Positions 1 to 64,000 of a stretch of DNA of 64,000 nucleotides are shown here, one piece after another. The stretch comes from a virus. The position numbers were made by a program, and so were the translations under genes. The notes below the pieces were generated by a model. It was not told where the DNA came from and did no database searches. It saw nothing but the letters and a program-made list of their open reading frames with translations. Each line of letters begins with the position of its first letter. Position 1 is the first letter of the stretch. The stretch is from the IMG/VR virus record IMGVR_UViG_3300038696_000205, positions 1-64,000 of that record; one strand, given 5' to 3'.

Positions 1-121
1 TCAACGCTGTTTCATCGTCTGAATCCAATTCATCACTAACCGCATCAACAACATCCCTAGCCTGTTTAGCTACGGCCTGTGGATTTATTTTTTCCCTAAT
101 ATGTTTCTTCTTAATCCTCAT
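1..121 (-). CDS. Hypothetical protein, N-terminal part (cut by window edge)
   Basis: The ATG is at 121 and the frame stays open to base 1, so only about 40 residues are visible. The N-terminus is basic (MRIKKKHIREKI) and then turns acidic (DELDSDDE). It overlaps the stop of the upstream gene by 11 bases, which is typical of translational coupling in this late-type minus-strand cluster. The family is not recognised. Confidence 0.6.
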   Translation of the reverse strand, partial: MRIKKKHIREKINPQAVAKQARDVVDAVSDELDSDDETAL

Positions 122-521
122 CACTTTTTATTTGTTTGTTTGTATTATATTCTAATATTAAATCATTTGCATATAATTTATCATGAACCACTTCTAATGT
201 TTCACCGAACATAAAATGGGTTCTTGTGTCTGGGTATGTATCATAGTCTGAAATATCCTCCCAACCTAATGCAACTATACCGTCAACAGCATCCCAAAGT
301 GCAAATGTATCACTATTTTGAATTAAAGTTATTTTAAAATCCGATGTCAATGTACCAACCCTACTAACTAATTCAGCGTGTGGGGGCGATGGTTGACCAG
401 AAGCTGGATAAACGTCCCAATCGTCACCATCGATATTATCTATTGTACTTGAAAATAAAAATTCATATATATTATTTCCCGTCCAATTAGAACCTATTTC
501 ATTTATGTAGACCAAAAACAT
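111..521 (-). CDS. Hypothetical late-region protein, 136 aa
   Basis: Intact ORF with an ATG at 521, one base after the stop of the larger upstream gene (523) and overlapping the next gene downstream. The protein is acidic and rich in aromatic residues, with no signal peptide, membrane segment or familiar motif. Its position between virion-type proteins suggests a structural or assembly role, but that is inference only. Confidence 0.7.
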   Translation of the reverse strand: MFLVYINEIGSNWTGNNIYEFLFSSTIDNIDGDDWDVYPASGQPSPPHAELVSRVGTLTSDFKITLIQNSDTFALWDAVDGIVALGWEDISDYDTYPDTRTHFMFGETLEVVHDKLYANDLILEYNTNKQIKSDED

Positions 522-522
522 A

Positions 523-2235
523 TTATTTACTTGCTTTAGGTTTTGGTGCTACTAATGGGTTTGGTTCCCAAATACGTTTTCTCCTTGGTGAAGGTGTTTC
601 AACTGGGGTAATCGTTGGTTTTGTGGTTGGCTCAACCTCATTATCAACTACTTCCTTAATCTTATTTTTAATATAATCCATAATATTCATATTTTCCGTA
701 AATATAGCATTTTTTTTTGAATTATACAAGTTACTTAACTCATTTAATTCAAAACTACCTGAATCATTGGATATTCCAGATTCTAATTTATAAAGAACCT
801 TTAAAATTAAATCATCCATTTCTAAACTTTCACCAGGTTGATTGGTCATCATATTTATTGCCGTATCTATTACATCAGATTTTAAGGCCCATGCCGCCAA
901 CTTAGGTCTATCCAATATATATGACTTAACCTTACCTATTATTCCCTCTTCGTCTTGGTAATTATTAGATAATTTAGCTGAAAGTATTCCGATTACCTCA
1001 ATTAGTTCGGTTACGGCTACCTGGTCAACACTTTCATCCAAACCTGGTTTGGGTATATATGCTCTTAGGTTCTTTTTACCAGTCTTAGCGTCATACTCTT
1101 TCTCAACCTCAATATCGTGTGAGGATTTAACATCTTGACCCAATTCGGAACCTTCACTAACTGGTACACAATTAGGAACTTGTTTTCCACCCTTATCTTT
1201 CATGCCAATTTGCTCATAACCCTTCCAACAAGGACCTTTGGTCTCATTCGTTAAATAGTTACTCACTTCCTCGGTATCATCTGTCGATGTTGATATATGG
1301 TCTTTGGCCCAATCAGCATTTTTAAGTTTTTTCTGTATGGTGGCTTTATCCATCGATAATATTTTATCGGTATCGCTTTTAATGTTCTTAAGATTCTGTA
1401 CGAACATATCTTCACCCTCTGTCATTTTGGAAACTGGTGTTGATGACCACATTTTACATGACCAATATCTAGCTTTCCACTTTGGACCTGGGTTATCACA
1501 ATTATGTCTAGCTCTAAATGCTTTTTTTCTATCTGGGTTATCTCTTTTTATCTCCATGTTAGGGTCACCAAAGTTAACTTTAACTACGTTGCCCTTATCG
1601 TTCTTAACAAATACTTTAAATTTTTTGACATCACCCCTACTTGGTTTGTTCAACTCAACGTCCTTTCCTTGGTATTCCGACTCACGTAGCATATCAATAG
1701 TCTCACCTAAGCCATCATCGCCCTCTAGGTCACCACCTAGGTCCTCAAAGTCGTCCATGCCCTCGCCATCGGCTTCTATGTCATTATCGTCAACGGATAC
1801 TTCATCATCGGCAGCACCAGACGTTTTAACTTTTTTAATTATGTCTTCTTGGTCCTCTTCACTCATTTCAGATGTGTGGGTTGCGGATATAACGGAGTTA
1901 ACGGCAAATTTCTCCAAATCAAAATCTGGTTGCCCACGCTCGTCACTATATTTTCTAAGGGAAGTTCCTAATTTACCCGATAATTGTTGAATAAATTTTT
2001 CTGGGTCTTCGGCTTCACTGGTTTCAATGCCAGCATCGAACGGTTCATCGTCAAATGGTTTTTCATCGTCACCACCATCGTCACCACCAAAATCCTCTAG
2101 GCTACCTAAATCTTCGTCACCACCAGAATCACCAAAAGCTGGCCCACTACTAGGTGCGTCCAGCTTTAGTTTATATTTTGTTTCTTCCTCTAGGTTGTAA
2201 CCATCTTCTTCATCTTGAAAAAGACCAGTAGACAT
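523..2235 (-). CDS. Acidic virion-associated protein, 570 aa
   Basis: The N-terminal 190 residues are dominated by Asp/Glu/Gly-rich, probably disordered stretches. Around residues 241-263 lies the Cys/Trp motif ARHNCDNPGPKWKARYWSC, and around 335-358 a second one, CWKGYEQIGMKDKGG...PNCVP. From memory, both motifs recur in head or internal virion proteins of many large tailed phages; I cannot run a search here. The C-terminus is Pro-rich and basic (PSPRRKRIW...KPKASK). The sequence shows low-complexity acidic regions plus two conserved Cys patches. A role in the capsid interior or as a scaffold is inference. Confidence 0.6.
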   Translation of the reverse strand: MSTGLFQDEEDGYNLEEETKYKLKLDAPSSGPAFGDSGGDEDLGSLEDFGGDDGGDDEKPFDDEPFDAGIETSEAEDPEKFIQQLSGKLGTSLRKYSDERGQPDFDLEKFAVNSVISATHTSEMSEEDQEDIIKKVKTSGAADDEVSVDDNDIEADGEGMDDFEDLGGDLEGDDGLGETIDMLRESEYQGKDVELNKPSRGDVKKFKVFVKNDKGNVVKVNFGDPNMEIKRDNPDRKKAFRARHNCDNPGPKWKARYWSCKMWSSTPVSKMTEGEDMFVQNLKNIKSDTDKILSMDKATIQKKLKNADWAKDHISTSTDDTEEVSNYLTNETKGPCWKGYEQIGMKDKGGKQVPNCVPVSEGSELGQDVKSSHDIEVEKEYDAKTGKKNLRAYIPKPGLDESVDQVAVTELIEVIGILSAKLSNNYQDEEGIIGKVKSYILDRPKLAAWALKSDVIDTAINMMTNQPGESLEMDDLILKVLYKLESGISNDSGSFELNELSNLYNSKKNAIFTENMNIMDYIKNKIKEVVDNEVEPTTKPTITPVETPSPRRKRIWEPNPLVAPKPKASK

Positions 2236-2255
2236 ACCATCGGAATGAGTTTCAT

Positions 2256-3041
2256 TTAAGCTTTTTTTTTTAAAAGGGAAATAAGTGTGTTCCTTTCAGA
2301 TTCGTTTAATTTTTCTAAAATTCCATCAATATCGTCACTACCCACAACAGATTCGATTATAGAATCCATTTCAGAGATAGCCTTAGCGATACTATAACCT
2401 TTTTTAGTTTCCTCAACTTCCTCAACGGATTCTTCAACACCATCTAGCATATCATCAATAGCCATTTCATTCTCACTTAACTTAACAGTTTCGAAATCAT
2501 CGGCCTTACCGTCCTTAGCTACATTGTCACCAGATGTTTCAGTATCTTCATCAGCATCGTACTCTAATTTTTCACCCTTCTTATCTACAACATATTCGGT
2601 ATTGTCACCAAATGATTTTGAAGGACTAAGTTTAGCATCAGCCTTTAATGGGTGATGTTCTGAGATTAAGTTATCATCTAAAAAGGTGTTAACATTACTA
2701 CTCACACCCTTAGCTTCGTTAAGACTAATAAACTTTAGGTTTAACATTTTAATTGCCTTGGCATAAGATGGATAAGCTTTATCTTTTTTGTTTTGTAAAC
2801 CACCGATATAATTAAAGCTTTCGGCAACTAAATTAGTTTTACTATTAGCAACCTTTACATAATATTCATGGTTCTCTCTTACGATTGCGTAAATTTTACC
2901 ATCTGGGCCTTCTTTTGTTAGTTCTATTACAGATGGGTTAACACCCTCTTTGATAGGGGTAATATTCATCAAAGACTTCATTCTATCAAGGGTTTGATTA
3001 CCTTTTAAACCCATAGGGTTAATTATATTATTGTTTTTCAT
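2256..3041 (-). CDS. Hypothetical virion-associated protein, 261 aa
   Basis: Sits 20 bases upstream of the acidic virion protein and is probably cotranscribed with it. Residues 40-110 look like a small folded domain (DGKIYAIVRENHEYYVKV, then ...SYAKAIKMLNLKFISLNEA). The rest is acidic and rich in Glu/Ser, ending in a short helix (LNESERNTLISLLKKKA). I do not recognise the family. The pairing with the neighbouring acidic protein suggests capsid assembly. Confidence 0.6.
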   Translation of the reverse strand: MKNNNIINPMGLKGNQTLDRMKSLMNITPIKEGVNPSVIELTKEGPDGKIYAIVRENHEYYVKVANSKTNLVAESFNYIGGLQNKKDKAYPSYAKAIKMLNLKFISLNEAKGVSSNVNTFLDDNLISEHHPLKADAKLSPSKSFGDNTEYVVDKKGEKLEYDADEDTETSGDNVAKDGKADDFETVKLSENEMAIDDMLDGVEESVEEVEETKKGYSIAKAISEMDSIIESVVGSDDIDGILEKLNESERNTLISLLKKKA

Positions 3042-3229
3042 ATTATTTTAAATTTTAATCTATATTAATAAATATATGTTAACATGTAAAAGAACCACAG
3101 GTGTTATAAAAATGTCAGCAAACTTGTTTTTAAAAAACTTATAATCATTTCATTTTATTTTAAACTCGTTATAAAAAGCTCTAGCTATTACCGCTAGGTA
3201 TATATAAGCTAAAATGATAAATAGCTCCC

Positions 3230-3373
3230 TCACGCCTTTGCTAATAGCTTACACTCTTCAACAAAATGAAAATATTCTTGCCACTGAATAGGGTCAGTAT
3301 CTCTTTCTCTGTGAATTGAAAATTCGTCATCAACACTATACCTATTTCTTATTAAATTAATCAAAAAATTAAT
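3230..3373 (-). pseudogene. Remnant of a duplicated tail-region gene
   Basis: Directly after the TAA of the 68-aa gene, and in the same frame, the sequence continues as an open frame whose translation includes RYSVDDEFSIHRERD and QWQEYFHFVEECKLLAKA. This closely matches the C-terminal half of the gene at 5364-5645 (RYSIDEELAIQRQKE, QWQEYFDYVEECKLQAKNI). No ATG is present, so it is probably a truncated duplicate. Confidence 0.6.
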
Positions 3374-3580
3374 TTAATATTCTTCATCAACCTCAATTCC
3401 ATTTTCGATTAATAACTGCTTCCACACATTTTCATCTAAATAGTAGTCTATCTCATTCCAAGGCGTATCCATACATTGCTCTGGGCCTATAGGCCCATAA
3501 GCCTTAATTTCGCTTCTTAAATCATTCCAACATATAAACCACGTTTGAAATTCTGGGTAACATAATTTTTTATTTTCCAT
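3374..3580 (-). CDS. Hypothetical small protein, 68 aa
   Basis: Short acidic ORF with three Cys and several Trp (MENKKLCYPEFQTWFICW...). Its stop is followed in frame by the remnant at 3230-3373, so the present gene may be a fusion scar: a new 5' part attached to, then separated by TAA from, a duplicated 3' part. Family not recognised. Confidence 0.45.
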   Translation of the reverse strand: MENKKLCYPEFQTWFICWNDLRSEIKAYGPIGPEQCMDTPWNEIDYYLDENVWKQLLIENGIEVDEEY

Positions 3581-3622
3581 ATTTATTTTATTTATTTATT
3601 TACTTGTTTATTTATTTATTAA

Positions 3623-4708
3623 TTAAATTCCACCACCATCTGTGATAGTCCAATTATATGTGTTAATTAATGTGTTACGTGCTGCTTCTGCTGCTCCTCC
3701 TAGCGTGTATTTTGAACCCCCGAAATTTATACTGATTCCGTTAGTTGGTGCTTGCGCTGCCCAGCTTATTAATGTTGCATCGTAGTTTGGTGTGGATAAG
3801 CCATTTGTAAATCTTAAAAATCCGCTAAAAACAAGAACTTGATTTATATCCCAGTTTGCTAGAGAGTAATCAAATAAACGAGCTTCTTGAAACATGTAAT
3901 TTATTTTCGTAACATTTCCAACATTCCAATTTGTAACATCTAATATTGATAAAGATGAGCATGCAAAAAACATATCTTGCATTGTTTGTACATTTCCAAC
4001 ATCCCAATTTTCAACGTTTAATGTGGTTAAAGATGAGCAAAGTCTGAACATAGCTTGAGTATTAATAACACTACTAACATCCCAATTCTCAACGTTTAAT
4101 GTGGTTAAAGATGAGCAATTTAAAAACATTAAACGCATATCAGTCACACTACTAACATCCCAATTCTCAACGTTTAATGTGGTTAAAGGTGAGCAATTTA
4201 AAAACATTGAACGCATATCAGTCACACTACTAACATCCCAATTCTCAACGTCTAATGTTGTTAAAGAAAAACAGTTTTCAAACATCCGAAATAAGCCATT
4301 AGAACTAGAAATAACAGGATAATCGGTAGCAGTCGTATCTAAATTAGAACACCCATTAAATGCTTGTTCAACACTAACATCAAAACTCCCCCAATTAGCA
4401 ATGTTTAAAATCTTATCTTTATCTCCACTATTACCAAACCTACACCCATTAACAACCCCATCCATAGTAATCTCATAGATACCTTGCGTGTCGTAACGGT
4501 GTGAAACCTCTGCTTGGTTATAAGATGTAATTAAATCGCTAGTTCCATCCCCCCAATTAACAACTGCGTTGATAGTGGATGAACTAACTAATGGTAACTT
4601 AAACGTATGGTTATCACTTGAGCCACTGCCTATATTACGAGTGTCAACGGTAAAGATGAACCGCTTATCTTTTAAATTACTTAATATTTGTTGTTGTAAT
4701 AATATCAT
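3623..4708 (-). CDS. DUF285/BspA-like repeat protein, probable tail adhesin
   Basis: 361 aa. Residues about 15-75 resemble a PKD/Ig-like surface fold (FKLPLVSSSTINAVVNWGDG). From about 95 to 275 there are at least six 25-residue repeats of the type MFLNCSSLTTLNVENWDVSS, the DUF285 (BspA-like) signature. The C-terminus (SWAAQ...GGSKYTLGGAAEAARN) resembles that of Bacteroidota surface repeat proteins. Position among tail-fibre genes points to a receptor-binding or fibre-tip role. Its ATG overlaps the end of the upstream gene (ATGA type), indicating coupling. Family match is strong; function is inferred. Confidence 0.75.
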   Translation of the reverse strand: MILLQQQILSNLKDKRFIFTVDTRNIGSGSSDNHTFKLPLVSSSTINAVVNWGDGTSDLITSYNQAEVSHRYDTQGIYEITMDGVVNGCRFGNSGDKDKILNIANWGSFDVSVEQAFNGCSNLDTTATDYPVISSSNGLFRMFENCFSLTTLDVENWDVSSVTDMRSMFLNCSPLTTLNVENWDVSSVTDMRLMFLNCSSLTTLNVENWDVSSVINTQAMFRLCSSLTTLNVENWDVGNVQTMQDMFFACSSLSILDVTNWNVGNVTKINYMFQEARLFDYSLANWDINQVLVFSGFLRFTNGLSTPNYDATLISWAAQAPTNGISINFGGSKYTLGGAAEAARNTLINTYNWTITDGGGI

Positions 4709-5361
4709 GCTATTTCACGTTTTTGAAAAATTAGTATTCCTTTTAATGTACCTACATTATCCCACATTTCAGGAAATATGTCATTCCATAAAGTCCCATC
4801 ATAGTCTTCTCCAAATATCTCTAATCCTGTTTGTGTCCAACTTGGTATAAATTCGCCTGTTAATCTAATTTTACATCTTTTAACTTGCTGACCTGTTGGT
4901 GTGTTTGTAAAAGTGAAAGCTGTATCTGCTGTCATTATTAAATGAAAATCACTTGCTAAATTTAAGTCTATATTATAAGTGCCGTTTACAGAACTGGTTG
5001 TTTTTATTCCTATTATCTTATTTTCAGTAGGTGTTAAATTTATACTATCAATATCATCTTTTAAATCTTGAGAAGTTCCTGTATAACCACCTTTATCAGT
5101 TTTAGTATCCAACGAATTTTGAGTTGCCGTACTTATTGGTTTATTTAAATCACTTGTGTTATCAACATTATCTAAACCAACATCTGTTTTAGTAGTCCCA
5201 TGTGGATTTGTACCATCGTCTAGACTTAATTCACTATGTTTATCTAATACTGGAACCGAGGGTGTTGACTTCTCTGAAACTAACTCATAGATATTCTCTT
5301 CAACTACATTAGATGTATTTGATTTAACCCTATTTTGTAATATGTATTTTCTTTTTGCCAT
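4705..5361 (-). CDS. Tail fibre protein, 218 aa
   Basis: Residues about 45-75 carry the short fibre repeat NPHGTTKTDVGLDNVDNTSD followed by LNKPISTATQNSLD, a pattern widespread in tail fibres and in their trimeric shaft segments. The C-terminal half is predicted beta-rich. It overlaps the DUF285 gene by 4 bases downstream and lies 2 bases from the short gene upstream, so the fibre genes form one transcription unit. Confidence 0.75.
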   Translation of the reverse strand: MAKRKYILQNRVKSNTSNVVEENIYELVSEKSTPSVPVLDKHSELSLDDGTNPHGTTKTDVGLDNVDNTSDLNKPISTATQNSLDTKTDKGGYTGTSQDLKDDIDSINLTPTENKIIGIKTTSSVNGTYNIDLNLASDFHLIMTADTAFTFTNTPTGQQVKRCKIRLTGEFIPSWTQTGLEIFGEDYDGTLWNDIFPEMWDNVGTLKGILIFQKREIA

Positions 5362-5363
5362 AA

Positions 5364-5645
5364 TTATATATTTTTAGCTTGTAATTTGCACTCTTCGACA
5401 TAATCGAAATACTCCTGCCATTGCTCTGGTTTGGTTTCCTTTTGTCTTTGTATTGCTAGTTCTTCATCTATGCTGTATCGCTGTCTAACAAGGTCTATAA
5501 TGGTCTTTTCGTAGTTACTTAGAATACGCTCCACATTTACTGTGTATGTTTCGTTGTCTGCATTTAACACATACCCTTTTACTTCCCATTTTTCAAGGTC
5601 GATACTTGATAAGTCAGCATCTCCGTTTATTTTTTTTACTATCAT
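5364..5645 (-). CDS. Short tail-region protein, 93 aa
   Basis: Small acidic protein with the C-terminal helix RYSIDEELAIQRQKE...QWQEYFDYVEECK. Short proteins with this ending commonly sit between fibre genes in Bacteroidota phages, so a fibre-assembly or chaperone role is plausible but unproven. A decayed second copy of its 3' half lies at 3230-3373. Confidence 0.6.
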   Translation of the reverse strand: MIVKKINGDADLSSIDLEKWEVKGYVLNADNETYTVNVERILSNYEKTIIDLVRQRYSIDEELAIQRQKETKPEQWQEYFDYVEECKLQAKNI

Positions 5646-5646
5646 A

Positions 5647-7446
5647 TTATTTGTATATTATAAAATCCGCATCACCAGAGCTGACACTTTTAAATCCTAT
5701 TTTAGTGTAGTTCTCTGAATCTGTTATTTCTGAAATACCATTAGTGATAAACGCATTTACAGTGCTTCCAAAAGCTGTAAAAGTCCAACTTCCAGTTCCT
5801 GAACTATCTTTAGTTATTTTTAACTCAAATGACCTAACGTCTACCCTCAAAATACCTATTGGCTGAGTTTGAGATAATAAATTTGTCTTAACTCCTGAAA
5901 TCACCTTACTAAAATTAACTGTTGACCTATTTATATTAATTTCCAAGTAATTATCAGCGTCCTTCATAAGGGCTACATAGAAATTATTAGAACCATCAGA
6001 AGAACCCGGTCTAAATGTTAGGTTGATTGTAACTCTATTTAATGCTACGTCAAAACTTTTAAACCCACCTAAAAGAACGTATGGGTCTCCTTTGTATGTC
6101 TGATTTTCTCCAGTATTACCCCAATTTTCAATAAAAGAATAACCTAATGCCATGCCCAAAGGACTTTTGCTATGTGGTAGTTTTGGTCTCAAAAACTCAA
6201 CCTCCGAAATACTCCTAAACTTAACCCCATCAGCTCGCAGAATATTCCCCGCTGTTGTATTTGTTTCTATTGTTTCTTTATCAACTTTAGTATCCAAAGC
6301 CGTTTCAATTTCACCTGCAAACTCTTCAACGCCTTGTATAAACTCTTTAAATCCTTCTTGTTCAAAAATAGGTCTTACAAATATAATCCCATCAGTCGCA
6401 CCAACTTTTAAAACAATACCAACAACTACTGCCCCTTTTGTTTCTGAATATTCTTTAGTCATTTTACCAGCTTCTGTGTCACTGGCGAAAAGTAACTGCC
6501 CATTGTACCAATTCTCACTTCCACCCGTTGTATCAATATCTTTAACAAATCCAAATGAAGTGACTAAACCTTTTTGCCCTGGTTCTAAATCTTGTGTTAA
6601 AAGTCCAACAAACGAAAAGTTAGGTCCATTACCTGTACTAGCTAAAAATGGAGCCACACAAAAATGTTCATCTATCACATTATTAGCGTAAACTGATGTT
6701 CCATTCAAAATAATTGTAGATGTATCATTCATTACTTGTACATATTGTTCCTTACCAATTTGTTGAGAAACGCCACCGCCCATTCCTAAATCAAGCGTTT
6801 TGTCCTCTGCGCACCATCTTAATTGACCTTCTTGCAAAGGTATATGGTCGTCGCTTAATACATCAAATTTTAGTATATCTATATTCGAATTTAGACCGTC
6901 TATATCTATTTTATTATTTAAAGCGTTCGTTACAGTATTTTGGTCAACACTTCCATCTATATTTTGTCCTAAACTATTATATAATTTGGCTATCCCTTTT
7001 GTTGTAGAGCTTGCATCTGGTATTATATCACCAACACCCTCCAATTCATAAACGTAGAAATATTCTTCGGTCTCTACTAGTCCAAGACTTGCGATATAAT
7101 TTGCAACTATTGCATCTGTTACTTCATTAAATGATGTTAAACCTAAATCGGTTAATGTAAATGGGACTATAATATTCTTTCTACTACCCCCACCACCAAT
7201 ATTTACATAAATGGTACCACTCCATCTATACGTAAGATTTGTATCTAAAGCAACATATATTTTACCATTCTCACCGATAGTTGGGAAAGATGTTAAGTCT
7301 GCATATTCCAATACGTCACCAACCACATTATCTAATAGTTGACTAACTAACCCTTTTTCGGTAATTCCGTTATTCACTACAACTATAAGACTTGATGGGG
7401 TTACCCCTGTTGTCAAATCTAATTCAGTTATTCTCTTATTTGCCAT
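5647..7446 (-). CDS. Large tail fibre protein, 599 aa
   Basis: The N-terminus (ANKRITELDLTTGVTPSSLI) is the attachment-type start seen in many fibres. The middle holds fibre-type spacer segments (IDGSVDQNTVTNALNNKIDI) and a beta-rich region with TGNGPNFSFVGLLTQDL. The C-terminal 170 residues look like a jelly-roll or lectin-like module (GYSFIENWGNTGE..., SWTFTAFGS). The start overlaps the stop of the upstream gene (TAATG at 7444-7448). It probably forms the host-contacting fibre together with the neighbouring genes. Confidence 0.75.
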   Translation of the reverse strand: MANKRITELDLTTGVTPSSLIVVVNNGITEKGLVSQLLDNVVGDVLEYADLTSFPTIGENGKIYVALDTNLTYRWSGTIYVNIGGGGSRKNIIVPFTLTDLGLTSFNEVTDAIVANYIASLGLVETEEYFYVYELEGVGDIIPDASSTTKGIAKLYNSLGQNIDGSVDQNTVTNALNNKIDIDGLNSNIDILKFDVLSDDHIPLQEGQLRWCAEDKTLDLGMGGGVSQQIGKEQYVQVMNDTSTIILNGTSVYANNVIDEHFCVAPFLASTGNGPNFSFVGLLTQDLEPGQKGLVTSFGFVKDIDTTGGSENWYNGQLLFASDTEAGKMTKEYSETKGAVVVGIVLKVGATDGIIFVRPIFEQEGFKEFIQGVEEFAGEIETALDTKVDKETIETNTTAGNILRADGVKFRSISEVEFLRPKLPHSKSPLGMALGYSFIENWGNTGENQTYKGDPYVLLGGFKSFDVALNRVTINLTFRPGSSDGSNNFYVALMKDADNYLEININRSTVNFSKVISGVKTNLLSQTQPIGILRVDVRSFELKITKDSSGTGSWTFTAFGSTVNAFITNGISEITDSENYTKIGFKSVSSGDADFIIYK

Positions 7447-7787
7447 TATAAACTTATTTTAAAATTGTTTTCTTGTAATAAATAAAAACCATTTTCTTGC
7501 AATAAAAAATCACCAATTTCTGGGTCAACATTATTAACCTCAACGCAATCAAGCGTTTTAATATCGAATATCTCACATTTTTCATTTGGAAATTCATCAA
7601 AACCTATTAAAAATACATTAACATTGGGATTAATTGACGTTACCACAATTGGGATTTTAAACCCACGGGGTATAGTAACACTTTCCCCATTGATAATTGT
7701 CGTAGTGGTTCTCATTGAATACACTCCATTATAATTATATCTTTGGAAAAGTGCTCTATCGCTTCTATGTACTACATTATTAATCAT
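7446..7787 (-). CDS. Small tail-region protein, 113 aa
   Basis: A longer reading starts at 7850, but the ATG at 7787 fits better: it gives MINNVVHRSDRALFQ..., matching the start of the adjacent paralogue (MAINNLIGGVIHSVDNANF...) and overlapping that gene's stop by 8 bases. Both have a beta-rich core and share the pattern (V/G)(F/Y)LIG followed by FDIKT. They probably form a paired structural component of the fibre base. Confidence 0.6.
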   Translation of the reverse strand: MINNVVHRSDRALFQRYNYNGVYSMRTTTTIINGESVTIPRGFKIPIVVTSINPNVNVFLIGFDEFPNEKCEIFDIKTLDCVEVNNVDPEIGDFLLQENGFYLLQENNFKISL

Positions 7788-8055
7788 TAATCGGTAATCC
7801 TGTTTTAATGTCGAACGGTACAGTATATTTATAGATTTGTTTAACTCCAATTAAATATACACCACTATCATTCGATGTTGTGATAGTTGAAATAATAATG
7901 TCTATAACTAATCCAGGGTCCAATGAAAATTCATCACCATCGTTTATTGTAACAACAGCCGCTGAATCGCTAAATACTTTAAAATATGAATATTCCTCAA
8001 AATTAGCATTATCTACACTATGTATAACCCCCCCTATTAAATTATTAATTGCCAT
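7780..8055 (-). CDS. Small tail-region protein, paralogue of its neighbour
   Basis: 91 aa, first gene after the terminator at 8092-8115, so it may head the tail-fibre transcription unit. It is homologous to the 7446-7787 product along its length (INDGDEFSLDPGLVIDIIIS compared with INGESVTIPRGFKIPIVVTS). No known family could be assigned. Confidence 0.6.
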   Translation of the reverse strand: MAINNLIGGVIHSVDNANFEEYSYFKVFSDSAAVVTINDGDEFSLDPGLVIDIIISTITTSNDSGVYLIGVKQIYKYTVPFDIKTGLPIND

Positions 8056-8091
8056 TATGAATTGTTTAATAATAAATATAATAATAAAACA

Positions 8092-8116
8092 AAAAGCACC
8101 GATTAAGGTGCTTTTA
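8092..8116 (-). terminator. Intrinsic terminator after thyA
   Basis: Stem AAAGCACC / GGTGCTTT with a six-base loop (8093-8114). On the minus strand it is followed by TTTTTGTTTT, placed between the thyA stop and the tail-fibre unit. Confidence 0.75.
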
Positions 8117-8133
8117 TTATTATTATTATTATG

Positions 8134-10209
8134 TTAATTACTTAGTGGCATATTAATTTTACCGTGTGACTTATAACCTACTATTTCAAAATCATCAATA
8201 CTATAAGAATAAATATCTTTAGCTTTATTTAATTTTAATCTAGGTAATTCAAAAGGTTTGTTTAGTAATTGAGTTTTAAGTTCCTCAACATGGTTACTAT
8301 AAATGTGTACGTTAGTTAAATCACCAATAAGTGTTTCTGGAATCATACCGACTTGTTGTGCTAACATTTCTAATAACAATGCATACGATGTAATGTTAAA
8401 CGGTAACCCAAGACCCACATCAACACTACGTTGATGCCATTTAAGTGAAAGTGCTCTTTCTGGTGTTGGCTCCCAATAGTTATTCTCAAAGTCGATAGTT
8501 AAATCATCATTATATTCCATACCAGTTTCATAATTATTACTAAACCATTCCTTATATCTTTCCTTATAAGTTAATTCTCTAGTATAAACCTCAAAGGACC
8601 AATGACAATTATGGTTAATAATATTATTGACGGTATAAGTATGGTTGTTGGCTACTGATAAATTGTATACTGTACCCTCAAAACCATGAATCGTTTCTTT
8701 ATCATATACCCGCAACCAAAGTTTATCACCATCGAAGATAAATTTATCACTATTATTTTTATTCTTTGAGGTTTGAATTGAATAAGTATTATTTTGGTTA
8801 ACTTCTCTACCTTCAATGATAGTTTTTTCTGGTCTATGTTGATAATATAATGAACACTTTAAACCTACTTTAGCATATAATATTTGCATATTAAAAGCAA
8901 TGTTATCAGATATTGTGGTGATACTATAACCATCTTTTGTTTTACAACCATCGGCATCTTCATACCCTTCAATAAATTTAACTATTAATTCTTTTTTCCC
9001 ATTTAATATGAATTCTGGTATTTTTTTATTTTTAGCACCAGAACCGAATTCACTTAAAATCAATTCCCATTTCTTTTGTTTAAAACAATACTTTTTAACG
9101 TTTTCACCAGAGTTAGCCAATTTTGCTAAAGGTACGATACCACCAATCTTCCCATTAATTAACTCAAATTGTGTATCGTTAATACTTAATAATGTTTCAC
9201 CCTTTTCGATTAACCAACCATCACCTAAAAAGTAACCCATTAAATACCATTGTCTTTCGTCATCAATAATTTCTTCATAATTTTTTGATGAAAATTGGTT
9301 TTGTTTTAGTGAGTAATTAATTATAAAGTCTTCTTCCTTTTGTGGTATTGGTATGGCAACATAATCACCATTTTCCATTTCACCAGCATCAATATAACCC
9401 TTACCTTTGATTAAAAATGGGTGATTATGAGTACATTTTATTGGATGAGGGGAACCACAATATCTAAATGACACTAATTTTGTATCATGAACTTTAGTTT
9501 TCATTAACTCATAAACCTCATTATATGAACCATCCTCCGTTAAAACCAAATCACCCTCACGTACTTTTTCAATTGGTATGTATTCACCACTAATTGTTTT
9601 TACTAGAGAACCCTCAACAAAACAAGGTGGTAATGTCATATTCTCAATTTCATCAACGTTCCAGGCACTGACAAGCATTCGTCTACTATCTGGATTAGTT
9701 TTAAGTGTATTTATTAAATCCTGAATCTGATTTACACCAGGATTATCATCGGATGCTCCCCAACCAACCCATTGTTGACCATATATCGGACCAAGCTCAC
9801 CCCACTTATTTGCGAAGTCTTCATTTGTCTTAATTTTATCTACAAACTCGCTCATTGATAAATGTCTAAATTCATTAGGGGCTATTTTTTTATAGTCTGA
9901 ATTATCCATAACCTCACATCTAATTTGTTTTAAATAAGCAGCATAAGAATCGCCATTCCAAATATTAACCCCGTTTAATACTAGGGGTCTAATATTGGTG
10001 CCACCGCTTAAAAACCAAAGTAACTCATAAATAATCCCCTTAGTAAACATTTTCTTTGTCGTTAACAATGGAAACCCATCACGCATGTCTATTTTTAACG
10101 TACTAGAGAATAATGATAATGTACCAGTACCAGTTCTATCACCCTTAACGTCACCATCATTCAATATCTTCCTAACTATTTTTAAATATTTTTTATCTAC
10201 TTTATTCAT
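8134..10209 (-). CDS. thyA: Thymidylate synthase with embedded intein
   Basis: Makes dTMP from dUMP and methylene-tetrahydrofolate, supplying phage DNA synthesis. The N-extein has the dUMP/folate motifs RTGTGTLSLF and GPIYGQQWVGWG and the Arg pair DSRRMLVSAWNVDE; the C-extein has CHWSFEVY, LKWHQRSVDVGLGLPFNI and DVH-type NVHIYSNH. Residues 196-534 of the 691-aa ORF are an intein that splits LPP from CHWSF, so the catalytic Cys exists only as the +1 residue after the intein. Spliced enzyme would be 352 aa, longer than the usual 260-290 owing to an insertion around residues 90-130. The product is inactive unless splicing occurs. Its start overlaps the upstream gene by 8 bases. Confidence 0.93.
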   Translation of the reverse strand: MNKVDKKYLKIVRKILNDGDVKGDRTGTGTLSLFSSTLKIDMRDGFPLLTTKKMFTKGIIYELLWFLSGGTNIRPLVLNGVNIWNGDSYAAYLKQIRCEVMDNSDYKKIAPNEFRHLSMSEFVDKIKTNEDFANKWGELGPIYGQQWVGWGASDDNPGVNQIQDLINTLKTNPDSRRMLVSAWNVDEIENMTLPPCFVEGSLVKTISGEYIPIEKVREGDLVLTEDGSYNEVYELMKTKVHDTKLVSFRYCGSPHPIKCTHNHPFLIKGKGYIDAGEMENGDYVAIPIPQKEEDFIINYSLKQNQFSSKNYEEIIDDERQWYLMGYFLGDGWLIEKGETLLSINDTQFELINGKIGGIVPLAKLANSGENVKKYCFKQKKWELILSEFGSGAKNKKIPEFILNGKKELIVKFIEGYEDADGCKTKDGYSITTISDNIAFNMQILYAKVGLKCSLYYQHRPEKTIIEGREVNQNNTYSIQTSKNKNNSDKFIFDGDKLWLRVYDKETIHGFEGTVYNLSVANNHTYTVNNIINHNCHWSFEVYTRELTYKERYKEWFSNNYETGMEYNDDLTIDFENNYWEPTPERALSLKWHQRSVDVGLGLPFNITSYALLLEMLAQQVGMIPETLIGDLTNVHIYSNHVEELKTQLLNKPFELPRLKLNKAKDIYSYSIDDFEIVGYKSHGKINMPLSN
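8608..9624 (-). mobile_element. ThyA intein with LAGLIDADG endonuclease
   Basis: 339 residues. Starts at Cys1 (CFVEGSLVKT), has the block B TxxH-type motif THNH at intein residues 65-68, and ends with block F/G ...TYTVNNIINHN followed by Cys+1. Two dodecapeptide motifs, LMGYFLGDGWL (about 128-138) and FIEGYEDADGC (about 217-227), identify a LAGLIDADG homing endonuclease. All splice-junction residues (C1, HN end, C+1) are intact, so splicing is expected. Confidence 0.92.
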
Positions 10210-10534
10210 AGGTTACTTTTTTTTCGGTTACTATTATTTGGTTTTGTATTGCGTATGTCGCCATATCGGACCAACTTTCAAAATCAACTTCCGTTAGTAT
10301 ATCACCATTTGGGTGAATTTCCTTTAAGTTTATTTTTTTAGTTTCGGAATCAATACGATAAAACCAATCCGTTTTATTAAAATTAATTGTTTTTTTTATA
10401 ATTAAGTCACCCATGTGCAATGCATCACAAGAACCCCTGGGACAAGGCACCATACGACCTTCCGTCATAGAGTCAATTTCACACCTACTACACGACCAAT
10501 ATTCCTCTACCGTATCTTCTAGAAATTTTTTCAT
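10202..10534 (-). CDS. Hypothetical zinc-binding protein, 110 aa
   Basis: The first 45 residues contain CSRC and CPRGSC, a likely treble-clef or zinc-ribbon site. The remainder is a small alpha/beta domain (WFYRIDSETKKINLKEIHPN). It overlaps thyA by 8 bases and follows the KTSC gene directly, so it is probably in the same operon. No function can be given. Confidence 0.6.
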   Translation of the reverse strand: MKKFLEDTVEEYWSCSRCEIDSMTEGRMVPCPRGSCDALHMGDLIIKKTINFNKTDWFYRIDSETKKINLKEIHPNGDILTEVDFESWSDMATYAIQNQIIVTEKKVTYE

Positions 10535-10535
10535 A

Positions 10536-10967
10536 TTATATTTTATATTCGGTAATGTGTTTACCTAATTTATTGTTTAACGCTTTAATACTATCCTTAT
10601 GGAATATCCCATATTGGTCAAAGTACTCAACGTTTTCAGCCATCATGGTCTTCAATTCGTTCTCACTTTTAAATTGCTCCTTATCCTTAAGAATTTTAAT
10701 CTCCTTTAATATCTTATCGACATCTACCGAATCATTCTTACTAAAGGCATACGCCTTTATGTTACTGTTCAACACCTTACCTTGACTATCGGCAGTCTCG
10801 AACCTCATATAATCCGTAGGTGAAACCTTAAGGTAGGTATATGACCCACCGTTTTTAAAGATAATTGTTAAATTTTCTGTACTCTTGTCCAATGTTGAGG
10901 ATAAAATATTAGATGATTCGTATATCACGTCAATTTTATCGTCATTTTCTACTCTTTGTAATATCAT
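10536..10967 (-). CDS. KTSC-domain protein, 143 aa
   Basis: Residues about 20-75 (SSTLDKSTENLTIIFKNGGS, YTYLKVSPTDYMRFETADSQ, GKVLNSNIKAY) match the KTSC domain, a small fold first noted near lysyl-tRNA synthetases and common in phages; its activity is not known. The C-terminal half is helical and charged. It lies in the minus-strand unit leading to thyA. Confidence 0.7.
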   Translation of the reverse strand: MILQRVENDDKIDVIYESSNILSSTLDKSTENLTIIFKNGGSYTYLKVSPTDYMRFETADSQGKVLNSNIKAYAFSKNDSVDVDKILKEIKILKDKEQFKSENELKTMMAENVEYFDQYGIFHKDSIKALNNKLGKHITEYKI

Positions 10968-10984
10968 AATTTTTAGTTTTAATG

Positions 10985-11188
10985 CTATATACCCGTTTTA
11001 TAGTATACTTTTTTTATTTTATTTACCTTACTTAATTCAAATATTTCACCACTAATATAACCGTCAAGGTCACTTTCTATGATAAGGTAATTACCACTAA
11101 AAGAAACTTTTGCGTTAAAAAAATCAAGTTTTTCCCGTGAATTATTACTATTCACCAATATTGAAACTTCGTCATATATCGTATCCAT
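10985..11188 (-). CDS. Hypothetical small protein, 67 aa
   Basis: First gene of the minus-strand unit behind the promoter at 11216-11247. Short, beta-rich and acidic (FSGNYLIIESDLDGYISGEI). No recognisable family or membrane segment. Confidence 0.55.
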   Translation of the reverse strand: MDTIYDEVSILVNSNNSREKLDFFNAKVSFSGNYLIIESDLDGYISGEIFELSKVNKIKKVYYKTGI

Positions 11189-11215
11189 ATTTAATCAACT
11201 ATTTACTTTACCTTA

Positions 11216-11247
11216 CAAATATACTATTTATTTAGTAGAAAATCAAG
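11216..11247 (-). promoter_or_regulatory. Promoter for the thyA-side unit
   Basis: -7 box TATATTTG (11223-11216) and -33 box CTTGATTT, 16 bases apart. It is back-to-back with the clpC promoter, giving a divergent control region. Confidence 0.55.
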
Positions 11248-11279
11248 CTTGTTTTTCCGAATATAATTAGCTATATTTG
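11248..11279 (+). promoter_or_regulatory. Promoter of the split clpC unit
   Basis: TTG at 11249-11251, a 20-base gap, then TATATTTG at 11272-11279, 22 bases before the ATG. This fits the Bacteroidota -33/-7 pattern. Confidence 0.65.
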
Positions 11280-11301
11280 TAGCGAAGATAAAACACAATT
11301 T

Positions 11302-12129
11302 ATGAATAGAGAAATTATACCAAAAGTAAAATTAATTATGGGCAAGGCCAATGAAACGGCCAGGGAGTATGATGACTCTATGGTGAGACCAGAACATATT
11401 ATGTTGGCAATTTTAACTGACGATAGTAATTCATGTATTACTTACCTATCGAAAATGGGTGTAAATTTAGACAACCTTTATGATGAAATAACCGAATCAA
11501 TAAAGTCACAGGAATTAAAGACCACCAACATATATGTTAGGAAACTTAAACTACCTTTTAGCGATGAGGTTAAGTTGGCATTTAAATTGCTAGATAAAGA
11601 ATCAGAAGGTGTTGGGTTTACCGTTATTAATACGTCACACATATTACTGGCCTTATTAACATTCCCAAAACTACACATTACTAAAATTTTAAAAACAAAA
11701 AAAGTCACACATACAACCTTTAAAAATAAAATTATGGAATTAAGTAACGGTTTTAAGGAAAATATAGAAGTAATTAAAAATTCCATTAAAGATGATGGTG
11801 ATGATTTAACGATAGGGCGTGGTAAAAATGAAAATCAGACCATTAAAAATGAAACAAAAACCCCAGCACTTGATAATTTTTGTAGGGATATAACCAAGGA
11901 TGCCAAAAATGGTAAATTAGACCAAGTTATTGGTAGGGCCAAGGAAATCAAACGTGTTTCACAAATTTTAGCCAGACGTAAGAAAAACAACCCAGTCCTT
12001 ATAGGTGAACCTGGAGTTGGTAAGTGTTTTTCTTCTGATACTGAGGTAGTTATTAAAAATGATTTAACTGGTGAAGTATTTAAAATTAAAATCGAAGATT
12101 TATTAAAACGATTGCCAACCCCTAGTTAA
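11302..12129 (+). CDS. clpC: ClpC fragment 1 (N domain, start of AAA1) with intein-1 N part
   Basis: 275 aa. Residues 1-150 form the Clp N domain with two repeats ([12 protein letters not shown], then [12 protein letters not shown]), for substrate or adaptor binding. Residues about 185-241 begin AAA1 ([20 protein letters not shown]) and run to the Walker A GEPGVGK. There the reading frame continues without a break into Cys242 and 34 intein residues ([20 protein letters not shown]...) and stops. This half-P-loop cannot bind ATP until it is ligated to fragment 2 by protein trans-splicing. Extein part is 241 aa. Possible roles of a phage ClpC are to redirect or replace the host ClpC-ClpP protease; this is inference. 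Confidence 0.93.
12025..12126 (+). other. Split intein 1, N fragment (34 aa)
   Basis: Starts with the nucleophile Cys after GVGK and has block A-like [10 protein letters not shown]. It ends before block B, so the break is much closer to the N-terminus than in DnaE-type split inteins (about 100 aa). Partner: residues 1-121 of the fragment 2 ORF. Confidence 0.85.
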
Positions 12130-12177
12130 CTAATTTAACGTTAGGTATTGACTTTTTAAATTAAACCGTATATTTAT

Positions 12178-13623
12178 ATGAAATATATAGATATGAAAAT
12201 TAATTATAAAAAGAATGGTAACCATAGTGTTGAATTTAACGAATATTTTAAAACTGTTGATGATTTAAAATTATTCATTAAAAATAATAATAAATTTATA
12301 AATGTAGGTGTTTTAACTAATGATATTACTAACATTTATTATGAGTTAGTGAAATTAGAAGAATCTATCAAGTCAAGCGTTTTAGATAGATTCTTAGTTA
12401 GTAAATTTAATTTTAAATTCAAAAGACCAAATAATATTAATTTTTGGTTAGAAAGAGGTTTTGGAATTTATGAATTTAATGAATATGTTGGGGTTAAAAT
12501 AAATAAATTAGGAAATAATACCGAAAATATATTCAAGTTTAACAATTTTAAATTTAAAATTTTAGGAATTCCAAAATGTAATTTATGTGATTCTGATTTA
12601 ATAATTGAACCTACAATTGGTAGGTATGAAATTAAAGGGTGTTTAAATATTAATTGTGAAACCCATAAAAATGAAACGGTAAGTACAATTAAACAATTAG
12701 CATTTTTACCAATTAATTTATATGAAAATAAAAATAATAGAATTAAGGTTAATAGTAAGTTATATAAAGAGTATTGGTTATTAAAAGGGTTGTCTTATGA
12801 TATTGCTAATGAAAAAATTAATGAAATTAAAGAGTTGTTAGTTAATATCACTGTAAACTCTTTTGATTATTATAAAATTACAACTGATTTAAATGATTTT
12901 GAAATAAATAAAATCATTAATAAGCAATCATCTTGGTGTATTGAACATTGGTTAAGTAAGGGGTTAGATATTAACGAGAGTAAAAGTAAAGTTAGTGAGG
13001 TACAAGGTAAAAATGCTGATAAATTAGTTAAACTTAGAAAAAAATATCCAGAAAGATATGGCGCAACGACTGAAACACAACTACAGTATTGGATAAATAA
13101 AGGTTATAACTTAAAGGATGCTGAAATTAAATTGAGTGAGAGACAAACAACATTTTCAAAAGAAATATGCGTCCAAAAATATGGTGAAGAAAAAGGATTA
13201 GAAAGATTTATTAATAGACAAGAAAAATGGTTAAATAATTATAAAAGAGTTAATTTTTCTAAAATTTCACAAGAATTATTTTGGGATGTTTTAAATAACA
13301 ACCCAAATATTTTAAATGAAAATATTTATTTTGACACATTATTAGATGGCAATAGAGATGATTCTGGTAAAAATAATGAATATCGACTAAAATTGGGGGA
13401 ATCTTATATATTACCAGATTTTTTTGATAAAACAAACGGTAAAATTATTGAGTTTGATGGAACTTATTATCATAGAAAAACTCCAGAAAATAGTAAAAGG
13501 GAAGATAAGAGAGATAAGATGATTTTAGATGGTGGCTATAAAGTATTACACGTAACTGAAAAGGATTATAGAGAAGATAAGCGAAAAGTAATAAATAAAT
13601 GTATAGAATATTTAAAAGAATAA
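12178..13623 (+). CDS. Homing endonuclease in split-intein gap 1 (Vsr/EDxHD-like)
   Basis: 481 aa (a second ATG at 12193 aligns better with its paralogue at 15178). Middle region has CNLCDSDL and CLNINCETH, a likely zinc-binding pair, followed by repeats of WLSKGLDINESKSKVSE type and SERQTTFSKEICVQKYGEEK. The C-terminal 80 residues contain IIEFDGTYYH, then KRDKMILDGGYKVLHVTEKD, resembling the Vsr-like nuclease fold of the EDxHD homing endonucleases (I-Bth0305I type) known from fractured phage genes. It lies wholly between the two intein halves and probably spreads the cassette by cutting empty P-loop alleles. Nuclease fold assignment is by eye. Confidence 0.8.
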   Translation: MKYIDMKINYKKNGNHSVEFNEYFKTVDDLKLFIKNNNKFINVGVLTNDITNIYYELVKLEESIKSSVLDRFLVSKFNFKFKRPNNINFWLERGFGIYEFNEYVGVKINKLGNNTENIFKFNNFKFKILGIPKCNLCDSDLIIEPTIGRYEIKGCLNINCETHKNETVSTIKQLAFLPINLYENKNNRIKVNSKLYKEYWLLKGLSYDIANEKINEIKELLVNITVNSFDYYKITTDLNDFEINKIINKQSSWCIEHWLSKGLDINESKSKVSEVQGKNADKLVKLRKKYPERYGATTETQLQYWINKGYNLKDAEIKLSERQTTFSKEICVQKYGEEKGLERFINRQEKWLNNYKRVNFSKISQELFWDVLNNNPNILNENIYFDTLLDGNRDDSGKNNEYRLKLGESYILPDFFDKTNGKIIEFDGTYYHRKTPENSKREDKRDKMILDGGYKVLHVTEKDYREDKRKVINKCIEYLKE

Positions 13624-13627
13624 AAAT

Positions 13628-13990
13628 ATGAATGAATTAAAAAAAATTACAAAATCATTTGATATGTCAAATTATAGTATATTAACTGATACTGGGTTTG
13701 AAAAATTAGAAAAGTTGCATGAAACTATCCCATATGAAGTTTACCAACTTAAATTAGATAACGGTAACGAACTTAAATGTGCTGATAATCATATAGTATT
13801 CTTCCAAGATACTTTTGATGAAATCTTCGTAAAAAATCTAAAAGTTGGAGATAAGATTGAAGTAGAAGGTAATAAAGGAGGGTCAGTTGTTGAAGTAATC
13901 AATTTAGGTTATGAAGAAGTAATGTACGATTTTGAACTTATAGAGGGTTCTAATAGACGTTATTATACCAATGGAATTCTATCACATAAT
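13628..13990 (+). other. Split intein 1, C fragment (121 aa)
   Basis: Carries block B-like LKCADNHIVFF, a block F-like segment (YEEVMYDFELIEGSNRRYYT) and block G NGILSHN, followed by Thr+1 of the P-loop. It has no endonuclease domain inside; that function is in the separate upstream ORF. Confidence 0.85.
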
Positions 13991-15085
13991 ACGGCAATAG
14001 TCGAGGGAATCGCAAGCCTAATCAATGAAGGTAAAGCACCAAGAGTATTACTGGATAAAAAGATATACTCATTAAACCTAACCTCAATGGTCGCTGGTAC
14101 AAAATACAGAGGACAATTCGAGGAAAGGATGAAGGCCATTATGGACGAGTTAGAAGAAAGTAAAAACATTATACTCTTTATAGACGAACTTCATACAATC
14201 GTGGGTACTGGAAATGCATCTGGTAGTATGGATGCCGCAAATATTCTTAAACCAGCATTAGCCAATGGCGGAATACAGTGTATTGGTGCCACCACGTTAG
14301 ATGAGTACAGGGAAAATATCGAAAAGGATAAGGCCCTTGATAGAAGATTCCAATCAGTTATAGTGGAAGAAACTACAATGGACGAAACCCAAACTATACT
14401 TGAAAATATAAAGGGTAAATACGAAGACTACCACAAAGTGACCTACACTGATGAGGCTATTGTGGAATGTATTAAATTATCCAATAGATACATATCGGAT
14501 AGGTCCATGCCAGATAAAGCCATCGATGTACTTGATGAAGCTGGGGCATCTACTAATGTAAACCAAAAAATACCAGAGATAATCAAAAAACTGGAGGCCA
14601 GAAAAGACCAAATAAATATTAGTAAACTAGAAGTAGTTAAAAAACAAAATTACGAGGAAGCTGCCAAACTTAGAGATGAAGAACGCAAAATAAACGATGA
14701 GTTGGATAAGTCAAAAAAAGAGTGGAACGATTCTTTGGATAAAAAACGTACAATAGTCGATGTTGAATTGGTGTCGGAAGTTATATCCATGATGACTGGA
14801 ATTCCAATTAGTAAGGTTTCCTCACAAGAAAACAAAAAACTTATAACCATGGACAAGGATTTGATGGGTAAGGTTATCGGTCAAGATGAAGCGGTCAGTA
14901 AAGTCGTAAGAGCAATTAAAAGGAACCGTTTGGGTATCAAGGATAAATCCAAACCAATCGGGTCATTTATATTCCTAGGTTCAACTGGTGTAGGTAAGTG
15001 TATTTGCTCGAACACTCAGATTAAAATTAGGTCTAAAATCGATGGTGTTGTTAAAACCATCAATATAGGTGAATTGGATAGCTAA
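13628..15085 (+). CDS. clpC: ClpC fragment 2 (AAA1 body, UVR, start of AAA2) flanked by two intein parts
   Basis: 485 aa in three sections. Residues 1-121 are the C part of intein 1, ending YYTNGILSHN. Residues 122-457 are ClpC: TAIVEGIASL completes Walker A of AAA1, Walker B is IILFIDELHT, the arginine-finger region is KDKALDRRFQSV, a UVR-like segment follows (NYEEAAKLRDEERKINDELD), and AAA2 begins (GQDEAVSKVVRAI) up to GSTGVGK. Residues 458-485 (CICSNTQIKI...) are the N part of intein 2. Two trans-splicing events are needed to build a continuous ClpC. The UVR segment favours ClpC over ClpA or ClpB. Confidence 0.93.
   Translation: MNELKKITKSFDMSNYSILTDTGFEKLEKLHETIPYEVYQLKLDNGNELKCADNHIVFFQDTFDEIFVKNLKVGDKIEVEGNKGGSVVEVINLGYEEVMYDFELIEGSNRRYYTNGILSHNTAIVEGIASLINEGKAPRVLLDKKIYSLNLTSMVAGTKYRGQFEERMKAIMDELEESKNIILFIDELHTIVGTGNASGSMDAANILKPALANGGIQCIGATTLDEYRENIEKDKALDRRFQSVIVEETTMDETQTILENIKGKYEDYHKVTYTDEAIVECIKLSNRYISDRSMPDKAIDVLDEAGASTNVNQKIPEIIKKLEARKDQINISKLEVVKKQNYEEAAKLRDEERKINDELDKSKKEWNDSLDKKRTIVDVELVSEVISMMTGIPISKVSSQENKKLITMDKDLMGKVIGQDEAVSKVVRAIKRNRLGIKDKSKPIGSFIFLGSTGVGKCICSNTQIKIRSKIDGVVKTINIGELDS
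14999..15082 (+). other. Split intein 2, N fragment (28 aa)
   Basis: Begins with Cys after STGVGK (CICSNTQIKIRSKIDGVVKT) and ends INIGELDS. It is similar to intein 1 N and even shorter. Partner is the first 223 residues of the fragment 3 ORF. Confidence 0.83.
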
Positions 15086-15177
15086 TTATCACCCAAAACC
15101 AGTTGAACCAATATTTAATTATCAACAAATAGGTCTTTCTCAAATAATTAACATAGTTATTGCTAAACGTAATAGGT

Positions 15178-16710
15178 ATGTTAATTATAAAAGAGAGAAA
15201 AAAGTATGAATTTAATGAAGTCTTTAAGGCTAATAATGATTTTAATGAATTTTTATTATTAGAATATAATAAACTTAATTTTGATAATGATGATATACAA
15301 TCATCAATTAAGATTCTATATGATAAGTTAGTTAATGATGAGGGAGTTGTCAAATACTTAAGATTAACTAGGTGGGTATCAAAAGAATTTAAATTTAAAT
15401 GTAAGAATATATTACAAGAGTGCTTCTGGTTAGAGCGAGGGTGGTCATCTAATGAAACCAAAGAAAAGATTTCAAATATTATGGTGGAACGAAGTAATAA
15501 GGCTAGTATAACTAAAAGTGAATTAAAAAAAGATATTATATTTGACGACACTGAAAAAGATATTAAATATAATAAAATTAAATTTAAATCAATACATGAA
15601 CCAAGGTGTGGTAAGTGTAATTCAACTTTAGAATTAAAAAAACGGAATAAAAATAATATATTGGGTGATTTTTATTATGAAATAATAAAATGTTCTAACG
15701 ATAGTTGTGAAACCCATAATATGGGTAGGAATAATAAATATCGTGCGTTTCTACCATCAATTAAGGCTGAATGTATTATAAACGAGATAACTAATAATAT
15801 TAAGGGTAGTAATAAATTATGTGTAAAGTCTTGGATTAATAAGGGTTATTCAGAAAAAGAAGCTAAAAATATAATTAGTGAAATCCAAAGTACTAACTCG
15901 AAATTAGTTAAAAATAGATTTATAGTTAGTAAAGAAAATTTAAAAATGAATGGCTTTAGTGATGATGAAATAATTAAAATTTGTCAAACGCCAACTCGGA
16001 GAGAATTTTATGAAGGTAAAGGACTTACCGATGATGAAATTACAAGTAAGATAAGGAAACAACAAAAGTACGCTGCATCATTTGTTGATTATGAAAAAAG
16101 ATTATTACCTAGTAATATTGAATATTGGGTTAATAAAGGACATGGGTACATTGAGGCTAAACAAAAAGTAATTGAAAGACAAACAACATTCTCAAGGGAA
16201 ATATGTATTGAAAAATATGGTGAAATCGAAGGGTTAAAGGTATTTACTGAAAGACAAAATAAGTGGTCTAAATCATTAAATAATGGTGGTAAAATGAAGA
16301 ATGGTTACTCTAAAATTTCTCAACATTTATTCCATATATTATTAAATTCATATGAAGTTGATGATAGGGTTAAAATTATGTTCGCAACCCATAATGGTGA
16401 ATTTAAGTTAAATAAATGTGAAAATGAGGGGGGTATTTGGATGTATGATTTCACAGATGTAAAAAATAAAAAAATAATCGAATATCATGGGGATATGTTT
16501 CATGGTAACCCTAAAAAATATTTAGCAGAAGATTATCCACACCCTTTTAGAAAAACAATCACTGCACAAGAAATGTGGGATAAAGATAAAAAGAAGATGG
16601 ATATTGCTTATCAAAATGGTTTTGAGGTATTGGTAATTTGGGATAGTGAATATAGGTGGGGGAATAAACAAAAAATAATCGATAAGTGTCTCGCATTTAT
16701 CAATAAATAA
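15178..16710 (+). CDS. Homing endonuclease in split-intein gap 2 (Vsr/EDxHD-like)
   Basis: 510 aa from the ATG at 15178 (an upstream in-frame ATG lies at 15160; 15178 aligns with the paralogue). Clearly homologous to the gap 1 protein: zinc pair CGKCNSTLEL...CSNDSCETHN, repeated WINKGYSEKEAKNIISEIQ units, and IERQTTFSREICIEKYGEIE. The C-terminal nuclease domain shows KKIIEYHGDMFHGNP and FEVLVIWDSEYRWG, with the E...HGD...H and D...W/K pattern of EDxHD/Vsr-type enzymes. The AT-rich codon use is unlike the neighbouring clp exteins, consistent with a mobile gene. Confidence 0.82.
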   Translation: MLIIKERKKYEFNEVFKANNDFNEFLLLEYNKLNFDNDDIQSSIKILYDKLVNDEGVVKYLRLTRWVSKEFKFKCKNILQECFWLERGWSSNETKEKISNIMVERSNKASITKSELKKDIIFDDTEKDIKYNKIKFKSIHEPRCGKCNSTLELKKRNKNNILGDFYYEIIKCSNDSCETHNMGRNNKYRAFLPSIKAECIINEITNNIKGSNKLCVKSWINKGYSEKEAKNIISEIQSTNSKLVKNRFIVSKENLKMNGFSDDEIIKICQTPTRREFYEGKGLTDDEITSKIRKQQKYAASFVDYEKRLLPSNIEYWVNKGHGYIEAKQKVIERQTTFSREICIEKYGEIEGLKVFTERQNKWSKSLNNGGKMKNGYSKISQHLFHILLNSYEVDDRVKIMFATHNGEFKLNKCENEGGIWMYDFTDVKNKKIIEYHGDMFHGNPKKYLAEDYPHPFRKTITAQEMWDKDKKKMDIAYQNGFEVLVIWDSEYRWGNKQKIIDKCLAFINK

Positions 16711-16745
16711 ATATAAATAAATAAAAATAAATAAAAATAAATAAA

Positions 16746-17414
16746 ATGGTGAAAGAAAAGGATAATTATTATACGTACTTAACTGGATATATTAATGACG
16801 TGATACAACCAAGTGGTGAAGTAGAATCTACTTCTGAGTTATTTAGTGATAAAAAACTAAAATTGTGGATAGTAGATGAATTAATGAAAATACCCGAAAT
16901 TAGTAAAACATTACTATGTAATTACTTTCATGAGTTATATGATTACATATTAGAAAATGAAGTTACAGATTTAGAAGACTTAGTTAAATCATTCTGTTTT
17001 AATAAAATAACTAAATGGGAAATGAATTCAGATTCCAATACAATAATATTAAAAACAGATGAATCTAGTAAAAAAATAACTAAAACAACTAAAATTAGTG
17101 AATATGAAGTCGAAACCCCAAGCGGTTGGGTTGATATAGAAGCACTACACGAGACTATTGAGTACCAAGTGTATGAATTAACCTTATTAAATGGTTATAG
17201 TTTTAAATGTGCTGATAATCATATTGTGATTAATGGTAAGGGTGAAGAAGTGTTTGTTAAAAATTTAAATGAAGGTGATGAGGTTAAAACAGACGATGGG
17301 GTCAGTAATGTTATCTCGGTTATTAATTTAGGTTATAAAGAAACTATGTATGACCTAGAATTAGATGATGATTCAGATAGAGTATATTATACCAATGGGA
17401 TTTTATCACATAAT
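16746..17414 (+). other. Split intein 2, C fragment (223 aa)
   Basis: Block B-like FKCADNHIVI and the end YYTNGILSHN match intein 1 C closely. The first 95 residues are a helical extension of unknown role. Thr+1 of the AAA2 P-loop follows. Confidence 0.83.
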
Positions 17415-18188
17415 ACGTATTTAACAAAATTATTGGCAGAGCACATATTTGGTGATGCCGATGCGCTAATTAGAATGGACATGTCCGAATACATGGAAAA
17501 ACATTCGGTATCTAGATTAGTTGGTGCACCTCCAGGATATGTGGGCTATGAGGAAGGTGGTCAATTAACCGAAAAGGTTAGACGTAAACCTTACGCAGTA
17601 ATTCTTTTTGATGAAATAGAAAAAGCACACCCAGACGTATTCAATATATTATTACAATTATTGGACGAAGGGCAATTAACGGATTCATTGGGTAGAAAGG
17701 TAAACTTTAAAAATTGTTTAATAATCATGACATCTAACGTAGGTGTTACCGAATTAAATAGTTTTGGTAAGAATATGGGCTTTGAAACCAAGAATAAATC
17801 GTTGGACGAACAGGAAAGGTCTCGCTCTATTATTCAAAAGGCACTTAAAAAGAAATTTAAACCAGAGTTCTTGAATAGAATTGATGAGGCGATTATCTTC
17901 AACAGCTTAAAACAAGAGGATATCCATAAAATTATATATATTGAATTGGAAAAATTAAAAGTTAGGGTCAAGGAAACTGGATTCGACCTAAAATTCAATA
18001 AAAGTGCTGTGGAATACATAGCTAAAAAAGGATATGATGAAGCATATGGGGCAAGACCACTTAACAGGGCAATCCAACAATACGTGGAAGACCCGATTGC
18101 CGATGAAATTCTAAACGGTAAATTTAAAGAGGGTGATACAATAAAAGTAACCCTAGACAAGAAAACGGATAAAATTGCATTAACATAA
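16746..18188 (+). CDS. clpC: ClpC fragment 3 (rest of AAA2) with intein-2 C part
   Basis: 480 aa. Residues 1-223 are the C part of intein 2, including about 100 extra N-terminal residues not found in intein 1, and end YYTNGILSHN. Residues 224-480 complete AAA2: TYLTKLLAEHIFG, the pore-loop region VGAPPGYVGYEEGG, Walker B AVILFDEIEKAHPDV, sensor-1 IIMTSNVG, the arginine-finger region FKPEFLNRID, and a C-terminal D2-small domain (YDEAYGARPLNRAIQ, sensor 2). A loop with NMGFE sits where ClpC/ClpX carry the (V/I/L)GF ClpP-docking loop, so docking to a ClpP is likely. The total extein length, 241+336+257 = 834 aa, is normal for ClpC. Confidence 0.93.
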   Translation: MVKEKDNYYTYLTGYINDVIQPSGEVESTSELFSDKKLKLWIVDELMKIPEISKTLLCNYFHELYDYILENEVTDLEDLVKSFCFNKITKWEMNSDSNTIILKTDESSKKITKTTKISEYEVETPSGWVDIEALHETIEYQVYELTLLNGYSFKCADNHIVINGKGEEVFVKNLNEGDEVKTDDGVSNVISVINLGYKETMYDLELDDDSDRVYYTNGILSHNTYLTKLLAEHIFGDADALIRMDMSEYMEKHSVSRLVGAPPGYVGYEEGGQLTEKVRRKPYAVILFDEIEKAHPDVFNILLQLLDEGQLTDSLGRKVNFKNCLIIMTSNVGVTELNSFGKNMGFETKNKSLDEQERSRSIIQKALKKKFKPEFLNRIDEAIIFNSLKQEDIHKIIYIELEKLKVRVKETGFDLKFNKSAVEYIAKKGYDEAYGARPLNRAIQQYVEDPIADEILNGKFKEGDTIKVTLDKKTDKIALT

Positions 18189-18191
18189 AAT

Positions 18192-18220
18192 AAAAACCCA
18201 CCATTCGGTGGGTTTTTTTA
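18192..18220 (+). terminator. Terminator of the clpC unit
   Basis: Eleven-base stem AAAAACCCACC / GGTGGGTTTTT with loop ATTC and a run of T, 4 bases after the clpC stop. Confidence 0.85.
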
Positions 18221-18231
18221 TATTTATATTT

Positions 18232-18849
18232 ATGATACAAGATATACTAAGTAAAAAATATCCTAAATATTTAGATGCTCTGGATATTTACGAGAAAGAG
18301 GGTAGTTTAACCCTAGCAAGAATAATTATTAAACCTGAGTTTAGAAAAACAGGTGTTGGTAGTCAGATAATGACCGATTTAATAGATTATGCTGACGAAA
18401 CTAATAAGATAGTAGTACTTACACCTTCCGAAGATTTTGGTGGTCTTAAAAGCAGTCTAATTAGATTTTATAAACGTTTTGGTTTTAAGGACAATAAGGG
18501 TCCGAATAAAAACTTTGAATTTAGGGAGGCAATGATTAGAGAGCCAAAACTAAATGAAATGAAAAATAATAAATTTAAAGGTGGGTTAAGTGATAACTTA
18601 ACTATTAATGATATTGCAAATAAATTCAACGTAACCGTAGACTCGTTAAACAAGGAATTAATTATGGGGATTAAGGTCGAAATGGAACATGTTAATAATA
18701 AAGAGTCCGCAAAAGAAATAGCCATGGACCACTTAACCGAATTACCAAATTATTATACTGAATTAAATAATATGGAAGTTAGGGCAAAAAATAAATTAAA
18801 TAAATCCGTTAAAGAAATGGTCCACGAAGCTTTAAGAAGAAATATATAA
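18232..18849 (+). CDS. GNAT acetyltransferase fused to a DUF5661 domain
   Basis: The ATG at 18232 is used because an upstream in-frame ATG (18208) lies in the terminator. Residues 1-100 are a GNAT fold: ARIIIKPEFRKTGVGSQIM is motif A (acetyl-CoA pyrophosphate loop R/Q-x-x-G-x-G/A), and FYKRFGFKD is motif B. Residues 115-180 (GLSDNLTINDIANKFNVTVD...MGIKVEMEH) match DUF5661, a helical domain common in phage virion and modifying proteins. The acetylated substrate is unknown. Confidence 0.72.
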   Translation: MIQDILSKKYPKYLDALDIYEKEGSLTLARIIIKPEFRKTGVGSQIMTDLIDYADETNKIVVLTPSEDFGGLKSSLIRFYKRFGFKDNKGPNKNFEFREAMIREPKLNEMKNNKFKGGLSDNLTINDIANKFNVTVDSLNKELIMGIKVEMEHVNNKESAKEIAMDHLTELPNYYTELNNMEVRAKNKLNKSVKEMVHEALRRNI

Positions 18850-18855
18850 ACAAAA

Positions 18856-18890
18856 AAAGTTAAGGCTATTGATAAAATAACCTTAACTTT
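18856..18890. terminator. Convergent bidirectional terminator
   Basis: Ten-base stem AAAGTTAAGG / CCTTAACTTT, extended by TATT/AATA after one mismatch, with A and T tracts on both sides. It separates the plus-strand GNAT gene from the minus-strand gene ending at 18912. Confidence 0.75.
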
Positions 18891-18911
18891 AATTTTATTT
18901 CTTTAAAAGAA

Positions 18912-19121
18912 TTACTTCTTCCCTTCGGTAATCTTAGCTATCTTAGCTTCTAAATTAGCTATCTTACTTTCTAAAAGGTTACCAGCGTTAGCTTTTTGTT
19001 CAGCAATCCATTGTTTTTTCTTAACCGCAACAGCCTCAGTTACAATACCATCGATTAAATCAACCAATTCGTTTTCAGTAATTTTTACAGTTTTTGCGCT
19101 TTTCTTTAAGTTATTTGACAT
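18912..19121 (-). CDS. Small coiled-coil protein, 69 aa
   Basis: Basic start (MSNNLKKSAKTVKITENELV) and a C-terminal heptad-like helix (LLESKIANLEAKIAKI). The N-terminal VKITENELVDLID pattern is like the short conserved starts of several T4-type phage virion proteins. Role unknown. Confidence 0.55.
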   Translation of the reverse strand: MSNNLKKSAKTVKITENELVDLIDGIVTEAVAVKKKQWIAEQKANAGNLLESKIANLEAKIAKITEGKK

Positions 19122-19207
19122 AATTTTATAGGAATTTTAGTTTAAATTTTATTCACCTACTAATAAGTATTATGAAAATCACCAAAAGACAAAATAATAA
19201 AAAAAAA

Positions 19208-19357
19208 TTATTTATCTTCAAAAACATTATAAATCATTGTTAAATCTGCAATGCTTAAACCTTTTCTCATACTGAAAAATCTTCTGGCCTCATGTAATGA
19301 GACTGCTTCACATTTATTTATAATTTCATCATCATCTGTAACCAGTTTATATTTCAT
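19208..19357 (-). CDS. Small hypothetical protein, 49 aa
   Basis: ATG at 19357, product MKYKLVTDDDEIINKCEAVS... ending IYNVFEDK. The acidic start and amphipathic helix (LHEARRFFSMRKGLSIADL) look like a genuine small protein. No family recognised. Confidence 0.5.
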   Translation of the reverse strand: MKYKLVTDDDEIINKCEAVSLHEARRFFSMRKGLSIADLTMIYNVFEDK

Positions 19358-19416
19358 AATTTATTTTTTAAAAATTTATTTATTGCGACATAGCGACACA
19401 TTGAATGTCGCAAAAC

Positions 19417-19950
19417 TCATTGATTTCTAGTCATTTTGTCTGCGCTTTTCGTGGCTGCCCAAGCTGACGGCTTAACCTTAAAATCATACCCCATACCTAA
19501 AATATAACCAACGGCCTCGTTTAAAGCCTTGCTTGATTCCCATTTTATATCTGGGTTAATGTCAGCGTGGATTTCTAATGGAATATCATATAAATCTAAA
19601 AGAGGTGAAATTTCATATGCGACCTCGATAGATTTTGACACCTCATAAAGCATTCTTTCTTTTACACCAGTCTTATCTTTACTGTAATTATTTTTGTTAT
19701 AGCTGGCCCCGATTACCTTACATCCTCTACCAACGGTAATACCACCACCCAAATCTTCATACGTGGCAATAACGATAACAGTCGCAAACCTATAACCCTT
19801 ACCTTTTCTTTGTGAATCGGTACCGATACAAACTTTAAAACCTCTACCCAAACTTATTTCTTTCTCAAATAATAATTCTAGGTAATCAACCAGGTCCATA
19901 TTAATTGGCCCGTTGTTCATTCTTTTCCACTTTAACTCTAATTTTTCCAT
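19417..19950 (-). CDS. YkuK-like (DUF458) RNase H fold protein
   Basis: 177 aa. CIGTDSQRKGKGYRFATVIV at residues 40-60 is the DUF458/YkuK signature: the Asp of GTDSQ corresponds to the first catalytic acid of RNase H folds. Further acidic residues are in IHADINPDIKWESSKALNEA, which includes the second conserved patch. Family members are predicted nucleases of unproven substrate. It lies just downstream of the LRR protein gene. Confidence 0.75.
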   Translation of the reverse strand: MEKLELKWKRMNNGPINMDLVDYLELLFEKEISLGRGFKVCIGTDSQRKGKGYRFATVIVIATYEDLGGGITVGRGCKVIGASYNKNNYSKDKTGVKERMLYEVSKSIEVAYEISPLLDLYDIPLEIHADINPDIKWESSKALNEAVGYILGMGYDFKVKPSAWAATKSADKMTRNQ

Positions 19951-19971
19951 AACACTATTTTTAATAATCTA

Positions 19972-21396
19972 TTACATCTTAACGGATGGTAATAAATCCC
20001 TTATTTTTTTATAATTTTTAGCTCCTATATCTTTTTCACTTACCGCTATTCTAACCAATGAGCCACCGTTCGTACTATCCAAATATTTTATTTCATCTGG
20101 TATTTCACTCAGTGGGTTCCCCAATAGGTTAATAAATACTAAATTTTTTAAGTTACCGATTTCTTTTGGTAACGCAATAATCTTATTATTGGGTAAAGCC
20201 AACGATTCCAAATGTTTTAGTTTACCAATACTTGGGTGTAAATCATGTAATTTAGAATCACATATAATCAACTGCCTAAGCTCGGTAAATTTAGTCATAT
20301 TGGCTAATTTAGGTATTTCCCTATTTATTAATTTAATGACTGGGGTAACGTCCAACATTAAATCAAATAAAGCCTGTGTCCAACCAAATTTAATGAGATA
20401 ATCCAAATAAACGTTATTATCTATCTTGAATTTCTCCTTGGCCATGGTGGTTAATTCACTATTAAAAAAATTAGCCACACCCTCACTCTGTGAAATCACA
20501 TTTAAATAAAAATCGGCAGTGTTGCTTTGATTTTTATTCTTAACCTGTTTTGTTTCAAAATGTATCTGATAAATCATTTCATTATCCAATACATTGGTCC
20601 CACCCTTGAAAAAGTCATTATTGATTACAATATAAATCTTAGACTTCTTACCGTCTGGTCTTAAATTATTCTTAGTATAAGAATTAAACATAGTATTACC
20701 AGCTTTAGCCGTGCACCAACTCGCAAATTTATCAAAAATAACACTGGCCTCGGTTGTCTTAGGAATGAATACCGTAAATTTTCTATCCCTAACTGGAATT
20801 TCGGCCTGACCCATCTCAACAAATTTATTCAACGTCTTTTCAATTTCAGATGCATCCCTTTCTATAAAGGGGTCAACCGCATCATATAATTGACTAAGTG
20901 ACGAGTATTGATTTATATTAGTGGGGTCCGAAACATTCAACAACACATAACTTAACTTACAATACTCCTTAAATTTATTTTTCCTTTTATTACCTTCAAA
21001 TATTTGCAAGTATTCCTCGGCCTGTGGTAAATCCTCATCAACGAACCTTATCGCTTCTTCCAAATTACCATCCTTAATCAGGTTAGAGAAAATGTTCAAC
21101 ATCCACTGCGTATTTGTTTTATTCTTAGTCGGGTCGGAGTGAACCATAGAATCGAATACCTCACGGGATATGAATATCTTATTGGTTTTCTTGATTAAAT
21201 CCTCACCAGACCTATTAACCTTAACCGTAGACATGGTAAACACATAGGCCATAACGGACCTACCCTCAATAACACCCACATCTTGATACCCAGATTCCAT
21301 CATTTCACTATGTAGCTCATCAACTAATTTTTCATTAGTTATGTCACACACATTGAACTTGTTAATTAAAAATTCTAATCTACTTTTATTTTCCAT
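19972..21396 (-). CDS. Leucine-rich repeat protein with phage WCT-type domain
   Basis: 474 aa. Residues 150-330 form a domain with FASWCTAKAGNTMFNSY and KIYIVINNDFF...YQIHFETKQV, a pattern shared by several phage proteins of unknown function. From about 375 there are three to four leucine-rich repeats (LRQLIICDSKLHDLHPSIGK, LKHLESLALPNNKIIALPKE, LKNLVFINLLGNPLSEIPDE). Probably a protein-binding factor. Its promoter is at 21422-21453. Confidence 0.65.
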   Translation of the reverse strand: MENKSRLEFLINKFNVCDITNEKLVDELHSEMMESGYQDVGVIEGRSVMAYVFTMSTVKVNRSGEDLIKKTNKIFISREVFDSMVHSDPTKNKTNTQWMLNIFSNLIKDGNLEEAIRFVDEDLPQAEEYLQIFEGNKRKNKFKEYCKLSYVLLNVSDPTNINQYSSLSQLYDAVDPFIERDASEIEKTLNKFVEMGQAEIPVRDRKFTVFIPKTTEASVIFDKFASWCTAKAGNTMFNSYTKNNLRPDGKKSKIYIVINNDFFKGGTNVLDNEMIYQIHFETKQVKNKNQSNTADFYLNVISQSEGVANFFNSELTTMAKEKFKIDNNVYLDYLIKFGWTQALFDLMLDVTPVIKLINREIPKLANMTKFTELRQLIICDSKLHDLHPSIGKLKHLESLALPNNKIIALPKEIGNLKNLVFINLLGNPLSEIPDEIKYLDSTNGGSLVRIAVSEKDIGAKNYKKIRDLLPSVKM

Positions 21397-21421
21397 CGTT
21401 AATAATTTAATCTATATTGTA

Positions 21422-21453
21422 CAAAAATACGAATAAAAAAGCGAACTTACAAG
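21422..21453 (-). promoter_or_regulatory. Promoter of the LRR gene
   Basis: -7 box TATTTTTG (21429-21422), 16 bases from CTTGTAAG (21453-21446), 26 bases before the ATG. Confidence 0.5.
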
Positions 21454-21463
21454 TCTTATACAA

Positions 21464-21491
21464 AAAAAGTGCGGCAATTGCCACACTTTTT
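21464..21491 (-). terminator. Intrinsic terminator
   Basis: Stem AAAAAGTG / CACTTTTT around an inner GGC-AATT-GCC. Lies 5 bases after the stop of the 21497-21832 gene; A and T tracts flank both arms. Confidence 0.75.
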
Positions 21492-21496
21492 ATTAT

Positions 21497-21832
21497 TTAA
21501 TAGAACTGATTATAATAATCATCCTCGATATAAACCTCTATTCTATTTTTTAAAAACCATGATAATTTCGAAAAATTACCTTCCCTATTTATCACATCCA
21601 ACATAATATGATTTGGACACTCACCGTCAGTGATTCTATATTTCACCTCATCAAAAACCGTTCGCAATCCCAATGTTATTAATTCTTCCATAATTAAATT
21701 ATAGGTCTCCCATCTGTCGCCCTTATCTTCGTCTAATTCTCTAAGGGTTTTGTTGATGAAACTGTTATAGTCCTTATCTAATTTAGAGTAGGTCCCAGAC
21801 CCACCCTTAATTTTGAAATCTAAGTTTTCCAT
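21497..21832 (-). CDS. Hypothetical protein, 111 aa (paralogue pair)
   Basis: Shares the order (R)W.TYN..MEEL, then YRITDGECPNHIMLDVIN, with the next gene upstream (21912-22232: WVTYNQVMIELK, YELTDDSRPNEVCLGIIK), so the two are tandem paralogues. All-helical with an acidic C-terminus. Family and role unknown. Confidence 0.6.
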   Translation of the reverse strand: MENLDFKIKGGSGTYSKLDKDYNSFINKTLRELDEDKGDRWETYNLIMEELITLGLRTVFDEVKYRITDGECPNHIMLDVINREGNFSKLSWFLKNRIEVYIEDDYYNQFY

Positions 21833-21911
21833 CAGTAGTAAATTTCATTAATGTTATTAATTATAAATATTAAATAACCGACCTAACTACAATAAAATAT
21901 GTTATTTTTTA

Positions 21912-22232
21912 TTAAAAATTCATTATCTTATAATATAACCTATCTAATTCCGTTGTTTTAACACCCAAATCCTTTATTATTCCCAAACATACCTCGTTCG
22001 GTCTTGAATCATCCGTTAATTCATACTGTAACTGCCTGACCCTCAACATATCCTTAAGGTTATGTTTCAACTCTATCATAACTTGATTGTAGGTAACCCA
22101 CTCTTCTCTATTCCTAGTGTCGCCAGTTAATAACGTCTCGGTCAACCTGGCTTCGTATTGTATTTCCAATCCAGTTTTAAACTCACCGTAAACTTCGGAT
22201 AATGCAATTTTAATTTTATCTTTGAGTTCCAT
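21912..22232 (-). CDS. Hypothetical protein, 106 aa (paralogue pair)
   Basis: Tandem paralogue of 21497-21832. The 79 bases between them hold only AT-rich sequence. It follows the 113-aa gene by 9 bases, so it is probably read from the same transcript as thioredoxin. Confidence 0.6.
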   Translation of the reverse strand: MELKDKIKIALSEVYGEFKTGLEIQYEARLTETLLTGDTRNREEWVTYNQVMIELKHNLKDMLRVRQLQYELTDDSRPNEVCLGIIKDLGVKTTELDRLYYKIMNF

Positions 22233-22241
22233 AAGCCGAAC

Positions 22242-22583
22242 TTATTTACTTAATTCCACGTTTTTAGATAGTTTACCATCCTTAATGGCGTTATTACACC
22301 AATCATCCAGTAATTGCTTCACGAACGTTTCTCCAACACTGAACTTAGATTTAATATAATTGGCCAAATCCTTTGGGGAAATCAAATCACCATCCGCTTT
22401 TATCTCAAACACCTTTCTAGTTTTATATTCATTACCATCACGATAATTCTCGATGGCTTTTTTATAGTTCATTTCTAGGTGGTCAATGATTTCACTAACC
22501 ATATTATTATAGTTGTTATCTTCATTGATAAATTTATTCAACTTATTGTATTGTCTTTCGGATATGATTAATTTCTTCTTCAT
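22242..22583 (-). CDS. Hypothetical protein, 113 aa
   Basis: Starts KKKLIISERQYNKLNKFINE, a phage-typical opening in which a lysine-rich strand is followed by a helix. The C-terminal half resembles a small winged or helical domain (FVKQLLDDWCNNAIKDGKLS). Gene order suggests cotranscription with the thioredoxin gene. Role unknown. Confidence 0.55.
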   Translation of the reverse strand: MKKKLIISERQYNKLNKFINEDNNYNNMVSEIIDHLEMNYKKAIENYRDGNEYKTRKVFEIKADGDLISPKDLANYIKSKFSVGETFVKQLLDDWCNNAIKDGKLSKNVELSK

Positions 22584-22599
22584 ACTAATAAATACTTTT

Positions 22600-22911
22600 T
22601 TATTTTAAATTATTGGTAAATTCCTCTAATTTTACTTGTGGTACGACCCCTGGTACTTTAGTAATCAACCTACCGTTCTGTAATAGTACGGTCATCGGTA
22701 TACCCCTTACCCCATATGTGGTAGCCAGTTCACTATTCGCATCAACATTAATTTTAGCAACACCGATGTCTGGATTATCCTCCGCAAATTTACTAATTAT
22801 GGGCGAATACATCCTACATGGACCACACCAATTAGCATAAAAATCCAATACTGTTATATTACCCTTACTTAATACTTCTTCTAAATTATTATCATTTACT
22901 TCTAAAACCAT
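22600..22911 (-). CDS. trxA: Thioredoxin
   Basis: 103 aa, the standard thioredoxin length. The active site is FYANWCGPCRMYSP (residues 25-38), followed by VAKINVDANSELATTYGVRG and the cis-Pro loop IPMTVLLQNGRL. No signal peptide, so cytosolic. Likely supplies electrons to ribonucleotide reduction or acts as a polymerase partner, as in other phages; the partner is not in this window. Confidence 0.93.
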   Translation of the reverse strand: MVLEVNDNNLEEVLSKGNITVLDFYANWCGPCRMYSPIISKFAEDNPDIGVAKINVDANSELATTYGVRGIPMTVLLQNGRLITKVPGVVPQVKLEEFTNNLK

Positions 22912-22971
22912 TTCTTTATATTTAACTTAATTATTATATTAATAAATATACTAAAACTTATTTAAAACTCA

Positions 22972-23223
22972 ATGAATGAAAGTGAAATAATCAATAGTTA
23001 TATAGAATTAACCATACCCGATGACCACCCAGTTATATATCAATATATTATGGGTGGTATAAGGAGTAAAGAAACTGCCGTTAATAATATTCTATCCGAA
23101 TGTTCACCAATTTTCTCACCACCCTACACCGAAGGTCACGTCAAGACCGTAATACGTAGATTCTTAAATGAAAAATTAAGGCTCTATAACCACACTAAAA
23201 TAAAAATTAAACCAATTTATTAA
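22972..23223 (+). CDS. Hypothetical protein, 83 aa
   Basis: Divergent from thioredoxin. Acidic start and basic C-terminus (TVIRRFLNEKLRLYNHTKIK), with a helix-turn-helix-like middle (GIRSKETAVNNILSECSP). I see no clear TAnnTTTG box in the 60-base gap. A DNA-binding role is only a guess. Confidence 0.5.
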   Translation: MNESEIINSYIELTIPDDHPVIYQYIMGGIRSKETAVNNILSECSPIFSPPYTEGHVKTVIRRFLNEKLRLYNHTKIKIKPIY

Positions 23224-23253
23224 AAAATATTCGCATGTTCCATATTTTTTTTA

Positions 23254-23261
23254 TATATTTG
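23254..23261 (+). promoter_or_regulatory. -7 box of the PcfJ/RNase H unit
   Basis: TATATTTG 17 bases before the ATG of the small membrane protein. No convincing TTTG is seen 20 bases upstream. Confidence 0.45.
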
Positions 23262-23278
23262 TATAAATTATATGAGAT

Positions 23279-23434
23279 ATGGGTAAAAAATTAAAGAATA
23301 TTAATACTGAGGACGTAGTTGCAATCATTGTGATTATTATAAGTGGTATTATTTGTATTAATAACCCAGAAATAATGGGTTGGGTTACGATTGCAACCAT
23401 CGGATGTATTTTATTAATAAAAACTTTATGGTAA
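23279..23434 (+). CDS. Small two-helix membrane protein, 51 aa
   Basis: ATG at 23279. Two hydrophobic segments, VVAIIVIIISGIICI (about 13-27) and MGWVTIATIGCILLI (about 33-47), are separated by a short NNPE turn. The stop overlaps the next ATG (TAATG at 23432-23436), so translation is probably coupled. Function unknown. Confidence 0.65.
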   Translation: MGKKLKNINTEDVVAIIVIIISGIICINNPEIMGWVTIATIGCILLIKTLW

Positions 23435-24708
23435 TGGTTAAAGAAGAAGAAAAAGATAAGGGAGTTTTAATTCATTGTATCGAAAACCCGAATATAGAAA
23501 AACTGGTGAAAATTTATAAAAAAGATAAATTTTCAGCTAGGGTAATTTTTATGAACGGTGATGGTTCCCAAGACTATAGACACGAGACCACGTATTTATT
23601 CGGTGATATCGAGGGGGATTTTCAGATTGTAAAATATGAGAAACGTTTTGGAATCAGCAAGAGCAGTAAGATGTATTCAAGCCAAAAAAAATCTGTTACC
23701 ATAACGTGTGTAAAGAATAAAATATATAGGATAACCCATGGGAAACACAAGCAGATTTCCAACGTAACCTATAATAATATTTTAGCTAAATTCACCCACG
23801 ATGAAGCGGCTGTAGTTATAGACAAACTAATGTCTAGGTTTGGTTGGATTCGTTTTATGAGGGAAAAAAATATCATGCACGATGTTTCCTTTAATACCAT
23901 AATATCTAAAAAATTATTTTCATTTAAAAAAGCGTTACAATATGTATATAAAACAACAATTCCAGTTGCCGAAATATTACATAACCGAAGAAATAATGGA
24001 CGGGTTAAAAACCTTAAATATTATTTAGAGTGGATGTCCAATATAGAGAATCTTAAATCGGAATGGGTCGATGATTACCATATACAAGGTATTTTTTTCG
24101 ATACGGTTAAAATGGCAAAAACGCTAGACCGAAAGATTAATTGTTCGTGGTCCAATAAAAGACTTAAAACCGAACATGATAATTGGTCAAAGGAAATTAC
24201 TGATATTGTTTTCGACAATGACAATAGACCCCTTAAAATTAAACAAATATACTTAGATTTCGAGAGTTTCACCAAAATTTATCTAATTAAGGATACCAGA
24301 GGTTTAGCAATAGAGGGTAGAGAAAAAAAACATTGTGTCGCAACATATGCATCAAATGTAGATTCTGGTGTGTCTGGAATATTTAAATTTGGCGAATACA
24401 CGGTTGAATTACAAGCTCAGACCTATAATCCAAACGAAATTTTGGCAAATGACCCATCAAGTATTAGAGCATTTGCAAGAAGAGTGATTATAAAGCAAGT
24501 AAGGGGGTTTGGTAACAGGAATCCATTGTATGAAGAATTAGATAAACTTCAAGGTTTAGTTAATTCATTTAATTCAGCTTATTTAACTAATCAAGATAAC
24601 ATTACACACAATAAAATATATGATACGTCAATGACAATTCCAGTTTCTGAGATAATTGAATTACAGCGAAATGTGGAATTTGAAAGGTGGGGAAATGAAC
24701 CATTTTAA
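23434..24708 (+). CDS. PcfJ-like protein, 424 aa
   Basis: The ATG at 23434 (TAATG overlap) is preferred; another lies at 23428, and an open frame continues up to 23380 across the preceding gene. The C-terminal part has the PcfJ pattern: AIEGREKKHCVATYASNVDS (M/K-x-HCV-x-Y), then a beta strand with YTVELQA and the IKQVRGFGNRNP (Q-x-RG-x-x-N) motif. PcfJ-like proteins are frequent on phages and conjugative plasmids; their biochemical role is not established. Confidence 0.7.
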   Translation: MVKEEEKDKGVLIHCIENPNIEKLVKIYKKDKFSARVIFMNGDGSQDYRHETTYLFGDIEGDFQIVKYEKRFGISKSSKMYSSQKKSVTITCVKNKIYRITHGKHKQISNVTYNNILAKFTHDEAAVVIDKLMSRFGWIRFMREKNIMHDVSFNTIISKKLFSFKKALQYVYKTTIPVAEILHNRRNNGRVKNLKYYLEWMSNIENLKSEWVDDYHIQGIFFDTVKMAKTLDRKINCSWSNKRLKTEHDNWSKEITDIVFDNDNRPLKIKQIYLDFESFTKIYLIKDTRGLAIEGREKKHCVATYASNVDSGVSGIFKFGEYTVELQAQTYNPNEILANDPSSIRAFARRVIIKQVRGFGNRNPLYEELDKLQGLVNSFNSAYLTNQDNITHNKIYDTSMTIPVSEIIELQRNVEFERWGNEPF

Positions 24709-24717
24709 AAATATAAT

Positions 24718-25113
24718 ATGATAGAGATACCAAAAAAAGGAATATGTGTAGATGCTGGAACCGAAGGTAACCCAGGTAATTGTTTTTATAGGGGCCTAAT
24801 CCTAGAAACTGGTGAGATAATATTCGAGGAAACCTTGGGTATGGGTACCAATAATATAGGTGAGTTCCTGGCCCTGGTACACGCAATACACTACTGTAGA
24901 AAAAATAATATATCACCAGATATATATTCGGATAGTAAAACGGCAATGGCCTGGGTCAGAAATAAATCCACCAACACATCATTTAAGGGTGAGATAAACG
25001 CCAGACTTAGTAAAGCGGTCGAATATCTCAACTCTAAACCCGTAAACCTTAATATATTGAAATGGGATACCAAAAACTGGGGAGAAATACCAGCGGACTT
25101 CGGTAGAAAATAA
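24718..25113 (+). CDS. rnhA: Ribonuclease HI
   Basis: 131 aa. Catalytic residues in order: VDAGTEGNPG (Asp), NNIGEFLALVHAI (Glu), IYSDSKTAMAWV (Asp), and near the C-terminus the DF acid of GEIPADFGRK. Cuts RNA in RNA/DNA hybrids, probably removing Okazaki primers or R-loops. Sits 9 bases after the PcfJ gene and is convergent with the metallopeptidase gene, whose stop begins at the next base. Confidence 0.88.
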   Translation: MIEIPKKGICVDAGTEGNPGNCFYRGLILETGEIIFEETLGMGTNNIGEFLALVHAIHYCRKNNISPDIYSDSKTAMAWVRNKSTNTSFKGEINARLSKAVEYLNSKPVNLNILKWDTKNWGEIPADFGRK

Positions 25114-25494
25114 TTACTTATTGTTGGTGTAGATTTCAGGGTTCTGTTTACCGAATACCCTCATAATCTCACCAGCTTTAGCGTTGGCCTCGTTCTCAAT
25201 TACCGAACCATCGGCACCCTCATCTGGGTTCCCGACCAAATCACCCCTTTCATTTTGATGGTGGTGCACCATTTCGTGGGCCAAAGAGCGCATTACATCC
25301 ATTATCGCCCTATCTTTAATATAAACACACGTAAACTTATTTTCTATATCATAGTAGGCGGTTGTGACAACATCACCCCTCTCAGTGGTCAGCTTTATCT
25401 TTAATGGTGTCGTAATTTCCAAATAGCTTTTAACGAAATCGATGAATTTCCCCATTAATTCCTTATTGCTCATTCTAGGTGCGGTATTTAACAT
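25114..25494 (-). CDS. Putative zinc metallopeptidase, 126 aa
   Basis: The ATG at 25494 follows the upstream stop by 4 bases; an upstream in-frame ATG (25563) would overlap that gene by 65 bases. MRSLAHEMVHHHQNERGD carries HExxH (zinc ligands and catalytic Glu), and ENEANAKAGEIM downstream offers the third ligand (gluzincin style). Possible roles include capsid maturation or host-protein cleavage. Confidence 0.7.
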   Translation of the reverse strand: MLNTAPRMSNKELMGKFIDFVKSYLEITTPLKIKLTTERGDVVTTAYYDIENKFTCVYIKDRAIMDVMRSLAHEMVHHHQNERGDLVGNPDEGADGSVIENEANAKAGEIMRVFGKQNPEIYTNNK

Positions 25495-25498
25495 AGTT

Positions 25499-26185
25499 TT
25501 ATTTATTTCTTCTAGCCAAAGCCTTTTCCCTTCTAGCCAAAGCATCGGCCTGTCGTTTCTCAACGGCAGATTTCAACTCGTCACTAGCGGTTATTTTTTT
25601 ATTGGAAGCTCTTTCTTTCTCCTTGGCCAATTTATCGTACATGTACTTCTTATTGTCGGGCGTTAATTCCTTTGAAATTTCAGCACCCTTATTATCGGCA
25701 GTATATGGATTTTCCCCAGACATATTCTTTTTTAAAAATTCTAAAATATCATCCTTGAAAAATACCAATACCTTAACCACAGCATCCGACATGGGCGATG
25801 CGCCAACTGGTGAACACGTCTTATCCGATTGGTCCTTATGCTGTATGTTGGTACATGATTTAACAAAAAATGAACGCTTATTATAATTAGGGTCGTTAAA
25901 CGTACCTGGCTCCCTATTGGTTCCACCACTGGTCTGCTTACCAACAAGTTCACCGTTCGGAAACAAATCTACCTGATAAACACCGTCACCATAATAAACA
26001 CTACCATAACCCTCTGGATTATTCTTGAACATCGTCATAGCATTTACTACCCTGACCAAAACTCTATTGTAATCGGACTGGGTGGTCACTTTACCAACGT
26101 TGTTACCTCTACTATTAATAGGTGTGTGCGTAGCCAACCTACCTTCCAGTATTGTTTTCAACTTATTTTTTATATATCCTTTCAT
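25499..26185 (-). CDS. Hypothetical protein, 228 aa
   Basis: N-terminus MKGYIKNKLKTILEGRL is a basic amphipathic helix typical of T4-type virion proteins. The central part is Gly/Asn-rich (EGYGSVYYGDGVYQVDLFPN) with three Cys. The C-terminus is a highly basic helix with repeated ARREKALARR. No family recognised. It is paired with the metallopeptidase downstream and may be its substrate or partner. Confidence 0.55.
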   Translation of the reverse strand: MKGYIKNKLKTILEGRLATHTPINSRGNNVGKVTTQSDYNRVLVRVVNAMTMFKNNPEGYGSVYYGDGVYQVDLFPNGELVGKQTSGGTNREPGTFNDPNYNKRSFFVKSCTNIQHKDQSDKTCSPVGASPMSDAVVKVLVFFKDDILEFLKKNMSGENPYTADNKGAEISKELTPDNKKYMYDKLAKEKERASNKKITASDELKSAVEKRQADALARREKALARRNK

Positions 26186-26201
26186 ATCAATTAATAAATA
26201 C

Positions 26202-26232
26202 TTGATTTTTTAAATAAAATACACTATATTTG
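26202..26232 (+). promoter_or_regulatory. Promoter of the 26.2-30 kb plus-strand unit
   Basis: TTG at 26202-26204, a 20-base gap, and TATATTTG at 26225-26232; ATG at 26259. Confidence 0.6.
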
Positions 26233-26258
26233 TCAGTATAATATATAAATATAACGAA

Positions 26259-26624
26259 ATGGCAACGAAGTTAGAAAAGGACGTTACAAGAGAATCCACA
26301 TCCAAAGCCGATGATAAGGAAATCATGATAACAATCACCGCTAAACAAACCATTAATCTAAAACTTAAGGGTATGAGAAGTGGTAGTGTTGAAGTATCGA
26401 TAGCCGACCTATACGGTCAGTTGACGAATAAACCCACTAACAATGAAGAATCTAACGAGGTAGAGGAAAAGGCGGTACCCAAAAACAAATATCAAAAGGT
26501 AGATAAAAAAAACCCTATGCTATCACTCATAGATTTAAGGTCACATAATGTAATATCGACCCTGGATATACCTACCATGGCCAAATTCGACCACATAATA
26601 AAAAGCTTAATGGATGCAAATTGA
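26259..26624 (+). CDS. Hypothetical protein, 121 aa
   Basis: First gene of a tightly packed unit (the next gene overlaps by 11 bases). The N-terminus is charged and disordered. A middle strand-rich part (EIMITITAKQTINLKLKG) follows, and the end is helical (TMAKFDHIIKSLMDAN). Family unknown. Confidence 0.6.
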   Translation: MATKLEKDVTRESTSKADDKEIMITITAKQTINLKLKGMRSGSVEVSIADLYGQLTNKPTNNEESNEVEEKAVPKNKYQKVDKKNPMLSLIDLRSHNVISTLDIPTMAKFDHIIKSLMDAN

Positions 26625-26820
26625 AAATAGGGCGTTCACGCCAGAGGAAAAGAAAGTAATACTAGATGACCTACTAGAAGCTTGGTTAAAGGTGCCCGAA
26701 TTAAGGTTGGGTCAACTACTCGAATGTGCAAAACCAAAAGGTCTTGACGATATATTTTATATCGAGGATAAAACATTAATAAAAAATATACAAAAATTTA
26801 TAAAAGATAATGGAAAATAA
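26614..26820 (+). CDS. Small acidic protein, 68 aa
   Basis: Overlaps both neighbours by 11 bases. Two helices with LRLGQLLECAKPKGLDDIFYI, a pattern seen in small phage proteins of unknown role; the sequence suggests a compact helical fold only. Confidence 0.6.
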   Translation: MQIENRAFTPEEKKVILDDLLEAWLKVPELRLGQLLECAKPKGLDDIFYIEDKTLIKNIQKFIKDNGK

Positions 26821-27211
26821 AGTTTTAAACTATAAAATAGACGGCCTCACCAAAGAAGGTGATTGTTGCCCAGAATGTAACGAAAACTGGGATGGTGGAG
26901 ACATCTTGGAACACTTTAAAAATGTTAGGTCCAATCCAGAAATGGTCGCACACCCATTTTATAAGGATAAATCAGACGAAGAGTTACTTGAAGTCGTAGC
27001 CTCTTACGGTTGGTTTGAACATACACCCATTCGTTTCGGTAAACTAATAGGTATGGAACTGGGTTATAATGACCCAGAACGTTATGATGGTGTATCGTAT
27101 TGGTGTTGCCCAGGTTGTGGTGTCTCGTGGAACAGGTTCAACGGGGAAAGAAGTGAACGTTTTATTAAAACAATGACACACGGAGAAAATATAACACAAA
27201 ATGAAATATAA
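26810..27211 (+). CDS. Zinc-ribbon protein, 133 aa
   Basis: Two Cys pairs, CCPECNENW near residue 20 and WCCPGCGVSWNRF near 105, form a likely four-Cys zinc site. The region between them (VASYGWFEHTPIRFGKLIGM) resembles phage proteins of unknown role. Overlaps the preceding gene by 11 bases and the next by 11 bases. Confidence 0.6.
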   Translation: MENKVLNYKIDGLTKEGDCCPECNENWDGGDILEHFKNVRSNPEMVAHPFYKDKSDEELLEVVASYGWFEHTPIRFGKLIGMELGYNDPERYDGVSYWCCPGCGVSWNRFNGERSERFIKTMTHGENITQNEI

Positions 27212-27524
27212 AAAGATAAAAGTCAATGACCATATAGCGTTAAACGTATATCCAGTATACGTCAATAGTGTCTATAATGGACACGAACCATTTAAAATAG
27301 TGGGTATCAGGGAAAATCATATTGAACTAGAAGGTGATTTTTCTGGTGGAACACATTTGGTCTGTCAGAAAGATTGGTTTAGATATGATGAAACATTTAT
27401 GGTTAAAACCGTATGTGAAGAAACGCTAAAACCAAATGGCTGTCAAATTCATAACGTATATTGTTGTGGGGGTGGTAGCATAATAACAAAGCACGTTAAA
27501 TATTGGGATTCTATGGAATCTTAA
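27201..27524 (+). CDS. Hypothetical protein, 107 aa
   Basis: Beta-rich N-terminal part (FKIVGIRENHIELEGDFSGG) looks like a small barrel. The Cys-rich C-terminus (CEETLKPNGCQIHNVYCCGG) could bind metal. It is translationally overlapped with the zinc-ribbon gene. No family known to me. Confidence 0.6.
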   Translation: MKYKKIKVNDHIALNVYPVYVNSVYNGHEPFKIVGIRENHIELEGDFSGGTHLVCQKDWFRYDETFMVKTVCEETLKPNGCQIHNVYCCGGGSIITKHVKYWDSMES

Positions 27525-27531
27525 AACACTT

Positions 27532-28008
27532 ATGGGAAATTTAAACTTTAAACTGGACCTGGATAAAATAGGTCTGCAAGGTGAAAAACACGTAACCTTG
27601 GAATTGATAAAAGAAGGTAGTACATTATTAAAAGATAATGATAATAAAGAATACGACCTTAAAATGCTGATGCCGAACGGTTCGGAAGTATTATTCGAGG
27701 TAAAGACCGATGTATTATGTAAACCAGATAACGACACTGGTAATATGTTCATAGAATTTGAATGTAGAGGTGAGGAATCAGGTATTAAGGTCACTAAAGC
27801 TGAACATTTTGTATACTATTTACCATTTTTAAACCAAATGTGGTTCATAAAAGTTAAAGATTTGATATTTATATTAAATAACAACGACTTTAGAACAACA
27901 ACCATGTCGGGTGATAAGGATAGTAACACAAAGGGTTATCTATTAGGCCGTGAATGGTTTAGAAAAGCTTTTAAAGTTAGGGAAACTAACTATGAATGGG
28001 AAATTTAA
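27532..28008 (+). CDS. PD-(D/E)XK-like nuclease, 158 aa
   Basis: EYDLKMLMPNGSEVLFEVKTD gives the D...E-x-K core (Asp near residue 42, FEVK near 59-62), the hallmark of the PD-(D/E)XK fold. A strand/helix with GIKVTKAEHFVYYLPFLNQM follows, typical of small phage nucleases. Likely a DNA-end or branch-processing enzyme; the substrate cannot be read from sequence. AT-rich non-coding bases (28009-28071) separate it from the HNH gene. Confidence 0.6.
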   Translation: MGNLNFKLDLDKIGLQGEKHVTLELIKEGSTLLKDNDNKEYDLKMLMPNGSEVLFEVKTDVLCKPDNDTGNMFIEFECRGEESGIKVTKAEHFVYYLPFLNQMWFIKVKDLIFILNNNDFRTTTMSGDKDSNTKGYLLGREWFRKAFKVRETNYEWEI

Positions 28009-28071
28009 CAGTATGTTTTACGTTACCTCAACGTTACCTAAAGTGAAACATATTTATAATAAATTTTAGAT

Positions 28072-28677
28072 GTGAAAAAATGTAGAAAATGTGGTATAAA
28101 TAAACCACTTGACGAGTTTAGAAAAGTTAACACTAAACATGGTTATAAATTAGATTGCAAAATATGTTTTAGGGCTAACGATAGAAAAACTAGGTTAGCT
28201 CGAATAATGAAAAATAACCCAGAACACGGTAAAAGGGTTTATGAAATACAAAAAGAACGAGAAGGTAGGGGTAAAAAACCTAGTAATAGTGCTTGGTGTT
28301 ATAATTGTAAGGTTTATAAACATAATAATAATTTTTCAAAATATAACTTAAAAAATAGTGGTCAATGTCGAGAGTGTTCTAATAATAACGACATTCAACG
28401 AAATAGGCGTTTAAAATTAGAAGCAATAGAATATAAGGGTGGTAAGTGTATTAGATGTGGGTTTAATGGACATTATTCTTGTTTTGATTTCCACCATATT
28501 GACCCATATAAAAAAGAATTTATGTGGACCAAAGCAAGAAAGACTACGTTTGATAAAATAAAAGATGAGTTAGATAAATGTGACTTATTGTGTTCTAATT
28601 GTCATAATATAGTACATAGTAAATTAAATAATGACGGTTCTTTAAATGAAGAATATATAATAAGTGTTAAAAAATGA
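28072..28677 (+). CDS. HNH endonuclease with zinc-ribbon N-terminus, 201 aa
   Basis: The start is GTG at 28072 (the ATG two bases upstream runs into TGA). Residues 3-31: CRKCGINKPLDEFRK...CKIC. Residues 78-103: second CYNC...CREC pair. The C-terminal HNH domain is KCIRCGFNG...FDFHHIDPYKK...LLCSNCHNIVH. It is free-standing and lies between two unrelated nuclease genes, so it is probably a homing-type insertion. Its stop overlaps the next ATG. Confidence 0.8.
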   Translation: MKKCRKCGINKPLDEFRKVNTKHGYKLDCKICFRANDRKTRLARIMKNNPEHGKRVYEIQKEREGRGKKPSNSAWCYNCKVYKHNNNFSKYNLKNSGQCRECSNNNDIQRNRRLKLEAIEYKGGKCIRCGFNGHYSCFDFHHIDPYKKEFMWTKARKTTFDKIKDELDKCDLLCSNCHNIVHSKLNNDGSLNEEYIISVKK

Positions 28678-29172
28678 AGAAAATTAAACTAACAATAGAG
28701 CTAATCCCTAAAACTTGCTTCTTCTCGAATGTGAGAACTTTATTACCAAAAAAATACTGGGACCTTCTTAGAAGGTCCTCATACGCAAAAGCTGGATATA
28801 AATGTGAGATATGTGGGGAGTCGGGAAAGAACCAAGGATATAAACACGAAGTTGAATGTCACGAGATATGGGAGTATAATGATAGGTTAAAAATTCAAAA
28901 ACTATTAGGTTTAGTATCTTTATGTCCCTAAGTGCCACCAGGTCAAGCATTTCGGCAGAACAAGTGCAATAGGTTTACAGGCACACGCATTCAAACGAAT
29001 GGAAAGAGTAAATAACTGGACACATAAACAATGTGTCACCCACCTTGCGGAATCAATGATAGAGTGGTCCGAAAGGTCGATATACAAATGGAGATTGGAT
29101 ATAAGCGTACTAAACGAATTGGTCGATATACCAGAAAAATTAATAGCGGAAGCGGTAAAAAAACGAAAATGA
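28674..29172 (+). CDS. HNH-like zinc protein requiring a +1 frameshift
   Basis: The first frame (28674-28931, 85 codons) ends ...LGLVSLCP-stop. Shifting +1 at CCC-TAA (28926-28931) restores KCHQVKHFGRTSAIGLQAHA and then 70 more codons to 29172. The joined product has CEICGESG, ECHEIWEYND and CPKCHQVKH in the right order for a known phage/bacterial HNH-type zinc family. The conserved site straddles the break, so the two frames belong together. Either a programmed +1 shift, an inactivating mutation, or a base error. Confidence 0.65.
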
Positions 29173-29342
29173 TAGAATTTATTAAACACGCACTTGGATT
29201 ATGCGGTGAAGGGCACCCATCAATGATATGGCTTATGGCTGGTGGAAGCACCATGCTATATTACCTAAAACATAACATCACATGGTGTTGGAAAAGAGGT
29301 TGTGATATATGCAAGGCCAAAATAAAGAATATTAAAGCTTAA
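29169..29342 (+). CDS. Small membrane protein, 57 aa
   Basis: An upstream in-frame ATG (29031) lies inside the preceding gene. The ATG at 29169 overlaps the stop of the frameshifted HNH-like gene (ATGA), which supports that +1 frame. One hydrophobic segment (MIWLMAGGSTMLYYL) is followed by CWKRGCDICKAK. Function unknown. Confidence 0.55.
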   Translation: MIEFIKHALGLCGEGHPSMIWLMAGGSTMLYYLKHNITWCWKRGCDICKAKIKNIKA

Positions 29343-29571
29343 GATTATAATGGTTCTTCAATAAATTGGCGACCTTATCGGATTCCACCGAATAGACCAA
29401 CTCCAATATGTTGAACATTGTACCGATTATGGCAATATTATCCTTAGGAATAAAAAAATTTTTACCCTCGATGCAAATACCACGTTTAAACCTATTGTTC
29501 TCCTTAATTCTACCCAATGGATATGATTCATTTAGGAATTCGGTCATCAATAGGTTAATTTTTTCATCCAT
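29332..29571 (-). CDS. Hypothetical protein, 79 aa
   Basis: A minus-strand ORF within a plus-strand unit; 3' end overlaps the preceding plus gene by 11 bases. It starts MDEKINLLMTEFLNESYPLG, which looks like a real acidic helical protein; the middle (CIEGKNFFIPKDNIAII) is beta-rich. No promoter seen upstream, so confidence is moderate. Confidence 0.5.
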   Translation of the reverse strand: MDEKINLLMTEFLNESYPLGRIKENNRFKRGICIEGKNFFIPKDNIAIIGTMFNILELVYSVESDKVANLLKNHYNLKL

Positions 29572-29601
29572 AAAATACCATTTTAATATAAATATCCAGG
29601 A

Positions 29602-29928
29602 ATGAAGAAGTATGAAGATTTAATATACTATACCATATGTGAATCCCTTTATGATGAACAAAAATCATCAAAGGATATTCACCATACGACCACATTTAGA
29701 AACTTATGTAGGGGAATCGCAATAAACATCGAACACGATGTTAAGCTATCTTCCGCACAATATAAGATTCTCACCAACACCATAAGTAAACTATTACTCA
29801 TATATGGTGAGGATACGGATACCATTGGCACCTTTATTAAAATTTTCTTTATTGAAAAAAAATGGGAACTATATGAGAAGACCGTAATACTACTTAAGAA
29901 CAATTTAATCTTCGAATATCAAATATAA
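29602..29928 (+). CDS. Hypothetical protein, 108 aa
   Basis: Mainly helical, with a conserved-looking YKILTNTISKLLLIYGEDTD core. Lies between the divergent 79-aa gene and the promoter at 29929-29960. No family recognised. Confidence 0.55.
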   Translation: MKKYEDLIYYTICESLYDEQKSSKDIHHTTTFRNLCRGIAINIEHDVKLSSAQYKILTNTISKLLLIYGEDTDTIGTFIKIFFIEKKWELYEKTVILLKNNLIFEYQI

Positions 29929-29960
29929 TTTGTTTATTCGATTTTTTTTTATTATATTTG
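29929..29960 (+). promoter_or_regulatory. Promoter
   Basis: TTTG at 29929-29932, a 20-base gap, then TATATTTG at 29953-29960. This rules out 29958 as a start codon and puts the ATG of the next gene at 29976. Confidence 0.65.
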
Positions 29961-29975
29961 TATAAATTGAATAAT

Positions 29976-30299
29976 ATGTTAATAAATAAAGCTAAAAAAG
30001 ATTTCGATGATTACCTATCGGAAAATTCATTATGTTACCTAATGGGAATCAATAAGGATACGTTCTATGATTTTCCATTCCATATGCAATACGGAATGTT
30101 CGAAAAATTTTTTTTCGATAAGGGCCTTGTTATAGATAAAAATACAAAAAAAACAATATATAAAATCTGGGACTATAGAGAAGAAGAACCAATAAATCCG
30201 ACAGTACTCGATTTTACATATATCCCCGACCAAACAGATGCAATGCAATTAGTAATAGGATTAATAAATAAAATATATAATAAAGATGGGAAAAATTAG
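29976..30299 (+). CDS. Hypothetical protein, 107 aa
   Basis: ATG at 29976 chosen because an upstream in-frame start lies within the -7 box. Product MLINKAKKDFDDYLSENSLC..., helical and charged, ending DAMQLVIGLINKIYNK. Ends with TAG and overlaps the next ATG by 14 bases. Role unknown. Confidence 0.55.
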   Translation: MLINKAKKDFDDYLSENSLCYLMGINKDTFYDFPFHMQYGMFEKFFFDKGLVIDKNTKKTIYKIWDYREEEPINPTVLDFTYIPDQTDAMQLVIGLINKIYNKDGKN

Positions 30300-30636
30300 T
30301 ATCAACGGTCAAAGAATTACGAATAACGGTAAATCGATAGATATAATCTAGGACCAAATTTACGTGGATGGTAGACCCATGGACCTAAGGGGGTTAACCA
30401 ACGTCAACATACATGTCGAAGGTTCATTAAATAACCTAAAAGCGGACGTAACACAACAAATTACCGTAAACGGTAACATAGGTACCATAACAACGGTATC
30501 TGGTGCCGTAGAAACCCTGGGCGATGTAAGTGGTGATGTAATAACAATGTCTGGAAACATTACGTGCCTTGATATAAAGGGTAAGGCATCATCAATGTCT
30601 GGAAATATAAAATATAATAATAGATATAATAATTAA
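30286..30636 (+). CDS. Beta-helix-like repeat protein interrupted by TAG
   Basis: ATG at 30286 gives MGKISINGQRITNNGKSIDI I, then TAG (30349-30351), then in the same frame DQIYVDGRPMDLRG... and 86 more codons. The N-terminal 21 residues and the rest together fit a phage family with G-x-V-x-T-V-S-G repeats (NGNIGTITTVSGAVETLGDV, SGDVITMSGNITCLDI), a likely small beta-solenoid. If read only from the internal ATG at 30364 the product lacks its first strands. Either readthrough, mutation or base error. Confidence 0.6.
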
Positions 30637-30646
30637 ATCATATAAG

Positions 30647-31039
30647 ATGAATATAAAATACGTAAGAGCGGAAAGTATTAAATCAATAGTCTTTAGAGGT
30701 AGTAAACCACTAAACCTTACATGGCACGAAGCTACACCAGAAATTACAAAGTTTTTCGGTCTAATACTTAAAAAAAGTGCCGTAAAAGCTGGATGGGCCG
30801 AAAAAGACGATTACTACAAATCATCTACCGAGGACCTAATTGAAAATGGGGATAAAAACTTTGATTCAAATAAACCCAATGGCAAACAATGGTCAACCAA
30901 ACCATCAATCGGTATATACTATAAAAACCAAGGTTATGATAGAACATATTATAATACGGATGAAGAGGCCATGCACGAACTTACTAATTTAGTTAGAAAT
31001 AATCCAGACCTACCCAAGGTAAAATTTAAGACCAACTAA
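30647..31039 (+). CDS. Hypothetical protein, 130 aa
   Basis: N-terminus YVRAESIKSIVFRGSKPLNL with WHEATPEITKFFG; rich in Lys and aromatic residues. Followed 1 base later by the HAD phosphatase gene, so the two are coupled. No family recognised. Confidence 0.6.
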   Translation: MNIKYVRAESIKSIVFRGSKPLNLTWHEATPEITKFFGLILKKSAVKAGWAEKDDYYKSSTEDLIENGDKNFDSNKPNGKQWSTKPSIGIYYKNQGYDRTYYNTDEEAMHELTNLVRNNPDLPKVKFKTN

Positions 31040-31040
31040 T

Positions 31041-31481
31041 ATGTTATACACAATTTTACTGGATTTTGACGGCACTTGCGTAACCCATGAATTCCCCAAA
31101 GTGGGCGATGATATAGGTGCCGTACCAGTGCTTAAGGAACTCGTTGAAAACGGAAACCGACTTATCCTCTTTACAATGAGGGGCAGCGGTGAACTATCAC
31201 TTAAAAAATTCGGCACGGACGGTCTACAGGATGCCGTAAATTGGTTCGCCACTAACGGTATACCACTATACGGTATTCAGACCAACCCAACGCAGCACAC
31301 ATGGACCAACAGTCCAAAACCGCACGGTGATTTAATAATAGACGACACGGCAATAGGCATACCACTCATATACGACCCAAAAATAAGTAAGGGGGTTTTC
31401 GTGGACTGGAAAAAGTTAAGGGAAATGCTAATAACCTACGAGGCAATAAAAATAAAGGATAATGACAAGGAAGGAAGCTAG
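31041..31481 (+). CDS. HAD-like phosphatase
   Basis: 146 aa. Motif I is LLDFDGTCV with the nucleophilic and acid/base Asp, motif II is RLILFTMR (Thr), and motif III is GDLIIDDTAIG (acidic pair). Short-cap type, similar to the BT0820-like family of Bacteroidota HAD hydrolases. Cytosolic. Substrate, perhaps a nucleotide or sugar phosphate, cannot be told. Overlaps the next gene by 20 bases. Confidence 0.78.
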   Translation: MLYTILLDFDGTCVTHEFPKVGDDIGAVPVLKELVENGNRLILFTMRGSGELSLKKFGTDGLQDAVNWFATNGIPLYGIQTNPTQHTWTNSPKPHGDLIIDDTAIGIPLIYDPKISKGVFVDWKKLREMLITYEAIKIKDNDKEGS

Positions 31482-31794
31482 GGAAATATCGGAAACGTTC
31501 AAGTTCACAAGACGTGAACTATACGACATATTAACAAAGGCATTAAAACAAATGCCAGATGATTTCTGGACCAAAAGGAATATGTCAAATAAATCAACGG
31601 ATAACGGATTCTATTTTAACCTATGCGTTAAATTAGTGGACCTACAGGAAAACGTAAACGAGGACGAAGTGGTGGCGCACATGATTGCATTCAGGGTGTT
31701 ACATATCTTTGGAGAGTTCAGTGAAATACAACCCTATAAAAAAGCTAAAAGAATATTGCCGAAAATAACAATGAGTGAAAAACCAAAATTATAA
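31462..31794 (+). CDS. Hypothetical protein, 110 aa
   Basis: Overlaps the HAD gene by 20 bases. Helical, with MIAFRVLHIFGEFSEIQPYK near the end. No known family. Confidence 0.6.
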   Translation: MTRKEAREISETFKFTRRELYDILTKALKQMPDDFWTKRNMSNKSTDNGFYFNLCVKLVDLQENVNEDEVVAHMIAFRVLHIFGEFSEIQPYKKAKRILPKITMSEKPKL

Positions 31795-31795
31795 T

Positions 31796-32149
31796 ATGGA
31801 ACTTAAAGGAGATATATTAAGTAAAATTAAATTTATAAAAAATCTAAACGTAAAAGAATTAATTTTACAAAAATATACATACATTCCGTGGTATAAATAT
31901 TCAGATTTATTTAAAGAATCTTTTAATGATGATTTATTAAAATCAGAGTTTTTATTGAAATTAGGACCAGATAGGTTAAATATTATATATAATGAATGCT
32001 TAAATACTATTAAAAATTTAAATATACCTTCACCACATAATATAGCATTAGCCGAAGGTGTTATCTTAAGTCTAATAGCACAAGGAGATAAAATATACAA
32101 ACAAACAAATGAAAGTATGTTGATATTCAATAGAACAAAAAAAAAATAA
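31796..32149 (+). CDS. IFNRTK-tail protein A, 117 aa
   Basis: ATG at 31796, directly after the preceding stop. Contains GPDRLNIIYNE, a counterpart of GKKGLDILREQ and GPEGIEIIREQ in the next homologues, and ends SMLIFNRTKKK. First of seven tandem small genes with related C-termini. Body is helical; function unknown. Confidence 0.6.
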   Translation: MELKGDILSKIKFIKNLNVKELILQKYTYIPWYKYSDLFKESFNDDLLKSEFLLKLGPDRLNIIYNECLNTIKNLNIPSPHNIALAEGVILSLIAQGDKIYKQTNESMLIFNRTKKK

Positions 32150-32150
32150 A

Positions 32151-32489
32151 ATGGAATACATAGGATTGGTAGGTATGACAGAATACTATAAGAGCCTTAA
32201 TCTATATGATTTAGTGAGAGCGGAACCTTATCCAGATAATTGGATTGACGAAAATGAATACCTAGATGAATACTCACTGGAATTCCTAAGTAAGATAGGA
32301 AAGAAAGGTTTAGATATCTTACGTGAACAATTACTAGCCTTTGAATTATTTCGAGATGAAAAAGATTCCCCACTTCTACAAAATCACGTAAAAGAGGAAA
32401 TATTAAAGTGCTTATATAGAAGTGGGGAAGAATATAAAAAAGCTAAAATTAGTATGCTAATATTTAATAGAACAAGAAATTTAATATGA
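32151..32489 (+). CDS. IFNRTK-tail protein B, 112 aa
   Basis: Homologous to A over the middle (FLSKIGKKGLDILREQLLAF), preceded by LNLYDLVRAEPYPDNW, similar to LDISELVKSELIHEPW in protein D. Ends ISMLIFNRTRNLI. One base separates it from gene A. Confidence 0.6.
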   Translation: MEYIGLVGMTEYYKSLNLYDLVRAEPYPDNWIDENEYLDEYSLEFLSKIGKKGLDILREQLLAFELFRDEKDSPLLQNHVKEEILKCLYRSGEEYKKAKISMLIFNRTRNLI

Positions 32490-32646
32490 ACGATGTAAAA
32501 CAAAATGCCGCTAAAGAATACATAATACAAGGGATAGTGAATAACCAATACTTGGACGATTTAAATAAAATAGTCAACGGGTTAATGATGTAAGAATTTC
32601 ATATACAAAAAAATCAAAGGAAATATTTAATAGAACAAGAAAATGA
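32486..32646 (+). pseudogene. IFNRTK-tail gene C, frame broken
   Basis: ATG at 32486 gives 35 residues (MNDVKQNAAKEYIIQGIVNN...) and stops at TAA 32591. The conserved tail TKKSKEIFNRTRK lies in the -1 frame, open from 32569 to the TGA at 32644. A single indel between 32569 and 32590 would join them. Confidence 0.5.
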
Positions 32647-32968
32647 AAGTTAACGGAAGAATGAACGAGATTAAATACGTACAGGACTTAGATATAAGCG
32701 AGCTGGTCAAATCAGAACTCATTCACGAACCATGGCAAATAATCTCCGAAAACCTAAGATACCAGAACCTGGACCTAAACGATTATGAGGCCGCATTAAA
32801 AATAGGTCCAGAAGGTATTGAAATAATCCGTGAACAATTGACCGAAATAATCAGACATAGAAAAGTTCAGGAAATTATGATAGTCAATTTTATTCTAAAA
32901 ATAGAACCCATATATTAGGACACAAAAAAAGTATGGCAATATTCAATAGAACAAAAAATGCAAAATAA
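32643..32968 (+). pseudogene. IFNRTK-tail gene D, frame broken
   Basis: ATG at 32643; 91 codons to TAG at 32916. Matches B in LDISELVKSELIHEPW and IGPEGIEIIREQL. The tail KKSMAIFNRTKNAK is in the -1 frame, open from 32861 to the TAA at 32966. Same direction of shift as in gene C, with no slippery heptamer visible. Confidence 0.5.
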
Positions 32969-33104
32969 ATCCGATAACGAAAATCGTGCACTACCCAAAT
33001 ATTTAAATTTTGACCTATTTCCGCTCGCAGATGAAATGATAAGGGAATTTAAAGAAGAGGAAAAATCAAAACAAATATTTAATAGAACAAAAAATGGAAA
33101 ATGA
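32958..33104 (+). CDS. IFNRTK-tail protein E, 48 aa
   Basis: ATG at 32958, overlapping gene D's tail. Product begins MQNKSDNENRALPKYLNF and ends EEKSKQIFNRTKNGK. Its start overlaps the previous tail and its end overlaps the next start, as in the rest of the series. Confidence 0.55.
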   Translation: MQNKSDNENRALPKYLNFDLFPLADEMIREFKEEEKSKQIFNRTKNGK

Positions 33105-33243
33105 GAATTATACAATATGCCCGACCAAGATAAAAGCAGATGCTGAATTAAGTAGATTGATACAAGATGAATTTGATAAACTTATCTTAGAATCATTAAA
33201 TAAAGTAGCGTCAAAACAAATGTTTGAAAAATCAAGAAAATGA
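33094..33243 (+). CDS. IFNRTK-tail-like protein F, 49 aa
   Basis: ATG at 33094. Product MENENYTICPTKIKADAELS... ends KVASKQMFEKSRK, a diverged form of the tail. The stop overlaps the next ATG (ATGA). Confidence 0.55.
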   Translation: MENENYTICPTKIKADAELSRLIQDEFDKLILESLNKVASKQMFEKSRK

Positions 33244-33455
33244 CAGTACCAGATATTAACGAATTATTGGATAGACCAAAGGTCAGAGAACAAAAATTCG
33301 AATGGTTGACCAAACTTACATATGTAGAATCGCATCGAATCCAGACAGAGCTGGACTATGAGGTGGAGAAACTTATGGTAACCGAAACGTACCATTATGA
33401 CACTATTAACATACATACTTTTAGGTTCAGGTTCTACACGAAGATTGAAAAATAA
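33240..33455 (+). CDS. Small protein G, 71 aa, with in-frame tail after the stop
   Basis: ATG at 33240 (ATGA overlap). Ends ...FRFYTKIEK at TAA 33453-33455. The same frame continues to 33572 and contains AKSKRIFDRFIKPKEV, matching the tail of E and C. A nonsense change may have separated body and tail. Confidence 0.5.
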   Translation: MTVPDINELLDRPKVREQKFEWLTKLTYVESHRIQTELDYEVEKLMVTETYHYDTINIHTFRFRFYTKIEK

Positions 33456-33572
33456 TATCAAACGGCCAAATCAAAACGAATATTCGACAGGTTTATAAAG
33501 CCTAAAGAAGTAGATGAAAAATTTACCAAAAAAATAGCCCAAAAATTTTACCAAAAATTTTTTTGCATATGA

Positions 33573-33955
33573 CCTAACTAAATATTTAAAGTCAAAAAAT
33601 CTGGAGAACAAATAAAATTACATAATGGTACCAAAACGTTTTACCCCATATTAACCCAAAAAATTACCAGAAAAATTTTGTGAACGACATCATGTGGGGG
33701 TATATAGCACCAGTACGGGGGGTGTATAAGAGGGGTTACATAGGGGGGGTCTATGGGGGTATAGGGCACCCCTCCCTACGTTATAGCCTTAATAGGTATT
33801 CAGCTATACCCCACAAACAAACTACCGTTAGAACGTCTTAAAAGGATTCCTTTAATAACCTAATATAAAATAGGTTATTCGATGAACGGTAATTCCTAAT
33901 TTATTATGTTAAAGTTTTTTAATATAGAATAATTCTAAATAATAAAATAGGTACA
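33573..33955. other. Gene-free region with G-tract cluster
   Basis: No ORF is supported. It holds two copies of an AAATTTTACC-like element near its left edge (33530-33570), the G-run cluster at 33696-33766, and a 9-base hairpin AATAACCTA / TAGGTTATT at about 33856-33881. It separates the plus-strand operon from the minus-strand arm. Confidence 0.6.
33696..33766 (+). other. Putative G-quadruplex cluster
   Basis: G runs of 5, 6, 4, 7, 5 and 3 start at 33696, 33717, 33732, 33743, 33755 and 33764, with loops of 16, 9, 7, 5 and 4 bases. This is striking in an AT-rich genome. Confidence 0.55.
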
Positions 33956-33987
33956 AAAAAACTACCTTTATTAGAGGTAGTTTTTTT
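33955..33987. terminator. Convergent bidirectional terminator
   Basis: Thirteen-base stem AAAAAAACTACCT / AGGTAGTTTTTTT with loop TTATTAG. It ends both the plus-strand operon and the 34001-34570 minus gene. Confidence 0.85.
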
Positions 33988-34000
33988 ATTTATAATCGTT

Positions 34001-34570
34001 CTAAATTTCTAAACCTTGTAGTGCTAAGGTTTCACCGTTTTTAATCTTAAAGGTTTTGAAATTCATCTGATTTGATAATTTTTCAACCTTATTTTTCAAT
34101 TTCATATAGTTAGACCTGGTATCTTCGCCATATTCGATTGGACTAATAACTTTTTTGGTCATTAACAAGCCTTTAAAATAAAGATATTCATCTTTAGTGG
34201 CTAAACCTTTAGCTAGGCTAACATACGCTTCAATTTGCGCTTTAGATTTTACCATGGTTGAATCGCCCTCGGCTAACAATTTCGCCTTAATTTCCTCGCT
34301 AGAGGTTCTTTTAACAAGACTGGCAACAAGTTTGTTGTAAACGTTTTTAACGTTATCTTTGTTGTCTACATTATATAGTTCTACTAATTTACGTCTAACT
34401 TCGATTGATTGGAGGCTGTTTAAGTCCTTTATAAGCCTTTTTTCATAACTAAAGCCTACCAATATGGTTTGGTTTGAAATCTCGCCTTGTGAGTTCTCAT
34501 AGTTCCTAATACCTACAAAAGAAGTACCTTTGATTTGCTTTGCTGCTACGATTGTTTTTAATACTGACAT
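34001..34570 (-). CDS. Hypothetical protein, 189 aa
   Basis: Lys-rich, mostly helical (SVLKTIVAAKQIKGTSFVGI at the start). No motif recognised. Promoter with TATCTTTA at 34608-34615, 38 bases upstream. Confidence 0.6.
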   Translation of the reverse strand: MSVLKTIVAAKQIKGTSFVGIRNYENSQGEISNQTILVGFSYEKRLIKDLNSLQSIEVRRKLVELYNVDNKDNVKNVYNKLVASLVKRTSSEEIKAKLLAEGDSTMVKSKAQIEAYVSLAKGLATKDEYLYFKGLLMTKKVISPIEYGEDTRSNYMKLKNKVEKLSNQMNFKTFKIKNGETLALQGLEI

Positions 34571-34607
34571 AATTTCTAAATTTTAAGGTTCATATTGTTT
34601 GATGGTG

Positions 34608-34615
34608 TAAAGATA
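34608..34615 (-). promoter_or_regulatory. -7 box for the 189-aa gene
   Basis: TATCTTTA on the minus strand. The -33 position reads ACATAAAT, so it is a weaker match than the other promoters. Confidence 0.4.
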
Positions 34616-34687
34616 CAAAAACATATTTGATATTTATGTTAATAAATGTTAAAGTTTTTAATATTATAAAATATAATTTATTATTTA

Positions 34688-34750
34688 GCTATTGGACGTA
34701 ACGGAGTCTACTCTACTAAGGTGTTACCTCAGCCCGTATCTTTCTACATT
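34688..34750 (-). ncRNA. Repeated small RNA family, copy 1
   Basis: Minus-strand copy: ATGTAGAAAGATACGGGCTG, then AGGTAACACCTTAGTAGAG and TAGACTCCG. Hairpin 2 is CTGAGG / CCTTAG, with compensatory changes compared with CTGAC / GTCAG of copy 5. Has its own promoter at 34752-34783. No ORF. Confidence 0.7.
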
Positions 34751-34751
34751 G

Positions 34752-34783
34752 TAAAGGTACAAATAAAAATCCTAACTACAAAA
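34752..34783 (-). promoter_or_regulatory. Promoter of small RNA copy 1 with overlapping hairpin
   Basis: TTTTGTAG, 16 bases, TACCTTTA. Stem AAATCCTAA / TTAGGATTT (to about 34799) embeds the -33 box and the T-rich spacer forms the U-tract. Confidence 0.6.
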
Positions 34784-34825
34784 GTAATTAGGATTTATTT
34801 TTAGTTAATATGTTATCTAGTTATC

Positions 34826-34951
34826 CTAGAATAACGATACGATAGCCAATATAATAGCTATTAATAAGCTACCTAGTACAAAGGTCGCTAAAAGTCTGGC
34901 TATAATTAAATAAATCATTCCAATTGTGATACTGTTTTTTAAGGTTTCCAT
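34826..34951 (-). CDS. Small membrane protein, 41 aa
   Basis: ATG at 34951 behind the promoter at 34986. Product METLKNSITIGMIYLIIARL..., two hydrophobic stretches (TIGMIYLIIARLLATFVLG and LLIAIILAIVSLF). Function unknown. Confidence 0.6.
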   Translation of the reverse strand: METLKNSITIGMIYLIIARLLATFVLGSLLIAIILAIVSLF

Positions 34952-34985
34952 GTTATATATTTTTAGGTTTATATTATTTGATACT

Positions 34986-35017
34986 CAAAGATAATTTTTT
35001 TATCCGTAACCACCAAA
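34986..35017 (-). promoter_or_regulatory. Promoter of the 41-aa membrane protein
   Basis: TTTGGTGG, 16 bases, TATCTTTG. Confidence 0.7.
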
Positions 35018-35106
35018 AATAATCGATGAACTACATCATTTTTATTAAAATTGGATATTATTAAATAATATTTGTTAATTCGTTAGATTATTAGAAATAT
35101 GGTTTG

Positions 35107-35114
35107 TATCTTTG
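35107..35114 (+). promoter_or_regulatory. -7 box for the 98-aa plus gene
   Basis: TATCTTTG, 36 bases before the ATG at 35151. No good TTTG is seen at the expected -33 place. Confidence 0.5.
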
Positions 35115-35150
35115 CCATGAACAAATATTATAACCTTTAATTTTTAAGAT

Positions 35151-35447
35151 ATGGAAAGTTTGTCAATTTATGGTCGTGCGCACAATGTAACATCTGAAAT
35201 AGAAATCTTCAATGATTCCGAGTTCGGTATGGATGTGGTAATTTGTCGATATGATGATGGTATTGAGGTTCGCAGAAATTGCACCGAGTTTCATCACTTG
35301 TTCGACACCAAAGAAGAAATCTTATTCAGCCATTGCGCATCAGCTTTTGAGTCCGACATACATACTACGGGTGGAACGATTAGTTACGATAAGATTAAAT
35401 GGATTATTGTGGAACACGCTACCAAATTACATGATAGCCACCGATAA
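35151..35447 (+). CDS. Hypothetical protein, 98 aa
   Basis: One of few plus-strand protein genes in the right arm. Beta-rich N-terminal half (MDVVICRYDDGIEVRRNCTE) and a His/Thr-rich end (HTTGGTISYDKIKWIIVEHA). Own promoter and own terminator at 35466-35489. Family unknown. Confidence 0.6.
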   Translation: MESLSIYGRAHNVTSEIEIFNDSEFGMDVVICRYDDGIEVRRNCTEFHHLFDTKEEILFSHCASAFESDIHTTGGTISYDKIKWIIVEHATKLHDSHR

Positions 35448-35465
35448 TGGCTAACATCAAATAAG

Positions 35466-35489
35466 AAACCCCTAAATGGGGTTTTTTTT
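35466..35489 (+). terminator. Intrinsic terminator
   Basis: Stem AAACCCC / GGGGTTT, loop TAAAT, followed by TTTTT. Confidence 0.8.
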
Positions 35490-35505
35490 GTTGCTTGTTT
35501 TATAC

Positions 35506-35538
35506 AAAAAAAAAAGGTGCCGATTAATCAGCACCTTT
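35506..35538 (-). terminator. Intrinsic terminator of the 35567 gene
   Basis: Stem AAAGGTGC / GCACCTTT with a ten-base loop and a long T run on the minus strand. Confidence 0.75.
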
Positions 35539-35566
35539 AAATATGATGTACACAAATGTGTATATA

Positions 35567-35797
35567 TTAGTCTTGGTAGACTGGTTCTATTAATGTTCCG
35601 TCTTCCGTTTCTATTGTTTGACCCTCCCAAAGTACCATGTACTCTAGTTCATCCCATTCGTAGCCATCTATTAAGGCTTGGTTTACATTTTCATCATCGA
35701 CTACATCAAAGATGCTTGTACCGTCTGTAAGGTATTCAGAAGCTCTATATGGGTGGTCGATTGCTACTTTTAAATCGGCTAAGGTATTAATTTTCAT
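35567..35797 (-). CDS. Hypothetical acidic protein, 76 aa
   Basis: The ATG at 35797 is set by the promoter at 35821; an upstream in-frame start is upstream of it. Product MKINTLADLKVAIDHPYRAS..., rich in Asp/Glu. Unknown family. Confidence 0.6.
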   Translation of the reverse strand: MKINTLADLKVAIDHPYRASEYLTDGTSIFDVVDDENVNQALIDGYEWDELEYMVLWEGQTIETEDGTLIEPVYQD

Positions 35798-35820
35798 GTG
35801 GTTTGTTTTATTGTTCCCTA

Positions 35821-35852
35821 CAAAGATAAGTATAATAATTGTATTATACAAA
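35821..35852 (-). promoter_or_regulatory. Promoter of the 76-aa gene
   Basis: TTTGTATA, 16 bases, TATCTTTG. Confidence 0.6.
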
Positions 35853-36542
35853 TTTAATCGTAAGAAAAAATGAATTAATATCAGCTATGTGTTTGTAGTG
35901 TGTAAACGTTGCAATTTCTTTTTTGTTTTGGTAGGTGTAAGATAGTTCGCTATCGTATGATGGTTCATAATTTATTTTCATTACCATTGTACCCATGACA
36001 TAAAATGACACCTCATACGTTGTCATTTCTTCAATGAAATCATCATCGTTAATGAAGCGTTTTTCCATTTTCTTCTTTAGGGTTACGTTACCCTGAAAAC
36101 CGCTACGATTGTTTTTTACATTAAAGGTAGTGTTTTCAGCATCTATTTTATTATCGACCATTTGAAAATCATTTTCATCTTTGCCCCAAACTAAATCTGT
36201 ATCGTTCTTCTTTAATTTTGTTACTATAATATCATCAATGATATAGTCTTCTTGTTCGTGGGTGCTTGCTATACGGTCTTATATAATTTTAACAAACCCT
36301 TGTATTCTATTATTAAAGAATTTTTTAGCTATTGCATCATCAAAAGAGGACATTCCCATCAATATGGTATGTTCTTCGTCATACCTTGGATAGTTTGAGT
36401 TGCCTATCGTTTCTGGCAATAAATAATTAAAGGCGTATAGGTTATCTGAACCATCGGTTTTACCCTCGTTCTTATTTGATAGTTCAAGAAAGTTTTTAAT
36501 AAATTCGTTGGTTAGTTCCTGTAAATTATCAGCTATTTTCAT
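35844..36542 (-). pseudogene. Hypothetical gene split by one in-frame TAA
   Basis: From the ATG at 36542 the frame runs 87 codons (MKIADNLQELTNEFIKNFLE...) to TAA at 36279-36281 and then continues without another stop to 35844 for 144 codons (DRIASTHEQEDYIIDDIIVT...). No promoter lies between. The two halves look like one 232-codon gene with a nonsense change; the second half could start anew at the ATG at 36161. Confidence 0.5.
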
Positions 36543-36584
36543 GTGGGTTGTTTTGTTTAATACTCCCGTTGGTCGGGCTTACCA

Positions 36585-36616
36585 CAAAGATACAAAATAA
36601 AAACAACCCCACCTAA
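36585..36616 (-). promoter_or_regulatory. Promoter with overlapping terminator and leader hairpin
   Basis: TTAGGTGG, 16 bases, TATCTTTG. Stem AACCCCA / TGGGGTT embeds the -33 box. The leader carries CCCG-ACCAA-CGGG, shared with 44864. Confidence 0.65.
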
Positions 36617-36670
36617 TTTTGATGGGGTTATTTTTATTAAAATTTTAAAATAAAACTTTAACATATTATA

Positions 36671-36702
36671 TTTTGTAGTCTCAAATAAAAGGCTTATCTT
36701 TG
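36671..36702 (+). promoter_or_regulatory. Promoter of small RNA copy 2
   Basis: TTTTGTAG, 16 bases, TATCTTTG, preceded by ACTTTAACATATTATA as in copies 3 and 6. Confidence 0.7.
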
Positions 36703-36705
36703 TAG

Positions 36706-36795
36706 TGTGCAAGAGACACGGGCTGAGAAATCAGAAGAGTAGACTCCGTTATGCAACTGCGTCAGCGTTGCTAGACTCCGACCTACCTTATACTC
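36706..36795 (+). ncRNA. Repeated small RNA family, copy 2
   Basis: GTGTGCAAGAGACACGGG, hairpin CTGA-GAAA-TCAG, then AGAGTAGACTCCG. It has a unique insertion with stem GCAAC / GTTGC and a second TAGACTCCGACCTACC. Hairpin 1 is GTGT / ACAC. Confidence 0.75.
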
Positions 36796-36820
36796 AAATA
36801 TTTTGTTTTTAAAAAAAAAT

Positions 36821-36850
36821 AACCTAGAATAGAAATTTCTATTCTAGGTT
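36821..36850 (-). terminator. Terminator with 15-base palindrome
   Basis: AACCTAGAATAGAAA and its exact complement. On the minus strand it is followed by nine T after TA; it ends the 56-aa gene and may also end small RNA copy 2. Confidence 0.75.
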
Positions 36851-36859
36851 AAAGTTATT

Positions 36860-37030
36860 TTAGATTAATCCTATTGATAACAATACGGACTCGTGACCAT
36901 GCTCACAATGTCCATCAGGCTCAACCTCGCAACCATCTGAACAACAAGCTGGAACTACTGAATCCATACATTCAATCAACTCTAGTCCGTGTAATCTTAA
37001 TGCTGCACCCGCTGAAATTTTCTTACCCAT
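36860..37030 (-). CDS. Small Cys-rich protein, 56 aa
   Basis: ATG at 37030. Product MGKKISAGAALRLHGLELIE..., with CCSDGCEVEPDGHCEHGHE, four Cys and three His that could bind a metal. Recurs in phage genomes as a conserved small protein as far as I recall; role unknown. Confidence 0.65.
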   Translation of the reverse strand: MGKKISAGAALRLHGLELIECMDSVVPACCSDGCEVEPDGHCEHGHESVLLSIGLI

Positions 37031-37066
37031 AATAATATATTTTAAGGTTTATGTTATTTGTTACAT

Positions 37067-37098
37067 CAAAGATAAGAATAATAATTGAATAAACCTAA
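37067..37098 (-). promoter_or_regulatory. Promoter of the 56-aa gene
   Basis: TTAGGTTT, 16 bases, TATCTTTG; ATG 36 bases downstream. Confidence 0.65.
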
Positions 37099-37105
37099 TT
37101 TTGTT

Positions 37106-37489
37106 TTAAATCTTTTCAAAAAGTTCTTCTATACTATATGGTGTTGTATGTGAACCGCAATACTCCCGTAAATCTTTAGTAATTAAAACGTAATCATCAT
37201 AACTACCGATAGGCGCATAAACTTTAGCAGACGTAATAAAACCATAATCACCACTTTTAAGTTTTACTATCTCACCTACTTTATTACCCTCTAATTCTTT
37301 AATGTATCTCGGTTTGATAAATTTATTAACGTTTCCATCTTTATCACAAATAAATGAAAGTTCATTATGGATTAATTTTGGTTTATCCAATAGGATACTT
37401 TGTATCCAAAGTTCGTCACCCTCTTTAAAAATATGGGCAAGACTATTAATCGTTAACCTTGCCCTAACCTTAATTTTTTTACCTCTCAT
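37106..37489 (-). CDS. Hypothetical protein, 127 aa
   Basis: Starts MRGKKIKVRARLTINSLAHI; probably a small beta-barrel (GDELWIQSILLDKPKLIHNE). Follows the 75-aa gene by 2 bases. Unknown family. Confidence 0.6.
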   Translation of the reverse strand: MRGKKIKVRARLTINSLAHIFKEGDELWIQSILLDKPKLIHNELSFICDKDGNVNKFIKPRYIKELEGNKVGEIVKLKSGDYGFITSAKVYAPIGSYDDYVLITKDLREYCGSHTTPYSIEELFEKI

Positions 37490-37491
37490 AA

Positions 37492-37719
37492 TTATACAAA
37501 TCTGTTTATATCGTTACCGCACATTTGCTTTGCACGGCTAATAAATTCGTCCTTAGAAGCCATCATAAGAATATCTCTAGTGTCCTTATCGAACCAGTAA
37601 GAAACACCCTCATCTTTGGTATTTTCGACTAGAATCTCGTTTGTCATGTTGAATTGACCTTTAGCCATCCCATCACCCTCGTTTAATTCAAATTGACCTA
37701 TTTTTCTTAGAACTTTCAT
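37492..37719 (-). CDS. Hypothetical protein, 75 aa (duplicated gene)
   Basis: Nearly the same as the 38983-39210 product: MKVLRKIGQFELNEGDG, ...VENTKDEGVSYWF, ...RAKQMCGNDINRFV. Recent duplication. Function unknown. Confidence 0.65.
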   Translation of the reverse strand: MKVLRKIGQFELNEGDGMAKGQFNMTNEILVENTKDEGVSYWFDKDTRDILMMASKDEFISRAKQMCGNDINRFV

Positions 37720-37746
37720 AATAATAAGGTTTATATTGTTCGTTAC

Positions 37747-37778
37747 TCAAAGATACGAAATAAAAACAACTCTACCAA
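37747..37778 (-). promoter_or_regulatory. Promoter with overlapping terminator
   Basis: TTTGGTAG, 16 bases, TATCTTTG. Stem AACTCTA / TAGAGTT (to 37795) embeds the -33 box; spacer GTTTTTATTTCG is the U-tract. Confidence 0.75.
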
Positions 37779-37801
37779 ATTAATGATAGAGTTATTTTAA
37801 A

Positions 37802-38137
37802 TTATTTTACATATTCGTCAACCCGTTCAATTTTGTTGTCGATAACATCTACCAAATCTTCAAAGTAAATATCTTCGATAACCTCTTTTACAGTACCCCT
37901 AGTACTAGTAAGGTAGATATTGTAAAGGTCTGAACCGTTAACTGAAATATAAACATGACCTTTATGGTGGTGTCCGTTTACCTTGAATCTAAGGAACTTA
38001 TTATACAAGTTCATCCATGCTTGACCACCCCAACTAAAAAACTTAAGACCGCCAGTCCTAAGAAGTCTCAAGGTTTCATTAACGTCTTGTTGTCTCATTG
38101 ATTTTGATAACTCTGATGTGTTTATTTTGTTTGACAT
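37802..38137 (-). CDS. Hypothetical protein, 111 aa
   Basis: Contains LRLLRTGGLKFFSWGGQAW and FKVNGHHHKGHVYISVNG, a pattern found in other phage proteins of unknown function. Own promoter at 38166. Confidence 0.6.
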   Translation of the reverse strand: MSNKINTSELSKSMRQQDVNETLRLLRTGGLKFFSWGGQAWMNLYNKFLRFKVNGHHHKGHVYISVNGSDLYNIYLTSTRGTVKEVIEDIYFEDLVDVIDNKIERVDEYVK

Positions 38138-38165
38138 GATATAAGGTTTAATTATTAATAATAAT

Positions 38166-38197
38166 CAAAGATATGAAATAAAAACTATAACAACTAA
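38166..38197 (-). promoter_or_regulatory. Promoter of the 111-aa gene
   Basis: TTAGTTGT, 16 bases, TATCTTTG. Confidence 0.55.
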
Positions 38198-38240
38198 TTA
38201 TTTAACATTTAATTTTATTTTAAAACTTTAACATATTATA

Positions 38241-38272
38241 TTTTGTAGTCTGGAATAATAGCCGTATCTTTA
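38241..38272 (+). promoter_or_regulatory. Promoter of small RNA copy 3
   Basis: TTTTGTAG, 16 bases, TATCTTTA. Confidence 0.7.
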
Positions 38273-38273
38273 C

Positions 38274-38338
38274 GGTGTACAAAGATACGGTCTGACCCAG
38301 CAAGTTAGTAGAGTAGACTCCGTTGCACCATATACTGA
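38274..38338 (+). ncRNA. Repeated small RNA family, copy 3
   Basis: GGTGTACAAAGATACGGT, hairpin CTGAC-CCAGCAA-GTTAG, then TAGAGTAGACTCCGTTGC. ACGG / CCGT could close a larger helix. Terminator at 38356-38379. Confidence 0.75.
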
Positions 38339-38355
38339 AAATTCTTTTAAATGGA

Positions 38356-38379
38356 AAATGAGGTTTTTACACCTCATTT
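38356..38379 (+). terminator. Terminator after small RNA copy 3
   Basis: Stem AAATGAGGT / ACCTCATTT with loop TTTTAC, then ATTTTA. Confidence 0.7.
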
Positions 38380-38382
38380 ATT

Positions 38383-38906
38383 TTAGTAATTTTGGATTTG
38401 CTCCAAGACATATTTCTCATTATATGCGTGTGGATAACATTTTGAACATGATGCTTTACGCTTCCTTTTTTTATGTGAGGGACTTTCCGTACCACAAGAG
38501 TTACATTTCATGGTATATTTAGATTGAACGCTACTAGAGTGCTTAATACTAGAGCATCGCTCCCCATCGCAACCTATCGCTAGCGCAATACTTCTCCATT
38601 GCCAGTCGTGTGAACTTTTCCCCTAACCTCAAAATCTATGGCGTGGGCTATCTCGTGCAATATTGTATTTTTCCAAGTGGATAGCGGATTTTCACTATTT
38701 TCAATTATCCAACTGGATAGGGCAACCGTTTTCCTAGATTTACTACAAGTACCCAAAGCTGTTTTTTTCGTGTGGAAAACAAACCGCCATCCCAATTTAG
38801 CCATATTATAGACGTTACCTCTATAAACAAAATCGTTGGACATATACTCTAAAGCTAATTTCTTAATCGTTACTAGGTCGCTATTTACTTTTGTAGTTGT
38901 ACACAT
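38383..38906 (-). pseudogene. SprT-like zinc protein with a 2-base frameshift
   Basis: The first frame has WKNTILHEIAHAIDFEVRGKVH (HExxH, SprT type) and stops at 38580. Near 38608-38612 an extra CA shifts the frame; the other frame continues HDWQWRSIALAIGCDGERCS, ...MKCNSCGTESPSHKKRK...CSKCYPH to the TAA at 38383, which is the SprT C-terminal zinc domain. The two parts are colinear with the family, so one indel inactivates or recodes the gene. Upper ATG at 38906. Confidence 0.7.
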
Positions 38907-38934
38907 AATATATGGTTTATTTGTTATCGTTAAT

Positions 38935-38966
38935 CAAAGATATTAAATAATATTTAAAATTCTTAA
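38935..38966 (-). promoter_or_regulatory. Promoter of the SprT-like gene
   Basis: TATCTTTG with a weak -33 region (TTAAGAAT). Confidence 0.5.
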
Positions 38967-38982
38967 TTATTTAACATTTAAT

Positions 38983-39210
38983 TTAAACAAACCGATTAAT
39001 ATCATTACCGCACATTTGTTTAGCACGGCTAATAAATTCATCACTAGAGGCTAACATAAGTATATCCTTAGTATCGTTACCAAACCAGTAAGAAACTCCC
39101 TCATCTTTGGTATTTTCCACCAGTATTTTATTGGTCATATTAAATAGACCTTTAGCCGCTCCATCACCCTGATTTAATTCAAACTGACCTATTTTTTTTA
39201 AGATTTTCAT
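38983..39210 (-). CDS. Hypothetical protein, 75 aa (duplicated gene)
   Basis: ATG at 39210 fits the promoter at 39240 and the paralogue at 37492-37719. Product MKILKKIGQFELNQGDG... ending RAKQMCGNDINRFV. Confidence 0.65.
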   Translation of the reverse strand: MKILKKIGQFELNQGDGAAKGLFNMTNKILVENTKDEGVSYWFGNDTKDILMLASSDEFISRAKQMCGNDINRFV

Positions 39211-39239
39211 GATATTATGGTTTAAATTATTTGTTACAT

Positions 39240-39271
39240 CAAAGATACAAATAATAAATGTAACTACCAAA
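39240..39271 (-). promoter_or_regulatory. Promoter of the second 75-aa gene
   Basis: TTTGGTAG, 16 bases, TATCTTTG. Confidence 0.75.
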
Positions 39272-39290
39272 TAAAAATATTAAATAAAAA

Positions 39291-39322
39291 CTTGTGTATT
39301 AAAAAACTTTGTTTTATATTTG
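39291..39322 (+). promoter_or_regulatory. Promoter of a short transcript
   Basis: TTG, 20 bases, TATATTTG; only about 70 bases separate it from the convergent gene end at 39403. Confidence 0.5.
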
Positions 39323-39326
39323 CAAC

Positions 39327-39396
39327 CGCATTAAAGCAGACTATTGGGAATCACCAGTATAATGTACGGTATAATATACTGGTGAGTTTTAACATA
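39327..39396 (+). ncRNA. Candidate short RNA with strong hairpin
   Basis: No ORF. Ends in stem CACCAGTAT / ATACTGGTG with a 15-base loop, followed by AGTTTT. It could also serve as the terminator of the minus gene ending at 39403. Confidence 0.45.
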
Positions 39397-39402
39397 ATGT
39401 GT

Positions 39403-39756
39403 CTACCACATGCCGTAGGCTTCTCTATTTAGCTCTACTTTACTTTCAATCCATTTCAATACTTTTTCAGAATAGTAGGGTGTGCCGTTTTCTTCTAGGA
39501 AATTGCTTAACTTTCTTCGCACGTTTCTTGCATCTATACTGGTTTCCATTTTCAGGACGGTTCTTTTGCTGTAATAATCCCTGAACTCTAATGTGAGGTC
39601 GTTACCCTTAATGATAACACAAATAATACCACCTACCACGGACTCGCCAATCTTGAAACTTTTAGTTGCCTTTAACATCTTATAACTTATTTTGGTTAAT
39701 AATTTTAGCCGTTTGTCGAACCCATGTACACATTTGTGTATATTGCTATTCCACAT
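39403..39756 (-). CDS. Hypothetical protein, 117 aa
   Basis: The ATG at 39756 lies only 3 bases below the -7 box, so the message would be nearly leaderless; an upstream in-frame ATG (39789) is inside the promoter and the next internal one is 39678. Product MWNSNIHKCVHGFDKRLKLL..., then beta-rich GESVVGGIICVIIKGNDLTL. Family unknown. Confidence 0.5.
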   Translation of the reverse strand: MWNSNIHKCVHGFDKRLKLLTKISYKMLKATKSFKIGESVVGGIICVIIKGNDLTLEFRDYYSKRTVLKMETSIDARNVRRKLSNFLEENGTPYYSEKVLKWIESKVELNREAYGMW

Positions 39757-39758
39757 AT

Positions 39759-39790
39759 CAAAGATAATACTTTTAATTGAATCTACCAAA
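39759..39790 (-). promoter_or_regulatory. Promoter of the 117-aa gene
   Basis: TTTGGTAG, 16 bases, TATCTTTG. The palindrome GTACACATTTGTGTAT lies just downstream (39725-39740). Confidence 0.7.
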
Positions 39791-39810
39791 CATTATTTAC
39801 AAATAAAAAG

Positions 39811-39836
39811 GTTCGCACAATTAAGTACGAACCTCC
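39811..39836. terminator. Hairpin between gene ends
   Basis: Stem AGGTTCG / CGAACCT with a 12-base loop, downstream of the 39901-40386 gene; weak T tract on the minus strand. Confidence 0.45.
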
Positions 39837-39900
39837 TAACAAACAACAGGGAACCACCCCTATAACCAGTTTAGTACTGGTCAAACATCAACATCAAATC

Positions 39901-40386
39901 TTATATCGTTATTGATAGCGAACCATCTAAGGTTTTGCTATTTTCACCCCATGGCTTGAAACTAAAACCTATGTTTCTTTTTGGGAATATCTCTTTATAT
40001 AATTCAAAAGGTCTTCCCCAGTCGTCAGCATCACCATCACTAGTAACCTTTGTACTTCTAATGTGGTATTTAATTGACATTAAGAATAAACATACCGCCA
40101 AATCATAAGGCTTCCTAGCGGTCTTACAGAAATTATAATCAACCTCGCCCAAATCAATTAACATAGACTCATGGTCAAGTCCAAATTTAGAATTACCATT
40201 GAACGATATAAAGTCGTCATAGTAAACTACTCCATGTTTTTCACCCAAACCATCATGTAGGGTAAAGTGGTCTTCAAATTCAGGATTTGTAACAAAAGCT
40301 TCAATAGCTTTCATATCGGCTGTTAATTTCTTAAAGTTTCTTTTTGAAACTTCTCTTGACATACTAAAATAATGTGTGTAACCCAT
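39901..40386 (-). CDS. MGYTHY-family phage protein, 161 aa
   Basis: Starts MGYTHYFSMS and contains FISFNGNSKFGLDHESM and FCKTARKPYDLAVCLFL, the conserved blocks of a protein family found in many phages. No enzymatic function is known to me. Own promoter at 40412. Confidence 0.7.
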   Translation of the reverse strand: MGYTHYFSMSREVSKRNFKKLTADMKAIEAFVTNPEFEDHFTLHDGLGEKHGVVYYDDFISFNGNSKFGLDHESMLIDLGEVDYNFCKTARKPYDLAVCLFLMSIKYHIRSTKVTSDGDADDWGRPFELYKEIFPKRNIGFSFKPWGENSKTLDGSLSITI

Positions 40387-40411
40387 AATATAATTGTTTA
40401 TTTGTTCCCTA

Positions 40412-40443
40412 CAAAGATAATACTTTTAATTGAATCTACCAAA
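40412..40443 (-). promoter_or_regulatory. Promoter of the MGYTHY-family gene
   Basis: TTTGGTAG, 16 bases, TATCTTTG; sequence is identical to the promoter at 39759. Confidence 0.75.
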
Positions 40444-40469
40444 CATTATTTAATATTTTTAATATAAAA

Positions 40470-40708
40470 GGTAAGAAGCATTGTTTATCTCGCCCATACA
40501 CCCTTTAAGGGGTGCGTTCCCAGTCGGCTCATGGCAGACTATTTGCGAATGCAGGAATATTTTACCTGTACCTTCCTCTTGTGGTACAGTACTCCTTACC
40601 AATTAATTAAACCGTCAACCCTCGGTGCTACTTTTAAGTTTCTAGTTATGTGAGGGTAATTTTATATAGTTCACTAATCTATACTTCACAATAACGGTTA
40701 TTTTCTAC
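40470..40708 (-). ncRNA. Candidate structured RNA, about 240 nt
   Basis: Gene-free stretch behind a full promoter (40713-40744). On the minus strand: stem ACCCTC / GAGGGT (around 40622-40659), then a domain closed by GGTAAGGAG (40600-40592) and CTTCTTACC (40478-40470). The domain encloses hairpins CTGTACC / GGTACAG and CACCC / GGGTG. No ORF above 30 codons fits. No known RNA family recognised. Confidence 0.6.
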
Positions 40709-40712
40709 TCTG

Positions 40713-40744
40713 TAAAGATAATACTTTTAATTGAATCTACCAAA
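40713..40744 (-). promoter_or_regulatory. Promoter of the candidate structured RNA
   Basis: TTTGGTAG, 16 bases, TATCTTTA; the A at the last position is shared with small RNA copies 1, 3, 4, 5 and 6. Confidence 0.7.
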
Positions 40745-40755
40745 TATATTTTGAT

Positions 40756-40977
40756 TTATTCTTCTCTAGCTAAAAAATTAGCTATCTCGTGCCGTAATAT
40801 GTTCCAACCTCCAGCGGTAGTTGCTTGGTCAAGTAATAACCTAGCTTCACCTATTACCCTACGTTTTTTTATGGTCGTTGGGGTGTATTTGTCAGTACCC
40901 TTAATAGTTGTTTTGGGTATAGGTCTATTGGTTATCGCCCTTAACCTATTTCTTTGGTTCGTATAATAAGCTTCCAT
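40756..40977 (-). CDS. Basic hypothetical protein, 73 aa
   Basis: Strongly basic (NQRNRLRAITNRPIPKTTIK) with a C-terminal helix (WNILRHEIANFLAREE). Follows the 78-aa gene by 1 base, so read from the promoter at 41242. Nucleic-acid binding is a guess from charge. Confidence 0.55.
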   Translation of the reverse strand: MEAYYTNQRNRLRAITNRPIPKTTIKGTDKYTPTTIKKRRVIGEARLLLDQATTAGGWNILRHEIANFLAREE

Positions 40978-40978
40978 A

Positions 40979-41215
40979 TTACTCGTTTTCGATTATCCAA
41001 GTTTCAACTTCATCTATGAAGTCGGTAACTTCTTCCTCTTGCTCTTTACCGTCTTCATCATAATAGTCATCGGTAGTTGGTAGAGACACCCCAATCATAG
41101 TTCCTAGGTATTCATCGTTTACCGTGACCTCAACACCATTATCATAATCGTCATTAAAGAATAACCTACATACTACGTTATCATTTGTAGGGGTACTAAA
41201 GCTGAATTGTGACAT
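40979..41215 (-). CDS. Acidic hypothetical protein, 78 aa
   Basis: Very acidic C-terminal half (DDYYDEDGKEQEEEVTDFID) after a beta-rich start. Possibly a partner of the basic protein encoded next to it. Confidence 0.6.
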   Translation of the reverse strand: MSQFSFSTPTNDNVVCRLFFNDDYDNGVEVTVNDEYLGTMIGVSLPTTDDYYDEDGKEQEEEVTDFIDEVETWIIENE

Positions 41216-41241
41216 AATTTATTTGTTTTATTTGTTCTTAA

Positions 41242-41273
41242 CAAAGATACGAATTAATATTTAGTCTACCAAA
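41242..41273 (-). promoter_or_regulatory. Promoter
   Basis: TTTGGTAG, 16 bases, TATCTTTG. The -33 box lies within the 3' end of the upstream gene. Confidence 0.75.
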
Positions 41274-41497
41274 TTATTTTTAAATAAAATCAATAATTCT
41301 TCTCTATTCATAAAATGTAGTTTGGTATCACCATCTTGACTATAAAAATGTAGTATAGGGTACATTTTACCTTCTTCCTTATCGTACTCTATTAATATGG
41401 TTTCACCGTTTAAAGTCTCAAATGTATGTTCATCGCTTTTACGCTTAGGGTCGTTCACCATTAGTAAAACCAACTTGTTCATATCACTATTGGTCAT
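41261..41497 (-). CDS. Hypothetical protein, 78 aa
   Basis: ATG at 41497 preferred over a GTG at 41509. Starts MTNSDMNKLVLLMVNDPKRK; beta-rich middle. Its last codons overlap the next promoter. Unknown. Confidence 0.55.
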   Translation of the reverse strand: MTNSDMNKLVLLMVNDPKRKSDEHTFETLNGETILIEYDKEEGKMYPILHFYSQDGDTKLHFMNREELLILFKNNLVD

Positions 41498-41528
41498 TGT
41501 AAAGTACACCCACTTGAAACACGTTGGT

Positions 41529-41705
41529 TTATTTGAATGTACGCTTACCTTTTGCGTTTTTAAAACTTAGGGTCGAATGTGTTGTCGTCTTGGTCATTTC
41601 GGCTATCTCATAACCACCAAAGGACATCTTGCTATTAACGGTCTGGGCATTACCCACCCAAGAGGTTAATAGAATTACGATTAAGAATTTTAGTGAAGTT
41701 TTCAT
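41529..41705 (-). CDS. Small secreted protein, 58 aa
   Basis: Signal peptide MKTSLKFLIVILLTSWVGNA, with cleavage likely after GNA, then about 38 residues rich in Thr/Ser/Lys (TTTHSTLSFKNAKGKRTF). Probably exported to the periplasm. Not annotated easily because it is under 60 codons. Confidence 0.65.
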   Translation of the reverse strand: MKTSLKFLIVILLTSWVGNAQTVNSKMSFGGYEIAEMTKTTTHSTLSFKNAKGKRTFK

Positions 41706-41727
41706 GGTTGTTTTTATTTGTTCATAG

Positions 41728-41759
41728 TAAAGATACGAATTAAAAACTAGACCACCAAA
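41728..41759 (-). promoter_or_regulatory. Promoter of the secreted-protein unit
   Basis: TTTGGTGG, 16 bases, TATCTTTA. Confidence 0.65.
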
Positions 41760-41760
41760 T

Positions 41761-42078
41761 TTATTTCCTAATAAATGCGAATAATTTTCTCTTTTTAAGA
41801 TAATTTAGTTTCTTCTCGTTTTTATAGGCTTCCTTCTCAAAGATTATATTCATATAAGCCGTTTTAACATCACCGTACTTTAAATACTGTATAAGAAAAT
41901 CAAATGCGTACCAAATATAAAATAATATTATCAATAATTCAAGTTGTTGTCTTAAATGAATATTCTCATGATTCAATCTAACTTGTGTAGCTTTCGACAT
42001 ATCCTTGAAAATGATAAAAGGGAATATCGTAATTGCAGCATATCCCCTTGGTACTAAATACTTATTGATTATTGTCAT
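41761..42078 (-). CDS. Membrane protein with HExxH-like motif, 105 aa
   Basis: RLNHENIHLRQQLELLIILF contains HENIH with a following hydrophobic segment (LLIILFYIWYAFDFLIQYL), and FEKEAYKNE offers a third ligand. The same layout occurs in Bacteroidota proteins with NHE-x-IH-x-x-Q. Probably a membrane-bound zinc peptidase-like protein; activity unproven. Confidence 0.6.
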   Translation of the reverse strand: MTIINKYLVPRGYAAITIFPFIIFKDMSKATQVRLNHENIHLRQQLELLIILFYIWYAFDFLIQYLKYGDVKTAYMNIIFEKEAYKNEKKLNYLKKRKLFAFIRK

Positions 42079-42120
42079 AACTTTGGTTAATTTCTATATA
42101 AATATGTAACAATGATAGAA

Positions 42121-42444
42121 TTAGTTTGTCCTATCTTCAATAAATGATTCAATTGTTTCATAAAAATCCTTATTTACCCAAGTTTCACCCTCATATTCTT
42201 TCTCAAATTCAGCAGTAAGGTTTGATGCTAGTGCGGATATACTCATTTTACCCTTCATTAAGCGCATTTCTCTAACTGGATTACCCAATACATCACAAAG
42301 ATATAATAGTTCGCTAGTGACCTCGAAAAACGTTTCCTGATAGGATACAAAGCCATTGGGCATATCTTCCGTGATTGCGGTCATAATATCCCAAGCACCC
42401 TCAACATTTTTTGGGTTACCATCTTTAATTGGCATAATTTTCAT
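42121..42444 (-). CDS. Hypothetical protein, 107 aa
   Basis: ATG at 42444 fixed by the promoter at 42469; the longer frame would begin upstream of the promoter. Starts MKIMPIKDGNPKNVEGAWDI; helical C-terminal half. Unknown. Confidence 0.6.
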   Translation of the reverse strand: MKIMPIKDGNPKNVEGAWDIMTAITEDMPNGFVSYQETFFEVTSELLYLCDVLGNPVREMRLMKGKMSISALASNLTAEFEKEYEGETWVNKDFYETIESFIEDRTN

Positions 42445-42468
42445 CTTGTTTGTTTTATTTGTTCTTAG

Positions 42469-42500
42469 CAAAGATACTAAATAAAAACTAATCTACCAAA
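42469..42500 (-). promoter_or_regulatory. Promoter of the 107-aa gene
   Basis: TTTGGTAG, 16 bases, TATCTTTG. Confidence 0.75.
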
Positions 42501-42507
42501 TTTATTT

Positions 42508-42684
42508 TTATTCATCTGATTTACTTAGTCCAAGCCCACATAAAAATCCACCTGATAACATAATTATAACATACATTATCATAAATTTAGGTGACGTAAA
42601 TAATAATTCATAATAAAACATCACCGATGAAAACCCAATAGCTAATAATAAAAGCCCTATAATCGTTATGTTATGTGATTTCAT
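42508..42684 (-). CDS. Small membrane protein, 58 aa
   Basis: ATG at 42684. Two hydrophobic stretches: ITIIGLLLLAIGFSSVMFYY and FMIMYVIIMLSGGFLCGLGL. Its start overlaps the upstream gene by 14 bases. Role unknown. Confidence 0.6.
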   Translation of the reverse strand: MKSHNITIIGLLLLAIGFSSVMFYYELLFTSPKFMIMYVIIMLSGGFLCGLGLSKSDE

Positions 42685-42868
42685 TTTTTTCTGTTTTAAG
42701 ATTTTTGATTTGTTTTTTATATTTCCCTAACAATTCCTCATGCATACCATCATTTAATAGTTTCAACTTGTTTAGATATTTTCCCACTCCACAATTTTCA
42801 ATGGTCTTCGTTCCCATCCTTAAACCTCTTAAACCATTTTCAATTCTAGTGATATATAATTTTTCCAT
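42671..42868 (-). CDS. Basic helical protein, 65 aa
   Basis: Lys-rich, mostly one or two helices (KYLNKLKLLNDGMHEELLGK). Promoter box TATATTTG lies 5 bases before the ATG. Confidence 0.55.
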   Translation of the reverse strand: MEKLYITRIENGLRGLRMGTKTIENCGVGKYLNKLKLLNDGMHEELLGKYKKQIKNLKTEKNEIT

Positions 42869-42872
42869 ACTA

Positions 42873-42904
42873 CAAATATAACTGATTAATTATTAATTTA
42901 CGAA
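42873..42904 (-). promoter_or_regulatory. Promoter (weak -33)
   Basis: TATATTTG; at -33 the sequence is TTCGTAAA. Confidence 0.45.
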
Positions 42905-42909
42905 TATTT

Positions 42910-43500
42910 CTACGATTTAATTTCTAAACCTTCATACCACTTATCTTCGATATGCTCACTAATACCATTGGTACTCAAATTATCACCATAGAACCCATAA
43001 CAAGAGTCTATATGGTCGCCATTTTCATCGGTTACCTCAAAACCATATACCTCACCACTAATCCAATTATTAAGCGTATCAACCTCTGAAACCGCAATAT
43101 CGTTAGCCATCTTAATATATTTCTTGGTAACGTTTTTAATTCCCCAATTCTCCCTGATATCTTTTTTGGTTACAACTACGAACCCAATGGTTCCAGAATC
43201 CCACCTACAATTAAATGGGTACCCATTGCTAGTGCTGATTGAAGTGCCAGAATGTTGATATAGGTTAACGGGAATGACTACAGCGCAGTCAAGTTCTTTA
43301 CTGATTTTTTCAGCACCATCGATTTTAAAACTATCCCGACTATCATAATCGGGTAAGTTGATATTGTGCTTATCACCCAAATGGTTATGCCTACCAAAGA
43401 AAATCATTTCACTTAGGTTATACCAATTTCTAGGTGACTCGGAATCTGTATCGTTTACTATCTTAATTGTTTCGTTTCCTAATGTGAATTCAGTTATCAT
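42910..43500 (-). CDS. Conserved phage protein, 196 aa
   Basis: SPRNWYNLSEMIFFGRHNHLGDKHN and WDSGTIGFVVVTKKDIRENW are hallmark stretches of a family seen in many phages and in plasmid regions; YGFEVTDENGDHIDSCYGFY is the third block. Its biochemical role is not known. Promoter at 43525. Confidence 0.65.
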   Translation of the reverse strand: MITEFTLGNETIKIVNDTDSESPRNWYNLSEMIFFGRHNHLGDKHNINLPDYDSRDSFKIDGAEKISKELDCAVVIPVNLYQHSGTSISTSNGYPFNCRWDSGTIGFVVVTKKDIRENWGIKNVTKKYIKMANDIAVSEVDTLNNWISGEVYGFEVTDENGDHIDSCYGFYGDNLSTNGISEHIEDKWYEGLEIKS

Positions 43501-43524
43501 GTTGTTTGTTTTATTTGTTCAATA

Positions 43525-43556
43525 CAAAGATACTAAATAAAAATAACCCTACCAAA
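43525..43556 (-). promoter_or_regulatory. Promoter of the 196-aa gene
   Basis: TTTGGTAG, 16 bases, TATCTTTG. Confidence 0.75.
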
Positions 43557-43565
43557 TAAAATTCA

Positions 43566-43811
43566 CTATTCCTTATAATATTTTTCTAAGCTATACTCTT
43601 TAAGTTTAGCTCTGTTTTTAGCCAACACAACTTTAACGGACTCATTATCCATGCTCCAAACATTGGAACTTATTAATCCCTGTATTAGTTTTTCATCATT
43701 TTTTAACTCTAGGTATTTTTTCTTACGTAGTCTATACGCCCTCCAATCTTCAAAAGAATACAGCAACTCAAAAAAAAAGAATAGAATATTTAAAAATAAT
43801 TTCTTAATCAT
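43566..43811 (-). CDS. Hypothetical protein with N-terminal hydrophobic helix, 81 aa
   Basis: MIKKLFLNILFFFFELLYSF is one membrane segment, then a basic coiled region (YRLRKKKYLELKNDEKLIQG). Overlaps nothing; 2 bases separate it from the 53-aa gene. Confidence 0.6.
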   Translation of the reverse strand: MIKKLFLNILFFFFELLYSFEDWRAYRLRKKKYLELKNDEKLIQGLISSNVWSMDNESVKVVLAKNRAKLKEYSLEKYYKE

Positions 43812-43813
43812 AA

Positions 43814-43975
43814 TTATTTAAGATTATAAAATTGTTCAAGTTGTTCTAACTCGTTTTCATCTTCACTTGTATCGTTATCCCTATTCTTATCATATTGAAT
43901 AGAAGCGATTAAAGTACCCCTATGTAAGTTTACATGGAATTTACTTGCACTAGGTTTAAAGTTATATGTTTTCAT
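43814..43975 (-). CDS. Small hypothetical protein, 53 aa
   Basis: ATG at 43975, only 5 bases from the -7 box, so it could be leaderless. Product MKTYNFKPSASKFHVNLHRG..., with a C-terminal acidic helix (TSEDENELEQLEQFYNLK). Confidence 0.55.
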   Translation of the reverse strand: MKTYNFKPSASKFHVNLHRGTLIASIQYDKNRDNDTSEDENELEQLEQFYNLK

Positions 43976-43979
43976 AAGT

Positions 43980-44011
43980 CAAAGATACGAATTAAAGTCT
44001 TATAACCCAAA
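43980..44011 (-). promoter_or_regulatory. Promoter of the 53-aa gene
   Basis: TTTGGGTT, 16 bases, TATCTTTG. Confidence 0.65.
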
Positions 44012-44320
44012 TGTTTTAACATTTTTTATTTCCTTAAATTCAAATATGATTTTCTTAGGGAATAAAAAATTCTTAAAACTAATTTCCTCCCTAGTCATAT
44101 TAACTGGATTACCTTTTGAATCAAAAGGGGAAACCTCATATAATTTATTATTGATATGAACCTCACCATCCGTAAAAAACCATGAGATATATGAGTAATT
44201 ATAGTCCAGGCGTTCCAATTCACTCTTTAACAAGTGCGCACCAATACAACCTGATTTAGACCATGTTTGATAACCTCTGTTTATTATCCTATTGGTTAGT
44301 TTTGTTATTATAGTTTCCAT
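44000..44320 (-). CDS. Hypothetical protein, 106 aa
   Basis: Starts METIITKLTNRIINRGYQTW and contains CIGAHLLKSELERLDYNYSY. The 3' end overlaps the next promoter. No confident promoter of its own (TATATTTA at about 44338). Confidence 0.55.
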   Translation of the reverse strand: METIITKLTNRIINRGYQTWSKSGCIGAHLLKSELERLDYNYSYISWFFTDGEVHINNKLYEVSPFDSKGNPVNMTREEISFKNFLFPKKIIFEFKEIKNVKTFGL

Positions 44321-44474
44321 AATTAACGTATTTATTATATAAATATACTGCTTTTTTATATAAAAAACAAAAAAAAGGCACTAAAAAGCACTTTTTTAAC
44401 ATATTTTACCCTAAAACCTAGATATTCCTATTTAAAATCTCGTAACCATCATCTTTGAATTTTGTTAACATACT

Positions 44475-44816
44475 CTATTTCCATGTTTGGAAATCCTTAT
44501 GTTTCTTCAATTTTGACAATAAAAGGGGAAAGTTTACAGTATAATGTTTTTCATCCTTGGATAAACACCAACCTTTTGACTGATTTACGGTTACAAAGTT
44601 GTAATTTTCAACAATTTCAAGAATTTCGCTCTCGGTTTCTAAGTTTCCGTACTTCTTATGTACCTCGTTTGAGTTACTGGATAGGTCGTTAGGACCTCCC
44701 TGACCTCGATTGGACACATCGCAGATATATTCCCCATTATCCCATAACTCGCCACTAAAACAAGCCGTTTCTTCTGATAACGCTTCATTGAATTTAATCT
44801 TTCTTACTTCTAATAT
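44475..44816 (-). CDS. KIKFNEALSEET-family protein, start codon uncertain
   Basis: The frame is open from 44864, but 44864 (GTG) lies in the -7 box. No ATG follows. The conserved start of the family is expected at ILEVRKIKFNEALSEET, and its first codon here is ATA (44816-44814). The protein has GELWDNGEYICDVSNRGQGG, a conserved phage pattern of unknown function. ATA or another non-standard start is inferred. Confidence 0.5.
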   Translation of the reverse strand: MLEVRKIKFNEALSEETACFSGELWDNGEYICDVSNRGQGGPNDLSSNSNEVHKKYGNLETESEILEIVENYNFVTVNQSKGWCLSKDEKHYTVNFPLLLSKLKKHKDFQTWK

Positions 44817-44863
44817 AACTGAATTGTTTATTTGTTCAATACTCCCGTTGGTCGGGCTTACCA

Positions 44864-44895
44864 CAAAGATACAAAATAAAAACTAATCTACCAAA
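44864..44895 (-). promoter_or_regulatory. Promoter with overlapping terminator and shared leader
   Basis: TTTGGTAG, 16 bases, TATCTTTG. Ten-base stem AACTAATCTA / TAGATTAGTT (to about 44913). Leader hairpin CCCG-ACCAA-CGGG, identical to that at 36563-36575. Confidence 0.75.
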
Positions 44896-44919
44896 TTAAT
44901 GATAGATTAGTTTTATAAT

Positions 44920-45255
44920 TTAAGCCTGTTGTGGAGAATTAACCCCATCGGCAAACAAACCACCAAATTTAAAATCAACACCACCTTTCGTAGAGAAAAT
45001 ATCGCTATCTTCATTACCATAGGTTAGGATAATATCAATATCCTTATGCTCGGTCAATTCTAGCTCGGCTATTGCTTCTGCAATTGTCATTGGTTCAATG
45101 TCACCGAATTCACTTATGAATATTTCTCGGTAATCATCATGCTCACTAAAGATAGTTACATTCTGCTTTCCGCAATATCTTGTGATAGTTCCCAATAACG
45201 GTTTATTGGGTTGGTTACTCGTTTTTAACTTGTCAATTAATTCTTGAACTGTCAT
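44920..45255 (-). CDS. Hypothetical protein, 111 aa
   Basis: Starts MTVQELIDKLKTSNQPNKPL, a frequent phage opening of the MTVQELI...L..... type; acidic, and ends GGLFADGVNSPQQA. Family not certain. Confidence 0.6.
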   Translation of the reverse strand: MTVQELIDKLKTSNQPNKPLLGTITRYCGKQNVTIFSEHDDYREIFISEFGDIEPMTIAEAIAELELTEHKDIDIILTYGNEDSDIFSTKGGVDFKFGGLFADGVNSPQQA

Positions 45256-45283
45256 GATATTATTGTTTTGTTTTAATGTTAAT

Positions 45284-45315
45284 CAAAGATACAAAATAAA
45301 AACTAACCCACCAAA
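45284..45315 (-). promoter_or_regulatory. Promoter with overlapping terminator
   Basis: TTTGGTGG, 16 bases, TATCTTTG. Stem TAACCCA / TGGGTTA embeds the -33 box. Confidence 0.75.
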
Positions 45316-45334
45316 TAAATGATGGGTTATTTTT

Positions 45335-45715
45335 TTAAAAGAATTTATCTCCAATGGATAAATTAAAAGTCTCCTCAAACCAATCCCATATATCGTATTT
45401 ATGCGTGCCAACTACAAAATGTAAAAATTCTTCTTCTATGTGTTCATCTTCTTCTTCGTCACATGGAATATCTCCCAACTTAACCCAAAGTGCCTTGTAA
45501 TCAATATCCATTAAATATGAATCCGTATTACATTCTGGACAACCCTTTAGAAAGTCACGCTCACTAGGTTCATCATTTAACCTTTGCACCGCACCACCAG
45601 TTTGCTCGGTTGCCGTTGGTGTCTCGTTTTCATCGTTGATGTCGAACTCAACCAAGATAAGGTCTTCTTCATCACCGTACCACCCACAATTATTACACTC
45701 ACAAAAATTTTTCAT
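45335..45715 (-). CDS. Zinc-ribbon acidic protein, 126 aa
   Basis: CECNNCGWYGDEEDLILVE at the N-terminus and KGCPECNTDSYLMDIDY near residue 65 give a four-Cys zinc site. The rest is strongly acidic (CDEEEDEHIEEEF). Conserved in phages as far as I can judge; role unknown. Confidence 0.65.
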   Translation of the reverse strand: MKNFCECNNCGWYGDEEDLILVEFDINDENETPTATEQTGGAVQRLNDEPSERDFLKGCPECNTDSYLMDIDYKALWVKLGDIPCDEEEDEHIEEEFLHFVVGTHKYDIWDWFEETFNLSIGDKFF

Positions 45716-45739
45716 AACGCTTGTTTTATTTGTTCCCTA

Positions 45740-45771
45740 CAAAGATACTAAATAAAAATAACCCTACCAAA
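45740..45771 (-). promoter_or_regulatory. Promoter with overlapping terminator
   Basis: TTTGGTAG, 16 bases, TATCTTTG. Nine-base stem ATAACCTTA / TAGGGTTAT with one G-T pair. Confidence 0.7.
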
Positions 45772-45794
45772 TATTTGATAAGGTTATTTTATAT

Positions 45795-46001
45795 TTATTT
45801 AACCACATAGTATTCACTTGACACACTCAAAAAATATTTCCAATCGTTTTCGGTAGAGTTTTCATCAGAATCAAACTCATATTGGCTAACTGGGTGAGTT
45901 CTATATTTTACAAAAAACTTACCATCAATATATTTTCTAATGGTAAAGGTTCGTTTACTTTTATTTGACGTTACCTTAATCGTTTCTCTTTGTTTTCTCA
46001 T
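45795..46001 (-). CDS. Small basic protein, 68 aa
   Basis: MRKQRETIKVTSNKSKRTFT, then YIDGKFFVKYRTHPVSQYEF. Beta-rich. Shares the 46287 promoter with the next gene upstream or an unseen one. Confidence 0.55.
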   Translation of the reverse strand: MRKQRETIKVTSNKSKRTFTIRKYIDGKFFVKYRTHPVSQYEFDSDENSTENDWKYFLSVSSEYYVVK

Positions 46002-46043
46002 AATACATGCTCTATAACGGCAGTTACATTAGGAGCTTTTACG

Positions 46044-46262
46044 TTATTCGCCTAATGAAACAGTAACCTCGGTATCACTATACCACTCGTTTACATGAAT
46101 TATCTCGGTATATATATCGGAATCTTCTGGAGCAAGTCCTGCGGTGTTAGCTTGCTCTAGAATGGCATCCGCAATGTTTTGCGCCATCTCGTTCTTATCT
46201 TCATCACTTGTGATTTTATCACTTGTGGTAATCGTAACCATAAATCTAGTTTCCTTATTCAT
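46044..46262 (-). CDS. Hypothetical protein, 72 aa
   Basis: Acidic, with KNEMAQNIADAILEQANTAG as a long helix; beta-strand ends. Promoter at 46287-46318. Confidence 0.6.
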   Translation of the reverse strand: MNKETRFMVTITTSDKITSDEDKNEMAQNIADAILEQANTAGLAPEDSDIYTEIIHVNEWYSDTEVTVSLGE

Positions 46263-46286
46263 TTTGTTTGTTTTATTTGTTCAATA

Positions 46287-46318
46287 CAAAGATACGAATT
46301 AAAATCTAATCTACCAAA
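46287..46318 (-). promoter_or_regulatory. Promoter inside the preceding coding end
   Basis: TTTGGTAG, 16 bases, TATCTTTG. The -33 box is also the last codons of the upstream gene. Confidence 0.75.
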
Positions 46319-46578
46319 CTATTTTTATAATATAATTCAAAACTTCTGTTCTTATAATCATCTGAATTATACCACTTATTTAAAGCACATTCCCATTTGA
46401 AGTCTTTAAATTTATTATAGTAGCTAGCATCACAACGTCTATTTTTTAAATAGAACTTATCCAAAATTTCCTGTTCATCAACACCCTCTAAAATAACCTC
46501 ACTAATGTTGAATCTCTCATTACCAGAAAAATTATAGTGGTCTATTTTTCTAACATATTCCTGTACAATAGCTTACAT
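46306..46578 (-). pseudogene. ORF of 88 codons whose ATG is followed at once by TAA
   Basis: ATG at 46578-46576 is followed by TAA (46575-46573) and then 88 sense codons in the same frame (AIVQEYVRKIDHYNFSGNER ... SFELYYKNSLVD) to TAG at 46306. It sits correctly behind a promoter. Without the TAA it would be an ordinary gene. An ATT, GTA or GTT start just downstream is possible. Confidence 0.5.
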
Positions 46579-46605
46579 AATATATTTGTTTATTTGTTGC
46601 TTAAT

Positions 46606-46637
46606 CAAAGATACGATTAATAATCTTATAAACCTAA
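46606..46637 (-). promoter_or_regulatory. Promoter of the ATG-TAA gene
   Basis: TTAGGTTT, 16 bases, TATCTTTG, 28 bases before the ATG. Confidence 0.65.
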
Positions 46638-46668
46638 TAATATTTAAACAAAAATAAATTAAAATATG

Positions 46669-46700
46669 TTTGGTAGAACCAAATAAAAGCCGTATCTTTA
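46669..46700 (+). promoter_or_regulatory. Promoter of small RNA copy 4
   Basis: TTTGGTAG, 16 bases, TATCTTTA. Confidence 0.75.
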
Positions 46701-46701
46701 C

Positions 46702-46771
46702 GGTGTACAAAGATACGGGCTGACCTAGCAAGTTAGAAGAGTAGACTCCGACCTACCTTATACTCAAATTA
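46702..46771 (+). ncRNA. Repeated small RNA family, copy 4
   Basis: GGTGTACAAAGATACGGG, hairpin CTGAC-CTAGCAA-GTTAG, AGAGTAGACTCCGACCTACC. No ORF. Followed within 20 bases by the hairpin at 46788. Confidence 0.75.
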
Positions 46772-46787
46772 AAATAAAAAATAAAAA

Positions 46788-46811
46788 TAGGGTGCGAATC
46801 ACCACACCCTA
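46788..46811 (-). terminator. Terminator hairpin
   Basis: Stem TAGGGTG / CACCCTA, ten-base loop, with TTTTTATTTTTTATTTT on the minus strand; may stop the 46871 gene and small RNA copy 4 from either side. Confidence 0.7.
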
Positions 46812-46870
46812 CTCTAATATAAAAAATAAAACAACCAAATTATGGAATATCTGGTATTTTTTAATAACTT

Positions 46871-47071
46871 CTAAGGTTGGTAGAAGTCAATTAATATTTC
46901 AAAAATCCCTAAATCAGGATTATATTCTATAAATTCTTCAATCGATAAATTTGTATTATCGTTCTTAGCTATATATGCATCCCATGCATCACATACCGTA
47001 ATAAATCCACAATCGGAACTTACAGTTCCAATTATTTCTTCATCTAAATCGTGCAATTGTATTCCGCTCAT
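46871..47071 (-). CDS. Hypothetical acidic protein, 66 aa
   Basis: MSGIQLHDLDEEIIGTVSSD, then CDAWDAYIAKNDNTNLSIEE; ends FEILIDFYQP. Own promoter at 47098. Unknown. Confidence 0.6.
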   Translation of the reverse strand: MSGIQLHDLDEEIIGTVSSDCGFITVCDAWDAYIAKNDNTNLSIEEFIEYNPDLGIFEILIDFYQP

Positions 47072-47097
47072 ATTCTTATATTTATTTGTTGCTTAAT

Positions 47098-47129
47098 CAA
47101 AGATACGATTAATAATCGTATAAACCTAA
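47098..47129 (-). promoter_or_regulatory. Promoter of the 66-aa gene
   Basis: TTAGGTTT, 16 bases, TATCTTTG. Confidence 0.65.
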
Positions 47130-47145
47130 TTTAATTTCATTAAAA

Positions 47146-47352
47146 TTAATCCTCTTGATATACAAAAGGTTGTATTGTAATTGAATCGGAAGCATCCTGT
47201 AATACGCTAACATCAATATTAACACCCTCGAAATTAAGTGTATTAAAATCTTCATCCATATAACACCACATACCATTTTTATTGTAAACCACAATATTAA
47301 CTTGTGGGAAAAATGATTTTACATGTTGAAATGCTGTAACTACTTTTGACAT
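47146..47352 (-). CDS. Hypothetical protein, 68 aa
   Basis: MSKVVTAFQHVKSFFPQVNI, beta-rich with CYMDEDFNTLNFEG. An overlapping ORF in another frame (47109-47294) is a shadow. Promoter at 47376. Confidence 0.6.
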   Translation of the reverse strand: MSKVVTAFQHVKSFFPQVNIVVYNKNGMWCYMDEDFNTLNFEGVNIDVSVLQDASDSITIQPFVYQED

Positions 47353-47375
47353 AACATTTTTTTTTATTGCTTAAT

Positions 47376-47407
47376 CAAAGATACAAATAAAAATCCTAAC
47401 TACCAAA
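47376..47407 (-). promoter_or_regulatory. Promoter with overlapping terminator
   Basis: TTTGGTAG, 16 bases, TATCTTTG. Stem AATCCTAA / TTAGGATT, U-tract TTTTTATTTG; also ends the GP88 gene. Confidence 0.75.
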
Positions 47408-47435
47408 AGTAATTAGGATTTTTATTAATTAATTT

Positions 47436-48263
47436 TTATGCATTAACAACCTCGTTATTTTCTACATTAATAATAAAGTCGTTATTATCTAGGTTATCCT
47501 TATTAACCCCTTTTGTGCCCTTGCCAGTCATTAACTTATACTTTAGACCTACAATGACATTATCCTTATCTAAGAACCTTAAATCGCTTTCGTCACCGTT
47601 AACAACCTCATAGCCCATATAAGTTTTAGGTAAGTCGCTTTCGTTACGTACACCAAAAACCATAGCAACATTATGACCGTTTTTTAACATTGCCATACTT
47701 TTTTCATCGTTCGTTTCAGAACGGCTAAAAGTTAAATGCAAATTTTTAGGTAGGCCGGCATTATACCTTAAATAATTTTTGGTATAATCGTAAAATTGAA
47801 TTTCAGGAAATAACTCAAAGATATTTTTACCATCTTTAATCTTAAATTTCTCAAATCTAATATCAGCCGTACCGTTTAAACGTACTGCAAACTTTTTATA
47901 CCTTAATACATCACCGTTACGTTTTAGCGTTAAATCGCCTAATATGGCATCATGCTTTGCTTCTATTTTAGTTAGTTCATCTACCAACTGGTTAAGAAAT
48001 TTTACCCTATCGGCTAAAAAATACTCGGTCTTATTAACTTTGCCCGCTTGAACTTTGTCGAACCTAGCAGCACCACTACTAAAGAGACAAGCAGCAGCAC
48101 AACCCTTGCTCGCATGACTACATAAATTGATACCCTTACTATTTTGGGTAAAAGGAGACATATACATTATATAAGTGGTATATGAAAATTTTTCACCCTT
48201 AATGGTTTTGCTATTTTCAGTAGATAATAAATTGTTGGGAACTCGGTAATTTAAAGTTTTCAT
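47436..48263 (-). CDS. GP88-family protein
   Basis: ATG at 48263 follows the promoter at 48287. 275 aa with ICLCSHASKGCAAACLF-type Cys motif (NLCSHASKGCAAACLFSSGA), VRLNGTADIRFEKF, FYDYTKNYLRY and HLTFSRSETND, then VVNGDESDLRFLD. These are the conserved blocks of the Gene product 88 family (PF17338) of mobile elements and phages. The role is unknown; four invariant Cys suggest metal or Fe-S binding. Confidence 0.8.
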   Translation of the reverse strand: MKTLNYRVPNNLLSTENSKTIKGEKFSYTTYIMYMSPFTQNSKGINLCSHASKGCAAACLFSSGAARFDKVQAGKVNKTEYFLADRVKFLNQLVDELTKIEAKHDAILGDLTLKRNGDVLRYKKFAVRLNGTADIRFEKFKIKDGKNIFELFPEIQFYDYTKNYLRYNAGLPKNLHLTFSRSETNDEKSMAMLKNGHNVAMVFGVRNESDLPKTYMGYEVVNGDESDLRFLDKDNVIVGLKYKLMTGKGTKGVNKDNLDNNDFIINVENNEVVNA

Positions 48264-48286
48264 GTTGTTTGTTTTTTTGTTCAATA

Positions 48287-48318
48287 CAAAGATACAATAT
48301 ATAATTGAATTGACCTAA
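48287..48318 (-). promoter_or_regulatory. Promoter of the GP88 gene
   Basis: TTAGGTCA, 16 bases, TATCTTTG. Confidence 0.65.
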
Positions 48319-48342
48319 TAATATTAAATAAAATTTACTTAA

Positions 48343-48576
48343 TTAAAATGAACCTATAAGAGTCTGTTTAACCTGACTACCATAGCACCAACTACCATTA
48401 TCCAAAACCAGTATAACACTACGACCCCTTACATCAACCCATGGCACTTCTTCAACATCATCACCAGACTTGTTAACACAATTAATTTCAATACCTTTAA
48501 CCACCACTAACTTAGGCGCATCACTACCAAAACAACCCCTCCAAGATACTACATCACCAACTTTTAAATTTACCAT
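48343..48576 (-). CDS. Hypothetical small beta-barrel protein, 77 aa
   Basis: MVNLKVGDVVSWRGCFGSDA, VDVRGRSVILVLDNGSWCYG: the strand pattern of a small SH3-like or KOW-like barrel. Promoter at 48603. Confidence 0.6.
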   Translation of the reverse strand: MVNLKVGDVVSWRGCFGSDAPKLVVVKGIEINCVNKSGDDVEEVPWVDVRGRSVILVLDNGSWCYGSQVKQTLIGSF

Positions 48577-48602
48577 AATTTCTATTGTTTTATTTGTTCA
48601 AT

Positions 48603-48634
48603 CAAAGATACAAATTAATATCTTATAAACCTAA
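48603..48634 (-). promoter_or_regulatory. Promoter of the 77-aa gene
   Basis: TTAGGTTT, 16 bases, TATCTTTG. Confidence 0.65.
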
Positions 48635-48789
48635 TTTCCCTTATGTGATTTTAAAAACATTATAGAATTTTCATAATTCTTAATCATTTTAAAATAAGCC
48701 TTAATTATAATATCATTATCTTTAGTAAGAACTTCTAACCTTACCTTATACAATTGATATTCCAATAATTTAATAGCTAACCATTTCAT
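48631..48789 (-). CDS. Small basic protein, 52 aa
   Basis: ATG at 48789. MKWLAIKLLEYQLYKVRLEV..., ends SIMFLKSHKGN. Helical. Two bases after the 75-aa gene and its stop overlaps the next promoter. Confidence 0.55.
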   Translation of the reverse strand: MKWLAIKLLEYQLYKVRLEVLTKDNDIIIKAYFKMIKNYENSIMFLKSHKGN

Positions 48790-48791
48790 AA

Positions 48792-49019
48792 TTATAATTC
48801 TTTTAATTCATAATCCCTAGTACCAAAACCATTTACAAATAACCATGCCCGTATTTCATTCTTAGCATCATCGCCAATAGATTTTTCTATATTAAAAAAT
48901 AACTTAGGAATATCATTAACAATCTCATATACATCAATAAATATAATACCATTAAGTTCAGCCTTACCATTGCGAACCCGTGTTTGTTTATCAACCGTAA
49001 AATAAAGTCTACCTTTCAT
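48792..49019 (-). CDS. Hypothetical protein, 75 aa
   Basis: ATG at 49019 is set by the promoter at 49044; an upstream open frame reaches 49112. Product MKGRLYFTVDKQTRVRNGKA..., beta-rich then a C-terminal helix. Confidence 0.6.
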   Translation of the reverse strand: MKGRLYFTVDKQTRVRNGKAELNGIIFIDVYEIVNDIPKLFFNIEKSIGDDAKNEIRAWLFVNGFGTRDYELKEL

Positions 49020-49043
49020 AACTCCTGTTTTAATCGTTCCCCA

Positions 49044-49075
49044 CAAAGATACAAAACAATATCTTATAAACCTAA
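49044..49075 (-). promoter_or_regulatory. Promoter of the 75-aa gene
   Basis: TTAGGTTT, 16 bases, TATCTTTG. Confidence 0.65.
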
Positions 49076-49117
49076 TAAAAACATAACGAAAATAAAATAA
49101 AAATAATTGCAATTATG

Positions 49118-49149
49118 TTTGGTGGAACCAATTATTAATCGTACCTTTA
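49118..49149 (+). promoter_or_regulatory. Promoter of small RNA copy 5
   Basis: TTTGGTGG, 16 bases, TACCTTTA. Confidence 0.7.
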
Positions 49150-49150
49150 C

Positions 49151-49215
49151 AATGTGCAAGAGACACGGGCTGACCCAGCAAGTCAGAAGAGTAGACTCCA
49201 CCGAACCCTATACCC
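49151..49215 (+). ncRNA. Repeated small RNA family, copy 5
   Basis: ATGTGCAAGAGACACGGG, hairpin CTGAC-CCAGCAA-GTCAG (all Watson-Crick), AGAGTAGACTCCACCG. Compared with copy 4 the stem shows C for T at one arm, restoring G-C pairing. Confidence 0.75.
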
Positions 49216-49289
49216 AAATTTTAAATTAATAAAAAAATTTGCAAAGATAAGAAATAAATCCTACCCTCGCAAATCTTTTATGTTAAATC

Positions 49290-50219
49290 TTATACCGCCA
49301 TCTCACTAGCCGCAAATTTGAAACTCTTATCATTAATGGTATAGTTACCACTTAACATAAGGCTCTCAACCCTCCCATTGTCACGCTTAGGGGCGTTTCT
49401 ATCATGTGTTGACCATCTAGTAAACCCACTATGTAATCCCCATAGATTTTTGCCCTTATCAGATATTTGATGCCCTATATTACCATATATGGTGTCCAAT
49501 ACATTTTCAACCCTAGTAGGCAAATCTTGGTCTAACCTACTATACCCATAAACAGTCTTAACCGCCCTATGTATAGTCTTATCGTTAATATCGAACCTAC
49601 TAAATTTATTGTAGGTGTCAACCAAATTTAAAGAGTTACGCAATTGACGTTCTATCAAAGTTGGTAATTCCCCTTTACGTACATTTAAACTAGCAGTATG
49701 TTTCAACTTACTCTGACCATCTTTGTAAAATTGATAAAATTGATTCATACAACTTACAGTCAAATCACCCACACCAACACTTAAACCAGTACTACCATCA
49801 TTACTATCGACCAAGGTAATATAACGCTTAATTACATCACCGTTTACATCACCATCACCCTCTATCGATAATTGTAAAAATACCTTTCGACCACCATTAA
49901 TACTACCACCCTTAACAACGTCCAAAGTATTTGAATACTTACTAGGTAAATTCCCAATACCCTCCAACATTAATTCCACAATTTCATCATTCTGCGAAAC
50001 CGTATAACCCTTTTTAACACTATTGATAATCTCACCAGTCTTATCATTGTATAACATAAAATAAGGGGTCTTAACCTCCTCGATACATTCTACCATACCA
50101 CCATTATCACCAATGGTCAAACCATTACGCAAAGCAACACTAGGTAACTTCTCAATCCTGAAATCTAAATCATACTTAATTAAAATTTCCCTCGCCAATA
50201 CATCTAAATTCTTATCCAT
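49290..50219 (-). CDS. DUF932 phage/plasmid-like protein
   Basis: 309 aa. The start (PYFMLYNDKTGEIINSVKKG, YTVSQNDEIVELMLEG) and middle (GGRKVFLQLSIEGDG, LVDSNDGSTGLSVGVGDLTV, CMNQF) match DUF932 (TIGR03299), a family widespread on phages and plasmids, often linked to gene transfer; precise activity is unknown. Own promoter at 50248. The C-terminus SGFTRWSTHDRNAPKRDNGR is the usual tail. Confidence 0.8.
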   Translation of the reverse strand: MDKNLDVLAREILIKYDLDFRIEKLPSVALRNGLTIGDNGGMVECIEEVKTPYFMLYNDKTGEIINSVKKGYTVSQNDEIVELMLEGIGNLPSKYSNTLDVVKGGSINGGRKVFLQLSIEGDGDVNGDVIKRYITLVDSNDGSTGLSVGVGDLTVSCMNQFYQFYKDGQSKLKHTASLNVRKGELPTLIERQLRNSLNLVDTYNKFSRFDINDKTIHRAVKTVYGYSRLDQDLPTRVENVLDTIYGNIGHQISDKGKNLWGLHSGFTRWSTHDRNAPKRDNGRVESLMLSGNYTINDKSFKFAASEMAV

Positions 50220-50247
50220 AATATAACAGTTTAATTATTGTTCATGG

Positions 50248-50279
50248 CAAAGATATAACTTAATATCTTATAAACCTAA
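50248..50279 (-). promoter_or_regulatory. Promoter of the DUF932 gene
   Basis: TTAGGTTT, 16 bases, TATCTTTG. Confidence 0.65.
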
Positions 50280-50333
50280 TATTTTAATTAAAAACTTTAA
50301 AATAATTTTATTTAAAAACTTTAACATATTATA

Positions 50334-50365
50334 TTTTGTAGAACCAATTATTAATCGTACCTTTA
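50334..50365 (+). promoter_or_regulatory. Promoter of small RNA copy 6
   Basis: TTTTGTAG, 16 bases, TACCTTTA. Confidence 0.7.
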
Positions 50366-50367
50366 CA

Positions 50368-50430
50368 ATGTACAAAGATACAGGCTGACCTAACAAGTTA
50401 GAAGAGTGGACTCCGACCTACCCTATATCG
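50368..50430 (+). ncRNA. Repeated small RNA family, copy 6
   Basis: ATGTACAAAGATACAGG, hairpin CTGAC-CTAACAA-GTTAG, AGAGTGGACTCCGACCTACC. Only copy with G in GAGTGGACTCC. Confidence 0.72.
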
Positions 50431-50482
50431 AAATGTTGTCCTTATTTAGATTTAATAAAAATAAGAAAATAAATCAAAAATA

Positions 50483-50514
50483 TTTGGTAGATGGGAATAA
50501 AAACCATACCTTTG
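50483..50514 (+). promoter_or_regulatory. Promoter of a second RNA
   Basis: TTTGGTAG, 16 bases, TACCTTTG, near the end of small RNA copy 6. Confidence 0.7.
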
Positions 50515-50518
50515 CAAT

Positions 50519-50645
50519 GTATAAATGTCAAAGTGTGTTTGTGGTGGCAAGATTGCACCTAAAACGACTTAACCATATAGGTTGGGTTAACTATGCGTAT
50601 AGAGGTATTATAACGTTCTCTTGCCATCTGAACACATAAAATAAA
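50519..50645 (+). ncRNA. Candidate structured RNA, about 125 nt
   Basis: Stems TGTGTT / AACACA (50534-50539, 50631-50636) and GGTGGCAAGA / TCTTGCCATC (50543-50552, 50619-50628) enclose an inner hairpin TTAACC / GGTTAA. A 40-codon ORF starting at 50517 would begin before the likely transcript start, so RNA is favoured over protein. Confidence 0.55.
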
Positions 50646-51442
50646 TTTTAATATTAACCCATAAATAAAAATAATATGAAATAATTTGGAAATCTTAAAT
50701 ATTGTTCTTACCTTCGTAAGATATTACTTCCCATGTATAATGGAGTAAGTAAACAAATACATCCCATCCAAACGGAAGAGGGTGCAGATTTGTATATACC
50801 CATGTCAAAATGATTCTAAAAATCATAGGACGGTTGGGTGTATTGTCATGGAATATATCCACAGGACACCACCTAAAATTATACCCAGAAGTATACCGTA
50901 CCATCTGCCTTTAGGCCATACATGGCAACAGGACATGGATGTACACAATTGTGTATACATGGAGGTGCCCAAAGGTGCCTTTAGGCCATGAATGGCCACA
51001 GGACATGAATGTACAATAAAATCTAGCATGTATTCTAAGCAAAAATAGGCTTAAAATGCACAGGGATAATATTATTTAAAATTTTAGCAAAATTTATCGG
51101 CTGTTTGAAAGCTACATGATATATTTCTGCCAGTAAATACCCTCGAATATGCACATAAAACCTCTTTCCGCAACTCCACGTCCTCATCGTTACCCCTAAA
51201 TCCCACTATTTACCACTTTTTACCCCATTTTCACATTTTCATCAATATAGCGAGTACGTGCGAAGTAAGGGGCGTAAGGAACACTACAGTACCCAAATAG
51301 GTATATTAAAAGATAGTGCGTTACGTGTCCTTATTTCGCTATCTGGGTGTGCCTTTAGGCCATGAATGGCCTGTGGCCATGGATGTACACAATTGTGTAC
51401 ATAAAGGCACATAAATGTCCTATATCACATAAGGCTTTATAA
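50646..51442. other. Gene-free palindrome-rich region, possible replication origin
   Basis: About 800 bases with no convincing ORF. Contains three copies of TTTAGGCCAT plus CAGGACATGAATG/GGATGTAC-type blocks, AGGCCATGAATGGCCT palindromes, two TGTACACAATTGTGTAT/CA palindromes (50940, 51383), and a long imperfect inverted repeat with ATAGCGA / TCGCTAT ends (about 51246-51350). Confidence 0.5.
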
Positions 51443-51682
51443 TTATTCTACTAGGTTTATTTCTTGTAGGTTATTATATGATTTTCTATAGCCGTTAGTA
51501 AAGGTTATTTCTATGGTAGTCCAATTTTCTGATTTAGGCCACCAGTCGTTTGCTGATGTTGATGGTTCTAAATCTCGTGAGTGATATTCTTCTTTAACTT
51601 CTTTAATTTCCAGTTCGACCATTACTTTTGCATCGGTCATAATTTTAACTAGTTTTCCTTTCAATAGATTTGTTAGGTTCAT
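51443..51682 (-). CDS. Hypothetical protein, 79 aa
   Basis: MNLTNLLKGKLVKIMTDAKV, beta-rich, with a C-terminal NLQEINLVE helix. First gene after the gene-free region; leader of about 85 bases from the promoter at 51774. Confidence 0.6.
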   Translation of the reverse strand: MNLTNLLKGKLVKIMTDAKVMVELEIKEVKEEYHSRDLEPSTSANDWWPKSENWTTIEITFTNGYRKSYNNLQEINLVE

Positions 51683-51773
51683 ATCCTTATTTTTATATTA
51701 TTGTTTAATGAGATATTGTGTTGCAAAGCATCCGCTAAAGTTTTCTAGGAAGACTACATCTTATTTCCTTTGG

Positions 51774-51805
51774 TAAAGATAATGAATATTTGTTTAATGT
51801 GCAAA
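51774..51805 (-). promoter_or_regulatory. Promoter, TTTGCACA type
   Basis: TTTGCACA, 16 bases, TATCTTTA. Confidence 0.6.
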
Positions 51806-51848
51806 TATTATTTAGATTTATTTTCTAACTTCTTCAAGGTTTAACGTT

Positions 51849-51968
51849 TTATTTTAAAACCAATTGACCTTTAATTTTAGGATTTGCTATCTCGTAACTA
51901 ACAAGAACAAATCCTTTTTGTCCGTTGTGTTCTACCTCAAAATAATTTTCGTTAAGAATTGCTCTCAT
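51849..51968 (-). CDS. Small hypothetical protein, 39 aa
   Basis: ATG at 51968. MRAILNENYFEVEHNGQKGF..., ends KIKGQLVLK. Sits 11 bases after the 62-aa gene. Confidence 0.5.
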   Translation of the reverse strand: MRAILNENYFEVEHNGQKGFVLVSYEIANPKIKGQLVLK

Positions 51969-51979
51969 GGTTGTATTGT

Positions 51980-52168
51980 TTAATGTTGCACCACCTTATC
52001 TTGCCAGTCATACCAATCATCATCGTCCGATGCGCCTAGGGCTATGGCTTTTTCGTAATTCGACATTTGCTCATTGGCTAGTTGTAATTGAATTGCACCT
52101 AGTCCTGTATTTGCATTGGCAAAATTATAAATTGCATTTTCCTTTACTCCCCCTACTGTTAAACCCAT
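51980..52168 (-). CDS. Hypothetical protein, 62 aa
   Basis: MGLTVGGVKENAIYNFANAN, then a helix with YEKAIALGASDDDDWYDW. Promoter at 52187. Unknown. Confidence 0.55.
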   Translation of the reverse strand: MGLTVGGVKENAIYNFANANTGLGAIQLQLANEQMSNYEKAIALGASDDDDWYDWQDKVVQH

Positions 52169-52186
52169 GTTTTAATTATTAGATTA

Positions 52187-52218
52187 CAAAGATAGATTCA
52201 CTATCTTTAATGTGCAAG
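52187..52218 (-). promoter_or_regulatory. Promoter, CTTGCACA type
   Basis: CTTGCACA, 16 bases, TATCTTTG. Confidence 0.65.
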
Positions 52219-52220
52219 TA

Positions 52221-52415
52221 TTATTTCTTTGTTTTTAATGCTATGACCTCTATTTTTTCACACTTTTCACATGTTCTTGTTAGTAGCATGTTACCCGACC
52301 TACCTTTGTCGTCCATTTTTTCATCTTCAAAATGTCTGAATTTGAAGTCTGCCCAATAGTGTCCACAAAGATATTGTTTAATATTTCTTATATGTTGTTG
52401 TATTATTTTTAACAT
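52221..52415 (-). CDS. Small zinc-finger-like protein, 64 aa
   Basis: CGHYWADFKFRHFED and RTCEKCEKIE give three Cys and a His spaced as in a zinc ribbon. Follows the 100-aa gene by 2 bases. Confidence 0.55.
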   Translation of the reverse strand: MLKIIQQHIRNIKQYLCGHYWADFKFRHFEDEKMDDKGRSGNMLLTRTCEKCEKIEVIALKTKK

Positions 52416-52417
52416 AC

Positions 52418-52720
52418 CTAATATTTTTGCCAGTCATTATTATTTATATTATATTCACCCAACATCATACCTCGACCATTAGGGGAGTATGATTGTACCG
52501 TAATTTTATTTTCTGTAACCCGTTTTACCCTTCCCCTATATACCCCAAATGGAGTATCCATAAATACTTTATCGTTTACTTCTAAAGTTTGTACGACTGT
52601 TAGGTTTATTTTGGCTAGGATAAGGTTTCTTTTATATCTTTCATCCTTACTAAGATTAACGGCATTAATTATGTGTTGCGTATCCATCTTAATCGTTAAT
52701 AGTTCTTCGTTTGTAAACAT
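52418..52720 (-). CDS. Hypothetical protein, 100 aa
   Basis: Second half is a probable SH3-like barrel (DKVFMDTPFGVYRGRVKRVT, ENKITVQSYSP). Near the lipoprotein gene. Unknown. Confidence 0.55.
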   Translation of the reverse strand: MFTNEELLTIKMDTQHIINAVNLSKDERYKRNLILAKINLTVVQTLEVNDKVFMDTPFGVYRGRVKRVTENKITVQSYSPNGRGMMLGEYNINNNDWQKY

Positions 52721-52731
52721 ATTATTTTATT

Positions 52732-52971
52732 TTAATTGTTGTAATAGATGTGTATAGGGTTATTGCAGTTTCCCTTATGAGCCATAAAACCAGAATTTGT
52801 TGTTCCCATAGTAATATATTGGCAATTATCTATATAGATAATTTTATGGCGTGGTTGGGTTTCTTTCTCACTTACAATATCATAATCCTTTTTACAGCCC
52901 AGTACACCTAGTAGTACAAGGGCTAATAGGGTGAATATTGCGTGGGCGACATTAAATTTATTTCTTTTCAT
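52732..52971 (-). CDS. Small lipoprotein, 79 aa
   Basis: Signal peptide with lipobox ALVLLGVLGC, the Cys at about residue 26, and then 53 residues in the periplasm or on the surface (DNCQYITMGTTNSGFMAHKG). Could be a superinfection or spanin-like protein, since two membrane ORFs follow, but neither is shown. Confidence 0.7.
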   Translation of the reverse strand: MKRNKFNVAHAIFTLLALVLLGVLGCKKDYDIVSEKETQPRHKIIYIDNCQYITMGTTNSGFMAHKGNCNNPIHIYYNN

Positions 52972-52978
52972 ATTGATA

Positions 52979-53059
52979 TTATTTGTTCATCATTGCTATT
53001 AGTATTAACAGAATGAGGAATATTAGGTTTACTATGTGTTTTTTATATTCTGTTTTCAT
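52979..53059 (-). CDS. Very small membrane peptide, 26 aa
   Basis: ATG at 53059, product MKTEYKKHIVNLIFLILLIL... with one hydrophobic helix. Overlaps the 70-aa gene by 17 bases. Confidence 0.4.
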   Translation of the reverse strand: MKTEYKKHIVNLIFLILLILIAMMNK

Positions 53060-53255
53060 CATCTTTTTTATTTTTCTTATTAATGATATTTCGTTCGTTA
53101 AAGAATATGAACAAGAGCATCGTTAATGTAAACCCCATATAAATCATACTGAAAACAACTTGCTTTTGTACGATTAGGACGTAGCTACCAAGACCTAGTG
53201 TAAGTGCTACCCTAAGTACGGTGTTTATAATATTTTGTTTATGCTCCTTATTCAT
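53043..53255 (-). CDS. Membrane protein, 70 aa
   Basis: Two hydrophobic segments (VLRVALTLGLGSYVLIV and FSMIYMGFTLTMLLFIFF) and a basic C-terminus. Promoter at 53274. Function unknown. Confidence 0.6.
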   Translation of the reverse strand: MNKEHKQNIINTVLRVALTLGLGSYVLIVQKQVVFSMIYMGFTLTMLLFIFFNERNIINKKNKKDDENRI

Positions 53256-53273
53256 TTTGTTTTATTTATATTG

Positions 53274-53305
53274 CAAATATACTCCAAATAAATTTAACTT
53301 GCAAA
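53274..53305 (-). promoter_or_regulatory. Promoter, TTTGCAAG type
   Basis: TTTGCAAG, 16 bases, TATATTTG. Confidence 0.6.
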
Positions 53306-53307
53306 TA

Positions 53308-53610
53308 TTATTTTTGCAATTGTTTAATTTTATTTAATAAGTTCTTCTTTTTTAAGTTTGCAACTTTTCTTTTTTCAATAATATTTTTGGTTTTCCTCAT
53401 ACCCTCATTATATTTTAGGGTAAGGATTTCATCGGTATCATTAACGTTTAGGTCGAAGTAATACAATACATACCCTTTGTACCAAAAATTAACGGAATTA
53501 TGGTCTTTGTAACCCACCGCATATATTCCGAACATACCAACTCTTCTTAAAAGAAATATTATTATTATTATGGCAACCATTCCTACCATTGATATTATTA
53601 ATTGTTCCAT
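53308..53610 (-). CDS. Membrane-anchored protein, 100 aa
   Basis: N-terminal helix IISMVGMVAIIIIIFLL, then a domain with NFWYKGYVLYYFDLNVNDTD and a Lys-rich coiled tail. Unknown. Confidence 0.6.
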   Translation of the reverse strand: MEQLIISMVGMVAIIIIIFLLRRVGMFGIYAVGYKDHNSVNFWYKGYVLYYFDLNVNDTDEILTLKYNEGMRKTKNIIEKRKVANLKKKNLLNKIKQLQK

Positions 53611-53630
53611 TTTATTTCGTTATTAAACTA

Positions 53631-53993
53631 TTAGTAACCCCTAAGGTTTTTAAAATCCTCATATATTTCGTCTGGCGTTTTATCTCCACACGGGTTTAGG
53701 ATTTCCTCTAACGCTTTCTTTCCTTGCTCTCCATTACTTAATCTATCATACCAAATAGTTGCTTCCAATGAGCCTTCCACTTGTATGTCCTCTAGTTCTG
53801 AATCATGTATGACCGTATACGTTCTATTATCCCATTCAGTACCCTTTAGGCATAGTTTGTATGTCACACTACCCACTGGGTATATATCGTCCATTTCGGG
53901 GTCTTGGTGATGTGTTGAGGCTGTAAGTATATTTAAGGTCTTGCCCTTATATACGTACCTTGAAGAATCTTTAACTTTTGCCGTACCTTTCAT
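53631..53993 (-). CDS. Hypothetical protein, 120 aa
   Basis: Beta-rich first half (YKGKTLNILTASTHHQDPEM), helical end (QGKKALEEILNPCGDKTPDE). Overlaps the upstream gene by 23 bases. Confidence 0.6.
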   Translation of the reverse strand: MKGTAKVKDSSRYVYKGKTLNILTASTHHQDPEMDDIYPVGSVTYKLCLKGTEWDNRTYTVIHDSELEDIQVEGSLEATIWYDRLSNGEQGKKALEEILNPCGDKTPDEIYEDFKNLRGY

Positions 53994-54393
53994 TTTTATA
54001 TTTTAAAAATTTTCCTCTGTTAATACCGTACTTTAAATATTGTATGTTAGATTCCCCACACGTTGTTAGTTTATTGTTCTTCCAATTAAATGATGAATCG
54101 TGCATAGCTTGTAGCTTTTTCCATAGCTTAGTACTAAACCCTCTATATTGTGGTTTAAACACCTCTTGTCCTAATTTTTTAATTAAAAAAGAAACGTCAA
54201 AACCAGTATTATACAGGTCATAGTTCATAACGTCTTGGTCAAGGCATCTACCAACAGCGCACATATTACCCTCTTCTGATTTATATACACATAGGGTCGT
54301 ACCGACAAGTACACCTCGTCTTGATGGGTCTTCGGTGTAGTATTGAACTGTTTCGTCCAGTAAAGCTAATTGTTCATCTATTGTTCTTGACAT
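53971..54393 (-). CDS. Conserved phage protein, 140 aa
   Basis: YTEDPSRRGVLVGTTLCVYK, then EEGNMCAVGRCL, resembling a family frequent in phages in which C-x-x-GRC-type residues follow a Y-x-x-DPSRR segment. Role unknown. Promoter with palindrome at 54420. Confidence 0.6.
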   Translation of the reverse strand: MSRTIDEQLALLDETVQYYTEDPSRRGVLVGTTLCVYKSEEGNMCAVGRCLDQDVMNYDLYNTGFDVSFLIKKLGQEVFKPQYRGFSTKLWKKLQAMHDSSFNWKNNKLTTCGESNIQYLKYGINRGKFLKYKNERYGKS

Positions 54394-54419
54394 AATCGAT
54401 ATGTTTTAGTTATCTTAGA

Positions 54420-54451
54420 CAAAGATAGTGATAATATTTGGTCTGACCAAA
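54420..54451 (-). promoter_or_regulatory. Promoter with palindromic -33 region
   Basis: TTTGGTCA, 16 bases, TATCTTTG; TTTGGTCAGACCAAA is a perfect inverted repeat (54437-54451). Confidence 0.6.
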
Positions 54452-54460
54452 CATTATTCT

Positions 54461-54820
54461 TTAATATTCTTTAATATTTTTTTCTATTTTTGTTCTAAGT
54501 CTGTCCACATACTCCATTAACTTATCTTGTGGCATTTCTTCCATACCCATTTTAAGAATATCGTTTAATATTGTGTAGCTTCTGGGCAGATTAATAAAAT
54601 CCAAGACTATTAAATTTTCTTTTAATCTGTTATAATGGGAGATAAATGTTTCTTCTAATAGGTGGAAAAAATCACCTTCAATTTCAAATTCTGGAATACC
54701 GAATAATTCTTCTAAGTACCAATTTATACCATCTTCATCGCATAACCTTACGTAGCATTTACCTTCGTACTCCATTACATGAGAATCTTGGGATGCTATA
54801 AATTTTACATTAGTTTTCAT
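54461..54820 (-). CDS. Hypothetical protein, 119 aa
   Basis: ATG at 54820 is favoured because the upstream part of the open frame lies within the zinc-finger gene. MKTNVKFIASQDSHVMEYEG..., then helical (LEETFISHYNRLKENLIVLD). Unknown. Confidence 0.6.
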   Translation of the reverse strand: MKTNVKFIASQDSHVMEYEGKCYVRLCDEDGINWYLEELFGIPEFEIEGDFFHLLEETFISHYNRLKENLIVLDFINLPRSYTILNDILKMGMEEMPQDKLMEYVDRLRTKIEKNIKEY

Positions 54821-54989
54821 ATTTTCGTATTTTTTGTTTACCAGTACCCTTACATAAGCCACATTTTGGACTTCCATCATCGTCATAATAACCACTACCA
54901 TTACAAGCACCGCAAGGTTCTTCCTTAACACCCTTTACGTATTTGTTATAATGTTCCGTTCTTTTTAATTTTCTTTCGTGAAAGCTCAT
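54810..54989 (-). CDS. DnaJ-type zinc-finger small protein, 59 aa
   Basis: ATG at 54989. Contains CGACNGSGYYDDDGSPKCGL and CKGTG, two C-x-x-C-x-G-x-G units as in the DnaJ central domain, forming one zinc site. Overlaps the next gene by 11 bases. Probable RNA/protein-binding accessory; unknown partner. Confidence 0.65.
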   Translation of the reverse strand: MSFHERKLKRTEHYNKYVKGVKEEPCGACNGSGYYDDDGSPKCGLCKGTGKQKIRKYEN

Positions 54990-55000
54990 TATAAAGTTTT

Positions 55001-55258
55001 TTAAGTAGTTTTTATCGACTTGTATATTGTGATAATTGATTCCTTCAACACATTTTCACCAAAAAAGGATGTATCTTTTTTATTGTTAATGGTAAAGGGA
55101 TACATATTTCCCGAAATAACCTCATTTATGGTGTCGGTTAAATCCATTATTTCTCCATTTGTCATTTCGTTATATTCGGAAGTGTAGGTTTTATCCCTAT
55201 AGGTTAGTTCAACACAAACCGTATATATTATCGGGGTTATTTTGGTTTTATTTGACAT
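55001..55258 (-). CDS. Hypothetical protein, 85 aa
   Basis: MSNKTKITPIIYTVCVELTY, then acidic helix (MTNGEIMDLTDTINEVISGN). Eleven bases before the zinc-finger gene. Unknown. Confidence 0.55.
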   Translation of the reverse strand: MSNKTKITPIIYTVCVELTYRDKTYTSEYNEMTNGEIMDLTDTINEVISGNMYPFTINNKKDTSFFGENVLKESIITIYKSIKTT

Positions 55259-55270
55259 AAAGTTATTATT

Positions 55271-55591
55271 TTAAATTATTGAATCTATAAATGTTTTTAA
55301 TTTAATTCCATCACTTCTTGACTCAATCATGAATTTGGCACCTTTAATTTTTATATCCCTGATTTTTGTGTCGGTATTGCCCCATTCTTTTAATCGGTTA
55401 TCGTCCGCTGTATTAGTAAATTCCTTTCTAAATTTATCGAATATTTTAATGTATTGTTCGTCCGTAAGATTAGTGTCCGATTTCCTATTTATTATGTCAA
55501 GACATTTTTCAATAATCACTTCCTCACGACCCGTAATATGGGTAGGTTTTTCAGTGCCAGTTAATTCAAAATATAATTCTTCTTTTGTCAT
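55271..55591 (-). CDS. Hypothetical protein, 106 aa
   Basis: MTKEELYFELTGTEKPTHIT, all helical and charged; ends KGAKFMIESRSDGIKLKTFI. Unknown family. Confidence 0.6.
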   Translation of the reverse strand: MTKEELYFELTGTEKPTHITGREEVIIEKCLDIINRKSDTNLTDEQYIKIFDKFRKEFTNTADDNRLKEWGNTDTKIRDIKIKGAKFMIESRSDGIKLKTFIDSII

Positions 55592-55609
55592 GTTACCTGA
55601 TTTATAGGA

Positions 55610-55831
55610 TTATTCCAAATTTTTTGATAAATTAAGTTCGGTTTCCAACCTATTTACTAATTCTTCAAGTTCTTCTTCATTACCTAACCATTGGAAGGCA
55701 ATATCGTAATATACGTTATTACTCCATTTGCGACTTGGATTTTTATTTTCGGAGCAAATTTGTAGCCTATCGATTAAGGAATAAAACTTATCGTTAGTTC
55801 CAGCTATGTTAGGTTTTTTTATATTTTCCAT
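55610..55831 (-). CDS. Hypothetical protein, 73 aa
   Basis: MENIKKPNIAGTNDKFYSLI; helical, with a C-terminal Leu/Glu-rich helix (NEEELEELVNRLETELNLSK). No clear promoter box directly upstream. Confidence 0.55.
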   Translation of the reverse strand: MENIKKPNIAGTNDKFYSLIDRLQICSENKNPSRKWSNNVYYDIAFQWLGNEEELEELVNRLETELNLSKNLE

Positions 55832-55869
55832 ATTAAATAATTATTTAAGAAAATATAGCGAATATTTTA

Positions 55870-56388
55870 TTAAAAAACTAATTTTTTATTTAATAATTTT
55901 TCATTACCGTACACATGTAAGTATTTTAGGGTATCTAAAGACCAGATTAGATTACTTTTTCTTTTATTACACGTTTGACATGATACCACCAAATTATCTT
56001 TATCCCTTGCGGCACCTCCCTTTGATTTCGGGTTGAAGTGGTCAGCGGTAGCCATCTTTTTAAGGTCTTTATTCGGGTGGTCACATTGATAGATTATTAG
56101 GTCTTCCTTGCCACAATACACACAAGTTAACTTATGGTGTTCGTCTAACATTTCCTGTAGAAACGTCATGTTGAATAAGGTTTGGGCAAGACCATCCATT
56201 CGTTTTTTTGATTTCGGTATAAAGTGAATGCCTATTGACTTGAAACCAGATAATAAACTATTTATTTCATCTTGTAATAATTCATCTTTAATTAAGAGAT
56301 AATCACCATACGGGGTTGACCCGTATATTTGGTGTTGCTCTATTATATTAGCTGACTTATTTTTCGATGTTACAATTGTTTGACACAT
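55870..56388 (-). CDS. HNH endonuclease, 172 aa
   Basis: KLTCVYCGKEDLIIYQCDHP, then MATADHFNPKSKGGAARDKD and NLVVSCQTCNKRK give the zinc Cys pairs and the HNH core (ADH...N...). The N-terminal 80 residues are unrelated helices. Own promoter at 56412. Free-standing, possibly a homing enzyme or a packaging helper nuclease. Confidence 0.8.
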   Translation of the reverse strand: MCQTIVTSKNKSANIIEQHQIYGSTPYGDYLLIKDELLQDEINSLLSGFKSIGIHFIPKSKKRMDGLAQTLFNMTFLQEMLDEHHKLTCVYCGKEDLIIYQCDHPNKDLKKMATADHFNPKSKGGAARDKDNLVVSCQTCNKRKSNLIWSLDTLKYLHVYGNEKLLNKKLVF

Positions 56389-56411
56389 ATTATTATTGTT
56401 TTTGTTCCTTA

Positions 56412-56443
56412 CAAAGATACGTAAAATATTTTAGACCACCAAA
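56412..56443 (-). promoter_or_regulatory. Promoter of the HNH gene
   Basis: TTTGGTGG, 16 bases, TATCTTTG. Confidence 0.75.
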
Positions 56444-56445
56444 TA

Positions 56446-56979
56446 TTATATATTAATAACTATACCCCCATTAATATAAGCAGGATTTATCACTATTAAT
56501 GGTGATATTTTACCAAATTCGTATGATAGGGCTAGAGTAATTATCGGTAAGATACCATTATTGCGAATCCATGTAGGTAGATTATTTGTAAGTGGGTTTG
56601 TTACCCCGTGTTCTTTGTAATTACCATTTCTGGTAAAGTGCGCATCAAATAGATTATTATAGCCACTAATTATTCCCATATTCAAGGAAATGTCAAAATC
56701 ACCTATACTTCTACCCACACCATATTGTGTTAAAATTGATAATTTATGATAACTATTCGCTAGTACTCCTACTTGAATATCGTTGAACCAAATTTTATTG
56801 GTTTTTCTATATATGCCCACAATACCATGTCCACCCTCTGTATTGTGATATGGTAAGTCTGGTGTCCTGTCAAAGTGATAGGTCTTTAGCGGAATATATA
56901 ATTTAAATTCCGTTAACCTATCCTGTGATATTAGATTGATAGAGAAAATACAAAATAAAATTATTATAAATTGTTTCAT
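56446..56979 (-). CDS. Exported beta-barrel-like protein, 177 aa
   Basis: ATG at 56979 gives signal peptide MKQFIIILFCIFSINLISQ. The mature part (KTYHFDRTPDLPYHN, FNDIQVGVLANSYHKLSILT, YGVGRSIGDFDISLNMGIIS) looks like the PagP-like outer-membrane barrel proteins found in several phages. It probably modifies the host surface or blocks superinfection; both are inferred. Confidence 0.55.
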   Translation of the reverse strand: MKQFIIILFCIFSINLISQDRLTEFKLYIPLKTYHFDRTPDLPYHNTEGGHGIVGIYRKTNKIWFNDIQVGVLANSYHKLSILTQYGVGRSIGDFDISLNMGIISGYNNLFDAHFTRNGNYKEHGVTNPLTNNLPTWIRNNGILPIITLALSYEFGKISPLIVINPAYINGGIVINI

Positions 56980-56981
56980 AA

Positions 56982-57356
56982 TTAATTGGATAAATATATG
57001 ACCAAAGAGTTTATTATAATATGAAATGTGTTGTCCACTATAAATAATAACCACATTGAAAGGTAGATGGGTGTTTCCATTGGGTAGCCGAAATTCTTTA
57101 GGTTCTGAGTTCTATTTATAAATTGAATCCAATATCTAGCCAACCTATATCTATCTATGAAATAGTGCGTAATAAAGATTATTAACCAGTACCAATTTAG
57201 GTTGATTAATAAAAATGGTAACGAGTACACTAGGGCGTGTATTAGAGCCACATAACTCTTGGTGGTCTTTTTATTAGCCATCCAACTAGTTTGTAATAAA
57301 TAGTCACCTACAAAGTGTAATAGCAACCCGATAAATAATTTTAATTCTATACTCAT
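56982..57356 (-). CDS. DUF3307 membrane protein, 124 aa
   Basis: HFVGDYLLQTSWMANKKTTK is the DUF3307 signature; four or five membrane helices follow (ALVYSLPFLLINL, WYWLIIFITHYFIDRY). Family function is unknown. Two bases separate it from the exported protein, so they are cotranscribed from 57379. Confidence 0.75.
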   Translation of the reverse strand: MSIELKLFIGLLLHFVGDYLLQTSWMANKKTTKSYVALIHALVYSLPFLLINLNWYWLIIFITHYFIDRYRLARYWIQFINRTQNLKNFGYPMETPIYLSMWLLFIVDNTFHIIINSLVIYLSN

Positions 57357-57378
57357 GATATTAAGGTTTTATTTACAA

Positions 57379-57410
57379 CAAAGATACAATAAAAAATCCT
57401 AACTATCAAA
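57379..57410 (-). promoter_or_regulatory. Promoter with overlapping terminator
   Basis: TTTGATAG, 16 bases, TATCTTTG. Stem AAATCCTAA / TTAGGATTT (to 57423). Confidence 0.7.
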
Positions 57411-57459
57411 GATAATTAGGATTTAATGAACAAACTAACAAACTAACAAACAAATTATA

Positions 57460-57810
57460 TTAAGATTTTCTTTTTAAGCCAAGTTCAGCCGCTGAATAGT
57501 GGATATTGAACCACATGGATTCCATCAGGGATTCGCTTTGTGATGCATCGTCCAATACATCCATTGCTTCTTCTTCCGAGCAATCGTAATGACCCGTTAC
57601 ATCTTCTATTGACCACATATTACTTGCACATATACCAAGGTCTGTTAGAACCTCTTTGGCTTCTTTTTCCTGTGCATATTCGGAATCATTGATTTCTTCT
57701 AATGTATCGGCTATGTTGAACCTTTCATCACCAACGATAACAAACTCGTTAGACGAATACTCTTGAAGTTGTAATAATGCCAATTTTAAAAGTGCTTTTG
57801 AATTTTTCAT
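57460..57810 (-). CDS. Hypothetical acidic protein, 116 aa
   Basis: Helical and acidic, includes GHYDCSEEEAMDVLDDASQS and FNIHYSAAELGL. Paralogues exist in other phages as far as I recall, with no known role. Promoter at 57847. Confidence 0.6.
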   Translation of the reverse strand: MKNSKALLKLALLQLQEYSSNEFVIVGDERFNIADTLEEINDSEYAQEKEAKEVLTDLGICASNMWSIEDVTGHYDCSEEEAMDVLDDASQSESLMESMWFNIHYSAAELGLKRKS

Positions 57811-57846
57811 AATTTAGGTTTTTAATGTTGTTATTATTTCTTTTGT

Positions 57847-57878
57847 CAAAGATACGTAACTTAATTCGTTATACCAAA
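57847..57878 (-). promoter_or_regulatory. Promoter of the 116-aa gene
   Basis: TTTGGTAT, 16 bases, TATCTTTG. Confidence 0.7.
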
Positions 57879-57880
57879 TA

Positions 57881-58906
57881 TTATTTAAAGAAATATTTGA
57901 AATTTTCTCCACCATAAGCATCCTTGGTCAAATTAATCATTTCGCCAACACTATAATCTCGTTCCTCAATCTTAAATTCATTAACGAAATCCTTGACTCC
58001 GAACGAACATGCGCCAGTAATTATCCTGTAACATTCTATCGCATCACCAAATGACAATACGTTATCCAACGTTAACCCTTTGTAATCTTCCACACACTTA
58101 TTACTTATCTTAAATAATAAATCAAGTTTAGCTTCTTTAATGGTTTCACCGTGCGCCCATCTATCCTCACCATCGGTAACTAAATAAAGTTTATTCTCAT
58201 CGCTTAATTTCTTCACCTCATATACATTACCCCGTTTATGTAGCACTTCGGTGAACACCCCATCAACCTTTACGTATTTCCCATCTTGCCAAAATATTGC
58301 CTTTGGGGGTAGACTTTTTTGAATCGATGTAACCTTATCCAAATATAAGTGACCACCCACCGTAGGGTTAAATCCTTCTGGAATCATTGTAAGTGAGTTT
58401 AAGTCTAAACTACCCCCAACCGTAGGATTAAATCCTTCTGGAATATTTTTAAGTGACCTTAAGTATAAACTACCATCCACCATAGGATTAAACCCCCCTG
58501 GAATCGATTTTAGACTACTTAAATCTAAAGTACCACCAACGGTGGGATTGAATCCTTCTGGAATCGATGTAAGTTTATATAAATCTAAATCACCACCAAC
58601 GGTGGGGTTGAATCCATCTGGAATAGAGATGAGATTTTCTAAAAATAAACCCCCACTAACGATTGGGTTAAATCCTTCTGGAATCGATGTTAGGTAACCT
58701 AAATATAAACTACCACCAACAATTGGGTTAAAGCTATCTGGAATCGCCGTGATATTATTTAAGAATAAATGATTTCTGACTTTAGGATTAAACCCATCTG
58801 GAATCGATGTGAGTAAATTTAAGAATAAATTATCGTTAATTATATCAATTCCTAAGAATTGATTTTCCGTTATATTTGCATATTGCATTAATTCTTCTTT
58901 AGTCAT
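57881..58906 (-). CDS. 20-residue repeat protein, 341 aa (paralogue of 60647-62335)
   Basis: Eight full copies of the 20-residue unit L-x-L-x-x-LTSIPEGFNPTVGG plus one degenerate copy (about residues 27-205), predicted to stack as a leucine-rich solenoid. The C-terminal 130 residues (FWQDGKYVKVDGVFTEVLHK ... ECYRIITGACSFGVKDFV) match those of the 562-aa paralogue and occur in many phages, with or without repeats. Likely binds a host protein. Confidence 0.7.
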   Translation of the reverse strand: MTKEELMQYANITENQFLGIDIINDNLFLNLLTSIPDGFNPKVRNHLFLNNITAIPDSFNPIVGGSLYLGYLTSIPEGFNPIVSGGLFLENLISIPDGFNPTVGGDLDLYKLTSIPEGFNPTVGGTLDLSSLKSIPGGFNPMVDGSLYLRSLKNIPEGFNPTVGGSLDLNSLTMIPEGFNPTVGGHLYLDKVTSIQKSLPPKAIFWQDGKYVKVDGVFTEVLHKRGNVYEVKKLSDENKLYLVTDGEDRWAHGETIKEAKLDLLFKISNKCVEDYKGLTLDNVLSFGDAIECYRIITGACSFGVKDFVNEFKIEERDYSVGEMINLTKDAYGGENFKYFFK

Positions 58907-58926
58907 TTCAAGTATTTTTAAGTATT

Positions 58927-59061
58927 TTAACCAAGTGATTTTCTATAACCCATTACCCATCGTTCAAAATCTTGAACTTCATCGTGTGCTATTAAATATT
59001 CCCAAAGTCCAGATTCACTAATCAAAGCTTGTTTTCTACTGTCTTTTATCGCTTGTGACAT
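58927..59061 (-). CDS. Small hypothetical protein, 44 aa
   Basis: ATG at 59061. MSQAIKDSRKQALISESGLW..., ends WVMGYRKSLG. Lies in the gap before the repeat-protein gene. Confidence 0.5.
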   Translation of the reverse strand: MSQAIKDSRKQALISESGLWEYLIAHDEVQDFERWVMGYRKSLG

Positions 59062-59078
59062 AAAGTTTTTATTTTAAA

Positions 59079-59402
59079 TTATTGTAGACCAACTGCCCTA
59101 AACCAATTCAATATTCTATTATTTTCGCTTAAAGGGTAACTCCAACGCCCCGTAATAAGAAAAATAAAAGGTAATGATAACAACATTAACATCATTAATA
59201 CAAACGCAAATGGCATCGTTAATCTTAACCAAAAGGTTACTGGTGTTTTAATTTCAGAGAAAAATTCAACATTTAATTCTATAAACCTATTACAAAGTTC
59301 CTGACTATCTAATTTAGATAATTCTGGGAATGTTTTCTTAAAATTGGGTATATGGTTTAAATAACCATGTGACCAAGTTCTTTTTAATTTTCTATACAAC
59401 AT
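59079..59402 (-). CDS. Membrane protein, 107 aa
   Basis: One or two membrane helices (LTMPFAFVLMMLMLLSLPFI) following a soluble basic N-terminus. Six bases separate it from the 68-aa gene. Confidence 0.6.
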   Translation of the reverse strand: MLYRKLKRTWSHGYLNHIPNFKKTFPELSKLDSQELCNRFIELNVEFFSEIKTPVTFWLRLTMPFAFVLMMLMLLSLPFIFLITGRWSYPLSENNRILNWFRAVGLQ

Positions 59403-59407
59403 ATTAT

Positions 59408-59614
59408 TTAATATTTTTCCAATTCTTTTTCTTCAAATTCAATACTGGCACTTATTTTTTCATCAGTATCTACAATAAGGTAATTACCCCTAACTAGAAC
59501 AACAAACTTGGTATTGGTCTTAATTACGTCATAGACCTCACCTTTTATAAACGCCAATTGACCGTGTAAGGTCAACTGGTTAATTTTTCCATTTAAGTTA
59601 TTTAGTCGTATCAT
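59408..59614 (-). CDS. Small beta-barrel-like protein, 68 aa
   Basis: Strand-rich (LTLHGQLAFIKGEVYDVIKT) with an acidic end. Its start overlaps the previous gene by 17 bases. Confidence 0.6.
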   Translation of the reverse strand: MIRLNNLNGKINQLTLHGQLAFIKGEVYDVIKTNTKFVVLVRGNYLIVDTDEKISASIEFEEKELEKY

Positions 59615-59819
59615 CCTGTAATAGTTTTTCTAAGGTTTCAAAATCTTCATCCCTACTTTTTTTATCCTCATAATATGTAAAGGATGCTATTGAGTTGGTG
59701 GCCTCTACAACCAATATAGAGTAACCGCTAACATGACTTTTTTTAACCTCAAAGTCATTTTCCTTAGCATCCTCAACTATATTTTTTATAGAACTATTAT
59801 TAAATTTAGATTTTATCAT
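59598..59819 (-). CDS. Hypothetical protein under a pseudoknot-like leader, 73 aa
   Basis: ATG at 59819 is preferred; the frame can be extended to a TTG at 59846 inside the leader structure. MIKSKFNNSSIKNIVEDAKE, with beta strands VSGYSILVVEATNSIASFTY. Function unknown, but it is the regulated gene of the 59832-59898 structure. Confidence 0.6.
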   Translation of the reverse strand: MIKSKFNNSSIKNIVEDAKENDFEVKKSHVSGYSILVVEATNSIASFTYYEDKKSRDEDFETLEKLLQDDTTK

Positions 59820-59831
59820 AGTTTTAATTTT

Positions 59832-59898
59832 AAATTTAGTTTGCAATTACTATTAAATAGTGTAAGACATCGCAAACTAAATTTTAACAATGTCTTAC
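59832..59898 (-). promoter_or_regulatory. 5' leader with interlocked inverted repeats (pseudoknot candidate)
   Basis: Reading the minus strand: stem 1 GTAAGACAT (59898-59890) with ATGTCTTAC (59870-59862), 9 bp; stem 2 AAATTTAGTTTGC (59884-59872) lies in the loop of stem 1 and pairs with GCAAACTAAATTT (59844-59832), 13 bp, 12 bases before the ATG. This is H-type pseudoknot topology. The transcript start may remove the first few bases of stem 1. Confidence 0.65.
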
Positions 59899-59929
59899 AA
59901 ATATACTGAAAATAATCGACTATTCCAAA
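59898..59929 (-). promoter_or_regulatory. Promoter above the pseudoknot leader
   Basis: TTTGGAAT, 16 bases, TATATTTG. Confidence 0.6.
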
Positions 59930-60195
59930 TCGTTTGTTAGGATTTTATCGATTCTATCGATTCTATCCATAATTTCATCAATCTTTAAAAACCACATATT
60001 TTCATAGTAACCTCCATCACTATCCATACCCTCTTGAAATTCCTTATTTTCGTAGCACCAACTTTTTAATTCTTTTAATTGGTCAAGATGAAATTTAATT
60101 GATTTTTCAGCACAAAGTTCAGCAAATATTTGAGTAGGTTGATTTTTATCTATTAGTTTTTTAAAGCTAACTATTAATTCTTCTTTTGTTTTCAT
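59920..60195 (-). CDS. Hypothetical protein, 91 aa
   Basis: MKTKEELIVSFKKLIDKNQP, helical; contains SIKFHLDQLKELKSWCYENK. One base separates it from the upstream gene. Unknown. Confidence 0.6.
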   Translation of the reverse strand: MKTKEELIVSFKKLIDKNQPTQIFAELCAEKSIKFHLDQLKELKSWCYENKEFQEGMDSDGGYYENMWFLKIDEIMDRIDRIDKILTNDLE

Positions 60196-60196
60196 A

Positions 60197-60589
60197 TTAT
60201 TTATTATTTGTGTAAATTTCCTTAACCAATGACATCAAAGATTCTTCGGTAATTATAACCTCATCAGGGTTTTCATAACAATCGTCCATTTCATGCGTCT
60301 GTGTATGAACCCTACCATCGGGTAAATTTGTTACCCTTGGCTCATCAAGTTCGATAAGACCGCAGTATTGTACACCGTAATTAATTTCCTGTGGGTCACT
60401 TGGTTTTGTCTTTGGTATGTCGTCAGCCCACGCATTCATATCGAATAATGGTTTACCATCATTACCTATAATCGTATCCCAACCCTCAAACTCAAAATTT
60501 CTGATTGTTTGTACGGGAATACCCTTACCTATAACTAATGCTAATTTTTCTTTTTCGTTGATAAAAACTTGTTTGATTCTTACTTCCAT
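60197..60589 (-). CDS. Hypothetical protein, 130 aa
   Basis: MEVRIKQVFINEKEKLALVI, then GIPVQTIRNFEFEGWDTIIG, beta-rich. Promoter at 60613. Unknown. Confidence 0.6.
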   Translation of the reverse strand: MEVRIKQVFINEKEKLALVIGKGIPVQTIRNFEFEGWDTIIGNDGKPLFDMNAWADDIPKTKPSDPQEINYGVQYCGLIELDEPRVTNLPDGRVHTQTHEMDDCYENPDEVIITEESLMSLVKEIYTNNK

Positions 60590-60612
60590 AATATTGTTAT
60601 TTTTGTTCCCTA

Positions 60613-60644
60613 CAAAGATACATAATTTATTTCATTATACCAAA
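60613..60644 (-). promoter_or_regulatory. Promoter of the 130-aa gene
   Basis: TTTGGTAT, 16 bases, TATCTTTG. Confidence 0.7.
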
Positions 60645-60646
60645 TA

Positions 60647-62335
60647 TTATTGAAAGAAATGTTTAAATTGCTGACCACCATAGCTATCTTTGGTTAAATC
60701 AATCATTTCCTCAATCGTATAGTCCTTATGCTCGACCTTAAATTTCTTAACGAAATGCTTAACACCGAATGAACATGCACCAGTTATCACCCTGTAACAC
60801 TCGATTGCTTCCTCAAAGGGAAACACGCTATCTAGCGATAAGTCCTCATAATCCTTTTTGTTTCTGTTACTTATCTTGTAGATTAAATCTTCTTTTGCAT
60901 CGTTTAATGTATCACCATGCGCCCACTTACCCTGACCATCGGTGATAAGATAAAATTCTATAGGGTTGTTTAATCTCTTAACCCTATGGACATTACCCCT
61001 TTTCTTAACCACCTCAACGAATATTCCATCGACCGATATATATTTACCATCTTGCCAAAATAACGGTTGCCCGTTTAGTTTGGTGTGATTAATATATTTA
61101 AGATTTTCTAAATATAAATTACCACCAACAATTGGGTTAAAGCTATCTGGAATCGATGTAATCTTACATAAAATTAAACGACCACCAACGATTGGATTAA
61201 ATCCTTCTGGAATCGATTTTAGACTACTTAAATCTAAAGTACCACCAACGGTGGGATTGAATCCTTTTGGAATCGATATTAGACTACTTAAATCTAAATC
61301 ACCACCAACGGTGGGATTGAATCCTTCTGGAATCGATGTAAGTTTATATAAATCTAAATCACCACCAACGGTGGGGTTGAATCCATCTGGAATAGAGATG
61401 AGATTATTTAAAAATAAATTACGACCAACGTTCGGATTAAATCCTTCTGGAATCGATGTGAGATTATTTAAAAATAAACTACCACCAACAATTGGGTTAA
61501 AGCTATCTGGAATCGATGTGGGATTATTTAAAAATAAATCACCACCAACGGTGGGGTTGAATCCATCTGGAATAGAGATGAGATTATTTAAAAATAAATT
61601 ACGACCAACGTTCGGATTAAATCCTTCTGGAATCGATGTAAGTTTATATAAATCTAAATCACCACCAACGGTGGGATTGAATCCTTCTGGAATCGATGTA
61701 AGTTTATATAAATCTAAATCACCACCAACGGTGGGGTTAAATCCTTCTGGAATTGATGTAAGCTTACTTAAATCTAAAGTAGAACCCACCGTAGGATTAA
61801 CCCCCTTTGGAATCGATGTGAGTGAATCTAAATATAAACTACCCCCGACCGTGGGGTTAAAATCCTCTTGCATTGTTGTGACTGAATCTAAATATAAACT
61901 ACCTCCAACCGTAGGGCTAAACCCCTTTGGAATCGATTTAAGCTTACTTAAATGTAAGCTTAGACCCACCGTGGGTTTGAACCCATCTGGAATTGATGTA
62001 AGCTTATTTAAATATAAAGTACCCCCGACTGTAAGGTTAAACCCTTCTTGCATTGATGTGATATTATCTAAGTATAAATCACGACCAACCTTAAGATTAA
62101 ATCCTTCTGGAATCGATGTAAGTGAACTTAAATATAAATTACCCCCAACTGTGGGGTTAAACCCTTCTGGAATCGATGTAAGTGAATCTAAGTATAAATC
62201 ACGACCGACTTTAAGGTTAAATCCCTCTGGAATCGATGTGAGATTATTTAAAAATAAATTCCCGATAATTGCATCAATACCTAAGAATTCATTTTCGGTT
62301 ATATCTGCATATTCTAATAAATTTTCTTTAGTCAT
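60647..62335 (-). CDS. 20-residue repeat protein, 562 aa
   Basis: Nineteen complete 20-residue repeats (type LYLDSLTSIPEGFNPTVGGS) and one degenerate copy, about residues 27-420, then the conserved phage C-terminal domain (FWQDGKYISVDGIFVEVVKK ... ECYRVITGACSFGVKHFVKK). The DNA repeats have an exact 60-base period. The paralogue at 57881-58906 has only 8 repeats. The antisense frame is also open, a by-product of the repeat. Probably a host-interaction protein. Confidence 0.75.
   Translation of the reverse strand: MTKENLLEYADITENEFLGIDAIIGNLFLNNLTSIPEGFNLKVGRDLYLDSLTSIPEGFNPTVGGNLYLSSLTSIPEGFNLKVGRDLYLDNITSMQEGFNLTVGGTLYLNKLTSIPDGFKPTVGLSLHLSKLKSIPKGFSPTVGGSLYLDSVTTMQEDFNPTVGGSLYLDSLTSIPKGVNPTVGSTLDLSKLTSIPEGFNPTVGGDLDLYKLTSIPEGFNPTVGGDLDLYKLTSIPEGFNPNVGRNLFLNNLISIPDGFNPTVGGDLFLNNPTSIPDSFNPIVGGSLFLNNLTSIPEGFNPNVGRNLFLNNLISIPDGFNPTVGGDLDLYKLTSIPEGFNPTVGGDLDLSSLISIPKGFNPTVGGTLDLSSLKSIPEGFNPIVGGRLILCKITSIPDSFNPIVGGNLYLENLKYINHTKLNGQPLFWQDGKYISVDGIFVEVVKKRGNVHRVKRLNNPIEFYLITDGQGKWAHGDTLNDAKEDLIYKISNRNKKDYEDLSLDSVFPFEEAIECYRVITGACSFGVKHFVKKFKVEHKDYTIEEMIDLTKDSYGGQQFKHFFQ
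61121..62260 (-). repeat. Tandem 60-bp repeat array
   Basis: About 19 copies of a 60-base unit (AATCCTTCTGGAATCGATGT as the plus-strand core) in frame within the 562-aa gene. Blocks of near-identical neighbours (for example 61561-61680 compared with 61381-61500) show recent unequal recombination. Confidence 0.8.
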
Positions 62336-62360
62336 TTTAAATATTTTTATATTATCTACT

Positions 62361-62392
62361 CAAAGATAATTAGGGTTTAATGAACAAATTAA
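62361..62392 (-). promoter_or_regulatory. Promoter of the repeat-protein gene
   Basis: TATCTTTG with TTAATTTG at -33; 26 bases before the ATG. Confidence 0.5.
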
Positions 62393-62403
62393 CAAACAAA
62401 ATT

Positions 62404-63231
62404 TTATATTTCTACTCTCATTACATCACGTAGCTTACTGGCATAACCATAATTTTCATTGCTTATAGCAACCTCCAATAGATAAGCTATTAATTTTTTA
62501 GGGTATTTTTCATTAACCACTTCACGGTTATATATCATTTTAACCACAATGGCTTCATACGATTCTACACCATTTTTAACGTCCTCTAATATTTTATCTA
62601 ATTCCCCATCGGCATTATCGACTATATCGTATATTAAATCACTAAAAATATAACAATCTAAATCACCGTTTAACCTAACGGACATATCGAACGCTTCATA
62701 ACTACCACCAACTGGGTCGAATTGTTTTATACATTCACCATTTTTTATGTTATAAGTACCCACATTATAACCCAAATCTTCATCGGCATATTGAACTTCA
62801 ATTTCCACCTCTGGAAATTTAACACTAGCCTTTATAAATAACATGAACGGGGTAGACCAAGCAGTTATAAATTCATATTTTCCATTCTCCACCATAACAC
62901 ATTCAGATGCATTCCACTTAACACCCCAATTTAAAATACACCAATCATACCAATTATCAGCCCCAAATCTAACAATAAGGTCTTTACTCATTTTTTTGGT
63001 AATACCTCTGGACATAAAAGGGTTCTTGGGGTTATCCAATGATTCTTGTTCATCATATTTCTTTTGTGATATAATGGTGGTCGGTGCCGATGTACCCTTT
63101 AGTTCATCGGGTAATTCAATTATCTTATTAAAGTCGATAACCCTTTCCTCACTTTGGATGGATTCAACCACTTCTTTAATTTTTTCGTCAGAACCTTTTA
63201 AGGTTAAAATATTCGTAATGTAATTTGGCAT
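62404..63231 (-). CDS. DUF1281-like (YubB ferredoxin-like) protein, 275 aa
   Basis: The ATG at 63231 follows the promoter at 63256. MPNYITNILTLKG, then VIDFNKIIELPDELKGTSAP, WYDWCILNWGVKWNASECVM, FITAWSTPF and VQYADEDLGYNVGTY follow the order of DUF1281 (api92-like) family proteins of mobile elements. Role unknown. Confidence 0.72.
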   Translation of the reverse strand: MPNYITNILTLKGSDEKIKEVVESIQSEERVIDFNKIIELPDELKGTSAPTTIISQKKYDEQESLDNPKNPFMSRGITKKMSKDLIVRFGADNWYDWCILNWGVKWNASECVMVENGKYEFITAWSTPFMLFIKASVKFPEVEIEVQYADEDLGYNVGTYNIKNGECIKQFDPVGGSYEAFDMSVRLNGDLDCYIFSDLIYDIVDNADGELDKILEDVKNGVESYEAIVVKMIYNREVVNEKYPKKLIAYLLEVAISNENYGYASKLRDVMRVEI

Positions 63232-63255
63232 AATATTTACTTTAATATGTTTATA

Positions 63256-63287
63256 CAAAGATACAAAAAGTTATTCTAATTGTCTAA
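63256..63287 (-). promoter_or_regulatory. Promoter of the DUF1281-like gene
   Basis: TATCTTTG with a weak -33 box (TTAGACAA). Confidence 0.55.
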
Positions 63288-63955
63288 TCTTTTTCCTTAA
63301 ATTTTTTATCTAATTTATTCTTGACTTCTTCCCAAGTGTAAAACCACTTCATCTTACCCTGTGCTATACCCACCAATAGCTTGAATAACTCTTCTCCGTG
63401 CATTACATCGTGCTTATCACTATGTATGAACTTGCCATCCACTATTTCATCAATACCCACTTTAAAGTCCTTAAAATAGCTATAGTACGTATATTTGAAA
63501 GGAATCTCTAGGTAAAATCTTAACCTCCATAATTTACCCAATGGTTTTAGGTCTTGATATCTTACACCTTTATTATCACTTAAATAGTTATTTTTAAATA
63601 ATAACTTCTTATCGTCTAGCTTTGGGGTGTAATCACTATTTAATTTCACCCATATTTTACTTTTACCATCGGTATAGAAATTTGATATTAAATCTTTTGG
63701 AATGTACGTCATATTAAGTTCGGGGTCAGTAGATGCTATAACCTTACCTAAATTTTTAACAGTACCTAATGTACTATTAGCGAACGATACATCGAATTTA
63801 TCCTCTATTAAATGAATACTAGATGATTCGCCATTAACGATATAGTCACCGATTTTTACGGCACGTTTTATAACAATATACAAATCATGTCTATCCACGG
63901 TATGATTTTGTATTCGATTTGTTCTTATTCTAACTATTCTAGCTTTTTTATACAT
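63284..63955 (-). CDS. Hypothetical protein, 223 aa
   Basis: Basic start (MYKKARIVRIRTNRIQNHTV). The middle is beta-rich and the end helical with Trp (MKWFYTWEEVKNKLDKKFKE). Family not recognised. The right edge of the window lies 45 bases upstream and shows no full promoter (TATCTTGG at about 63976). Confidence 0.55.
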   Translation of the reverse strand: MYKKARIVRIRTNRIQNHTVDRHDLYIVIKRAVKIGDYIVNGESSSIHLIEDKFDVSFANSTLGTVKNLGKVIASTDPELNMTYIPKDLISNFYTDGKSKIWVKLNSDYTPKLDDKKLLFKNNYLSDNKGVRYQDLKPLGKLWRLRFYLEIPFKYTYYSYFKDFKVGIDEIVDGKFIHSDKHDVMHGEELFKLLVGIAQGKMKWFYTWEEVKNKLDKKFKEKD

Positions 63956-64000
63956 TTTTTATTTTTAGATTGTACCAAGATAGCTATGTGGTAATGAACC

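What the first reader, a model, noticed from the sequence alone, without database searches (positions are those of the whole stretch)
31796..33572. Seven tandem small genes sharing an IFNRTK-like C-terminal tail
Endings are SMLIFNRTKKK, SMLIFNRTRNLI, KSKEIFNRTRK, KSMAIFNRTKNAK, KSKQIFNRTKNGK, SKQMFEKSRK and KSKRIFDRFIKP, while the bodies differ strongly. A shared terminal peptide on unrelated bodies suggests a docking tag, for example for a sliding clamp or another hub protein (the K-x-S-x-x-(I/M)F pattern recalls clamp-binding peptides). In genes C, D and G the tail is separated from its body by a frameshift or a stop.
Basis: partly seen in the sequence, partly recalled or inferred. Interest (0 to 1): 0.72.

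Follow-up and report, generated by a model that had tools for sequence, protein, structure and literature searches.

The report
Small phage genes sharing one junction
A phage of Bacteroidota-type bacteria carries seven small genes in a row that end in nearly the same short sequence; that sequence is at once the end of one protein and the start signal of the next gene, so it looks more like a re-used gene junction in a partly decayed array than a proven docking tag.

Summary
The tails are real. Five of seven (A-E) are unmistakable: a 28-29 bit motif, with no match outside the cluster above 12 bits in the 119-kb record. F and G are weaker. The detached tails of C and D (-1 frame) and G (in-frame TAA) are confirmed. 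"Unrelated bodies" is only partly right: A, B and D are paralogues. C, E, F and G cannot be placed with them.

The main new result is at DNA level. In the A/B/D bodies synonymous sites are saturated, but the IFNRTK core is almost identical in nucleotides across A-E, far beyond what the shared peptide requires. The conserved block runs through the start codon of the next gene. Every tail-frame stop except the last lies within 11 nt of that start (4-nt ATGA overlap at three junctions). The best reading is a duplicated, recombining gene junction that encodes a C-terminal peptide and also the A-rich translation start of the next gene, in an array of which three units are broken.

Sliding-clamp docking is not supported: the tail is basic and lacks the clamp-motif glutamine. 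No homologue was found in IMG/VR, phage records or bacterial genomes, so frame conservation between phages could not be tested.

The parts
31796..32149 (+). gene A, 117 aa, helical body plus tail SMLIFNRTKKK
   Evidence: paralogue of B and D; model pLDDT 80, pTM 0.70, tail is the end of helix 81-116
32151..32489 (+). gene B, 112 aa, tail SMLIFNRTRNLI; stop overlaps start of C (ATGA)
32486..32593 (+). gene C body, 35 aa, closed by TAA
   Evidence: weak similarity to F body z 3.5
32569..32646 (+). open stretch in the -1 frame of C, ending KSKEIFNRTRK; TGA overlaps start of D
32643..32918 (+). gene D body, 91 aa, paralogue of A and B
32861..32968 (+). open stretch in the -1 frame of D, ending KSMAIFNRTKNAK; same tail subtype as its paralogues A and B
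32958..33104 (+). gene E, 48 aa, tail KSKQIFNRTKNGK
33094..33243 (+). gene F, 49 aa, tail ASKQMFEKSRK (diverged copy)
33240..33455 (+). gene G body, 71 aa, closed by TAA
33456..33572 (+). frame of G after its TAA, with diverged tail KSKRIFDRFIK inside, not at the end
   Evidence: repeat D8 shared with E
32111..32153 (+). junction A/B: tail DNA, 1-nt gap, start of B
32448..32488 (+). junction B/C, 4-nt overlap
32611..32646 (+). junction C/D, core 20 nt before ATG, 4-nt overlap
32927..32968 (+). junction D/E, core 19 nt before ATG, 11-nt overlap
33063..33104 (+). junction E/F, core 19 nt before ATG, 11-nt overlap
33208..33243 (+). junction F/G, core 20 nt before ATG, 4-nt overlap
31462..31794 (+). 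upstream gene U, 110 aa; shares an exact in-frame 16-mer (YKKAK) with B just before the tail; possible distant relative, not established
   Evidence: no profile support
33955..33987 (+). terminator-like hairpin on both strands closing the + strand gene row against the facing - strand gene

Best explanation
This is a tandem array of small phage genes that grew by duplication and recombination at a repeated junction of about 40 nt. The junction does two jobs. Read in the frame of the upstream gene it encodes the last 10-15 residues, the end of a long C-terminal helix in the one gene that could be modelled well. As mRNA it is the unstructured A-rich leader, start codon included, from which the next gene is translated, with ribosomes that end at the tail stop re-starting a few bases away. 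A, B and D descend from one gene of about 110 residues, mostly helical; other units carry other or shortened bodies. In C, D and G the body has since been cut from its tail. The tail DNA stays intact where a gene follows (C, D) because the next gene needs it, and has drifted where none follows (G). Shown: the repeat, the paralogy of A/B/D, the saturation of synonymous sites in bodies but not in tails, the stop/start geometry, the absence of RNA structure. Inferred: translational coupling, recombination as the route of spread, decay as the cause of the breaks.
For: (1) Identical residues in A/B/D bodies share codons only as often as codon usage predicts (6/15, 6/19, 11/24 against 7.3, 8.5, 11.7). 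The tail core of A-E has 93% nt identity against 76% expected for the same peptides, 0 of 20,000 simulations as high; for the in-frame tails A, B, E alone p = 0.0013. (2) DNA similarity rises from background (0.31) about 30 nt before the core, is 0.9-1.0 in the core of A-E, extends over the next start codon, and is back at background 30 nt later. (3) Tail-frame stops overlap the next start by 4 nt (B, C, F) or 11 nt (D, E), or leave 1 nt (A), including the tails of C and D that are out of frame with their bodies. (4) The core lies 19-20 nt before the next ATG at four of six junctions. (5) The phage uses A-rich, SD-less leaders with A at -3 and -10 to -13, like those reported for Flavobacterium johnsoniae (PMC6847099), and the junctions fold no better than shuffles. 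(6) A, B, D are paralogues with their own tail subtype, so the D tail belonged to D. (7) G, with no gene after it, keeps IFDR but with changed codons GAC AGG.
Against: The exact core is not the leader of any other gene in the record, so ordinary leader needs do not explain its sequence. F precedes G yet has diverged. Seven copies are few, pairs are not independent, and F and G were recognised by peptide likeness. Low synonymous divergence could also mean recent gene conversion with no constraint. No related array was found to show recombination or frame conservation between phages.
Confidence: 0.45

Rival explanations
1. The tail is a protein docking peptide or shared C-terminal helix that brings different small phage proteins to one partner (host or phage hub); the DNA likeness only reflects recent spread of the tag.
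For: Four tails are in frame and terminal. Some pairs keep the peptide through codon changes: A/B p = 0.0036, D/E p < 2e-4, A/E p = 0.001; E/F and E/G 0.06-0.07. The tail is the well-predicted end of a long helix in A. E has a body with no detectable relation to A/B/D.
Against: Nucleotide conservation beyond the peptide. Three of seven tails are detached. The block runs on into the next gene. The tail is found nowhere else in the record or in other genomes.
Confidence: 0.2
2. Unselected remnants: a recently duplicated and partly decayed array in a rapidly changing ORFan region, with tails alike only because short repeats convert each other.
For: C, D and G are broken; bodies are short (C 35 aa, E 48, F 49); no homologues; the repeats are short.
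Against: Stop/start geometry is kept at all six junctions; A and B are intact although their bodies are saturated at synonymous sites.
Confidence: 0.2
3. The junction is an RNA operator: a phage or host protein binds the leader of each gene and controls the array together, as RegA does for T4 early mRNAs, or it is a processing site like those of RegB.
For: Position immediately 5' of AUG, A+U-rich, unstructured, with an upstream stop codon in the leader, as described for RegA sites (PMC3014915). AGAACAARA resembles the A-rich half of the RegB consensus GGAGRAYARAA given there. Core invariant but for two positions across A-E.
Against: No RegA family member in the record (possibly a fragment). 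The core is absent from the leaders of other genes, whereas RegA acts on some 30 mRNAs. The RegB GG is missing.
Confidence: 0.13

Closest known systems
Promoter early stem loop (PeSL) cassettes of T4-type phages (Arbiol 2010; Comeau 2014; known here only as cited in PMC4503421)
   Same: Short repeated sequences between small ORFan genes in a large phage region where genes are shuffled as modules
   Different: PeSLs are intergenic promoter plus stem-loop units; here the repeat is coding, lies across stop/start overlaps, and has no promoter box and no hairpin
C-terminal clamp-binding peptides (bacterial QL(S/D)LF; T4 gp43/gp33/gp55 ends)
   Same: Short interchangeable C-terminal peptides on different proteins, with an F
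   Different: Ser replaces the key Gln, the end is basic instead of acidic, and nucleotides are conserved beyond the peptide
T4 RegA operators
   Same: Unstructured A+U-rich sites at or just before AUG, including an upstream gene's stop codon
   Different: Confined to one array, a specific 18-nt core, no RegA found
Stop-start overlap (ATGA) translational coupling in operons
   Same: 4-nt ATGA overlap at three junctions, 11-nt overlap at two, 1-nt gap at one
   Different: Here the sequence before the overlap is itself repeated

Membership tests
Sliding-clamp binding peptide | Q at position 1 and L/F pattern (QL(S/D)LF) | tested here: not met
   Position 1 is Ser in all seven copies; pattern is S-[KM]-x-[IM]-F (motif from PMC9690074)
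Sliding-clamp binding peptide (T4 type) | hydrophobic and acidic C-terminus | tested here: not met
   A-E end RTK/RTR and have no acidic residue after the F; only F (Glu) and G (Asp) have one
Sliding-clamp binding peptide | binds a clamp encoded by phage or host | not testable with these tools
   No gp45 family match in the 119-kb record, which may be a fragment
PeSL cassette | early promoter within the repeat | tested here: not met
   No TAnnTTTG box inside any junction; sigma-70 type scan no better than shuffles
PeSL cassette | stem-loop | tested here: not met
   z-scores -0.5 to 1.65 for six junctions
PeSL cassette | mediates module shuffling between related phages | not testable with these tools
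   No related array found
RegA operator | unstructured A+U-rich site at AUG | tested here: met
RegA operator | RegA present in the phage | tested here: inconclusive
   No PF01818 match, but the record may be incomplete
Coupled stop-start gene pairs | stop overlaps or abuts next start | tested here: met
   all six junctions; coupling itself not tested
Single paralogous family | bodies homologous | tested here: not met
   met only for A, B, D; not for E and G; C/F doubtful

The most novel reading that the evidence does not exclude
A coding counterpart of shuffling cassettes: a repeated, dual-use gene junction that writes the same C-terminal peptide onto whatever body recombines in front of it and supplies the start signal for whatever gene follows, so that the phage can assemble small-gene arrays modularly while giving every product the same end.
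Probability: 0.2. Interest if true: 0.65.

Novelty: new variant of a known kind. Interest (0 to 1): 0.4.

Why it matters
If right, it is a compact way to shuffle small phage genes without losing translation, and it warns that shared protein tails in phage ORFan arrays can come from DNA-level junction repeats rather than from docking tags. The synonymous-site comparison between bodies and tails is a simple test for telling the two apart.

Tried and rejected
Chance: rejected for A-E; F and G rest partly on DNA likeness and place.

Sliding clamp: motif not met.

Homologues of bodies: none from B, from the A/B/D alignment, in 28 virus records reached through search loci or in phage records (one E = 1 hit ignored). 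One hit among 295 genomes of the class of a Flavobacterium genome, at E 7.6e-4 per genome, is at chance level. A G-like ORF in L145 (E 0.0018) has a similar-looking end but was not followed further.

Fold: the model of A matched nothing at E <= 0.001 in PDB or viral models; the model of B is poor (pLDDT 59). Weak aIF2-alpha likeness of D (Pfam 0.0022, NCBIfam 0.043) is not shared by A or B and was set aside.

Programmed -1 frameshift: no canonical X-XXY-YYZ site in the overlap of C or D (read by eye). D could slip at AAAAA, C could not do so well, so mutation is preferred.

Gene U as an eighth member: only a shared 16-mer; no profile support.

Pure frame argument: 4-5 of 7 in frame is not significant by itself (binomial about 0.05-0.17, hand calculation).

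Full report
Setting. The window is bases 1-64000 of a 119,322-bp linear virus record. Its gene content (phage-type ClpB interrupted by extra ORFs, thymidylate synthase with an intein-like insert, head/tail matches) and its TAnnTTTG promoter boxes and SD-less A-rich leaders point to a large tailed phage of Bacteroidota. T4-like character is an inference from gene content. The array is the last part of a + strand gene row, after a HAD-like gene annotated in PHROGs as phosphoheptose isomerase (31041-31481) and gene U (31462-31794). It faces a - strand gene across a two-way terminator-like hairpin at 33955-33987.

Check of the observation. All seven tails are present. A motif built from them gives 28-29.5 bits for A-E and 22-23 for F and G; the best other 10-mer in six frames of the whole record gives 12. 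In leave-one-out tests A-E stand alone, F and G do not. The C and D tails are in the -1 frame of their bodies; the G tail is in frame behind a TAA and is followed by some 25 more codons.

Bodies. B finds D and A in the record, and with tails removed A/D and B/D score z of 11.5 and 10.6 against shuffles. C/F gives 3.5 and nothing else exceeds 2.6. So there is one family of three (A, B, D), perhaps a second pair (C, F), and E and G of unknown descent. The tail subtypes follow this split: AGT ATG in A, B, D and TCA AAR in C, E, F, G. D therefore most likely carried its own tail before the frame was broken.

Protein or DNA? Both leave traces. For protein: A and B keep Leu through TTG/CTA and Phe through TTC/TTT; Ser is AGT or TCA; several pairs differ more conservatively than random mutation of the same number of bases would give (A/B p 0.0036, A/E 0.001, D/E below 2e-4, most other pairs 0.04-0.13 over 30 nt). 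Copies were picked by peptide likeness, which biases this test. For DNA: in the A/B/D bodies identical residues have identical codons no more often than codon usage predicts, so synonymous sites are saturated, while the IFNRTK core of A-E is 93% identical in nucleotides against 76% expected for the same peptides (0 of 20,000 draws; p 0.0013 with only the in-frame A, B, E). Among identical residues in the A/B/D core 14 of 16 codons are the same, against 23 of 58 in the bodies (pairs not independent). So the tail DNA is either constrained in itself or younger than the bodies it sits on.

Geometry. The conserved block ends only after the start codon of the next gene. The tail-frame stop overlaps that start by 4 nt at B/C, C/D and F/G and by 11 nt at D/E and E/F, and leaves 1 nt at A/B. 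This holds for C and D although their bodies no longer lead into the tail frame. The core is 19-20 nt before the ATG at four junctions, 26 and 28 at the others. The phage's leaders in general are A-rich at -3 and -10 to -13, as reported for Flavobacterium johnsoniae (PMC6847099), and the junction RNA is unstructured. The exact core is not used before other genes.

Interpretation. The simplest account that covers all of this is a repeated junction with two uses, C-terminal coding and translation start, multiplied with or between small genes by recombination, in an array with broken units. It predicts that tail DNA persists where a gene follows and drifts where none follows; G, the last unit, does show drift (GAC AGG for N/D-R, TTT ATA after it), though F also has drifted. 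Coupling, recombination and decay are inferred, not shown. The docking-tag idea is not excluded as a second role of the peptide: in the model of A the tail is the confident end of a 36-residue helix. The clamp version of it is not supported.

Known systems. PeSL cassettes of T4-type phages are the nearest idea for the role of the repeat, but those are intergenic promoter/hairpin units, and neither feature is present here. RegA operators resemble the place and make-up of the junction, but no RegA was found and the core is confined to this array. No family, structure or homologue was found for any array protein that was searched, so conservation of the frame between phages, the most direct test, could not be made.

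Noticed in passing
34500-63500, mostly - strand: TATCTTTG occurs 55 times in the record, mostly 20-50 nt before - strand genes and often with TTTGG or TTAGG about 24 nt upstream and a GAACAAATAAAACAA-like leader: an unusually uniform Bacteroidota-type promoter serving a long row of small genes.
   Followed up: partly
46640-46780, 38287-38321, 49178-49199, 50380-50414 (- strand): Four dispersed copies of a repeat beginning GGAGTCTACTCTTCTAACTTGC; three run on into a TATCTTTG-containing stretch that folds as a hairpin in the one copy folded (z -2.0); no Rfam match. Possibly a repeated small structured RNA.
   Followed up: partly
11302-18188 +: A ClpB-type protease/chaperone gene appears split into several ORFs by intein-like stretches, with additional ORFs (12178-13623 and 15160-16710) in between that look related to each other and endonuclease-like.
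   Followed up: no
8134-10209 -: Thymidylate synthase with an intein-like insert of about 340 residues.
   Followed up: no
57881-58906 and 60647-62335 (- strand): Two genes made of tandem SIPEGFNPTVGG-type repeats, leucine-rich-repeat-like, of different repeat number.
   Followed up: no
37492 and 38983 (- strand ends): Two nearby 75-residue ORFs with almost identical C-termini (DEFISRAKQMCGNDINRFV), the strongest such pair in a survey of 2.1 Mb.
   Followed up: no
31735-31750 and 32433-32448: Exact 16-nt repeat TATAAAAAAGCTAAAA, in frame as YKKAK in both gene U and gene B just before the tail position.
   Followed up: partly
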